Positions 1 to 32,975 of a stretch of DNA of 32,975 nt are shown here, in pieces. The position numbers and the translations under genes were made by a program. Location of the stretch: assembly GCF_030012175.1 (NCBI RefSeq), contig NZ_JASCXW010000021.1, positions 1-32,975 on the forward strand, in the 5' to 3' direction. How positions within the stretch are numbered: position 1 is the stretch's first letter; each line of letters begins with the position of its first letter. The DNA comes from Peloplasma aerotolerans. Lineage in GTDB: Bacteria; Bacillota_I; Bacilli_A; Acholeplasmatales; Acholeplasmataceae. The notes beneath the pieces were generated by a model. The model made no database searches, had not been told where the DNA came from, and worked only from the letters and a program-made list of their open reading frames with translations.

Positions 1-6
1 TAAAAG

Positions 7-390
7 ATGAAAAAGTTGTTGTATGTCTTCTCACTCATGTTATTATTCACGCTGTTTGCGTGCTACAGTGACCCTGTCGAATCTGAAGTTCCAACAGACC
101 CAAATCTTACTCCAGATCCAACTGAAGTTGACCCAACAGAAGATAATCTCATATATCTTACACTTGAACAACTCAGTGAGTTTGATGGAAGAGAAGGAAG
201 AAAAGCATATGTTGCTGTTAATGGAGACATATATGATGTCTCTAATTCAATATACTGGCCAAATGGTCATCATAATGGACATCAAGCTGGACAAGATTTA
301 ACTGATGCAATTCTTAATGAATCTCCTCATGGATTGGCGAATTTAAGTAGAGTGCCAATGATTGGACATATTATAGAAGATGGTGAATAA
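7..390 (+). CDS. Cytochrome b5-like heme-binding lipoprotein
   Basis: This is a 127-residue predicted lipoprotein. It has a short hydrophobic signal ending in a lipobox (LFAC, lipidated Cys19), then a Pro/Thr/Asp/Glu-rich linker (about 21-46), then a small domain (about 49-125) resembling the bacterial cytochrome b5-like heme/steroid-binding family. The region AYVAVNGDIYDVSNS followed by GHQAGQDLTDAI and SPHG is typical of that family; candidate axial heme ligands are one of His88/89/92 and His108. The protein should face outward, tethered to the membrane. The next gene, two bases downstream, encodes a membrane cytochrome-like protein, so the pair may pass electrons across the membrane. That pairing is an inference. 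Only six bases precede the start, so neither promoter nor ribosome binding site can be judged. Confidence 0.75.
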   Translation: MKKLLYVFSLMLLFTLFACYSDPVESEVPTDPNLTPDPTEVDPTEDNLIYLTLEQLSEFDGREGRKAYVAVNGDIYDVSNSIYWPNGHHNGHQAGQDLTDAILNESPHGLANLSRVPMIGHIIEDGE

Positions 391-392
391 TC

Positions 393-1031
393 ATGCAGTT
401 TGTACAAGCTAATTTTGCAGTTTTTCTCTTACCTGTTGTTTTCTTATATGTTTACTTGCTTGGTAAACATATGTTTACCCATGCGTATTATTATATTTTC
501 GGTGCTTTAATCATTACGACAATAGTTTTTTACATTGATATACCATTAATATCAAATATGATAGACCGTGGACATCTTTCATTATCTTTTTTTATTTTAG
601 TCATCTTTGCAGGTGTTTTTAAGAAAAAATCAACAATGAGCAAAATACTAAGTATATCCAGAGGTGAAAATGCGATTATAGGTTTTATATTTTTAATACC
701 ACATGCATTGAATCGATTATCTCTTGCCTTATATGGATATAATACAACTGGCTTAATCGCTTTTATCTTATTTATTCCTCTCGTCATAACATCCTTAATG
801 ATTGTTAGAAAGAAGATGAAGCCAATTCATTGGAAAAGATTACATAAGCTGAGTTATATAACTTATTTATTGATCTATATCCATATTGGATTTAATATTT
901 ATTTTAGAGATCCGTTTTATTTTGCAGTTAAACCAAATGTTTGGTTATTTCACCTCTTACCGATTTTGTATATTATCTTAAGGTTAGTCAACATCATCAT
1001 TCCTAAATATAAACAAAGAGCAGCCACTTGA
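393..1031 (+). CDS. Ferric reductase-like transmembrane (MsrQ/YedZ-type) protein
   Basis: This 212-residue protein is almost entirely membrane-embedded, with about six hydrophobic segments. Two stretches match the ferric-reductase-like/MsrQ heme-membrane family: an Arg-Gly start of a helix leading to His104 (RGENAIIGFIFLIPH), and WKRLHKLSYITYLLIYIH, containing His151 and His164, the expected heme-ligand pattern. No flavin or NAD-binding domain is attached, so it resembles the stand-alone b-type cytochrome subunit rather than a full ferric reductase. It starts two bases after the cytochrome b5-like lipoprotein gene and is surely co-transcribed with it. The likely role is moving electrons across the membrane to or from the surface heme protein; donor and acceptor are unknown. 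The TGA stop lies inside a hairpin shared with the opposing operon. Confidence 0.75.
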   Translation: MQFVQANFAVFLLPVVFLYVYLLGKHMFTHAYYYIFGALIITTIVFYIDIPLISNMIDRGHLSLSFFILVIFAGVFKKKSTMSKILSISRGENAIIGFIFLIPHALNRLSLALYGYNTTGLIAFILFIPLVITSLMIVRKKMKPIHWKRLHKLSYITYLLIYIHIGFNIYFRDPFYFAVKPNVWLFHLLPILYIILRLVNIIIPKYKQRAAT

Positions 1032-1046
1032 TGGTTGCTCATTTTT
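1018..1046. terminator. Shared hairpin between convergent operons
   Basis: GAGCAGCCA and TGGTTGCTC pair (one G-T wobble) around a five-base loop, followed by ATTTTT on the + strand. The stop codons of both converging genes lie within or next to the stem, so this probably ends transcription of the + strand cytochrome pair and contributes to ending the minus-strand operon. The minus-strand U-tract is poor. Confidence 0.6.
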
Positions 1047-1779
1047 GTTTTGGTAGAAAAAATTCAAAAACAGTATTATCATAATGTGACTTCACAAAAT
1101 CAAATTGTTCTTGAGATCTTGCTGCATAGCTGATAATAACTATGCCCTTCTTTTTTAGCTTATCTAAATACTTGTTAGGCATGTCATGGAGTCCATAACT
1201 TATAAAATCTGGTTTGGTAAATCGATTGAAAAACATTGACTTCATTAAATATTTAGAAATAGATTTCAATTCTTTATTGTTTTTAAAATACTCTGATATT
1301 TGACCTCGTATAATATAAGGATGATTTTTCTTAAACCAGCGAACAACTTTTGGATGAAATGAAAAAATCGCATAAACTCCTTGATAATCCTTCATCACTT
1401 TCATAAAGGATTGACATAATAGTAAAATATCGCCTTGAGGTTTAAGTTCGATTAATAATGGAACTTTACCATTAACTAATTTTAAAACCTCTTTAAGTGT
1501 TGGTATACGTTCATCTGAGTTTACATATCTTAAATCCCTTATCTCTTCATAAGAGACGTCACTTAATAATCTAGGGTCATTGCATAACCTTTGAAAATCA
1601 TCATCATGAAAAGATAGAACAGTTCCATCTTTTAATGCATTGACATCAAGCTCAATCGAATATCCGTGATCTAATGCGTTTTGAAATGCTTTTAATGAGT
1701 TTTCTGGGATGCTTTGGTCTTCACGATATAACCCACGATGGGCGATTAAATGATGTTGAATCCAACTTAAATCTTTCAT
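1039..1779 (-). CDS. Glycerophosphodiester phosphodiesterase (GDPD family)
   Basis: This 246-residue soluble protein has the signatures of the GDPD/UgpQ family, which hydrolyses glycerophosphodiesters (from phospholipid head groups) to glycerol 3-phosphate and an alcohol. Visible motifs are AHRG (His14, Arg15), PENSLKAF (Glu26, Asn27), ELD (Glu43, Asp45) and FHDD (His58, Asp59), which together form the metal and catalytic site. There is no signal peptide, so it is probably cytoplasmic. It is the last gene of a minus-strand operon, seven bases behind the CHR-domain pair, with a good ribosome binding site (AGGTGG) inside that gap. Why it travels with chromate-transporter genes is not obvious. 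The family assignment is strong; the exact substrate is unknown. Confidence 0.9.
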   Translation of the reverse strand: MKDLSWIQHHLIAHRGLYREDQSIPENSLKAFQNALDHGYSIELDVNALKDGTVLSFHDDDFQRLCNDPRLLSDVSYEEIRDLRYVNSDERIPTLKEVLKLVNGKVPLLIELKPQGDILLLCQSFMKVMKDYQGVYAIFSFHPKVVRWFKKNHPYIIRGQISEYFKNNKELKSISKYLMKSMFFNRFTKPDFISYGLHDMPNKYLDKLKKKGIVIISYAARSQEQFDFVKSHYDNTVFEFFLPKQK

Positions 1780-1786
1780 CTTCCAC

Positions 1787-2362
1787 CTATATGATACTGT
1801 ATATGATGATTCCTAATAAGGCTGATAACATAATGATTTTCACGGGAGATATCTTTTTATAAAATAAGGTTGTTAAAGCTACAATAACTAATATGATAAG
1901 ACCTCTATAGTTAAATACTGAGAAATCGAATTGTAGCGTATCCAAAATGATATTCGGAAAAACTGCGTGAATTAAAAGCACAAATGAAACACTTAAAATC
2001 AAACCAATAACAGCTGGCTTAAGTCCTAAAAATGCTAGCGATACACCTCTTGATTGCAAGAACTTACTACCTAAACTAGCAATTAATAAAATGATAATAA
2101 ATGAAGGTAATGCAACACCGATGGTGGTTGCTACTGCACCTAAAACACCTAACTGATTTGTTCCAATGAATGTTGCCATATTAATCGCAATCGGTCCAGG
2201 TGTCGATTCACTTATACCAATAAAATCGATTAACAGTTCAGCATCAATATAACCACCACCAACAAGCTCTTGTTGGATTAATGGAATCATTGCATATCCA
2301 CCACCAAAGGTAAATAAACCAATCTTAAAAAATATCCAAAAAAGAGTTAAGAACTCAAGCAT
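1787..2362 (-). CDS. Chromate transporter (CHR) family, half-size subunit 2
   Basis: This 191-residue membrane protein is one CHR domain. It has the family motif FGGGYAMIPL near residues 19-28 and ESTPGPIAIN further on, with six or so hydrophobic segments. CHR proteins occur either as one fused two-domain protein or, as here and in Bacillus (YwrA/YwrB), as two adjacent half-size genes that work together. Some family members export chromate or related oxyanions, but many have no tested substrate, so the label is a family name. The start overlaps the end of the upstream half gene by eight bases, with GGAGG just upstream, suggesting translational coupling and equal amounts of the two subunits. 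Confidence 0.85.
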   Translation of the reverse strand: MLEFLTLFWIFFKIGLFTFGGGYAMIPLIQQELVGGGYIDAELLIDFIGISESTPGPIAINMATFIGTNQLGVLGAVATTIGVALPSFIIILLIASLGSKFLQSRGVSLAFLGLKPAVIGLILSVSFVLLIHAVFPNIILDTLQFDFSVFNYRGLIILVIVALTTLFYKKISPVKIIMLSALLGIIIYSII

Positions 2363-2924
2363 CGTTCTTCGCCTCCTTTAAATTTGTCATAATACCATAT
2401 AAGATACCTAATAAAGCAGCACCTATAAGCACATAAATCACACTGATTTCAGTAAACATAGCGATCAATAATGATGAGATTAATATTATAACTGCAAATA
2501 TATTAAAATGAATTTTCTGAGAAAGCTTTAATGCAGCTCTAAAGATTAAAACTGCAACACCTGCTTGAATACCATAAAATGCATAAGCTACTAAATTCAA
2601 TTGTTTAAATTGAACAAGAAATAATGAGATTAAAGAAATGATTATAAATGATGGGATAATGACCCCAAGGGTTGCTAAAACACTACCTTTAAATCCTGCA
2701 ATTTTATAACCAATGAAAGTTGCTGAGTTAACAGCAAACACTCCAGGTGTTGATTCTGATATAACAAGAATTTTTAAAATATCTTCATCGTCTACCCATT
2801 GTTTTTTTTCTACGACTTCTTTTCTCATCACTGGCATCATTGCATAACCACCACCAAAGGTGAGTGCGCCAATCTTTAAAAATGTCAGGAAGAGAGCCCA
2901 TAAACTATATTCTTTTTTCATCAT
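2355..2924 (-). CDS. Chromate transporter (CHR) family, half-size subunit 1
   Basis: This 189-residue membrane protein is the partner CHR domain, with FGGGYAMMPV close to the N-terminus and ESTPGVFAVN later, matching its neighbour motif for motif. It is the first gene of a three-gene minus-strand operon (CHR, CHR, GDPD). The start at 2924 is preceded by a strong GAGGTGG ribosome binding site; a second ATG follows directly. An extended -10 promoter lies a few bases upstream. The two halves are paralogues that probably insert in opposite orientations to form one transporter; this is known for the family, not shown here. The substrate is unknown. Confidence 0.85.
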   Translation of the reverse strand: MMKKEYSLWALFLTFLKIGALTFGGGYAMMPVMRKEVVEKKQWVDDEDILKILVISESTPGVFAVNSATFIGYKIAGFKGSVLATLGVIIPSFIIISLISLFLVQFKQLNLVAYAFYGIQAGVAVLIFRAALKLSQKIHFNIFAVIILISSLLIAMFTEISVIYVLIGAALLGILYGIMTNLKEAKNDA

Positions 2925-2940
2925 GCCACCTCACCGAAAT

Positions 2941-2949
2941 ATTATAACA
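2941..2949 (-). promoter_or_regulatory. Extended -10 promoter for the CHR/GDPD operon
   Basis: Read on the minus strand this is TGTTATAAT: a perfect TATAAT preceded by TGN. No convincing -35 is visible at 17 bases, as often seen with extended -10 promoters. Transcription would start just upstream of the GAGGTGG ribosome binding site of the gene starting at 2924. Confidence 0.6.
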
Positions 2950-2977
2950 CAAAATCGTAGTGATGAATATCCTATTA

Positions 2978-2986
2978 TGTTATAAT
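2978..2986 (+). promoter_or_regulatory. Extended -10 promoter for the 5'-nucleotidase gene
   Basis: TGTTATAAT on the + strand, a perfect -10 with TGN and no clear -35. It is back to back with the minus-strand promoter about 30 bases away. Initiation would fall near 2993, downstream of an in-frame ATG at 2960, which supports translation from 3011 instead. Confidence 0.6.
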
Positions 2987-3010
2987 GTTTTTGCAAAGGA
3001 TGGTCATAAG

Positions 3011-5032
3011 ATGAAGAAAATAATAAGCATTATAAGTTTACTTTTATTAATGATACTGGTATCGGCATGTACAACAGAAGTTGGACCAAAAGATACAATA
3101 CCACCGGAAATATTAGGGTTAAGTGATATCACCTATACCATAGGGGATGATGAACCTGATTACTTAGATGGTGTCTTAGCGATTGACAATGTTGATGGAG
3201 ATGTAACCCATCAGATTATTGTTGATGATTCAGCAGTTGACTTAACAACAGTTGGGGCATATGAATTATTCTATTCCGTAAAAGACTCTTCAAATAATAT
3301 GTATAGAGTTTATGTAATGGTTTACGTAGTTGAAGAACTAATCGATCTTGATACGACACCACCAAACATAAACGGTACGAAAGATATTACCTATTATATA
3401 GGTGATGATGCACCAGACTACTTAAAAAATGTTACAGCCAATGATAATATAGATGGCAATATAACACATAACATAGTTGTTGAAGATGATACGGTAGATT
3501 TATTAAACGAAGGTGTTTATACTTTAACTTATCGTGTTTCTGATCAAGCAGGAAATGAAAGTATTGTTACGGTAACAGTTACAGTCATCAATCAAATAAG
3601 TCATATTGAATTTTTAAACATTTATCATGTTAATGATACACATGGTGCATTACTTAATGATGGAAATCAAATGGGGATTTCAAGAATTGGGAATCTTATA
3701 TTAGACGAAAAAACTAATAACCCAGATAACACTATTTTTATCTCAAGTGGAGATATGTTACAAGGTACATTAATTTCTAATTACTTTTATGGAGCTTCAG
3801 TAATAGATACATTGAATGCTAGTCAAATGGATGCCTTCACATTAGGCAATCATGAGTTTGATTGGGGGCTAGAAGTCGTTACTGAATACTTTAATCCAGA
3901 CACTGAAGGACTTAAAGCGAATTTTCCTTTATTAGGAGCGAATGTGTTTTTTAAAGGAACGACAACCAGACCAGATTTTGTTGATGCATATACCATTATT
4001 GAAAAAGGTAATGTCAAGATCGGTGTTATTGGTTTAATGGGCTTTGGTCTAGAATCCAGTATTGCAACCTCTAGAGTTGAAGATTACTATTTTGATGATC
4101 CAATTCCTTGGGCAGCATATTATGCAGAACACTTAAGAACTGTTGAGGATGTAGATATTGTTATCGTTTCTATTCATGGAAATAGTCAATTTACCAATCA
4201 AGGTATTGGTAATTTAACAGGAAATCAACGAGTTGATGTTTTATTTAATGGGCATTCGCACTCAACATATGAGACATTTATTAGTAGAAATGGTGTTGAT
4301 TTACCTATTATGCAATCAGGAGCAAATGGATCTGCAGTAGGTAAAGTTCACTTAGCATTAAATGAAAACGGAGAAGTCTTATCTTATACCGCACAAAATC
4401 TTAATAGATTTTCTGAATCTAGATTAAATACACCAAGTAGTTTAATTGATGCAGTACTTAGTGAATATTTACTTGAAGTTGATGCATTACTCAATGAGAC
4501 AATCATTATATCTGGTAGTTATTATTCTAGAAATGATTTGACAGAATATATGGCAAAACTCATTAGAACATCTGTTGATGCTGATTTCGGAATTCATAAT
4601 TATGGTGGAACCAGAGCAAGTCTCGATAGTGGTCAAAATATAACGGTAGCGACTTTATATGAAATATTTCCTTTTGATAATAAGATTAAAACAGTAGAAC
4701 TGTTGGGATCGGAGATTAAATCGTATATTTCAAACTCTGGTTCAGTCTATGTTAGTTATGGGTCAAGCTTAACTTATGAAAACATCCAAAATAATACGTA
4801 TTATTTGGTTGCGACAAACGATTATGTTTTTGATTTAACAAGTAATCCTTTCATCTATGGAGAAAATCCAATAGATACAGGTATTTTGATCAGAGATTTA
4901 TGGGAAACTGTTTTAAGAAATAGAGCAGAAATATCTAATTATTTCTATATCAATGACCCAATTATTTTAGAAATGGATGTTTATCCAACCCAGTTAGATA
5001 TTTTTGATCGAAGACAATATTTAATCATTTAA
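3011..5032 (+). CDS. Ig-repeat 5'-nucleotidase/UshA-like surface lipoprotein
   Basis: I choose the start at 3011 (673 residues): AAAGGA lies ten bases upstream, a lipoprotein signal follows at once (VSAC, Cys20), and the promoter lies downstream of the earlier in-frame ATG at 2960. Two homologous Ig-like repeats of the DUF5011 type (about 28-106 and 108-190) precede a metallophosphatase domain with NDTHG (Asp209, His211), SSGD, GNHEFD (Asn280, His281) and NGHSHS (His415, His417), which are the usual two-metal ligands. The 5'-nucleotidase C-terminal domain (about 495-640) contains GGTR and FPFDN for nucleobase and phosphate binding. It likely removes phosphate from extracellular nucleotides so nucleosides can be taken up. 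It is monocistronic, ending in a clear terminator. The Ig repeats could hold the enzyme away from the membrane or bind a surface; that is inference. Confidence 0.88.
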   Translation: MKKIISIISLLLLMILVSACTTEVGPKDTIPPEILGLSDITYTIGDDEPDYLDGVLAIDNVDGDVTHQIIVDDSAVDLTTVGAYELFYSVKDSSNNMYRVYVMVYVVEELIDLDTTPPNINGTKDITYYIGDDAPDYLKNVTANDNIDGNITHNIVVEDDTVDLLNEGVYTLTYRVSDQAGNESIVTVTVTVINQISHIEFLNIYHVNDTHGALLNDGNQMGISRIGNLILDEKTNNPDNTIFISSGDMLQGTLISNYFYGASVIDTLNASQMDAFTLGNHEFDWGLEVVTEYFNPDTEGLKANFPLLGANVFFKGTTTRPDFVDAYTIIEKGNVKIGVIGLMGFGLESSIATSRVEDYYFDDPIPWAAYYAEHLRTVEDVDIVIVSIHGNSQFTNQGIGNLTGNQRVDVLFNGHSHSTYETFISRNGVDLPIMQSGANGSAVGKVHLALNENGEVLSYTAQNLNRFSESRLNTPSSLIDAVLSEYLLEVDALLNETIIISGSYYSRNDLTEYMAKLIRTSVDADFGIHNYGGTRASLDSGQNITVATLYEIFPFDNKIKTVELLGSEIKSYISNSGSVYVSYGSSLTYENIQNNTYYLVATNDYVFDLTSNPFIYGENPIDTGILIRDLWETVLRNRAEISNYFYINDPIILEMDVYPTQLDIFDRRQYLII

Positions 5033-5035
5033 TCG

Positions 5036-5060
5036 AAAAGGCTCAAAACGAGCCTTTTCT
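5036..5060 (+). terminator. Rho-independent terminator after the 5'-nucleotidase gene
   Basis: A perfect nine-base stem, AAAAGGCTC and GAGCCTTTT, with a five-base loop (AAAAC) begins four bases after the stop codon and is followed by CTTAT. The 3' arm itself supplies the T-run. Confidence 0.85.
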
Positions 5061-5067
5061 TATATCT

Positions 5068-5081
5068 TGCAAACGGTTTCA
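5068..5081 (+). promoter_or_regulatory. LacI-family/cre-type operator upstream of operon A
   Basis: TGCAAACGGTTTCA fits the palindromic LacI-family pattern TGNAANCGNTTNCA at every fixed position. It lies just upstream of the extended -10 at 5093-5101, covering where a -35 would be, so a bound repressor would block RNA polymerase. Nearly identical sites sit upstream of operon D (18595) and between operons E and F (29022). The LacI-family regulator encoded at 26205-27185 is the obvious candidate to bind it; a CcpA-like protein would recognise a similar sequence. Confidence 0.75.
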
Positions 5082-5092
5082 TAATTCTATTA

Positions 5093-5101
5093 TGATATAA
5101 T
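5093..5101 (+). promoter_or_regulatory. Extended -10 promoter of operon A
   Basis: TGATATAAT: TGN followed by a perfect TATAAT. The predicted start near 5108 lies about 24 bases before the ATG at 5132, leaving room for the GAAGAGG ribosome binding site. No good -35 is seen; the operator occupies that region. Confidence 0.65.
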
Positions 5102-5131
5102 ATGAATAGACTTTAAAGAAGAGGTAAATTT

Positions 5132-5584
5132 ATGGTTCCATCGTTTGAAAAAAGAGTAAGAGGATTTGCTATTGATACTTCAGGTGTAAGTATTTTTGTT
5201 ATTTTATCGATGTTTTTAGGACAGGTACATCCTTATTTACCTTGGATTGTTATTGGATCAGCTTTTTTCGGGTTCTATTTTTTACCATATTTCTTTTCTA
5301 AAGGACAATCTTTTGGCAAAAGAATACAAAAAATTAAAATAGTGAATTTAGATGACTCGGATTGTTCAGTATTGAAAATACTAGCAAGAGATGCTTTTAA
5401 ACTTACGCTAAGTATTGCAACATTTGGCATCTATTTGATTATCTCGTTTTTTGTTATGTCAGATAGTACAAGCAGAACCATTCATGACTATATATTTAGA
5501 ACAAAAGTTATTGATTTAGAAAAACCTACAGGTAGAGATAACTTCTTAGGCAAAGTAGAGTCGATGAAGAAAAGAGGATTTTAA
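5132..5584 (+). CDS. RDD-family integral membrane protein
   Basis: This 150-residue protein has the RDD family hallmarks: Arg10 and Asp15 in the first segment (RVRGFAID), QSFGKRIQKIKIV at about 59-71, and Arg115 just before TIHDYIFRTKV near the C-terminus. Three or so hydrophobic helices span about 17-30, 36-54 and 92-110. RDD proteins are common in Gram-positive bacteria; a few have been linked to ion transport or stress, but no general function is established. It opens operon A, and its TAA stop shares a base with the ATG of the following amylase gene, so translation is coupled. The setting suggests help with membrane handling of maltodextrins or with lipoprotein amylase placement, but nothing in the sequence shows which. 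Confidence 0.8.
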   Translation: MVPSFEKRVRGFAIDTSGVSIFVILSMFLGQVHPYLPWIVIGSAFFGFYFLPYFFSKGQSFGKRIQKIKIVNLDDSDCSVLKILARDAFKLTLSIATFGIYLIISFFVMSDSTSRTIHDYIFRTKVIDLEKPTGRDNFLGKVESMKKRGF

Positions 5585-7134
5585 TGAAAAAAATATTATC
5601 AGTATTACTAATCATTGTTATATTGATTGGTTTATTTGCATGCAAGAATGAAAATGATGTAACAGATCCAATTGATTCAATACCAACTGTTGAACCCATT
5701 GACTTGAGTGCTGTCAATCCACATAACGATGTTTATTATCAAATTTTTGTAAGATCGTTTGCTGACAGTAATGGTGATGGCATTGGAGATATTAATGGGA
5801 TTACCGAAAACCTAGATTATCTTGAGGAGTTAGGAATAACTGCACTATGGCTATTACCCATTAATCCTTCACCTTCATATCATGGTTATAATGTTACAGA
5901 TTATTATGATATTCATCCTGATTATGGAACTTTAGAAGATTTTGAAAACTTAATTGAACAATCTGGTCAAAGAGGCATTAAAATCGTTATTGATTTAGTG
6001 ATTAACCATACATCAGATCAACATCCTTGGTTTGTTTCAGCTGCTACAGGATCATCAAGCCCATATAGAGATTACTATATCTGGAATAATGGATATGCCT
6101 TTGAAAGTTTTGTTGGTGGAATGAAAGACTTAAACTTTCATCATGAAGCAGTTAAAGATGAAATGAAAAGTATTATGGACTTTTATTTAGAAATGGGAGT
6201 TCATGGTTTTAGACTTGATGCAGCAAAACATTTAATCGAAAGTATTAATCCTACTTGGGATAATACGTTACTTATTTTAGAGTTCAACATGCATATTAAA
6301 GAAAATTATCCAGACAGTTTTATCGTATCCGAAGTCTTCGAATACGTATACGATTTTTATGCAGATTATTTTATCGGTTCTGACTCTGTCTTTAATTTCT
6401 ATTTAGCACAGCAAGTATGGGATAAAATAGGTAGCCTTAATAATAGTCGCTTACTTGTATCTAACTTAAATAGAGCTTACAATACTTTTAGGGAAGTAGA
6501 TCCAGATTTCGTGGATTCACCATTTATTGGTAACCATGATTTAGATCGTGTTGCCTCGATGCAAAGCTTTATGGGTTTTGATGCACAACAAAGGTTATCA
6601 TTAGCAGCTCGATTTTTGTTAACAGTTCCAGGAAGCCCATTTATTTATTATGGTGATGAACTTGGGATGAAAGGTTATCGATATGAAGGGACAAATATCC
6701 CTGGTTATGGTGTTGTTTATGATGAGTATAGAAGACAACCATTTATTTGGGGAGAAGCTGAGTATCAGACATCTTGGTTACCTAGTGATGGTTCTAATGA
6801 CGCCACATTATCGCTAGAAGAACAAAAAGAAGATGAATCATCACTTTTCAATGTTTATAAAGAAATGATTCAAATACGTAGAGAAAATCCTGCTTTAATG
6901 TATGGAAATACATTTATGCCATACAAAGGAAATCAAGGCAATCTTCAGGGATTTGTTCGTTATTACCAATATGAGGATATCGAACAAGCAGTTTTAGTTA
7001 TTCATAATGTTGGATCAAATGCTATGGTTATTGATGTAGCATATGAGTCTATTTTATATGGTTCATTAAACTTGCAAGCATATGGTACATTAATACTTGA
7101 AATCAATCCAGATGAAATCGAGGCATACACTTAA
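5584..7134 (+). CDS. Surface lipoprotein alpha-amylase (GH13)
   Basis: This 516-residue protein begins with a lipoprotein signal (GLFAC, Cys20) and a short linker, then a GH13 barrel. A DSNGDGIGDINGI loop near residues 59-71 looks like the calcium-binding loop of several GH13 subfamilies. The catalytic residues are Asp212 in GFRLDAAKH (nucleophile), Glu250 in SEVFEY (acid/base) and Asp319 in GNHDLD. A short beta-rich C-terminal domain ends the protein; no carbohydrate-binding module is present. It should be anchored on the outer face of the membrane, hydrolysing alpha-1,4 links in starch or maltodextrin to sizes that MalE can bind. Start and stop overlap both neighbours by one base (TAATG), so the three genes are translated as a unit. 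Exact specificity (endo-amylase versus neopullulanase-like) cannot be fixed from sequence alone. Confidence 0.88.
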   Translation: MKKILSVLLIIVILIGLFACKNENDVTDPIDSIPTVEPIDLSAVNPHNDVYYQIFVRSFADSNGDGIGDINGITENLDYLEELGITALWLLPINPSPSYHGYNVTDYYDIHPDYGTLEDFENLIEQSGQRGIKIVIDLVINHTSDQHPWFVSAATGSSSPYRDYYIWNNGYAFESFVGGMKDLNFHHEAVKDEMKSIMDFYLEMGVHGFRLDAAKHLIESINPTWDNTLLILEFNMHIKENYPDSFIVSEVFEYVYDFYADYFIGSDSVFNFYLAQQVWDKIGSLNNSRLLVSNLNRAYNTFREVDPDFVDSPFIGNHDLDRVASMQSFMGFDAQQRLSLAARFLLTVPGSPFIYYGDELGMKGYRYEGTNIPGYGVVYDEYRRQPFIWGEAEYQTSWLPSDGSNDATLSLEEQKEDESSLFNVYKEMIQIRRENPALMYGNTFMPYKGNQGNLQGFVRYYQYEDIEQAVLVIHNVGSNAMVIDVAYESILYGSLNLQAYGTLILEINPDEIEAYT

Positions 7135-7940
7135 TGTTTTTGGTTCGCTATTTCGTTTATTCATTTAACTTTAAAAACATCTTTAAGAGAGTTGATGAAA
7201 AGATGTGGAAAGTCATCATCTATTTTTTGTTGTTATCGATGATTAGTTTGTTTCCAATGAACTACTTGATTGTTAAAGAACAAGGATGGAGATTAGACTT
7301 TATTGAACAAAGTTTCACCATTACACCGAATTGGGAACTACCCGAAAACTGTGGAATAACAGCTAATCAACTCTCATGTACAACCAATATAGAGTACGAG
7401 TATTTCCATGAAGGTATCATATACATTTTTAATTATCAAGGTAATGATTATGATTTAAATAAAAAGCAGATTCTATTTGAGTCCAATCAAATTGTCTACA
7501 CCAATGGTGAAGGGGCAAGAATGATTGGATATGACTATAAAGGTTTTGAAGGTCCTGTTAATTTTAGAGAAATCAATTTAAAATCAGGACAAGAAAAAAT
7601 AGATGCATATCTTGCATTTGGACAATCTATTGAAAACTCATTTTCTAACTATATCGTGATCTATGCATTGCTTGTCAATACGTTGATTAACATGAGTTTA
7701 TATATATTATTCTTTGTCTTACTATCGTTTGTTTTACAGCTCTTTAGATTTGGATATTCTAAATTTTTTAGATATATCGACAGTTTAAAGTTCCTTGTTT
7801 TCATTATGGGAGTACCTGCGATGTTAAGCTTTTTAGTTGGGTTCGTAGAACCCGCATTTTCTCCGGTATTCTTTCAGTTTGGTATGGGGTTAATTACGAT
7901 GGTTGTTATGTTGGTTTACGGAAAAAAAGAGTTCGCATAG
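7134..7940 (+). CDS. DUF1189/MalA-like membrane protein
   Basis: This 268-residue protein has one N-terminal membrane helix (about 27-46), an extracytoplasmic domain of about 120 residues with two cysteines (Cys73, Cys82), and a cluster of hydrophobic helices (about 172-204, 217-237, 246-262). Layout and size match the DUF1189 family, whose pneumococcal member MalA sits in the maltodextrin transport operon. Its third position in an operon with a surface amylase, one base overlapping, supports the same association. Molecular function is unknown; a role next to the MalFG permease or in sensing extracellular maltodextrin is speculative. It ends operon A and is followed by a terminator. I assign the family from architecture and context, not from a database match. 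Confidence 0.6.
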   Translation: MFLVRYFVYSFNFKNIFKRVDEKMWKVIIYFLLLSMISLFPMNYLIVKEQGWRLDFIEQSFTITPNWELPENCGITANQLSCTTNIEYEYFHEGIIYIFNYQGNDYDLNKKQILFESNQIVYTNGEGARMIGYDYKGFEGPVNFREINLKSGQEKIDAYLAFGQSIENSFSNYIVIYALLVNTLINMSLYILFFVLLSFVLQLFRFGYSKFFRYIDSLKFLVFIMGVPAMLSFLVGFVEPAFSPVFFQFGMGLITMVVMLVYGKKEFA

Positions 7941-7946
7941 GATCAT

Positions 7947-7971
7947 AAAAAAAAGGAACCGAAGTTCCTTT
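7947..7971 (-). terminator. Terminator for operon B with a UUCG tetraloop
   Basis: On the minus strand AAAGGAAC, loop TTCG and GTTCCTTT form a perfect eight-pair stem closed by C-G around UUCG, an exceptionally stable tetraloop, followed by eight U. It ends the pullulanase/lipoprotein operon. On the + strand the same stem has loop CGAA and a weak tail. Confidence 0.85.
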
Positions 7972-7975
7972 CATA

Positions 7976-7997
7976 AGGCGCTTTTAGCGTCTTTTTT
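7976..7997 (+). terminator. Terminator for operon A
   Basis: AGGCGC and GCGTCT (one G-T wobble) pair around a TTTTA loop and are followed by TTTTTT at 7992-7997. It stands next to the minus-strand terminator, so each converging operon has its own. Confidence 0.7.
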
Positions 7998-7998
7998 G

Positions 7999-8388
7999 TT
8001 ATTCAATTTTAAGTGCGTTTTCCAATATTGATAATCCAGGTGATGTAATATCTTTGTTAATGTCAAAAGACAATGTGCCTAACGAAGGATTATTTGCTGT
8101 AAACTCAGCACTTGATGCATAAACGTAAATGGTTAATGTATGAGTTTGAGTTCCAATTTCATCAAAATGCTCTTCATATTTTTGACTTGCTATATTCATT
8201 GCTATTTCATTTAACTCAGCGATGTTCTTAAGTTTAATTGGAACAATCACATGCACCTCAATTTGACGATTTACAAATGTTTCTTGTGCAACGTGGATGG
8301 TTAAATCAACAGGTTCATCAGAACCTTTGCATGATGCTAATCCAACAGCTGTGATAACGATAAAGAGTAATAGTATAATCTTTTTCAT
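7999..8388 (-). CDS. Small lipoprotein of unknown function, coupled to pullulanase
   Basis: I do not recognise a family for this 129-residue protein. It has a clear lipoprotein signal (GLASC, Cys20) and a mature part of about 110 residues with alternating beta-strand and helix character (for example LTIHVAQETF, IEVHVIVPIKL, HTLTIYVYAS). The start has a perfect AGGAGG ribosome binding site that lies inside the end of the pullulanase gene; only two bases separate the pullulanase stop from this ATG, so the two are made together. It should sit on the outer membrane face. Possible roles are holding the secreted pullulanase or an oligosaccharide at the surface; neither is shown. No aromatic-rich sugar-binding patch is evident. 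The operon ends in a strong terminator. Confidence 0.7.
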   Translation of the reverse strand: MKKIILLLFIVITAVGLASCKGSDEPVDLTIHVAQETFVNRQIEVHVIVPIKLKNIAELNEIAMNIASQKYEEHFDEIGTQTHTLTIYVYASSAEFTANNPSLGTLSFDINKDITSPGLSILENALKIE

Positions 8389-8390
8389 GA

Positions 8391-11321
8391 TTAACCTCCT
8401 ATCGGTGAATCATCTAATGTGATATTAAATGATTGTTTTTCTACAAACAATGTGTAGAAGTAATGTTTAACTGGTTCATAAGGTGCAAGAACTGCAACTG
8501 TAATCGTATAACGACCAGGTACATTGACATCATGATAACTTGAGTAGTAAATCTCAGCCTCAGGATTGTGAATTGTTAAGTTAACTTCTGGGTTAAATGT
8601 ATCACCTTTTTGAATGGTGAAAGTGTTATTAATGAGTTCAACTGCTTCACCCATAACTTCAACTAAAATAATGGATGTATTTTTAGGTGCGAAAACCAAA
8701 TCTGTAACCAACTCTAAACCGTTTGTATCATGTGATTCGAAATAGGTTAACATTTTATATGTTTTACCACTTTCGAGTTCTAGCATCGCAAGACTTCCTG
8801 TTGGATTGCTGCTGTGTAATACAATAATTTCTGGTGTGTGACTATTTCCAGCTATTCTGTACGCAATTGCTTGACTACCTGCATTTGTATCAAGGAAGGT
8901 CAAACGATTCTTAATTTCATCAGCATTGTTGATTCTAAAGTGATCATAAGTGTTCCTAATTTGAATCAGAGCTTTATAATACTCGAAGACATCATTATAT
9001 TGAGCCTTTCTGTCCCAGCGCAGCTGATTGACAATATCAGGAGATTCATAAGAGTTATGATCAAAACCACCAGATGGAAGTGGCTTGCTTCGCATAAATT
9101 CGACACCAGCATGTAAGAATGCCACACCTTGTGAAGTTAATATCAGTGCATTTGACTGAATTTGCATAGGTTTAGCATTGCTAATCGAAATGCCAGTTAA
9201 ACGTAATTTATCATAAAGCGTATTGTTGTCATGCGCTGTCACATAATTGATCGTTTGGTTTGGATTTAAATGCCATTCATTCATTTGAGTGATTCCAGGA
9301 AATTCAATACCACCAACGATACCATACATTAAACCTTGATAAATGTAATCATTTGTATTGCCTTGTACCCAACCTCTTTCAGTAGCTTGGAATACAGACC
9401 CTTTAACTGCATCTCTTGTATAGTCATTAAATGCACCTACAAGATTCATGTTTTTAATGTTATCTTTACCAGCAGCTAATGAGTTTGGTAAAGGTGTTGA
9501 TCCACCTGCCCAGGGTTCACCAAAAACAATAATGGTTGGATCAATAGCTTCTAATAAAGCTTGGATCTGATTCATGGTTTCAACATCATGAAGTGCCATT
9601 AAGTCAAATCTAAAACCAGATAAATTATATTCAGTTGCCCAAAACTCGATTGAGTCAAGCATAAACTTTCTCATCATCGAACGTTCTGATGCGGTTTCAT
9701 TACCTGTTCCAGAACCATTACTAAAACCACCAGAAGGTGTTAATCTGTGATAATAACCAGGAACGATTTTATGGAAGTTTGATGTTGCTGATTCACCTGT
9801 ATGGTTATATACAACATCCATAATCACGCGAATATCATAATCATGAAGCGCTTGAACGACTTGTTTAAACTCATTGATTCTTACACGACCATCAAATGGA
9901 TTGGTTGCGTATGAACCTTCTAGAGTATTAAAGTGATAAGGCATATATCCCCAGTTGAAGAGGTTAGTATAATTAGGGTTGTTCGCAACTTGAACTTCAT
10001 CGACATAACCAAAATCAAAGATTGGAAGTAATTGTACTGCATTAACACCTAATTCTTTAATATGATCTAATCCTGTAGTTACTGTAACACCTGAACCTGT
10101 ATATGTTGTTCCAGTTTCTGTTAATCCAAGGAACTTACCACGATTTGCTTCAGTTCCATTCCATGAACTGTGTGTTGTTAAATCTCTAACGTGTAACTCA
10201 TAGATGATATAATCTGTTAAATTTGTAATTGTGCTTGGACGATCATTATAACTCCAGCCATCTGGATTGGTTTCATCGAATTTGACAATCATACCACGTT
10301 GTCCGTTTGCTCCAGTTGAGTATGCATAAGGATCGGTTACTTCATGGACTTCACTGTTGTTAGTCACCGTGAATGTATAATATTTAAAATCATAGTCACC
10401 AGTGAGTTTAACTTCCCAAGCACCGTTTTCTATCTTATACATTGCCTCTGTTTGATAAGGTGTCAATTCATTATTTGGTTGTCCTTGATCGTTATAATTT
10501 GGATGTCCTTGATGATAAAGGTTTAAGGTAACACTTTGGCTTAATGGTGCCCACAACCTAAAGATTGTAAATTCATTATCGAAACTTACACCAAGTTCAC
10601 CTTCATATGTGTATAAATCTTCAAAATCAGGAGTGTCGTATATATTTTGAAGTGAAACAGGAAATTCTATTTCTCTATCTTCATTAAATAGAACTTTAAG
10701 TGTATAAGATTTAGAGATATCTACATTAGGGACTGTTAATAATAGATCTTTAGTGGTTGCTGTTCCACTTGTGACCATTGTTCCATTTTCATATACTTCA
10801 TAACCCAATTCAGGTATATGAGTTAATTTAGCCGATATACGTTTTTGAGTATCAAAAGCTGCAGATAATACTTTTTCTCTATAATCAGGAATATTGTTTG
10901 CCAAATCAGCAGATGAAGTACCGATACTTAAGTCTTGCTCAACAAAATATGCATGTGCAACACCTGAGATGACCTCAACTTCTTCAAGATCTATAAAACG
11001 GTCTCCACCGACTTCTCGATATCCATCCCATCCACCTTGTTTAATAATAATGCCTAACATCGTAGAATTTGGATATTGGTCTGTTAAATCGATTTCATAC
11101 CAGACACCAAATTCATCTTTATTTTCAACACTAAAATTATGTTGAATTCCACCAGTGGATACAGGCTCATGTTGCCAGACCCACATGTTAAAATTTGAGT
11201 AATTATCATCATAGCGATAATAGTGAACAATGAGTTTTGTTGGCAACTCATTCGCCATGGTTGTTATTCCCAGACTAAAGACTGAGAACATCAAAAGAAT
11301 TATTGCAATTATTTTTTTCAT
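8391..11321 (-). CDS. pulA: Secreted type I pullulanase with CBM41 (GH13_14-like)
   Basis: This 976-residue protein has a cleavable signal peptide (likely cut after TMA, residue 23), no lipobox and no C-terminal anchor. Domain order: starch/pullulan-binding CBM41 (about 27-133, with aromatic residues Tyr34/35, Trp47, Trp49, Trp98), an Ig-like linker domain (about 145-215), a CBM48-type domain (about 225-340), a GH13 barrel, and beta-rich C-terminal domains, the last like a cell-surface Ig module. FNWGYMPYHF corresponds to the YNWGYDP pullulanase signature. Catalytic residues are Asp573 (FRFDLMALHD), Glu602 (FGEPWAGG) and Asp698 (TAHDNNT). It cleaves alpha-1,6 branches in pullulan, amylopectin or glycogen outside the cell. 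It heads operon B, with AGGAGG before its ATG, and is divergent from the starch-binding/MalEFG operon. Confidence 0.93.
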   Translation of the reverse strand: MKKIIAIILLMFSVFSLGITTMANELPTKLIVHYYRYDDNYSNFNMWVWQHEPVSTGGIQHNFSVENKDEFGVWYEIDLTDQYPNSTMLGIIIKQGGWDGYREVGGDRFIDLEEVEVISGVAHAYFVEQDLSIGTSSADLANNIPDYREKVLSAAFDTQKRISAKLTHIPELGYEVYENGTMVTSGTATTKDLLLTVPNVDISKSYTLKVLFNEDREIEFPVSLQNIYDTPDFEDLYTYEGELGVSFDNEFTIFRLWAPLSQSVTLNLYHQGHPNYNDQGQPNNELTPYQTEAMYKIENGAWEVKLTGDYDFKYYTFTVTNNSEVHEVTDPYAYSTGANGQRGMIVKFDETNPDGWSYNDRPSTITNLTDYIIYELHVRDLTTHSSWNGTEANRGKFLGLTETGTTYTGSGVTVTTGLDHIKELGVNAVQLLPIFDFGYVDEVQVANNPNYTNLFNWGYMPYHFNTLEGSYATNPFDGRVRINEFKQVVQALHDYDIRVIMDVVYNHTGESATSNFHKIVPGYYHRLTPSGGFSNGSGTGNETASERSMMRKFMLDSIEFWATEYNLSGFRFDLMALHDVETMNQIQALLEAIDPTIIVFGEPWAGGSTPLPNSLAAGKDNIKNMNLVGAFNDYTRDAVKGSVFQATERGWVQGNTNDYIYQGLMYGIVGGIEFPGITQMNEWHLNPNQTINYVTAHDNNTLYDKLRLTGISISNAKPMQIQSNALILTSQGVAFLHAGVEFMRSKPLPSGGFDHNSYESPDIVNQLRWDRKAQYNDVFEYYKALIQIRNTYDHFRINNADEIKNRLTFLDTNAGSQAIAYRIAGNSHTPEIIVLHSSNPTGSLAMLELESGKTYKMLTYFESHDTNGLELVTDLVFAPKNTSIILVEVMGEAVELINNTFTIQKGDTFNPEVNLTIHNPEAEIYYSSYHDVNVPGRYTITVAVLAPYEPVKHYFYTLFVEKQSFNITLDDSPIGG

Positions 11322-11343
11322 ATTTGAACCTCCTACATTAAAT

Positions 11344-11352
11344 AATATATCA
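11344..11352 (-). promoter_or_regulatory. Extended -10 promoter of operon B
   Basis: Minus-strand TGATATATT, five of six to TATAAT with TGN upstream. Initiation would fall near 11337, directly upstream of the AGGAGG at 11329-11334, giving a very short leader. The -35 position is only A/T-rich. Confidence 0.5.
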
Positions 11353-11395
11353 TGGAGACACTAAAATAATAAAAATAATGATAGCGATTTCAAAA

Positions 11396-11409
11396 AGAGA
11401 ACGGTTGCA
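11396..11409 (+). promoter_or_regulatory. Weak LacI-type operator half in the operon B/C divergent region
   Basis: AGAGAACGGTTGCA keeps AACGGTTGCA (CG core plus a full right half) of the TGNAANCGNTTNCA pattern but has two mismatches in the left half. It lies about 65 bases upstream of the predicted pullulanase start and 21 bases from the second site at 11424, roughly two helical turns (28 bases centre to centre). Confidence 0.45.
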
Positions 11410-11423
11410 CAATTTATCATTGA

Positions 11424-11437
11424 CTAAAGCGTTTACA
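11424..11437 (+). promoter_or_regulatory. LacI/cre-type operator upstream of operon C
   Basis: CTAAAGCGTTTACA matches TGNAANCGNTTNCA except for its first two bases; AAAGCGTTTACA is a typical cre/LacI-family core. It overlaps the likely -35 (TTTACA, 11432-11437) of the operon C promoter, so binding should affect transcription of the starch-binding protein and MalEFG genes. Confidence 0.55.
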
Positions 11438-11461
11438 TTTCTCATATTTATATGATAAGAT
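11432..11461 (+). promoter_or_regulatory. Promoter of operon C
   Basis: A TTTACA -35 (11432-11437) is spaced 18 bases from TAAGAT (11456-11461), which is preceded by TGA, making an extended -10. Transcription from about 11468 leaves a leader of roughly 45 bases with AGGAGG before the ATG at 11513. TTGACT at 11420-11425 with CATATT at 11443-11448 is an alternative pairing. Confidence 0.5.
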
Positions 11462-11512
11462 AACCGTGTCAAGGATGAATTGGCATTCTTTAAACAAATA
11501 GGAGGAAAAAAA

Positions 11513-13339
11513 ATGAAGAAAGTGCTATTCGCATTGCTCCTCATATCATCAGTATTCGCATTTTTTGGCTTAAACGCGAAAGCTGCAGGTACGGGGAATT
11601 TAGTTGTACACTTCCAAGCATGGGATGAAGCAAGTTATGATAATCTTGGATCACATGCATGGGGCTCAACAGCTGCTGGAAAACTAGCAAGTGGTACAGA
11701 CGACTTTGGTGTATATTTCGAATTTAATGATTTAGAAATCGATACTGAAATCGGATTTATTGCAGTTACATGGATTGGTACCGAAGGTCCAAATTGGGAT
11801 AAAAAATTAACCGGTGACGTTATGATCGGTGATGATGTTGTTCAAGAAGGTAAAACAACTCATGTATTCGTATTCCAAGGTGCAAACGGTGCACAATATT
11901 TAGTTGCAGATCCAGACAACCATTCAGTAATCGTTGTTTACTATGATGCTGCTGGCACCTATGAAGAAAACTTAGGTATCCATCATTGGGGATGGACAGT
12001 TGCTGGTCCTGAATGGGCAAGTCCTGCTGAAGTATTTAATACAGTAGGTAAATCTCCATCAGATATGGAAGTTAAAGGTTTTGCTTTAGCTTCAGAAGAT
12101 ATCACTGGTGCTGGTTTCTTAATTTATGCTGGTGGCGATGATAGTAAGAAGACTGGCGACATCAAAAATGATACTGGATTCTTCCAAACTCATACAGATG
12201 GAGCATATGACATTTTATATGTTGTAAGCGCTGGCGATGGCCATACGTCAAATAGCAATGTTTATACTGATCCAGCATTATTTGCTGAAGATGCATTCTC
12301 ATTTGGATTAGTTCCATTTAGCAATGCTGATAAATCAGGAACATTTGCAGTTGACCCAACAACAATTTTCGTTAAAACAAGTTCACCTGTTGCATCACCA
12401 TATCCACTTGCAGCGGATAAAGATGCAGCAAGAGCAGAAATCGAAAATTGGTTTACAGTTCGTGAAATTACTGGCGTAGACACTTATGGTGATCCATTAG
12501 CAATTGAAAGAGTAGACTTTGCAACAACAAATACGACATTAAATCAATTTGTTATTATTCTTGAAAACGCAATGGATAATACAAAAGAGTATGAAATATT
12601 CTTTGATATGAATTATCCAGAAGAACCACTTGATGTAGCAAAAGATGTTACAGTAACTATTAATGTTACAGTTCCTGCTAATACACCTGCTGAAGCAGTT
12701 ATTAGTCTTGCAGGTTCAATACCTGGATCTGGGTGGAACCCAGAATCAGAAGATTTTGTTGCAACTCAAGTTGGAGACACATTAGTGTATTCAATAACAT
12801 TTGATGTTGAAGTAATTGATGCGTACACAACTTATGAATACAAATGGACTAGAGGTTCATGGGCAACAGAAGAATTTGTTGCGTCTAACCGTCCATTAGT
12901 GATTCCTAATAATGTTGACTCAATCGTATTTGATGATGTTATCCAAGCTTGGGCAGACATTGATGCACCAGAAAACAAATATGATGCACCAGTTCGTACA
13001 GCAATGGTTAACTTAAAAGCTTCTATGGTTTTAGATCTAGATACAGAAGCTCCTGAAATTACATTTATTTCACCTACAGGTATTGTAGGAAAAGATCCTG
13101 CTGAAAGAATTATTGAAGTCACTTGGGGACAACCTTTCAATCAATTATTATTCCCAAGATATAGAGCAAACGATGACCGTGATGGTGACTTAACACCTTT
13201 CATCTTTGTACCTAAAGGACAATCATCCGTATTAGATACAAGAACTGAAGGCGATTATACTATCATGTTACGTGTTGTTGATAAATGGGGCAACGTCGCT
13301 GAAGAGACTTTTATCTTTAGAGTCGTTAAGTCTAATTAA
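11513..13339 (+). CDS. Secreted multi-domain starch-binding protein, no catalytic domain
   Basis: The start at 11513 is fixed by AGGAGG seven bases upstream and an immediate signal peptide (cut after AKA, residue 24); an in-frame ATG at 11480 lacks both. The 608-residue protein has five beta domains: two tandem CBM41-like modules (about 28-133 and 138-252, each starting like LVVHFQAW or VIVVYYDA and containing HAWG/HHWGW), a pullulanase-type linker Ig domain (about 282-370), a CBM20-like starch-binding domain (about 376-484, with YEYKWTRGSW and SNRPL), and a C-terminal DUF5011-like Ig domain (about 510-605). No GH13 barrel or catalytic residues are present. It opens the operon with MalE, MalF and MalG and presumably collects starch or maltodextrin at the cell surface. 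It has no lipobox, sortase motif or C-terminal helix, so how it stays near the cell is unclear. Domain calls are by eye. Confidence 0.78.
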   Translation: MKKVLFALLLISSVFAFFGLNAKAAGTGNLVVHFQAWDEASYDNLGSHAWGSTAAGKLASGTDDFGVYFEFNDLEIDTEIGFIAVTWIGTEGPNWDKKLTGDVMIGDDVVQEGKTTHVFVFQGANGAQYLVADPDNHSVIVVYYDAAGTYEENLGIHHWGWTVAGPEWASPAEVFNTVGKSPSDMEVKGFALASEDITGAGFLIYAGGDDSKKTGDIKNDTGFFQTHTDGAYDILYVVSAGDGHTSNSNVYTDPALFAEDAFSFGLVPFSNADKSGTFAVDPTTIFVKTSSPVASPYPLAADKDAARAEIENWFTVREITGVDTYGDPLAIERVDFATTNTTLNQFVIILENAMDNTKEYEIFFDMNYPEEPLDVAKDVTVTINVTVPANTPAEAVISLAGSIPGSGWNPESEDFVATQVGDTLVYSITFDVEVIDAYTTYEYKWTRGSWATEEFVASNRPLVIPNNVDSIVFDDVIQAWADIDAPENKYDAPVRTAMVNLKASMVLDLDTEAPEITFISPTGIVGKDPAERIIEVTWGQPFNQLLFPRYRANDDRDGDLTPFIFVPKGQSSVLDTRTEGDYTIMLRVVDKWGNVAEETFIFRVVKSN

Positions 13340-13351
13340 GGAGGCGCGCAC

Positions 13352-14731
13352 ATGAAAAAACTATTAACTTTATTATTAATTTCATTGGCTGTGTTTTCAT
13401 TAGCAGCATGTAAATCAACAGAAGAACCTACTGATCCTGATCAAACGCAAGATCCAGCGAACCTTGGTGAAAGAATTGATTTTGGTGACCGTTTAGTTCA
13501 AAAGTCAAGTATTCGTGTTTGGATAGATGATGAAGAAGGCGAATATATGGAAGCAGTCATTGCAGAATTTAACAAGTTGCATCCAAATATCGTTGTTGTT
13601 CACCAACATATGGGTACTGTAGATGCTCGTGAATTGTTAAAAACATTTGGTCCTTCAGGAAATGGTGCAGATGTATTCCAATTCCCACATGACCACTTAG
13701 CAAAAGCAGTTTCTGAAGATTTAGTTTATGCTTTACCAGCTTCAACTCAGACTTTATTAGCACAACGTTCTCATGAACTAGGATTAAGTATAGCTACATT
13801 GAGTTATGACGAAGTTGCTAAATCATTTAATCCAAATAGTCCAAATGCAGTTGAAAGACTATATGCAGTACCAATGTCAATTGAATCTATTGGTTTATAT
13901 TACAATACAGATTTAGTAGATACACCTGCAACAACATTTGAACAATTAATTACTGAAGCACAAACATGGAATGCAGCTCTAGCAGCTGATAATTCAGGTC
14001 AAACTAATGCACAAAAAGGTTGGTATTACTTAGGTAATTCAAGCCACTGGGCAGACAGTTACTTTATGCAACCATTCTATTCAGCATTTGGATTCACTCC
14101 ATTTGGTGAAGATCTAAATGATCCTTCAGCAGTTGGATTTGAAGATGCAGTTCCTGCTCTTAACTGGTTAAGAACTACATTAAAACCTGTAACAACAGGT
14201 ACAGGTAACCATAATTCAGTTACAGCTGGTTCTAACTTTGAAGAAGGACGCATTCCTTATATCATTACTGGTCCTTGGAGTAACGAAGCTTATAAGAGTA
14301 AAGGATTAAATTACTCAATCGCTCCAATGCCAACAATTAATGGAAATGATACACAAACATTTGCTGGTGCTCAAATGGCAGCTGTTTACAAATATTCAGA
14401 AAATGCAGCTGACGCTATTAAATTTGTTGAATTCTTAAGCAGCGACATCGCTATGAAGCTCATGTATGAAATGAAAGGTAAATTACCTGCATTAACAAAT
14501 GATCTTCTTGCTACAATCGATGGTGTTGCTGATGACCAACTTATGATGGCAATGGCACAACAACTTGAAACATCTATTCCAATGCCAACAATTCCAGAAG
14601 TACAATACTACTGGGGTCCAGGTGAATCAATGTTACAAGCTATTTGGAACACAGATAAAACAGCTTTATTAGCTGCTCAAGAAGCAGAAGCTGGATATCG
14701 TGCATTAGCTGGTTTAGGTTCAGGTTCATAG
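13352..14731 (+). CDS. malE: Maltose/maltodextrin-binding lipoprotein MalE
   Basis: This 459-residue protein has a lipoprotein signal (SLAAC, Cys20), an acidic/Thr-Pro linker, and a family 1 extracellular solute-binding fold. IRVWIDDEEGEYMEAVIAEF at the start of the mature domain and the GRIPYIITGPWSNEAY region (the GPW of MalE-type sugar binders) support a maltodextrin-type ligand; several Trp and Tyr residues near the C-terminus (YYWGPGESM) could stack on sugars. It delivers oligosaccharides to the MalFG permease encoded next. A strong AAGGAGG lies before its start, 12 bases after the starch-binding protein. A GC-rich stem-loop separates it from malF, probably allowing more MalE than permease to be made. 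The ligand (maltose versus longer maltodextrins) is inferred from context. Confidence 0.88.
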   Translation: MKKLLTLLLISLAVFSLAACKSTEEPTDPDQTQDPANLGERIDFGDRLVQKSSIRVWIDDEEGEYMEAVIAEFNKLHPNIVVVHQHMGTVDARELLKTFGPSGNGADVFQFPHDHLAKAVSEDLVYALPASTQTLLAQRSHELGLSIATLSYDEVAKSFNPNSPNAVERLYAVPMSIESIGLYYNTDLVDTPATTFEQLITEAQTWNAALAADNSGQTNAQKGWYYLGNSSHWADSYFMQPFYSAFGFTPFGEDLNDPSAVGFEDAVPALNWLRTTLKPVTTGTGNHNSVTAGSNFEEGRIPYIITGPWSNEAYKSKGLNYSIAPMPTINGNDTQTFAGAQMAAVYKYSENAADAIKFVEFLSSDIAMKLMYEMKGKLPALTNDLLATIDGVADDQLMMAMAQQLETSIPMPTIPEVQYYWGPGESMLQAIWNTDKTALLAAQEAEAGYRALAGLGSGS

Positions 14732-14768
14732 TATTTTAAAAGTTATTTAATTTAACTAACTTTGTGGA

Positions 14769-14792
14769 GGCGGCAAGATTTCATTTGCCGCC
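14769..14792 (+). other. GC-rich stem-loop between malE and malF
   Basis: GGCGGCAA and TTGCCGCC form a perfect eight-pair stem with an eight-base loop in an otherwise very A/T-rich gap of 89 bases. No T-run follows, so it is not a standard terminator. It probably protects the malE transcript from 3' decay or slows polymerase, adjusting the MalE to MalFG ratio, as the intercistronic structure does in the E. coli malEFG operon. An AUGGAGG ribosome binding region for malF follows at 14809-14817. Confidence 0.65.
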
Positions 14793-14820
14793 CTCATTTA
14801 GTTATTACATGGAGGTTTAA

Positions 14821-17181
14821 ATGAAAGTATTTAGCATCATAAAAGCAATTGCCTCTGGACTTGTTTGGGGACTTGGCCAAGTTCTCAATAAACAATTTCT
14901 TAAAGCTTTTTTCTTTTTCTTCTTTTTTGCACTGTTCATTTCAATTGAATTATTTACAAGTAAATATTTTGAAGAAACCGATGCAATGGACAAGATTGTA
15001 GGAAAAGATTTTAGTGATCAATATGTTCAACTTGGTTTTTTAGCTGATTATAATTATAATAAATTTTTAAATAATGGTGTAGGTTATGCAGATTTTGAAG
15101 ATTTTTTACTAGAAATTGATGGAGAAGAAAATCTAACAGAAGCATTACTCATCCAATTTATTGCTAGTGATTTAAAAAAGAACAATCCAATCGTTTATAT
15201 AAATAGCTTAACTAATGTCATTATTCCAGCAGAAGAGTTCGAAACCGAAGGTAGAGAACACTTATTTAGAAGAGAGACTTTGTATCTTGATGATCAAGGC
15301 ATCTATTATGTAGAAAGAGATGTTACACTTGCTACTGGATCTAATCAAAAACAATACGTTGAAACGACGCTATTGACAGGCGAATTAAATGAAGATAATA
15401 TCAGATTCAATCGTGAAGGACTCGTTGTTTACCGCAAAACAGGTGAAATATACCGATATCAAGGTGTGTTATATCTAAGAGTTATCAACGATGGTTCTTT
15501 TGAATATGTCAATCTCTTAACTGAAGCAACAATTACCATTCAACCCGGTATTATTGTACCTGTTGTTCAAGTTATAGGACCGCTTTATCGTGTTAATAAT
15601 ATGATATTTGAATATATCGAACCAGGATTAATTTATAATTCTGTTCGTTTACAATATAAATCAACACCATTTCTAGATACATTTAGACAGTCAATGTTAT
15701 ATACATATACACAACCAGGTAATGCATTTACTGATAATGATTATACACGTCTTATGTTAAAAGTTTATTTTGAACTTAACCCATCAATTCGTGATCATTT
15801 CTTAGATGAATATAACGATTTTTTCTATGATCGTGCAGGTATGTTTGTCAGGGGTTATTGGGGAGTTATTACACTAGGAACCACGAGTAAAATAAACTAC
15901 ACAGGTCATATGTCATTAAATAATGCTTTAATTGGGACATCAACGTCACCTTATTCTTTAGCAACGCATATTCGCCCATTAGAAGAATTACCATTTCGTG
16001 GACATGTCTCGATGATGGTCTTACTTGAAGGGTTAATTGCTGTGATTTTATCGTTTTTCTTTTATATTCTAATGTTTTGGTCAGTAAGCGATGCTTATAA
16101 AACAGCAGAGAAAAAAAGAAGAAAAGAAAAAGTTTTAGGTGATCGAAAATATTTTGCAAATGTTTATGAAAACAGTTTTGAATATATCGTTTTATCACCA
16201 GCTGTATTTGTATTAGGTTTTATATCCATTATGCCAATCGTGTTTGGTTTTGTGATTGCCTTTACGAATATTGCGGGTAACGAATCCATGTTAGAAACGT
16301 TTGATTGGGTCGGCCTAAGAAACTTCTTTGCTTTATTTAATTTCACATCCGGTTTAGGTGCATCATTTGGACGAGCATTTTGGAGAGTATTAGGATGGAC
16401 GGTTATTTGGGCAGTACTATCTACATTTACGGTATTCTTTGGTGGATTCTTCCAAGCATTAGTTCTTAACAGTGAAAAAGTCGTATTTAGAAAATTATGG
16501 AGAACTGTTTTAATTCTCCCATGGGCAATACCAGCATTGTTATCTCAAATGGTATTTTCTGTAATGTTTAATGAATTTGGTTTTATCAACCAGTTTTTAC
16601 AAGACATAGGTGTTTATCCAATCTTACAAAATTTAGGTATGCTTGGTGTCAATTTTAATACACTAGAAGGTTTTGCTAGGTATTTATATTTAGGTCAAGA
16701 TAATATTCAATGGTTTTCAAATCCATTTAATCCTGTTTTCGTTAGAGCAACACTTGTTGTCGTTAATATTTGGTTAGGGTTCCCATATTTTATGGCACTA
16801 ATGACAGGCGTTATGACAGCCATAGATGCAACCTTATACGAAGCCGCCGACATCGACGGAGCAACCAAATTCCAAAAAATTATTAAAATTACGATGCCTT
16901 TGGTATTATATTCTACAGCACCGATATTAATTATGACTTTCTCAGGAAACTTTAATAACTTCGGGGTGATTTACTTTATCACGGGTGGTGGACCAAATAC
17001 AGGTTTAGCCAGTCGAGGGTTTGCTGGTGATACAGATATTCTTATTTCATGGATGTATAAATTAACTGTTGAATACTCTATATACAACATGGCATCTGTA
17101 TTCTCAGTATTGATTTTCTTGTTTGTAGGCTCATTAACCGCATGGAACCTATCTAAAACAAGAGCTTTCCAGGAGGACTAA
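14821..17181 (+). CDS. malF: Maltodextrin ABC permease MalF with large N-terminal extension
   Basis: This 786-residue protein is a MalF-type permease fused to an unusual N-terminal region. One membrane helix (about 26-46, including seven consecutive Phe) is followed by about 350 residues of hydrophilic, beta-strand-rich sequence expected outside the membrane, then a second helix (about 399-421) and a Lys/Arg-rich cytoplasmic stretch. The permease core follows from about residue 450, with the EAA loop at about 673-692 (EAADIDGATKFQKIIKITMP), where the ATPase docks. E. coli MalF also has a large periplasmic loop that contacts MalE, but between TM3 and TM4 of the core; here the insert precedes the core. 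It could capture MalE or the starch-binding protein. The downstream malG starts three bases after this stop. Confidence 0.9.
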   Translation: MKVFSIIKAIASGLVWGLGQVLNKQFLKAFFFFFFFALFISIELFTSKYFEETDAMDKIVGKDFSDQYVQLGFLADYNYNKFLNNGVGYADFEDFLLEIDGEENLTEALLIQFIASDLKKNNPIVYINSLTNVIIPAEEFETEGREHLFRRETLYLDDQGIYYVERDVTLATGSNQKQYVETTLLTGELNEDNIRFNREGLVVYRKTGEIYRYQGVLYLRVINDGSFEYVNLLTEATITIQPGIIVPVVQVIGPLYRVNNMIFEYIEPGLIYNSVRLQYKSTPFLDTFRQSMLYTYTQPGNAFTDNDYTRLMLKVYFELNPSIRDHFLDEYNDFFYDRAGMFVRGYWGVITLGTTSKINYTGHMSLNNALIGTSTSPYSLATHIRPLEELPFRGHVSMMVLLEGLIAVILSFFFYILMFWSVSDAYKTAEKKRRKEKVLGDRKYFANVYENSFEYIVLSPAVFVLGFISIMPIVFGFVIAFTNIAGNESMLETFDWVGLRNFFALFNFTSGLGASFGRAFWRVLGWTVIWAVLSTFTVFFGGFFQALVLNSEKVVFRKLWRTVLILPWAIPALLSQMVFSVMFNEFGFINQFLQDIGVYPILQNLGMLGVNFNTLEGFARYLYLGQDNIQWFSNPFNPVFVRATLVVVNIWLGFPYFMALMTGVMTAIDATLYEAADIDGATKFQKIIKITMPLVLYSTAPILIMTFSGNFNNFGVIYFITGGGPNTGLASRGFAGDTDILISWMYKLTVEYSIYNMASVFSVLIFLFVGSLTAWNLSKTRAFQED

Positions 17182-17184
17182 GAT

Positions 17185-18567
17185 ATGACAATTCTACATA
17201 TATTACTCATATATTTTGGAATCTTAATCTTATTGGTCAACCAGGGAACTGTTTACGATTATGCACAGAAAAAAGGTTATGAAGGTATTAAATATCGTTT
17301 GATTGCTTTAATTCCAGTTTTCGGATTTAAATATTTCCAAAAAAATAAACCTTTAGTTAAAGTAACAGATCGAGAACTTAAGTATTTAATAAGTCCGGAA
17401 ATTCTTGGCAAAAGAATTATGTTGTATGGACTACTATTGTTAGGTGCATTTATTGTTATTATTCCAACATCTGTGATTATTTATTTATCATTATCAAATA
17501 ATCTATTACAAACTTTATTTACCGTGTTCGTCATTATATTAGCATTCTTATTACATCAAGGTACAGTTGTTGAATACGCAAGTAAAAAGGGTTATGAAGG
17601 CATTAAACCAGGCTTGATGGGGTTAATTCCAGTTTATGGTTTCTACTATTACAAGAAAATTCCTAAGCGAAGAAATGCAACCAAAGAATCCATGAGAGAT
17701 ATCTTTAAATTCTCAAGTATGCTTTCAAGGTTACTGATTTACGCTGAAATCACTTTTGTTGCAGTGATTGTTATTGTACCAGTTGTTTATATCTTTGGTA
17801 TGGCATTCGCGAATGTTAGAAGTGATGTTCCAAATCAAATTTGGCCATCAAACCCAAGTTTTGGAGCATTTACATATCTCTTTGAAGAAACGAACTTTAC
17901 AAGATGGTATACAAATACATTAACGATTGCATTAATCAATATGCTCGGTGGTACTTTATTAATTACTGGTGCAGCTTATGTCTTTGCTCGCTTTAGCTTT
18001 AAAGGTAAGAAAGCTGGACTACTCACCATTTTAGTATTACAAGCATTTCCTTCATTTATGGGATTAATCGCCATGTATGTCTTATTCTGGAAGTTCAACC
18101 TTCTAGGAAGACCAACATACTTAAGTATTTTGTATATTGGTGGAAGTATTCCAGGTAACTTATGGCTTATTAAAGGATTCTTATCACAAATTCCTAAAGA
18201 CTTAGATGAATCAGCAATGATTGATGGAGCAAATAAACTTCAAATATTCTTTAAAATCATTCTACCTTTATCTGTTCCGATCTTAACGTTTGTTGCTGTA
18301 TCGATGTTTATGGGACCATGGATGGATTACTTGTTACCAGGTTATCTACTCAGGTTTGCACCTGCTGGTGCACCACCTGATTATGATATATCAAGACAAT
18401 GGACACTTGCTGTCGGTTTATTCAGGTTTATTAACGATTTAAACTATCAACATTATTCAGCATTTGCCGCAGGTGCAATTCTTGTAGGTTTACCCATTAC
18501 AGCACTTTATATGGCATTCCAAAAATACCTTATCGAAGGTATCATGGCTGGCGCTACAAAAGGGTGA
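17185..18567 (+). CDS. malG: Maltodextrin ABC permease MalG with duplicated N-terminal module
   Basis: This 460-residue protein is about 180 residues longer than a usual MalG. The C-terminal 280 residues are a standard permease with an EAA loop (about 341-360, ESAMIDGANKLQIFFKIILP). The extra N-terminal part holds two copies of a helix-plus-motif unit: residues 19-53 and 124-158, both reading QGTV-x-x-YA-x-KKGYEGIK and then LIPV-x-GF (23 of 35 identical by eye), separated by two further hydrophobic segments. The repeat recalls small Gram-positive membrane modules such as DUF5684, whose function is unknown. It partners MalF to form the channel; no ATPase gene follows. The stop codon lies within the operon terminator stem. 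AGGAGG before its ATG overlaps the end of malF. Confidence 0.88.
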   Translation: MTILHILLIYFGILILLVNQGTVYDYAQKKGYEGIKYRLIALIPVFGFKYFQKNKPLVKVTDRELKYLISPEILGKRIMLYGLLLLGAFIVIIPTSVIIYLSLSNNLLQTLFTVFVIILAFLLHQGTVVEYASKKGYEGIKPGLMGLIPVYGFYYYKKIPKRRNATKESMRDIFKFSSMLSRLLIYAEITFVAVIVIVPVVYIFGMAFANVRSDVPNQIWPSNPSFGAFTYLFEETNFTRWYTNTLTIALINMLGGTLLITGAAYVFARFSFKGKKAGLLTILVLQAFPSFMGLIAMYVLFWKFNLLGRPTYLSILYIGGSIPGNLWLIKGFLSQIPKDLDESAMIDGANKLQIFFKIILPLSVPILTFVAVSMFMGPWMDYLLPGYLLRFAPAGAPPDYDISRQWTLAVGLFRFINDLNYQHYSAFAAGAILVGLPITALYMAFQKYLIEGIMAGATKG

Positions 18568-18583
18568 GAAATCATCCTTTTTT
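18558..18583 (+). terminator. Terminator of operon C
   Basis: AAAAGGGTGA and TCATCCTTTT pair over ten bases (one G-T wobble) with a GAAA loop, running into TTTTTT at 18578-18583. The stem includes the malG TGA stop codon. Confidence 0.85.
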
Positions 18584-18594
18584 CCGTCGAGAAA

Positions 18595-18608
18595 TGAAAA
18601 CGGTTACA
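18595..18608 (+). promoter_or_regulatory. LacI-family/cre-type operator upstream of operon D
   Basis: TGAAAACGGTTACA fits TGNAANCGNTTNCA at every fixed position. It lies 12 bases after the operon C terminator and is centred about 45 bases upstream of the predicted transcription start of the phosphorylase operon. Confidence 0.75.
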
Positions 18609-18612
18609 CACT

Positions 18613-18632
18613 CATGCTTTTTTTAAAGCATG
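18613..18632 (+). repeat. Perfect inverted repeat inside the operon D promoter
   Basis: CATGCTTT, spacer TTTT, AAAGCATG: eight base pairs, perfect. It sits between the LacI-type operator and the -10, its right end overlapping the TG of the extended -10. It could be a second operator, or a leftover terminator-like stem; no T-run follows the right arm on the + strand. Confidence 0.6.
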
Positions 18633-18639
18633 GTAAAAT
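18631..18639 (+). promoter_or_regulatory. Extended -10 promoter of operon D
   Basis: TGGTAAAAT: TGN followed by TAAAAT (five of six to TATAAT). Transcription from about 18646 would give a leader of about 29 bases containing AAGGAG at 18658-18663. Confidence 0.5.
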
Positions 18640-18674
18640 ATATATAGGCATGAATAAAAGGAGCACATAGAACT

Positions 18675-21053
18675 ATGCAAACAATTTTTACTGACAAAGA
18701 AACCTTTAAGAAGGTATTTATAGAAGAAATAAAAAATACTTATAACGTTGACTTAAAGGATTCTTCAATCGTCCAACGTTATACGATATTAGCGAAGTTA
18801 CTTGAGACGAATTTAGATGAAGCATATCGAAAAACAAATGCTTATATCAAAGATAATAATTTAAAGAAAACCATTTATTTTTCGATGGAATTTTTAATGG
18901 GTAGATTAATTACTAACAACCTTCAAAATAGTGGTTATTATGATGTTGTAAAAAAAGCATTTCAAGATCTAGACATTGATCTAAATGAAGTTGAACAATC
19001 AGAAACTGATGCAGGATTAGGCAATGGTGGCCTAGGTAGGCTTGCAGCATGCTTCCTAGATTCTGCAGCATCTTTATCGTTACCACTTTTTGGAAATAGT
19101 TTACGATATCAACATGGCTTTTTTAGACAAGAGATTAGAAACCATAAACAAGTAGAACACTTAGACCCTTGGTTGGATCAACCTTTCATTTGGGAAACAA
19201 GAAGAGATCATGAGGCAATAGATATTCCATTATTTGGTTATGTTGAGCATACAAAACTGATTAATCCGGTATGGATTAAAGCAGTTCCTTATGACGTAAA
19301 AATCGTAGGTGATCAAAATGGTGTCGTGACAACGCTAAGATTGTGGTCAACAGAACCAAGTGATAAGCAAATGATGCAAGACAAAAAATATATTAAAATG
19401 TCGAAAGACATTTCGGAAGTACTATATCCTGATGATTCTACAGAAAACGGTAAGACACTAAGATTGATGCAATCTTATGTCTTTAGTGCTGCAGGTGTTA
19501 AGGCTGCTATATTAGAACATAAAACTTTATGTAGAGATATTAGAAAGTTTCATGAGTACTATACTTTCCAAATTAACGACACACATCCAACATTAGTCAT
19601 TCCTGAAATGATGAGAATTTTTATGGATGAAGAGTATTTGGGATATGATGAAGCATGGGATATTACAACAAAAACATGTGCATTTACAAATCATACGATT
19701 TTATCTGAAGCACTTGAAAAATGGAATATTCAAATTTTTAGAAACTTATTACCAAGAATCTATGAAATCGTTCAAGAAATGAATCGACGCTTCAAGCGTG
19801 TTCTTGAAGAAGATGGTAGATTTAATAGAGAACAAATGTATTTTATGGGATTAATTGGACATCATCATGTCCGGATGGCACATATTTGTATTTATGGCTC
19901 ATTTAGTGTTAATGGTGTTGCACAGTTACATACAGATATTTTAAAAAATATCGAAATGAAAAATTTCTATACATTATATCCAAATAAGTTCAATAATAAG
20001 ACCAATGGCATCACGCATCGCCGCTGGTTAATCCATACGAATCATGAACTCGTTCAAATTTTAGATGAAAAAATTGGAACAACTTGGAGACAAGATCTTA
20101 CCCAATTAGAAAGACTAGATGCATTTAGGAAAGATGAAGATACAAAGAAAAAGATTGATCAAATGAAACTTGCTAAAAAACAAGCTTTAGCGGATTATAT
20201 TTTAAAGCATGAGGGTGTTTCATTAGATGTTAATAGCATTTTTGATATCCAAATAAAAAGACTTCATGAATATAAACGTCAGTTAATGAACATTTTACAT
20301 ATTATCTATGTCTATCAAAGATTAAAGACAGATCCAGTTTTCAAGAAAAATTATTATCCGCATTCATTTATATTTGGTGCAAAAGCCGCACCAAGTTATC
20401 ATATGGCAAAAGCAATTATCGAATTAATCAGTAGATCTTCTGAAATCATTAATCAGGATTCAGATACGAATCATTTACTCAAAGTTGTTTTTGTTGAAAA
20501 TTATAATGTAACCTATGCAGAATATTTAATGCCAGCAGCTGATTTATCAGAACAAATATCAACAGCAACCAAAGAAGCTAGCGGTACAGGGAATATGAAG
20601 TTTATGATGAATGGAGCACCAACAATTGGAACACTTGATGGGGCAAACGTTGAAATCGTTGAGTATGCAGGAGAAGAAAATAATTTTATTTTCGGATTAA
20701 CAGCTGAACAAGTGAGTGAAATTCATACAAATAACGGATACAAACCAAGAGAAATATTTAATGAAGATCCAAGATTACAAAATGTTTTTTCATTCATAAG
20801 AAGTATGCATGAAAACCCACAACATTTCGATTATATTTTAAATAACTTATTGAACAGTGACTATTTCTTAGTCTTAAAGGATTTTGATGCTTATGCACAT
20901 GCACATGTTATTGCTAACGAAACATATAAAGACCGTTCAAAATGGTTAGAAATGTCAATAGCAAATATTGCACATTCTGGATTCTTTACATCAGATCGTA
21001 CGATTGAACAGTACAATCAAGATATCTGGAAACTTACAAAAATTAAATTTTAG
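18675..21053 (+). CDS. glgP: Glycogen/maltodextrin phosphorylase (GT35)
   Basis: At 792 residues this is a full-length GT35 phosphorylase, which uses phosphate and pyridoxal phosphate to release glucose 1-phosphate from the non-reducing ends of alpha-1,4-glucans. The N-terminal YFSMEFLMGR and the GLGNGGLGRLAACF glycine loop are typical, and Lys642 in GTGNMKFMMNGAP is the pyridoxal-phosphate lysine, followed by IGTLDGANVEI. It is cytoplasmic (no signal). It opens operon D with a cytoplasmic amylase, pullulanase and branching enzyme, so both imported maltodextrin and an internal branched glucan are plausible substrates; sequence cannot separate GlgP from MalP use. It conserves the bond energy as a sugar phosphate, valuable to a fermentative cell. 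Operator and promoter lie just upstream. Confidence 0.95.
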   Translation: MQTIFTDKETFKKVFIEEIKNTYNVDLKDSSIVQRYTILAKLLETNLDEAYRKTNAYIKDNNLKKTIYFSMEFLMGRLITNNLQNSGYYDVVKKAFQDLDIDLNEVEQSETDAGLGNGGLGRLAACFLDSAASLSLPLFGNSLRYQHGFFRQEIRNHKQVEHLDPWLDQPFIWETRRDHEAIDIPLFGYVEHTKLINPVWIKAVPYDVKIVGDQNGVVTTLRLWSTEPSDKQMMQDKKYIKMSKDISEVLYPDDSTENGKTLRLMQSYVFSAAGVKAAILEHKTLCRDIRKFHEYYTFQINDTHPTLVIPEMMRIFMDEEYLGYDEAWDITTKTCAFTNHTILSEALEKWNIQIFRNLLPRIYEIVQEMNRRFKRVLEEDGRFNREQMYFMGLIGHHHVRMAHICIYGSFSVNGVAQLHTDILKNIEMKNFYTLYPNKFNNKTNGITHRRWLIHTNHELVQILDEKIGTTWRQDLTQLERLDAFRKDEDTKKKIDQMKLAKKQALADYILKHEGVSLDVNSIFDIQIKRLHEYKRQLMNILHIIYVYQRLKTDPVFKKNYYPHSFIFGAKAAPSYHMAKAIIELISRSSEIINQDSDTNHLLKVVFVENYNVTYAEYLMPAADLSEQISTATKEASGTGNMKFMMNGAPTIGTLDGANVEIVEYAGEENNFIFGLTAEQVSEIHTNNGYKPREIFNEDPRLQNVFSFIRSMHENPQHFDYILNNLLNSDYFLVLKDFDAYAHAHVIANETYKDRSKWLEMSIANIAHSGFFTSDRTIEQYNQDIWKLTKIKF

Positions 21054-21066
21054 GAGACGAAATCTC

Positions 21067-22359
21067 ATGGCAAGACAAACGGATTTACAAATTAGATCTT
21101 ATACGTTTTATCAAGTCTTTCCTAGACAACATTCAGAAAAACAAAACTTTGAAGGTGTGATTGATGACTTAGATCGCATTAAAAGTTTAGGTGCTGATGT
21201 TCTTTATCTACTTCCGATTCACCCAATTGGTGTAAAAGCTAGAAAAGGTGAACATGGAAGTCCTTATTCGATTACAGATTATTATGCAATCCATCCAGAT
21301 TTAGGAACTCTAGATGATTTTAAGAAACTGCTTGATGGAGCGCATCAAAGAGGATTAAAAGTGATGATTGACATCGTTTTTAATCATACATCAAGAGATT
21401 CTAAATTAGTGAATGAAAAACCACATTGGTTTTATAAGAATGCTAAAGGTGAATTTGCAAATCGTGTTGGTGACTGGAGTGATATTACCGACCTTGATTT
21501 CGCACACCGTGAAGTTTGGGATTATTTAATTGATGTTTTAGTTTATTGGGCGAAATTAGTTGATGGTTTTAGATGTGATGTGGCACCATTATTACCGATA
21601 GATTTTTGGATTGAAGCACGAAGTGCAGTTGAAAAAGTCAATCCAAATATGATTTGGTTAACGGAATCAGTTCATCCAGGATTTATTAAATATTTAAGAG
21701 ATATGGGATATGACTGTTCAAGCGATTCACAAATGTATGAAGCTTTTGATATGTGTTACGACTATGATATTTTCGAATATATGAATGAGTATTTAAGAGA
21801 TCCATCAAAACTTCCTCGATGGATTGAAGAAATCGCGAGACAAGAAGTAACATATCCTAAAAACTATATTAAGTTAAGAAGTTTTGAAAATCATGATCAA
21901 CCAAGATTAAGAAGCAAGGTTAGAGATCATAACCATTTTATTCAGATGAATGCTTTGATGTTTTTCTTAAGAGGTGCTGCATTTGTTTATGCAGGACAAG
22001 AACATAGTGTTACACATGAACCAACATTGTTTGATGTTGATTTAGTGCCTTGGAATAAATCGAATTCGATTGAACCTTTTATTCAAAGAATGGCAGCATT
22101 AAAAAAACAACCTATTTTTGTCTATGGAAATTTCAATGTTCATAATAGTCAAGATGTTGTCGTATTGTCATATACATATCAACACCAATTCTTGTTAGGT
22201 ATCTTTAATTTAGAAGATCAAACAACTATTGAAGTTCCTATAATTGATGGTACATATACGAATTTTGTTAATGAGGAAGAATTGATTGTAAAAAATGGTA
22301 AAATAAATATAGGAGAGTCTCCGATTATTATTGATACATTAAAGGAACACATCAAATGA
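21067..22359 (+). CDS. Cytoplasmic GH13 alpha-amylase family enzyme
   Basis: The start at 21067 (430 residues) is set by AGGAG nine bases upstream; an earlier in-frame ATG lies inside the phosphorylase gene. It is a compact GH13 enzyme with no signal or binding module. Catalytic residues are Asp171 (GFRCDVAPLLP), Glu200 (WLTESVHPG) and Asp277 (ENHDQPRL). The opening (IRSYTFYQVFPRQHSEK) and the RVGDWSDITDLDF stretch resemble a cytoplasmic amylase-like group common in Clostridia and lactobacilli whose exact activity is poorly characterised. It may shorten imported maltodextrins to sizes suited to phosphorylase and MalQ. It begins 13 bases after glgP, and its stop overlaps the pullulanase start by four bases (ATGA). 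Confidence 0.88.
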   Translation: MARQTDLQIRSYTFYQVFPRQHSEKQNFEGVIDDLDRIKSLGADVLYLLPIHPIGVKARKGEHGSPYSITDYYAIHPDLGTLDDFKKLLDGAHQRGLKVMIDIVFNHTSRDSKLVNEKPHWFYKNAKGEFANRVGDWSDITDLDFAHREVWDYLIDVLVYWAKLVDGFRCDVAPLLPIDFWIEARSAVEKVNPNMIWLTESVHPGFIKYLRDMGYDCSSDSQMYEAFDMCYDYDIFEYMNEYLRDPSKLPRWIEEIARQEVTYPKNYIKLRSFENHDQPRLRSKVRDHNHFIQMNALMFFLRGAAFVYAGQEHSVTHEPTLFDVDLVPWNKSNSIEPFIQRMAALKKQPIFVYGNFNVHNSQDVVVLSYTYQHQFLLGIFNLEDQTTIEVPIIDGTYTNFVNEEELIVKNGKINIGESPIIIDTLKEHIK

Positions 22360-24314
22360 ATGTTTTTATAGAGAGTTTTCATTTAGTTCGAATTGAAAGC
22401 AAAGATTATATTTACAAAATTGAATTAGATCAAAATGAATTAAACTGGTTAAAAAACGAAGGTTTTAATCAGTTTTTTGTCAGCAAACATCCAATTTTAT
22501 TACATAAAAATGATGTTATTCATATTAATGATCAAACCTATCCGTTACAAATAGGGTTAGTCACACTAACACCTGAATTTGAGAAGAAATTTAGATATGA
22601 TGGTCCATTAGGATGTGTTTATCATCAAGATCATTCTGATTTTTATTTGTTTTCACCGGTTGCTAAAGAAGTATCTGTCGTGATTCATGAAGATGAATAT
22701 CAAATGACATATGAAGAACCCATATGGAAAACAAGAGTTCATGGAAACCTTGAAGGAAAAACTTATACATATAAAATTAGATTAGTGGATCAATTTAAAG
22801 AAGTTAAAGATCCATATACGGTTGCAGCATCAACAAAAGGCAGTCATATTGTTGATTGGAATCAGACCATTCCAATCAAACAAACCAATATTAAAGTTAA
22901 AAATTATGTGGATACAGTGATCTATGAAGGTCATATTAGAGATATGTCTATTGGTCTTGATGTAACTTCAAAAGGTCTTTATGAAGGCGTTATTGAATAT
23001 AGTGATGCCCTAAAGGGATCTGTTTTAGAATATATCAAGAAGTTAGGAATGACACATTTACAAGTTTTACCAGTATTTGATTTTGAAGGCGTCGATGATG
23101 TTTTAAAAGACGGTTTATATAATTGGGGATATAATCCTAGCCAGTATTTTTCTTTAGAAGGTTGGTATAGTAAACATCCAGAAGATCCATATGATAGAAT
23201 TAATGGTTTAAAGAAGATTATTAATTTTGCACATGATTTGAAATTGGGTATTAATATGGATGTTGTTTATAATCATGTTTATCAATTTAAAACTTTTCCG
23301 TATGACGATATTGTTCCTGGATATTTTTATCGTCATGATCGTCATCATCAAATGACGGATGCTTCATATTGCGGTAATGATATCGAAACTAGGAATTATA
23401 TGGTAAGAAGACTGATTGTCGATAGCTTATCTCATTTTGTGAAAAACTTTCAAATTGATGGATTTAGATTTGATTTGATGGGCTTAATGGATATTGAGAC
23501 CATGCATGAAATTGAAAAGAAGTTAAAAGAAATTAATCCTTATATCATGTTATATGGTGAAGGATGGAATATGCAAACAGAAGTTCCAACAAGACAAAGA
23601 TCAAATATGCATAATCAAGCTTTGTTTCCAAAGTATGCTCACTTCAATGACTTTTATCGTAATACGATGAAAGGTGAACTGCACGGAGACAAACTTGGTT
23701 ATACGATGGGAAATAACCATTTATCCAATAAAGCAATGCAAAGCATTTTAGGGTCTCCTCATTTGTTTTTGTCTCCTAATCAATCGATTAATTACGTTGA
23801 ATGTCACGATAATTTGACATATTATGATAAAATGCTGTTAAGTTATGACAATGAAGATCAAAAGTTTAAAGTCTATCAAGATTTTGCAAACCATTTGATT
23901 GCGATATCTCAAGGTGTTCCTTTTTATCATGCAGGACAAGAGTTCTATCGAACAAAAAAAGGTATTGAAAACTCTTATAGAAGTCCAGATTCCATCAATC
24001 AAATTGAATGGAACACTCATGGAGAAAACGTACAAAAACTAAGAAAACTTCTTAAACTTAGAAAAAAGTATAACCTATACCGACAAACATCTTACAAAGA
24101 CAATGTAACAATTCAAAAAGAAAAGCATTTATTGATATATAAACTAGAAAGCAATCAAGAAATACTGATACATTATATAAAAAATGACTTTGAACTAGAA
24201 GCTCTAACAACGCATGGCGGGAAACTGATCTTCCCTTCACAAAAAGCCTTAACAAAGGGTAAAAGTTTAATAGTTGATCAACCAGGTATCTATATTATCT
24301 ATATCAAGAAATAG
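22356..24314 (+). CDS. pulA: Cytoplasmic type I pullulanase (debranching enzyme)
   Basis: This 652-residue enzyme lacks a signal peptide and CBM41, so it is the intracellular counterpart of the secreted pullulanase. A short N-terminal domain (about 1-85) is followed by a CBM48 domain (about 88-165) and a GH13 barrel with the pullulanase signature YNWGYNP. Catalytic residues are Asp373 (FRFDLMGLMD), Glu402 (YGEGW) and Asp485 (ECHDNLTYYDK). It removes alpha-1,6 branches from imported branched maltodextrins or from limit dextrins left by the phosphorylase on stored glycogen. It overlaps the preceding amylase gene by four bases, and the branching enzyme follows nine bases after its stop. Length and layout resemble Bacillus AmyX-type enzymes. 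Confidence 0.92.
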   Translation: MNVFIESFHLVRIESKDYIYKIELDQNELNWLKNEGFNQFFVSKHPILLHKNDVIHINDQTYPLQIGLVTLTPEFEKKFRYDGPLGCVYHQDHSDFYLFSPVAKEVSVVIHEDEYQMTYEEPIWKTRVHGNLEGKTYTYKIRLVDQFKEVKDPYTVAASTKGSHIVDWNQTIPIKQTNIKVKNYVDTVIYEGHIRDMSIGLDVTSKGLYEGVIEYSDALKGSVLEYIKKLGMTHLQVLPVFDFEGVDDVLKDGLYNWGYNPSQYFSLEGWYSKHPEDPYDRINGLKKIINFAHDLKLGINMDVVYNHVYQFKTFPYDDIVPGYFYRHDRHHQMTDASYCGNDIETRNYMVRRLIVDSLSHFVKNFQIDGFRFDLMGLMDIETMHEIEKKLKEINPYIMLYGEGWNMQTEVPTRQRSNMHNQALFPKYAHFNDFYRNTMKGELHGDKLGYTMGNNHLSNKAMQSILGSPHLFLSPNQSINYVECHDNLTYYDKMLLSYDNEDQKFKVYQDFANHLIAISQGVPFYHAGQEFYRTKKGIENSYRSPDSINQIEWNTHGENVQKLRKLLKLRKKYNLYRQTSYKDNVTIQKEKHLLIYKLESNQEILIHYIKNDFELEALTTHGGKLIFPSQKALTKGKSLIVDQPGIYIIYIKK

Positions 24315-24323
24315 GAGATGCAC

Positions 24324-26174
24324 ATGAGACTTATATCAGATTTTGATATTAATGAATTCTTACTAGGTCGAGCAGCTAATGCTCACCAGTTTTTAGGTGC
24401 GCATCTCATCAGGGATGAAAAAGGAGATATTGTAGCAACCGAGTTTACAGTATATGCACCTAATGCTAAAGAAGTGAGACTTGTATCTGAGTTCAATGGA
24501 TATGAAGGCTGGAAGCATGTTTTAACTAAAATCCATCACACTGGATTTTTTAGAATTGAAGTTCCGGGTAATTATGAATGGGCAACTTATAAATATGAAA
24601 TACATACAAATGCAAATCGTATCATATATAAAGCAGATCCATTTGCTTTTTACGCTGAAGTAAGACCTCAAACGGCCTCTAAAGTCTATGACATTGATTT
24701 CTATAAATGGAATGATGAATCATGGTTTTACCATAAAAAAAGAAGTTATCAACAACCACTTTTAATTTATGAAGTTCATTTAGGATCATGGCGTAGAAAA
24801 TTTGCTGCATTTAAACCTTATAACGAAGTCGTTGATGAATTAATCGATTACGTTAAAAATCAAGGATTTACTCATGTTGAGTTTTTACCAATCTATGAAT
24901 ATCCACTTGATGATTCATGGGGATATCAAGGCACTGGATATTTTGCAGCAACATCAAGATATGGCGTACCCAAAGACTTTATGTATATGATTGATCGTTT
25001 CCATCAAGCTGGTATAGGCGTTATCTTGGATTGGGTTTTAGGACATATCTGCAAAGATGCACATGGACTATCATTTTTTGATGGCACACCATTATATGAG
25101 TTTAACGATAAAGAACGTAGAGAAAATGTTACATGGGGTACGAATAATCTCGACTTTTCTAAAGGTATAACCAGAAGTTTTATGCTTTCTGCATTAACCT
25201 TTTGGATGGATTATTTCCATGTTGATGGTTACAGAATTGATGCAGTTTCTAATTTAATCTATTATTTAGGAAACAAGCAAAAAGGGGTTAACCAGGACGC
25301 GATTAACTTTATGAGACAACTGAGTTTCCATTTATTTGGAAAAGATGACCGCGTATTATTTATGGCAGAAGATTCAACCGATTATCCGATGGTAACACAT
25401 CCAGTTGATAACGGTGGTATTGGATTTAATTATAAATGGAATATGGGCTTTATGAATGATGTCTTAAGGTATTTTAAAGAAGATCCAATTCACAGAAAAT
25501 ACCATCATGATAAAATAACATTTGGCTTAGTATACGCATTTAATGAACAGTTTATCCTACCTTTTTCCCATGATGAAGTTGTTCATATGAAAGGTAGTTT
25601 AGTCAATAAAATGCCTGGAAACTACTTTCAACAAATGGCAAATTGGAGATTATTATTAAGTTTATGGATCACCCATCCTGGTAAGAAATTACTATTTATG
25701 GGTCAAGAATTCGCATCCTTTAGTGAATGGGCATTCCAAAAGGAATTAGACTGGAAGTTATTTGATTTTCCTGCACACCAAAAAGCGAATCGATTCTTTA
25801 AGGATTTAGCTCAAGTTTATCTACATCATGATGCACTTTACTTTTATGACCATGATCCAAAAGGGTTTGAATGGTCGATTGTAGAAGACCAAGATCAAAG
25901 TGTCTTTGCCTATATTAGAAGAAGTGATGTTGAAACTTTGGTAGTTGTTTTAAATATGACACCAAATGTACATGAGTCTTATGAAGTTGGTGTACCACTA
26001 TCAGGGGTATATGAAGAAATAATTAATAGTGATAAAGAAATCTATTTTGGAAGTGATCAATATAACGGGAAACCTTTAAAAGCAATTAAAGGTGAAAAAA
26101 ATCAGTTTAAGTATTTCATTAAACCAAAGTTAGGTCCACTATCAGCAATGATTTTCAAACACATCAAAAAATAA
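24324..26174 (+). CDS. glgB: 1,4-alpha-glucan (glycogen) branching enzyme (GH13_9)
   Basis: I prefer the ATG at 24324 (616 residues) because TAGGAG abuts the earlier ATG at 24318 but sits at proper spacing from this one. The protein has a CBM48 domain (about 15-110) and a GH13_9 barrel: YEVHLGSWRRK, FLPIYEYPLDDSWGYQGTGY, Asp306 in GYRIDAVSN (nucleophile), Glu349 in MAEDST (acid/base) and Asp417 in SHDEVVHMKGSL, the branching-enzyme hallmark. It makes alpha-1,6 branches in linear glucan. No glgC, glgA or glgD is nearby, so the linear primer may come from MalQ rather than ADP-glucose. It is the last gene of operon D, ending at a bidirectional terminator. Confidence 0.93.
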   Translation: MRLISDFDINEFLLGRAANAHQFLGAHLIRDEKGDIVATEFTVYAPNAKEVRLVSEFNGYEGWKHVLTKIHHTGFFRIEVPGNYEWATYKYEIHTNANRIIYKADPFAFYAEVRPQTASKVYDIDFYKWNDESWFYHKKRSYQQPLLIYEVHLGSWRRKFAAFKPYNEVVDELIDYVKNQGFTHVEFLPIYEYPLDDSWGYQGTGYFAATSRYGVPKDFMYMIDRFHQAGIGVILDWVLGHICKDAHGLSFFDGTPLYEFNDKERRENVTWGTNNLDFSKGITRSFMLSALTFWMDYFHVDGYRIDAVSNLIYYLGNKQKGVNQDAINFMRQLSFHLFGKDDRVLFMAEDSTDYPMVTHPVDNGGIGFNYKWNMGFMNDVLRYFKEDPIHRKYHHDKITFGLVYAFNEQFILPFSHDEVVHMKGSLVNKMPGNYFQQMANWRLLLSLWITHPGKKLLFMGQEFASFSEWAFQKELDWKLFDFPAHQKANRFFKDLAQVYLHHDALYFYDHDPKGFEWSIVEDQDQSVFAYIRRSDVETLVVVLNMTPNVHESYEVGVPLSGVYEEIINSDKEIYFGSDQYNGKPLKAIKGEKNQFKYFIKPKLGPLSAMIFKHIKK

Positions 26175-26198
26175 GCAGTTCATGGCGAACTGCTTTTT
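26174..26198. terminator. Bidirectional terminator between glgB and the LacI regulator gene
   Basis: AGCAGTTC and GAACTGCT form a perfect eight-pair stem with a five-base loop. TTTTT follows on the + strand, and an A-run at 26166-26171 supplies the U-tract for the minus strand, so it serves both converging operons. Confidence 0.85.
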
Positions 26199-26204
26199 GT
26201 TTGC

Positions 26205-27185
26205 TTATTTAGATTTTGTTGTTTCTCTTTCAATTAATTTAACATCAATAATATCATGTAAACTGTCTAGTTCAACCCCGCGGATTAGTCTTGTTAAGTT
26301 AATAAATGATTGTTTACCCATAAAATTAACAGACTGATGAACAGTTGTTATAGATGGTGTCACCCAATTGCTGTAAGGTGTGTTGTCGTATCCGATTAAT
26401 GACACGTCTTGTGGCACTTTTTTGCCTAATTTTTGCAATATATTTAAAGTTGCGAAGGCAAGTGTATCCGAAAATGTAAAGATACCATCGACGTGAGGGT
26501 TGTTCTTTAGGATTTCTTCAATCAGTTTAAAATCAGGAAAAAGTAAATCGAAATCGAAGATATCGACAAACAAATCATGTTTCTTACTCTCATTTAAAAA
26601 GCCTATTGTACGTTCCATGGTTGTTAATAGAAATGATGGTCCCCTAAATAAAATAATATTTTTAGCACCTGTTTCAATCAGTTTAGTAGCTGCTAGTCCT
26701 CCACCTTTGACGTTGTCAGAAGTAATTGATGGTATATTTTCATCTAAAATATGGTCAACTGTAACAACAGGAATATTTAATTCAGCCAATTTGTCACGAT
26801 TCGAAAAGTTTGATGCGATAATTAAACCTTCAATATTATATGATTCAAAAAACTGCAAGTATTCAAGTTCACGATCAGGATCATCTTGAGTATGGCAAAA
26901 CATGATTTTATAGCCATATGCTGAAGCTTGTGATTCAATGCCTTCTAATAACTCACCATAAAAAGACGGACCTATATGAGGTACGATAACCCCGATAATT
27001 TTAGAACTACGATTGGTTAGGCTTCTTGCCAATTGATTAGGAATAAAGCCTAAGTCTTTAATGATCTTATTGACGAGTACTTTAGTTTCTTCGTGGACAT
27101 AACCTTTTTGATTAATAACACGAGAGACAGTTGAAACACTGACATTGGCTTTTTTGGCCACATCACGAATGGTCGGTTTCATCAT
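26205..27185 (-). CDS. malR: LacI-family transcriptional regulator (MalR-like)
   Basis: This 326-residue regulator has a classic LacI N-terminus: TIRDVAKKANVSVSTVSRVI (helix-turn-helix, about 5-24) and PNQLARSL (hinge helix, about 49-56), then a periplasmic-binding-protein-like sensor domain (about 63-320). Arrangement inside the maltodextrin cluster suggests it senses a maltose-type ligand and represses, as MalR does in Gram-positive bacteria. Perfect or near LacI-type operators precede operons A, D and the E/F divergent region, the last just upstream of its own operon, so autoregulation is likely. Its start overlaps the neopullulanase stop by four bases (ATGA), with AAGGGG upstream. A CcpA-like role cannot be excluded, but the sensor domain does not look like a close CcpA. 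The gene symbol is a context-based proposal. Confidence 0.82.
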   Translation of the reverse strand: MMKPTIRDVAKKANVSVSTVSRVINQKGYVHEETKVLVNKIIKDLGFIPNQLARSLTNRSSKIIGVIVPHIGPSFYGELLEGIESQASAYGYKIMFCHTQDDPDRELEYLQFFESYNIEGLIIASNFSNRDKLAELNIPVVTVDHILDENIPSITSDNVKGGGLAATKLIETGAKNIILFRGPSFLLTTMERTIGFLNESKKHDLFVDIFDFDLLFPDFKLIEEILKNNPHVDGIFTFSDTLAFATLNILQKLGKKVPQDVSLIGYDNTPYSNWVTPSITTVHQSVNFMGKQSFINLTRLIRGVELDSLHDIIDVKLIERETTKSK

Positions 27186-28975
27186 ATAGACCCCTTTTCT
27201 AGAAGTAGGTATTGGTATGCTTCTAAGGTTATTTTATCATGAAGTTCGATTTTTTCATTTGAAATCAAGTCTTTATAAGTACCCATCAGTTGTTTAGGTA
27301 GTTCAACACTCATTTGTTTTCCATTATTGATAAAAACAAGTATTTCATCATTTTTTGATGTTTTCGTAAATGCTAAGATATCTAAATCAATAAAATGATA
27401 ATCATAATCCGTGAAGGATGGATGTTTTTGTCTGAGTTCAATTAAACGCTTTGAAAAAGCATAGAAGTCATGGTCTTGATCTTTAGCATCCCACAACATA
27501 CATCTACGGTTATCAGGATCATGTTCTCCAGTCATTCCAATTTCATCACCGTAATAGATATTAGGAGCTCCAGCTGATAGAAACATCAATAAATAACTGA
27601 GTTTAACCCTTCTAACATCGTCTTTGAGACGTTTTTTAATCCGGATGGTGTCATGGCTTCCGACAAGGTTAAACATGTTTTCCATCACGTTTTTAGGCGT
27701 TTGAGCTAAATACATGGTTACCATGTTCTTAAATGTTTTTAGATCTATTTTATGTTCTAAATACTTCCATATTGGGTAACTCAAATCATAATTCATGACA
27801 GAATCTAGCTGATCACCATGTAACCAAGGAATTGAAGAATCCCAATTTTCGCCTAGGATAAACGTATCTTTTTTGACCATTCTACTCACTTTTTTAATTT
27901 GTCTTAAAAAGTCATGACTTATCTCATTAGAAACATCTAATCTCCAACCATCTATATCATATTTTTCTATCCAAAACTTAATACAATCAAGCAAGTGTTT
28001 TTCTACAATAGGATTTGAGGTATTCCACTTAGGCATATGAGGTGTAAAAGCGAAAGTCTTTAAGTTTAAATCAATACCATAATAATTAATAGGTTTACCA
28101 TCATGATCTAAAGGGAAGTTAACGACTGGATGTTTATCGATAAAAAAACAGTCTTTATATTCACTAGCCTCACCTTTTTTAACGACATCTTGAAAAAACG
28201 GATGATAGTATCCACTATGATTGAAAACACCATCAAGCATTACTTTAATATTTCTATTATGGGCTTGTTTAACTAACAGTCCAAAATCTTCATTGGTTCC
28301 AAATTGTGGATCAATTTCAAAATAGTTTTCAGTATCATACTTATGAGCCGAAGGAGCTTTAAAGATTGGTGTGAAATAAATACCTGTTATCCCTAAATCT
28401 TTTAAGTAATCAAGCTTATCAATAACACCTAATAAGTCTCCACCATAAAACTCGTGATTATTGACAGGTAATTTGCCCCACTTAAGTTGACTGTGTTTCC
28501 GGTGACTATAAAAACGGTCAGGAAATATTTGATACCAAACCGTATCTTTGACCCAATCTGGTGTATTGTGTAAATCTTCATGATTTAAATAAGGGAAATT
28601 ATAATATTCACTCAAATCAAAAAGGTCATATAAATCATCTTTTGACTCAATATCTTTCACTCTTTTGGAACCGAATAAGAATTGCTTTTTATTTTCAAGC
28701 AAAAAAGCATACTTCGTTCTTAAGTATGGAGGTTTGATTTCAATAAAATAATAATCAAAGTCATCGGTTTGATAACGTTTATTCATTTGAATTTTTTCAT
28801 GTTTCCAAACGGTTTTTCCCGATTGATTACTTTCCCAAGAAAAAGGATCGCCATAAATGATATGAACTTTATCAACATCATTTTTAGCTGTGCGAAGCAT
28901 GATATGTAACGTTTTTGAATCGTATGCATAAGAGTATTCTGATTTTGCATTATGCCATAAGGCTAGTTTATTCAT
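27182..28975 (-). CDS. Neopullulanase/maltogenic amylase/cyclomaltodextrinase (GH13_20-like)
   Basis: I start it at 28975 (597 residues): the -10 hexamer overlaps the earlier ATG at 28993, and GGTGATC, matching the 16S 3' end, precedes this one. An N-terminal CBM34-like domain (about 1-115) and WYQIFPDRFY followed by FYGGDLLGVIDKLDYL are hallmarks of the neopullulanase/maltogenic amylase/cyclomaltodextrinase group, normally cytoplasmic dimers. Catalytic residues are Asp347 (GWRLDVSNE), Glu376 (LGENWD) and Asp442 (GSHDTIR). It would hydrolyse imported maltodextrins, cyclodextrins or pullulan fragments to maltose and panose; the three activities cannot be told apart here. It heads operon E with the LacI regulator gene and is divergent from the alpha-glucosidase gene. 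Confidence 0.88.
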   Translation of the reverse strand: MNKLALWHNAKSEYSYAYDSKTLHIMLRTAKNDVDKVHIIYGDPFSWESNQSGKTVWKHEKIQMNKRYQTDDFDYYFIEIKPPYLRTKYAFLLENKKQFLFGSKRVKDIESKDDLYDLFDLSEYYNFPYLNHEDLHNTPDWVKDTVWYQIFPDRFYSHRKHSQLKWGKLPVNNHEFYGGDLLGVIDKLDYLKDLGITGIYFTPIFKAPSAHKYDTENYFEIDPQFGTNEDFGLLVKQAHNRNIKVMLDGVFNHSGYYHPFFQDVVKKGEASEYKDCFFIDKHPVVNFPLDHDGKPINYYGIDLNLKTFAFTPHMPKWNTSNPIVEKHLLDCIKFWIEKYDIDGWRLDVSNEISHDFLRQIKKVSRMVKKDTFILGENWDSSIPWLHGDQLDSVMNYDLSYPIWKYLEHKIDLKTFKNMVTMYLAQTPKNVMENMFNLVGSHDTIRIKKRLKDDVRRVKLSYLLMFLSAGAPNIYYGDEIGMTGEHDPDNRRCMLWDAKDQDHDFYAFSKRLIELRQKHPSFTDYDYHFIDLDILAFTKTSKNDEILVFINNGKQMSVELPKQLMGTYKDLISNEKIELHDKITLEAYQYLLLEKGSI

Positions 28976-28991
28976 ATTGATCACCAAAATC

Positions 28992-29000
28992 ATTATATCA
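28992..29000 (-). promoter_or_regulatory. Extended -10 promoter of operon E
   Basis: Minus-strand TGATATAAT: TGN plus a perfect TATAAT. Initiation at about 28985 lies downstream of the ATG at 28993, which argues for translation from 28975. Confidence 0.6.
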
Positions 29001-29021
29001 CGCAGACAAAATAATAAAATA

Positions 29022-29035
29022 TGAAACCGCTAACA
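29022..29035 (+). promoter_or_regulatory. LacI-type operator between operons E and F
   Basis: TGAAACCGCTAACA fits TGNAANCGNTTNCA with one mismatch. It is centred about 43-45 bases upstream of both predicted divergent start points, so one bound dimer could act on both the neopullulanase/regulator operon and the alpha-glucosidase/MalQ operon. Confidence 0.65.
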
Positions 29036-29058
29036 TTATTCTATCCATATAGTATATA

Positions 29059-29067
29059 TGATAAAAT
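29059..29067 (+). promoter_or_regulatory. Extended -10 promoter of operon F
   Basis: TGATAAAAT: TGN plus TAAAAT, resembling the operon D promoter. Predicted initiation near 29074; AAAGGAG at 29080-29086 precedes the ATG at 29095. The overlapping TATGAT at 29057-29062 is an alternative hexamer. Confidence 0.5.
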
Positions 29068-29094
29068 GAATTTGTAGTCAAAGGAGTCTGTAAC

Positions 29095-30792
29095 ATGGGC
29101 AAAAAATGGTGGATGGAAAGTATCGGATATCAAATCTATCCAAAAAGTTTTTATGATAGTAATGATGATGGTATAGGTGACTTAAATGGCATCTATGAAA
29201 AACTTGATTACTTAAAAGATTTGGGCATCAATTTAATATGGATTTGTCCGTTTTATGATTCACCAATGGACGATAATGGCTATGATGTAAGAAACTTTTT
29301 TGACGTCTCCAAAGAGTTTGGTACGATGGATGATGCAAAAAAGTTAATTGATAAGGCACATCAATTAGGCATCAAAGTTATTTTAGACTTTGTATTAAAT
29401 CATACATCGGATGAACACCCTTGGTTTATAGAGTCTAGATCATCGGTTGATAATCCTTATCGTGACTACTATATTTGGCATGAAGGAAGACAACAAGATG
29501 GGCAAAAGATTGAACCAACCAATTGGGGTTCTTTTTTTGGTGGAAGTTGTTGGAAGTATGATGAGCTAACCGATAGCTATTATATGAAAATATTTTCTGA
29601 TAAAATGCCTGATTTGAATTGGAAAAATGAAAAAGTTCATGAAGAGATGATTCAGATTGCGAAAAAATGGTTGGATCAAGGTATCGATGGGTTTAGAATC
29701 GATGCTGTCTCGCATCTTGATCGAGCTCCATATGAAGATGTTAAAGGATCAACCGATCGTTATCCGCTAGATTGGAATAAGTTTTCTAATTTACCAAAGG
29801 TACATGATTATCTTAATAAGCTCAATCAAGAAGTATTTTCCAAATATGATTGTGTCACAATCGGTGAAGTCGGAGGAGAAGCTTCGATTGATGAGGGCAT
29901 CAAGTATGCTTCATTTGATTCGAATGAATTATCAATGGTTTTTAATTTTGACCACAATTGGTGTAATAATCTTCATGAAGTGACAAGTACAAAACAATTA
30001 AAAACCAATGTTGTCTTATTGAAATCAGTTTTTAATAAATGGCAAAAAGCATTTAAAGATATTGGATGGTTACCTTTAAACTGGTTAAATCATGATCAAC
30101 CACGTTTAATGAGTCAATATGGTGATCACTTATATCCCCTAGCTTCAGGAAAAATGCTTGCTACTGCATTACATATGATGAGAGGAACACCTTTTATATA
30201 TCAAGGTGAAGAAATTGGAATGACCAATTTCCCATTTGAAGATGTGTCTCAGTTTAATGATATCTCAAGTATTCACGCATATCGTTATCATTTAGAAAAA
30301 GAACCAGACGATCCAGTTAAAGCATTAAAAAAAGCAGCTTTAAGTTCCAGGGATAACCCAAGAACACCCATGCAATGGTCAAATGAAAGTTATGCGGGTT
30401 TTTCAAAAGAACAACCATGGATGATGGTAAACCCAAACTATAAAAAGATTAATGTTGTAAATAACCTTAAAAATCAAGATGCTTTGTGGTATCATTATCA
30501 AAGATTAATTGATTTAAGAAAGAACAGCACCTATAAAGATTTAATTATTTATGGAGAATATGAACTACTAGATCCAGATGATAAAAACCTTTATACGTAT
30601 AAACGTTTTAATCATCAGCAAACACTACTTATTATCAATTCATTTTCAAGAAAGAAAATCAAATATGATTTATCGAAATACGACATTTTAAATAAAATAG
30701 TTAGCAATTATCAAAAACATACGATTAAGAACCAAACTATTTACTTAAAGCCTTATGAATCTATCGTGTTTGAAGTTAAGGAGAAACTATGA
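29095..30792 (+). CDS. malL: Alpha-glucosidase (GH13_31; MalL-like)
   Basis: This 565-residue cytoplasmic enzyme has the GH13_31 pattern: WWMESIGYQIYPKSFYDSN at the start, NDDGIGDLNGI calcium-type loop, MPDLNWKNEKV, and catalytic Asp203 (GFRIDAVSH), Glu258 (IGEVGGE) and Asp334 (NHDQPRL). It releases glucose from the non-reducing ends of short alpha-glucosides. The residue after the nucleophile is Ala204; oligo-1,6-glucosidases usually have Val there and maltase-type enzymes Thr or Ala, so I lean to alpha-1,4 preference. It is the first gene of operon F and overlaps malQ by four bases (ATGA), so glucose release and glucan transfer are co-produced. Trehalose-6-phosphate hydrolase is a related alternative, but there is no trehalose gene nearby. 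Confidence 0.88.
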   Translation: MGKKWWMESIGYQIYPKSFYDSNDDGIGDLNGIYEKLDYLKDLGINLIWICPFYDSPMDDNGYDVRNFFDVSKEFGTMDDAKKLIDKAHQLGIKVILDFVLNHTSDEHPWFIESRSSVDNPYRDYYIWHEGRQQDGQKIEPTNWGSFFGGSCWKYDELTDSYYMKIFSDKMPDLNWKNEKVHEEMIQIAKKWLDQGIDGFRIDAVSHLDRAPYEDVKGSTDRYPLDWNKFSNLPKVHDYLNKLNQEVFSKYDCVTIGEVGGEASIDEGIKYASFDSNELSMVFNFDHNWCNNLHEVTSTKQLKTNVVLLKSVFNKWQKAFKDIGWLPLNWLNHDQPRLMSQYGDHLYPLASGKMLATALHMMRGTPFIYQGEEIGMTNFPFEDVSQFNDISSIHAYRYHLEKEPDDPVKALKKAALSSRDNPRTPMQWSNESYAGFSKEQPWMMVNPNYKKINVVNNLKNQDALWYHYQRLIDLRKNSTYKDLIIYGEYELLDPDDKNLYTYKRFNHQQTLLIINSFSRKKIKYDLSKYDILNKIVSNYQKHTIKNQTIYLKPYESIVFEVKEKL

Positions 30793-32270
30793 GAAAAAGC
30801 GGTATATTACTACATATTTCAAGCTTACCAAGCAACTATGGCATTGGAAGCTTTGGCAAAGCTGCCTATGAATTTGTTGACTTTCTATATGAAAGCAAAC
30901 AATCATTTTGGCAAATTTTACCATTAGGTCCTACATCTTATGGAGATTCTCCATATCAAACCTTTTCAGCGTTTGCAAATAATCCATATTTCATCGACTT
31001 AGATGTTCTCATCAAAGAAGGACTACTTCGTAAAGATGAAATTAAAGCAACCTTTATTTCTCCAAGATATGTTGAATATAAAGAACTATACGATGAACGC
31101 TTTACAATTTTAAAGAAAGCATTTCATCGCTTCGATTTAAAAAATCCGGAATATTTAAAGTTTGTTAAAGATAATCAAGATTGGTTAGTAGATTATGCAC
31201 TTTTTATGGCAATTAAAGTCCATCATGGTGGAGCATCATGGCTTGAATGGGAAGAAGCGTTAAGACTTAGAAATCCAGAAACGATGAAAAAATATCAAGC
31301 AATGCTAAAAGAAGATATTGATTTCAATGAGTTTTTACAGTATAAAGCATATGAACAATGGTTTAAATTAAAAACGTATGCAAACGATAAAGGCATTATG
31401 ATTATTGGTGATATGCCAATCTATGTATCATGTGACAGTAGTGATGTTTGGGCTAATCCTAAATATTTCGATTTAGATAATGAAAAATTACCAATACATG
31501 TAGCAGGTGTACCACCTGATAACTTCTCTAAAAACGGTCAATTATGGGGGAATCCTTTATATGATTGGAAAACATTAGAAAAAGAAGATTTCAAATGGTG
31601 GGTTGACCGAGTCGCATCATCGATGCAACTCTTTGATTGGATTAGAATCGATCATTTTATTGGTTTCCAAAACTTTTACAGTGTACCTTATGGTGAAAAA
31701 ACTGCTAAAAATGGTGAATGGAAAAAAGGTCCAGGTATTAAGCTATTTGAAGTGATTAAAGAAAAATTAGGATGCGTTAATATTATCGCTGAAGACCTAG
31801 GTGTTATTACGCCAGAAGTTAGAAAGCTACTTGAAATGACAGGATTTCCTGGAATGAAACTTTTACAGTTCGCATTTGATTCAAGAGAAGAAAGTGATTA
31901 TATTCCACATTTATATCACAAAAATTTAATTGCATATACAGGCACACATGACAATGAAACAACAAAAACATGGTTTGATAACCTTCCTAAAAAGGATTTG
32001 GAATATTGTCTAAACTATATTAATCATCAAGGTGATGGTAGCCCAGTTGATAGCCTAATTAAGGCAACACATGCATGTGTTGCCGATACAGTTATTATTC
32101 CGATGCAAGATTACTTACACCTAGGCGAAGAAGGCAGAATGAACATACCTTCAACAACCGGAAACAACTGGAAATGGAGATTACTCAAAGAAGAATTATC
32201 TAAAGATTTGAGAAATAAGATTAAATCATTTACAATATTATATGGAAGAGATCAATCAAAGGATAGATAA
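30789..32270 (+). CDS. malQ: 4-alpha-glucanotransferase (GH77, MalQ/amylomaltase)
   Basis: This 493-residue protein is a typical-length bacterial GH77 enzyme. GILLHISSLPSNYGIGSFG at the N-terminus and YGDSPYQTFSAFANNPYFID are family signatures. Catalytic residues are Asp288 (RIDHFIGF), Glu335 (IAEDLGVITPEV) and Asp388 (GTHDNETT). It transfers alpha-1,4-glucan segments between chains, turning maltose and maltotriose into longer maltodextrins usable by the phosphorylase, with release of glucose. With GlgB it could also extend and branch an internal glucan without ADP-glucose. It is translationally coupled to the alpha-glucosidase gene and followed directly by a terminator. Confidence 0.95.
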   Translation: MRKSGILLHISSLPSNYGIGSFGKAAYEFVDFLYESKQSFWQILPLGPTSYGDSPYQTFSAFANNPYFIDLDVLIKEGLLRKDEIKATFISPRYVEYKELYDERFTILKKAFHRFDLKNPEYLKFVKDNQDWLVDYALFMAIKVHHGGASWLEWEEALRLRNPETMKKYQAMLKEDIDFNEFLQYKAYEQWFKLKTYANDKGIMIIGDMPIYVSCDSSDVWANPKYFDLDNEKLPIHVAGVPPDNFSKNGQLWGNPLYDWKTLEKEDFKWWVDRVASSMQLFDWIRIDHFIGFQNFYSVPYGEKTAKNGEWKKGPGIKLFEVIKEKLGCVNIIAEDLGVITPEVRKLLEMTGFPGMKLLQFAFDSREESDYIPHLYHKNLIAYTGTHDNETTKTWFDNLPKKDLEYCLNYINHQGDGSPVDSLIKATHACVADTVIIPMQDYLHLGEEGRMNIPSTTGNNWKWRLLKEELSKDLRNKIKSFTILYGRDQSKDR

Positions 32271-32282
32271 CCTATCCTTTTT
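32258..32282 (+). terminator. Terminator of operon F
   Basis: AAAGGATAG and CTATCCTTT form a perfect nine-pair stem with a five-base loop (ATAAC), running into TTTTT at 32278-32282. The stem contains the malQ stop codon. Confidence 0.85.
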
Positions 32283-32303
32283 GACAATGAAATGGAGGCA
32301 GCA

Positions 32304-32975
32304 ATGCATAAGATAAAAGGTGTAAATTTAGGTGGATGGTTTGTACTAGAACAGTGGATGAAACCAAGTTTATTTGAAGATATAGAATCGAATGATGAAA
32401 CAGGTTTTTCAACTTTAAAAAATGATGCAGAAAAAAAACTTATGCATCATTGGGAAACTTTTTTCACAAAACAAGATTTTATTGATATTAAAAACTTAGG
32501 ACTTAATTCCATTAGATTACCAATTCCTTGGTGGTTAGAAGGAGATGCACCTTACTTTAGTGCCTTACCTTATATTAAACGCGCAATGAAGTGGGCGAAC
32601 GAAGTAGGACTTCATGTATTATTAGACCTACATACTGCTCCTGGTTGCCAAAACGGATTTGACAATGGTGGTATCCAAAATGTTATGGAATGGCATCTAG
32701 ATCAAAAAAATATCGATAAAACAGTTGAGAGATTAGAATTTATCGTAAGAACTTTCAAAGATGAACCATCATTTTGGGGTATTGAAATTTTAAATGAACC
32801 ATTTACAACCATTGACATAAATATTATCCAAGACTTTTATAAAGATGCTTATCAAAAAATAAGAGCCATTACCGATAAACCAATCGTCTTTCATGACGCA
32901 TTTAGACCAACGCATCCATCATGGGAACCATTCTTCAAAACGAATGAAATGGAAAACATCATGTTTGATCTACAC
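32304..32975 (+). CDS. GH5 beta-glucanase-like enzyme, truncated by the window end
   Basis: An open frame of 224 codons starts at 32304, with GGAGG six bases upstream, and runs off the window. An in-frame ATG at 32292 overlaps that ribosome binding site and is less likely. The N-terminus KGVNLGGWFVLEQWM and the conserved LNSIRLPIPWW, DLHTAPG and WGIEILNEP stretches match the GH5 clan A barrel, especially exo-beta-1,3-glucanase-like members; Asn164-Glu165 is the acid/base pair. The nucleophile lies beyond the window. No signal peptide is present, so it should be cytoplasmic and act on imported beta-glucosides. It follows a terminator, so it may begin another operon, though no promoter is evident in the 21-base gap. 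Substrate is unknown. Confidence 0.85.
   Translation, partial: MHKIKGVNLGGWFVLEQWMKPSLFEDIESNDETGFSTLKNDAEKKLMHHWETFFTKQDFIDIKNLGLNSIRLPIPWWLEGDAPYFSALPYIKRAMKWANEVGLHVLLDLHTAPGCQNGFDNGGIQNVMEWHLDQKNIDKTVERLEFIVRTFKDEPSFWGIEILNEPFTTIDINIIQDFYKDAYQKIRAITDKPIVFHDAFRPTHPSWEPFFKTNEMENIMFDLH

Follow-up and report, generated by a model that had tools for sequence, protein, structure and literature searches.

The window, that is, the whole stretch of DNA that was analysed (32,975 nt), is the entire contig C14 of a 2.04 Mb genome assembled in 88 contigs; this assembly piece therefore holds no sequence 5' of base 1. The host is an acholeplasma relative, and two linked genes at the very beginning of the window encode a predicted outside-anchored heme lipoprotein and a predicted membrane heme protein. 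An in-frame TAA occupies bases 1-3, and the next ATG opens the first ORF (7-390, + strand, 127 aa); the second (393-1031, + strand, 212 aa) begins two bases beyond the stop codon of the first. Both ORFs confirm the arrangement described in the initial annotation, a b5 lipoprotein gene separated by a two-base gap from the gene of a membrane protein resembling MsrQ and the ferric-reductase domain (FRD). The pair comprises the following features:

7..390, + strand: gene of the 127-aa lipoprotein with a cytochrome b5 domain of cytb5M type (Pfam, sequence and fold matches)
61..63, + strand: lipobox cysteine C19 (sequence; invariant in 18/18 homologues and in 20/20 paired ones)
157..369, + strand: b5 domain, residues 51-121 (alignment to 6nzx and 6vz6)
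271..273, + strand: H89, first of the two invariant histidines and likely a heme ligand (alignments; ligand role inferred)
328..330, + strand: H108, the other invariant histidine, likely also a heme ligand (alignments; ligand role inferred)
393..1031, + strand: gene of the short FRD membrane cytochrome, 212 aa, of YedZ/STEAP type (residues, model and fold)
573..575, + strand: H61, extra histidine, predicted outer face (alignment; position from model helices)
660..662, + strand: R90, arginine replacing the first canonical heme histidine (46/46; signature from PMC3591440)
702..704, + strand: H104, equivalent to canonical His-115, putative outer heme ligand (46/46)
843..845, + strand: H151, equivalent to canonical His-209 (20/20 b5-linked, 9/26 other short FRDs)
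882..884, + strand: H164, equivalent to canonical His-222, putative outer heme ligand (46/46)
951..953, + strand: H187, extra histidine, predicted outer face (alignment; position from model helices)
1018..1040, + strand: terminator-like hairpin overlapping the 3' end of the second gene (hairpin search and fold)

The hairpin at 1018-1040 closes the pair; one such structure was found versus 0.3 expected in shuffled sequences, and the surrounding segment 1012-1050 folds at -15.8 kcal/mol. Further downstream, positions 1039-5032 carry a GDPD gene, a chromate-transporter pair and a gene for a 5'-nucleotidase-like surface protein, in an order shared with the nearest relative, G004. The remainder of the window (5584-32975) is, by eye, mostly devoted to the use of glucans and maltodextrins: the cluster includes numerous amylase-like genes along with glycogen enzymes and an ABC transporter for sugars.

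The lipoprotein scored 29.8 bits against the Pfam Cyt-b5 model (PF00173), above the curated cutoff of 23.7. Its best solved relatives by sequence (phmmer) are the archaeal b5 domains 6NZX (2.2e-16) and 6VZ6 (1.9e-11), which we take to be cytb5M structures; the same two entries head the fold matches of the b5 model, with Z scores of 12.5 and 12.2 (next row, 8.6), and share 43% and 32% identity with the window b5, respectively. The window protein is a member of the prokaryotic MAPR-like cytb5M class and not a classical b5; a rotated heme orientation is the MAPR-like feature of cytb5M proteins. The likely heme-ligand histidines, whose loss in close homologues would have refuted the reading of the initial annotation, are kept: H89 and H108 are invariant in 18/18 homologues in one alignment and in 20/20 paired homologues in another, and from these alignments they are the likely bis-His heme ligands. 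The linker between C19 and the b5 domain is modelled at low confidence. Tyrosinate heme ligation has been described for eukaryotic MAPR and CPR cytb5MY proteins (PMC10093951), in contrast to the two histidines of the window b5. For the archaeal proteins 6NZX and 6VZ6, no FRD partner was found described in the literature covered, whereas the window b5 has one.

The second ORF scored 21.3 bits against Pfam Ferric_reduct (PF01794; curated cutoff, 28) and 22.7 bits against the NCBIfam MsrQ equivalog (NF003831; cutoff, 130); despite these sub-cutoff profile scores, it belongs to the ferric-reductase superfamily by fold and residues. Within the FRD superfamily, the YedZ/STEAP branch has as its defining mark an arginine at the position of the first heme histidine of TM3, and YedZ and STEAP1 keep His-115, His-209 and His-222 (PMC3591440). 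The window protein carries the motifs R90-x13-H104 and H151-x12-H164, whose spacings equal those of the YedZ/STEAP1 signature, and thus has the R/H/H/H pattern in common with STEAP1. Forty-six short FRDs were aligned (20 b5-linked and 26 others, with the broken FRD of G212 left out). R90, H104 and H164 are invariant in all 46, and the full YedZ/STEAP signature, including H151, is present in 20/20 b5-linked proteins; at the H151 site, the others have His in 9/26 cases and Gln in the remaining 17. Two additional histidines, H61 (19/20 b5-linked versus 5/26 other short FRDs) and H187 (18/20 versus 0/26), mark the b5-linked subfamily. In the model both lie near the predicted outer face, where they may be involved in docking or in the binding of a metal or heme.

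The AlphaFold model of the membrane protein has a pLDDT of 91. Foldseek ranked STEAP2, STEAP4 and STEAP1 on top, none at E < 0.001, and the best VIA-align rows were STEAP4/2/1, SpNOX and NOX5 at Z 8.4-9.3, values that are modest for a helical protein; the three STEAPs score 8.8-9.3. Judged by the loops rich in lysine and arginine, R90 and H151 would face inside and H104 and H164 outside. The protein is predicted to be a short, single-heme member of the YedZ/MsrQ-STEAP branch. Unlike the STEAPs, it is bacterial, lacks an NADPH domain and has its b5 partner as a separate protein. MsrQ (YedZ) is similar in being a short FRD with arginine in place of the first heme histidine and a single predicted outer heme; the window pair differs from MsrQ-MsrP in that its partner is a b5 lipoprotein, its score falls far under the MsrQ cutoff and no UbiA-family prenyltransferase was found over cutoff. 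The gene identities given in the initial annotation therefore stand as b5-type and FRD/MsrQ-like, with the amendments that the lipoprotein is a cytb5M and not a classical b5, that STEAPs give the best fold matches and that the MsrQ cutoff was failed.

A short FRD gene lies directly 3' of the b5 gene in 21 distinct genomes, namely that of the window, 15 further family members, MO-XQ, G268, G293, G082 and G212. Among named records, the close relatives of the pair genes come from MAGs labelled Acholeplasmataceae, Acholeplasma, Tenericutes or Bacillota, and the pair is also found in the complete genome of Tenericutes bacterium MO-XQ (CP017948.1; phylum Mycoplasmatota). In G212 (L090:1501-2135), the FRD gene of the pair is split into two reading frames, possibly by an assembly error. 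In a relatives set of 61 genomes (the window's and 60 others), b5 matches were obtained in 21 and were clear in 20 (E < 1e-10), the match of G052 at 3e-4 being left out of the clear set. An FRD is encoded directly downstream at 16/18 single-domain b5 loci of this set; the two exceptions, G043 and G048, belong to another family of the same order, and within the window's family all 16 single-domain b5 genes found have the FRD directly downstream. The dN/dS ratios versus G004 are 0.12 for the b5 gene and 0.07 for the FRD gene, which looks like purifying selection on both. Because the FRD follows all 16 family b5 genes and both ratios are this low, the pairing is more than chance.

The link was also followed from the FRD side. 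A scan of named genomes returned 28 FRD loci; 16 of these were close (E 4e-48 or lower) and had a b5 gene upstream in 16/16 cases, 15 of them on contigs already in the 61-genome set and MO-XQ as the only new one, and the 12 distant loci had no b5 within the available flanks. In the class-wide FRD search, 34/296 genomes matched; among the best 12 loci, seven have an adjacent b5 and five show none. These five b5-less FRDs nest among the linked ones; three have 1.2-1.5 kb of upstream sequence without a b5, and L088 and L089 decide nothing because the contig ends within 320 bases upstream. Twenty further distant short FRDs had no b5 anywhere in the stretches fetched. On the tree of the 46 short FRDs, two changes account for the b5 label, compared with a mean of 15 in shuffles. 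By eye, the neighbours of the further distant FRDs are often large transporters and TetR-like genes (L155-L160 and others), which suggests another role for the same membrane cytochrome; two of these FRDs (L168, L169) adjoin cydAB-like genes, likewise by eye.

Many bacteria of this class are wall-less. A b5 model search matched 44/296 class genomes at E < 0.001, some of the matches being weak and confined to the signal-peptide region. Forty-eight b5 neighbourhoods were examined, with flanks mostly of 1.5-8 kb, and eight further clear class matches lie outside this count. The neighbourhoods contain a short FRD in 21 cases, a full-length ferric reductase of NAD(P)H type in 7 more and an NQR-like operon in 2; the other 18, G043 and G048 included, have no FRD, FRE or NQR in the available flanks, and for 4 of them fewer than 200 bases of contig remain on one side. 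Counted by genome, a full-length ferric reductase lies within ~2.3 kb of b5 in 8 genomes, one of which (G001) has a short FRD too. Four of these reductases were scanned and contain FRD and NAD domains in 4/4 cases (one FRD match being sub-cutoff) and an FAD domain in 3/4, and both two-heme motifs are present in 6/6 full-length reductases checked.

Fourteen b5 proteins are tandem forms with 2-6 domains each, amounting to 37 domains, 33 of which match a pattern with both histidines. The largest is the six-domain protein of G129 (532 aa; L129:6841-8439), a predicted lipoprotein with both histidines in every domain. Its gene and that of the three-domain protein of G104 adjoin nqrBCDEF-like operons, in which NqrF was identified by model and the other subunits by eye. 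The six-domain gene of G129 is also adjoined by a gene for a ~190-aa membrane protein without a Pfam match, and a protein of similar size occupies the same place in G104. Two-component genes lie beside several tandem forms (Pfam-checked at L137 and L139, by eye elsewhere).

Acholeplasma relatives are usually treated as simple fermenters, and the initial annotation had found an outward electron path in such a lineage unexpected. The surprise is there but smaller, as the window genome has an Rnf-like operon with ApbE and an NQR-like operon (operon names partly by eye), and RNF, complex I and cytochrome bd have been reported for an Izemoplasma isolate (PMC8397711). A flavodoxin-like gene beside that of a small FMN_bind protein was also found in the window genome. 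ApbE occurs in 37/41 and FMN_bind in 34/41 genomes searched, so neither is special to b5 bearers; their matches in the window genome lie on contigs C9, C12 and C18, with the pair on C14, and a flavinylated-MsrQ-like arrangement, with ApbE and FMN_bind in the same cluster, was not found on the available contig sequence. NqrF is present in 20/20 b5-bearing relatives versus 16/41 without b5 (one a 58-aa fragment; Fisher p 1e-6) and, outside the genus, in 5/5 b5-bearing genomes versus 11/36 others (p 0.006), an association that is inflated by kinship. UbiA was over cutoff in 0/61 genomes, with 3 weak sub-cutoff matches, so no home-made quinone donor was found; a scavenged quinone could still serve as one.

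Ferrochelatase and ALAD were each found in 0/41 genomes, so heme probably comes from outside. FecCD was detected in 13/41 genomes and not in that of the window. Cytochrome bd is present in 3/41 genomes, all of them genus-mates without a b5 match (G008, G013 and G018), which show the same ALAD, ferrochelatase and FecCD absences as the window genome. Some heme supply therefore probably exists in the genus, and the absence of FecCD does not decide on heme import, nor on the proviso of the initial annotation that its reading would fall if the genome lacked every heme acquisition route. In these members of the genus electrons have an exit of another kind; in G008 (L111:5002-15108), cydAB-like genes lie beside an NQR-like operon and a gene whose 947-aa NqrB-like product has four FMN_bind domains.

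The sequence 5' of the pair is available in G004, where it encodes an MFS transporter, a 2-oxoacid:ferredoxin oxidoreductase set and an ELFV dehydrogenase; from these neighbours, a link of the pair to amino-acid oxidation can be guessed. Of the upstream redox genes that the initial annotation proposed to look for, neither a flavoprotein nor an FMN transferase gene directly precedes the pair in G004. An FMN reductase cluster has at least 7 members near the pair among the matches listed, in genus-mates with shared gene order, and one member was Pfam-checked as PF03358; it was set aside as part of the module, as the neighbours listed for the window and for G004 do not include it. A molybdopterin MsrP domain was found in none of the five downstream window genes and five upstream G004 genes. 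A defence role was likewise set aside, the pair having no PADLOC match.

With moderate confidence, we hypothesize that the pair is a minimal outward electron-transfer module leading from a membrane heme to a surface b5; of the readings considered, the outward path already proposed in the initial annotation remains the best. Reduced flavin, or an electron derived from NQR or Rnf, would enter the FRD on the cytoplasmic side at R90/H151. The FRD would hold one heme b near its outer face, ligated by H104 and H164, where the electron would cross and pass to the lipoprotein's b5 heme (H89/H108). The lipoprotein, tethered outside by its linker, would then reduce an extracellular acceptor such as ferric iron, humics or another oxidant. 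In this scheme heme loading, topology, direction of flow, donor and acceptor are the putative parts; it is built on the two genes and how they are conserved together, on the signature residues and predicted folds, and on the links of some sister b5 genes to reductases or NQR. Speaking against it are the 18 b5 neighbourhoods without FRD, FRE or NQR, the three b5-less FRDs with upstream sequence that nest among the linked ones, the searches for UbiA, ferrochelatase, ALAD and FecCD that gave nothing over cutoff in the window genome, and the modest fold scores of the membrane protein. In E. coli, Fre feeds MsrQ, an FRD whose outer heme is freely accessible (PMC11031084); with this flavin-to-heme precedent, and with no quinone synthesis found, reduced flavin is a plausible donor. 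If the pair is indeed a conserved heme-based electron exit, outside electron acceptors would be usable by acholeplasma relatives, and b5 heme domains would do work that elsewhere falls to flavinylated proteins or multiheme c cytochromes; the system, a small one of two proteins, is directly testable.

Part of this evidence would also suit an assimilatory reductase that reduces ferric iron or surface-bound heme iron solely for uptake and not for electron disposal. STEAP metalloreductases are the best fold rows, and a b5-type lipoprotein could receive heme, which is probably external given that no ferrochelatase or ALAD was found. However, no iron or heme transporter was recognised beside the pair in the family loci (a weak test, made by eye on 45-residue ORF starts among those listed), FecCD was not found in the window genome, and electron disposal also fits the links of sister b5 genes to ferric reductases and NQR; we consider a purely assimilatory role rather unlikely. 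The lack of ALAD and ferrochelatase matches in 41 genomes is also consistent with heme handling, in which the lipoprotein would capture or store heme and the membrane protein donate or accept it with no electron export, and a eukaryotic MAPR relative, PGRMC2, has been called a heme chaperone (PMC8591507). Such a function is distinctly unlikely in our view, as the histidine pairs are kept in the tandem domains (33/37) and the linkage to FAD/NAD reductases points to redox work.

The fold likeness to SpNOX and NOX5, together with the cydAB-like neighbours seen by eye at the two other short FRDs L168 and L169, brings in oxygen or radical scavenging through a NOX-like one-electron reduction of O2. 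That role is very unlikely for a membrane protein without an FAD/NAD domain of its own, and a b5 partner dedicated to it points to a defined next step. Oxidised methionine, which the initial annotation had offered as an electron acceptor, would imply MsrPQ-like repair of surface proteins; the sub-cutoff NCBIfam MsrQ match and the shared R/H/H/H signature agree with this, but the MsrQ score of 22.7 compares with a cutoff of 130. Because the partner is a b5 and not a molybdoenzyme such as the molybdopterin protein MsrP, we draw no link to methionine repair and regard it as hardly credible.

The outward electron-transfer module has counterparts among known systems. MsrQ-like and DUF4405 cytochromes with ApbE-flavinylated partners, and the swapping of flavin and cytochrome partners, have been described (PMC8238504, PMC11334425). 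They resemble the window pair in that a membrane cytochrome is clustered with an extracytosolic redox partner, multi-domain partners among them, whereas the outer cofactor is covalent FMN in the flavinylated systems and a b5 heme here. The term 'cytochrome b5' has 0 matches in the main text of PMC8238504. A CPR operon that combines cytb5MY and two further b5 proteins with TSPO, a putative ferric reductase and a two-component element has been reported (Tamarit et al. preprint, via PMC10093951). It shares with the class studied here the association of b5 proteins with a ferric reductase, and two-component genes lie beside several tandem forms in our collection; as summarised in that source, it differs in the Tyr ligand of cytb5MY versus two histidines, the lipoprotein anchor, the tandem domains, the NQR linkage and the phylum. 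A b5/ferric-reductase/two-component operon is thus already known from CPR, and what is new here, relative to that summary, are the ligands, anchoring, lineage and tandem forms, so we count the pair as a variation on a known theme. No description of b5 with FRD in Mycoplasmatota was recognised in the open-access literature searched.

A broader and considerably more tentative proposal, which we would sooner expect to fail than to hold in full, is that the class has developed a b-heme equivalent of the multiheme c-type wires. In this proposal, cytb5M lipoproteins with 1-6 non-covalent hemes would be fed, without home-made quinone, by MsrQ/STEAP-type cytochromes, by NAD(P)H ferric reductases or by NQR directly, and would use scavenged heme to carry fermentation electrons to extracellular acceptors. 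The window pair would be the minimal form, in which H61 and H187 may serve as a relay, or as a second site for metal or heme that docks the b5. At two loci (L072:5724-5909 and L161:5534-5764), peptides of 61-76 aa with GAS/GAT motifs are encoded directly before a short FRD; these motifs resemble FMN-attachment sites, and the tiny peptides are possible minimal flavin partners of the FRD.

Follow-up and report, generated by a model that had tools for sequence, protein, structure and literature searches.

A predicted secreted, non-catalytic alpha-glucan-binding protein encoded ahead of malEFG in Peloplasma aerotolerans and its relatives

Why should a gene cluster for maltodextrin uptake open with a gene for a secreted protein that carries starch-binding-type modules and no enzyme? 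The question is raised by a 32,975-nucleotide stretch of the Peloplasma aerotolerans genome (contig NZ_JASCXW010000021.1, positions 1 to 32,975; hereafter, the window). The gene in question (11513..13339, forward strand), whose ATG at position 11513 follows an AGGAGG sequence, encodes a 608-residue product predicted to be secreted, non-catalytic and alpha-glucan-binding, which we refer to as the capture protein. No earlier description of it was found in the literature searched. Residues 1–24 (11513..11584, forward strand) form the Sec signal peptide noted in the preliminary description; it ends in an AxA signal peptidase I type site (NAKA/AG) that is kept in most of 15 aligned relatives. A lipobox is absent from the sequence and from the alignment of relatives, and the signal region contains no Cys. 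The mature part comprises five domains, in this order: a pair of CBM41 type, one Ig-like domain, one with the CBM20 fold and a PF16403-type Ig tail. Scans with Pfam and NCBIfam profiles detected no glycoside hydrolase or other catalytic domain and no dockerin. The reported absence of a GH13 barrel was thus upheld: there was no GH13 match, and the modelled domains are beta-rich with no barrel among them. Since the gene has been kept at more than 40 loci and its dN/dS against the nearest relative (locus L031) is 0.19, a chance open reading frame is excluded; the same ratio indicates that the gene is under purifying selection.

A phmmer search with the whole capture protein against PDB sequences returned zero matches. 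An AlphaFold2 model was built on an alignment of 30 homologues (pLDDT 85.7, pTM 0.61); as the model is multi-domain, individual folds were read from it and the relative placement of domains was left out of the interpretation. Structure prediction returned CBM41 and CBM20 folds rather than unrelated ones, in line with the alpha-glucan-binding-type folds claimed earlier.

Domain 1 (residues 25–132; 11585..11908, forward strand) belongs to CBM41 by the Pfam PUD profile, which matches residues 30–125 with an E value of 4.8e-10 (40.6 bits, cut-off 25) and also matches 26 of the 30 homologues. The assignment is backed by a match of the domain profile to 2j71 and by the modelled fold, which aligned with the CBM41 module of Thermotoga maritima PulA (2j72) with a Z score of 10.4 and an rmsd of 2.5 over 95 aligned positions. 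Residue counts in the 30 homologues revealed that W50, W95, K98 and D102 are nearly invariant; from the alignment and general knowledge, these are the putative aromatic stacking residues and the putative Lys/Asp of the glucan site. Position 48, which in the W-x-W pair of CBM41 is the leading Trp, is His in the capture protein; 12 of the 27 sequences that extend over this position have Trp. Domain 2 (residues 133–266; 11909..12310, forward strand) is a divergent second CBM41-type module: it contains a second, weaker PUD stretch (E 0.003), and W159, W161, Y205, K212, K213 and D216 are invariant or nearly so in the 30 homologues. Taken together, domains 1 and 2 matched the streptococcal tandem CBM41 structure 2j43 with a Foldseek E value of 2.8e-7, the best Foldseek match obtained, so the two CBM41-like modules proposed earlier were both recovered. 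The tandem recalls the N-terminal CBM41 pair of the streptococcal pullulanases SpuA and PulA (2j43, 2j44), whose modules sit within the enzyme, whereas those of the capture protein are on a separate protein. Within the P. aerotolerans genome, PUD was found only in the capture gene and in the adjoining pullulanase.

Domain 3 (residues 267–372; 12311..12628, forward strand) was modelled as an Ig-like beta domain with a helix, placed as a connector. It had been described as a pullulanase-type linker, a label that drew weak support. The pullulanase SAP of group B Streptococcus (3faw) was among the VIA-align matches (Z 9.0), but Ig domains of the S-layer proteins Sap and SbsC were matched equally (Z also about 9), and the domain 3 profile failed to align with the linker of the neighbouring pullulanase by hhalign. 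We keep the pullulanase-linker label as a tentative possibility. Profile searches of PDB sequences with either domain 2 or domain 3 returned no meaningful match.

Domain 4 (residues 374–479; 12632..12949, forward strand), an optional cassette, has the fold of CBM20. In VIA-align, residues 376–479 aligned with many CBM20 chains, including those of CGTase, glucoamylase and STBD1, with Z scores of 9–11. CBM20 site 1 is formed by a Trp-Lys-Trp triad (PMC9920598), to which, by alignment, W408, K444 and W450 of domain 4 correspond; these three residues and N459 are invariant in all 19 homologues that have the domain. Domain 4 thus has both the fold and the site 1 triad in common with the modules of CGTase, glucoamylase and STBD1. 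It differs from them in a shorter hairpin between the Lys and the second Trp (6 residues vs 12 in A. niger glucoamylase numbering) and in scoring below the Pfam CBM_20 cut-off: no such match was found in the capture protein, and two homologues reached E 0.0016 at best. A sub-threshold match to X25_BaPul_like was seen at residues 406–473 (E 0.019, 15.5 bits vs a cut-off of 27). Comparison by hhalign with small CBM20 proteins gave 95.8% with a wide profile and 1.9% with a narrow one. The CBM20 assignment rests on fold and hhalign because the profile search of PDB sequences with domain 4 yielded a single match, to a chitin-binding protein, which we judged spurious. With the site 1 residues invariant and the fold recovered, the earlier reading of a CBM20-like domain holds.

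The architecture varies among relatives. Homologues of about 480–580 residues lack domain 4; the 723-residue version of Acholeplasma granularum has a CBM20-like domain inserted elsewhere and an atypical Ig domain; the protein of locus L097 carries its CBM20-like domain at the N terminus; and proteins of families f23 and f27 (800–840 residues) have duplicated PUD regions. Judged from these sequences, the CBM20 cassette is one that has been lost, relocated or swapped among lineages. Between the otherwise very similar genes of L042 and L043, domain 4 with its linker differs at pS 0.56 and pN 0.28, with flanks at pS 0.03–0.14, which looks like cassette exchange by recombination. CBM20-like domains were also observed outside this family. 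A 1600-residue lipoprotein on contig 37 of genome G002 (L073:854-5656, reverse strand) has five to six repeats related to domain 4 and, by eye, an esterase-like domain, and its shorter relatives (L104:3090-4487 and L107) combine one repeat with the same esterase-like domain; from its sequence, the large protein appears to be a further surface protein that binds alpha-glucan. A different family of the order supplied two small cases: stand-alone CBM20 proteins of 116 and 108 residues (L111 and L112) that have no signal peptide and are possibly intracellular glycogen-targeting proteins.

The capture gene stands at the head of malEFG, as claimed. A gap of 12 nt containing GGAGG separates it from a gene for a MalE-like lipoprotein with the lipobox LAAC (13352..14731), which is followed by genes for a MalF-like permease with a large N-terminal ectodomain (14821..17181) and a MalG-like permease (17185..18567), all identified by profile scans and all on the forward strand; MalK-type ATPases are encoded elsewhere in the genome. 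A GC-rich inverted repeat, noticed by eye between malE and malF (14732–14820), possibly sets malE expression above that of malFG. On the reverse strand, head-to-head with the capture gene, lies the gene for a secreted type I pullulanase (8391..11321) with PUD, CBM48 and GH13 domains and an Ig-type C-terminal tail.

Of the 61 nearest genomes searched, 30 have a homologue of the capture protein; the gene is not universal in this set, and many of the negative genomes are incomplete or fragmented. A GTDB scan retrieved 31 loci. Their labels are Acholeplasmataceae, Acholeplasma or Tenericutes in almost every case, with a few MAGs labelled just "Bacillota". Among the loci are those of Tenericutes bacterium MO-XQ and the cultured A. 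granularum ATCC 19168 (L057), so that the search for the same gene beside malEFG in Acholeplasma, proposed in the preliminary description, was positive. In all 29 GTDB loci with downstream sequence, malE lies directly downstream, and malF and malG follow wherever the contig is long enough. A CBM41-CBM48-GH13 pullulanase is arranged head-to-head in 23 of the 25 loci with upstream sequence; in L057 and L059, the capture gene is present with malEFG and without an adjoining pulA. A wider search of 392 genomes of the phylum, together with a scan for PUD in 395 genomes of the class, added 13 loci from other families and divergent members of the order (L097–L100, L144–L150, L154 and L155). At every one of these a PUD protein directly precedes malE-malF-malG, and Pfam scans of ten of the 13 proteins revealed no enzyme domains. 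Rejected candidates were the DUF5011-only matches of family f11 (L101, L102, L105 and L106), which proved to be unrelated, and two PUD proteins, at L103 and L151, that lie in other gene contexts.

Alignment of relatives delimited a 191-bp divergent promoter region common to pulA and the capture gene (11322..11512). It houses three LacI/CcpA-type operators (11379–11392, 11400–11409 and 11428–11437) that are kept in relatives, and a -10 element, TAAGAT, that ends at 11461. Almost all of the aligned relatives keep the promoter elements TAGCGATTTCA, AACGGTTGCA and AAAGCGTTTACA with few changes. Across the window, 29 copies of the core ANCGNTWNCA were counted vs 5.7 expected; intergenic copies also precede the RDD/GH13 genes, glgP and the LacI divergon. 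The intergenic LacI/CcpA-type sites lie at 5068–5081, 11379–11437, 18595–18608 and 29022–29035. By their sequence, these operators mark out a putative maltodextrin regulon that spans the window, and the LacI-family protein encoded at 26205..27185 (reverse strand) is a candidate repressor that would regulate the divergent promoter.

Domain 5 (residues 507–608; 13031..13336, forward strand), the proposed Ig-like tail, was classed as PF16403-type: residues 534–598 match with an E value of 5.3e-6 and 26.8 bits, 0.2 under the Pfam cut-off of 27, and 25 of the 30 homologues match at E of 0.01 or lower (43.6 bits in L099). This is the most conserved domain, with a mean pairwise identity of 0.73 vs 0.53–0.62 for domains 1–4. 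Against L031 its pS is 0.12, and that of the other domains is 0.29–0.55; on these values, the high conservation may in part be nucleotide-level and stem from recombination. The neighbouring pullulanase ends in a related tail (hhalign 80%, E 1.4e-5). The idea that the tail of the capture protein is a sorting signal used throughout the genome was rejected: its profile retrieved only itself in the genome, in which looser PF16403 domains are common.

No membrane helix or sorting signal was found in the capture protein, and proteins of the window clade stop right after the Ig tail. Distant homologues whose ends were inspected finish in a transmembrane helix with basic residues behind it and, as a rule, a Cys ahead of it, and most pullulanases of distant loci end likewise. 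Such Cys-TM-RRK-like tails are frequent on the capture proteins and pullulanases of the 13 further loci and are possibly an undescribed C-terminal sorting signal of mollicute relatives; scored as LPXTG- or MYXO-CTERM-like signals, the distant C-termini were mostly below threshold, with one above. In L042 and L047, the pullulanase has a transmembrane anchor and the capture protein does not; in the window, both proteins lack an anchor and both end in the related Ig tails, so the end of the pullulanase varies within one clade. Probably the ancestral capture protein had a C-terminal membrane helix as its tether, which the window clade has lost; loss is favoured over gain because the anchor is widely spread. 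Anchoring by LPXTG and sortase was rejected for the window clade, as the tail motif is absent and no sortase was found in 21 genomes. PBP transpeptidase is absent from the P. aerotolerans genome, as is sortase, which agrees with the suggestion of a probably wall-less cell. The Ig tail may retain the capture protein at the cell surface through protein-protein contact; alternatively, with neither lipobox nor transmembrane helix nor sorting signal to hold it, it could diffuse away.

We conclude, with a probability of about 0.72, that the gene encodes a Sec-exported non-catalytic protein that captures alpha-glucan, with starch as the predicted ligand, and serves the pullulanase and MalEFG. Dedicated starch capture, the function proposed in the preliminary description, is the best-supported reading because the binding residues are kept, an enzyme is absent and the gene has a fixed place before MalEFG over several families, usually beside a pullulanase. 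The two CBM41 domains and the CBM20 domain would bind extracellular starch, glycogen or long chains of maltodextrin and keep them near the pullulanase, which would debranch and trim the captured glucan. Maltodextrins would then be imported by the MalE lipoprotein and MalFG, with the ATPase supplied from elsewhere in the genome, and the operators in the single divergent promoter would control capture protein, pullulanase and transporter jointly. Cotranscription with malEFG, like cooperation of the capture protein with PulA and MalEFG, is what we infer from this arrangement.

One may instead suppose that the capture protein chiefly targets or assembles with the pullulanase, the Ig tails associating and the CBMs bringing the enzyme to starch, and that the link to the transporter is one of coregulation only. 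The common divergent promoter, the head-to-head order, the related tails and the replacement of the transmembrane anchor by a tail on pullulanases of the same clade all speak for such a partnership. We nevertheless regard it as rather unlikely, since the gene is tied more strictly to malE than to pulA (29/29 vs 23/25), L057 and L059 keep malEFG without an adjoining pulA, and the pullulanase carries a CBM41 of its own. More speculative is an extension of the capture reading, in which the Ig tails of both proteins replaced the lost anchors and dock on the MalF ectodomain or on MalE, so that a single surface complex would bind, debranch and import starch as a monoderm, wall-less counterpart of Sus; we consider this doubtful. 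The MalF ectodomain (approximately residues 50–340, made of helices and a beta stack) is unusually large and was modelled with a pLDDT of about 88, vs less than 50 for the transmembrane part. When a docking domain was sought with this model, Foldseek retrieved MalF-type permeases only, with no confident PDB match for the ectodomain.

The AxA site and the lack of an anchor in the clade would also fit a truly secreted, diffusible starch disruptor that makes granules or amylose helices accessible to exo-enzymes. Such a public good is less expected beside a dedicated transporter, and the more distant homologues are anchored, which makes this explanation improbable. A slightly poorer prospect is a role in attachment and not nutrition, with the protein serving as adhesin or matrix component on starch granules or on the glycogen or exopolysaccharide of the cell or its neighbours: the multi-domain, surface-type architecture with an Ig tail and the membrane anchors of homologues suit it, but the fixed place in a locus of maltodextrin uptake and degradation and the conserved operators do not. 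Finally, a decayed, functionless pullulanase that lost its catalytic barrel, to which the shared CBM41 domains might point, is scarcely credible given the more than 40 loci, the invariant binding residues, the purifying selection and the coexisting intact pullulanase.

SusE and SusF of Bacteroides thetaiotaomicron are non-enzymatic multi-domain surface starch binders encoded with uptake and amylase genes, and Sas20 of the Ruminococcus bromii amylosome is a non-catalytic starch-binding protein of a Firmicute (PMC9112005). The likeness to SusE/SusF drawn earlier stands as an analogy, that of a separate non-enzymatic multi-domain binder encoded with uptake genes, with no homology claimed; membership does not stand, as the capture protein has an AxA site in place of a lipobox and its X25 score is 15.5 bits vs 27. 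SusE and SusF are surface lipoproteins with X25 domains that act with SusC, SusD and SusG at the outer membrane; unlike them, the capture protein combines CBM41- and CBM20-type modules, has no lipobox and belongs to a monoderm cell with an ABC transporter and a pullulanase. Sas20, which has an X25 pair and a unique domain, docks into the amylosome by a dockerin, whereas the capture protein is without dockerin, is built from other modules and is tied to a transporter operon. By analogy, then, it is comparable to SusE/SusF and to Sas20 and is a member of neither group. According to PMC10826348, homologues of those binders are lacking in C. butyricum, and other non-enzymatic factors are still to be identified.

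Non-enzymatic starch binders are already known from Bacteroides outer membranes and from the R. bromii amylosome. If our reading is true, the capture protein would be a third independent solution, coupled to an ABC transporter and present in several families of single-membrane, apparently wall-less bacteria. Concrete targets are available in A. granularum ATCC 19168, which is in culture, and in Tenericutes bacterium MO-XQ. A further question is how a cell that has no wall would keep hold of a secreted protein once the anchor of that protein has been lost. The separation of starch capture from starch cutting would then be a recurrent strategy.
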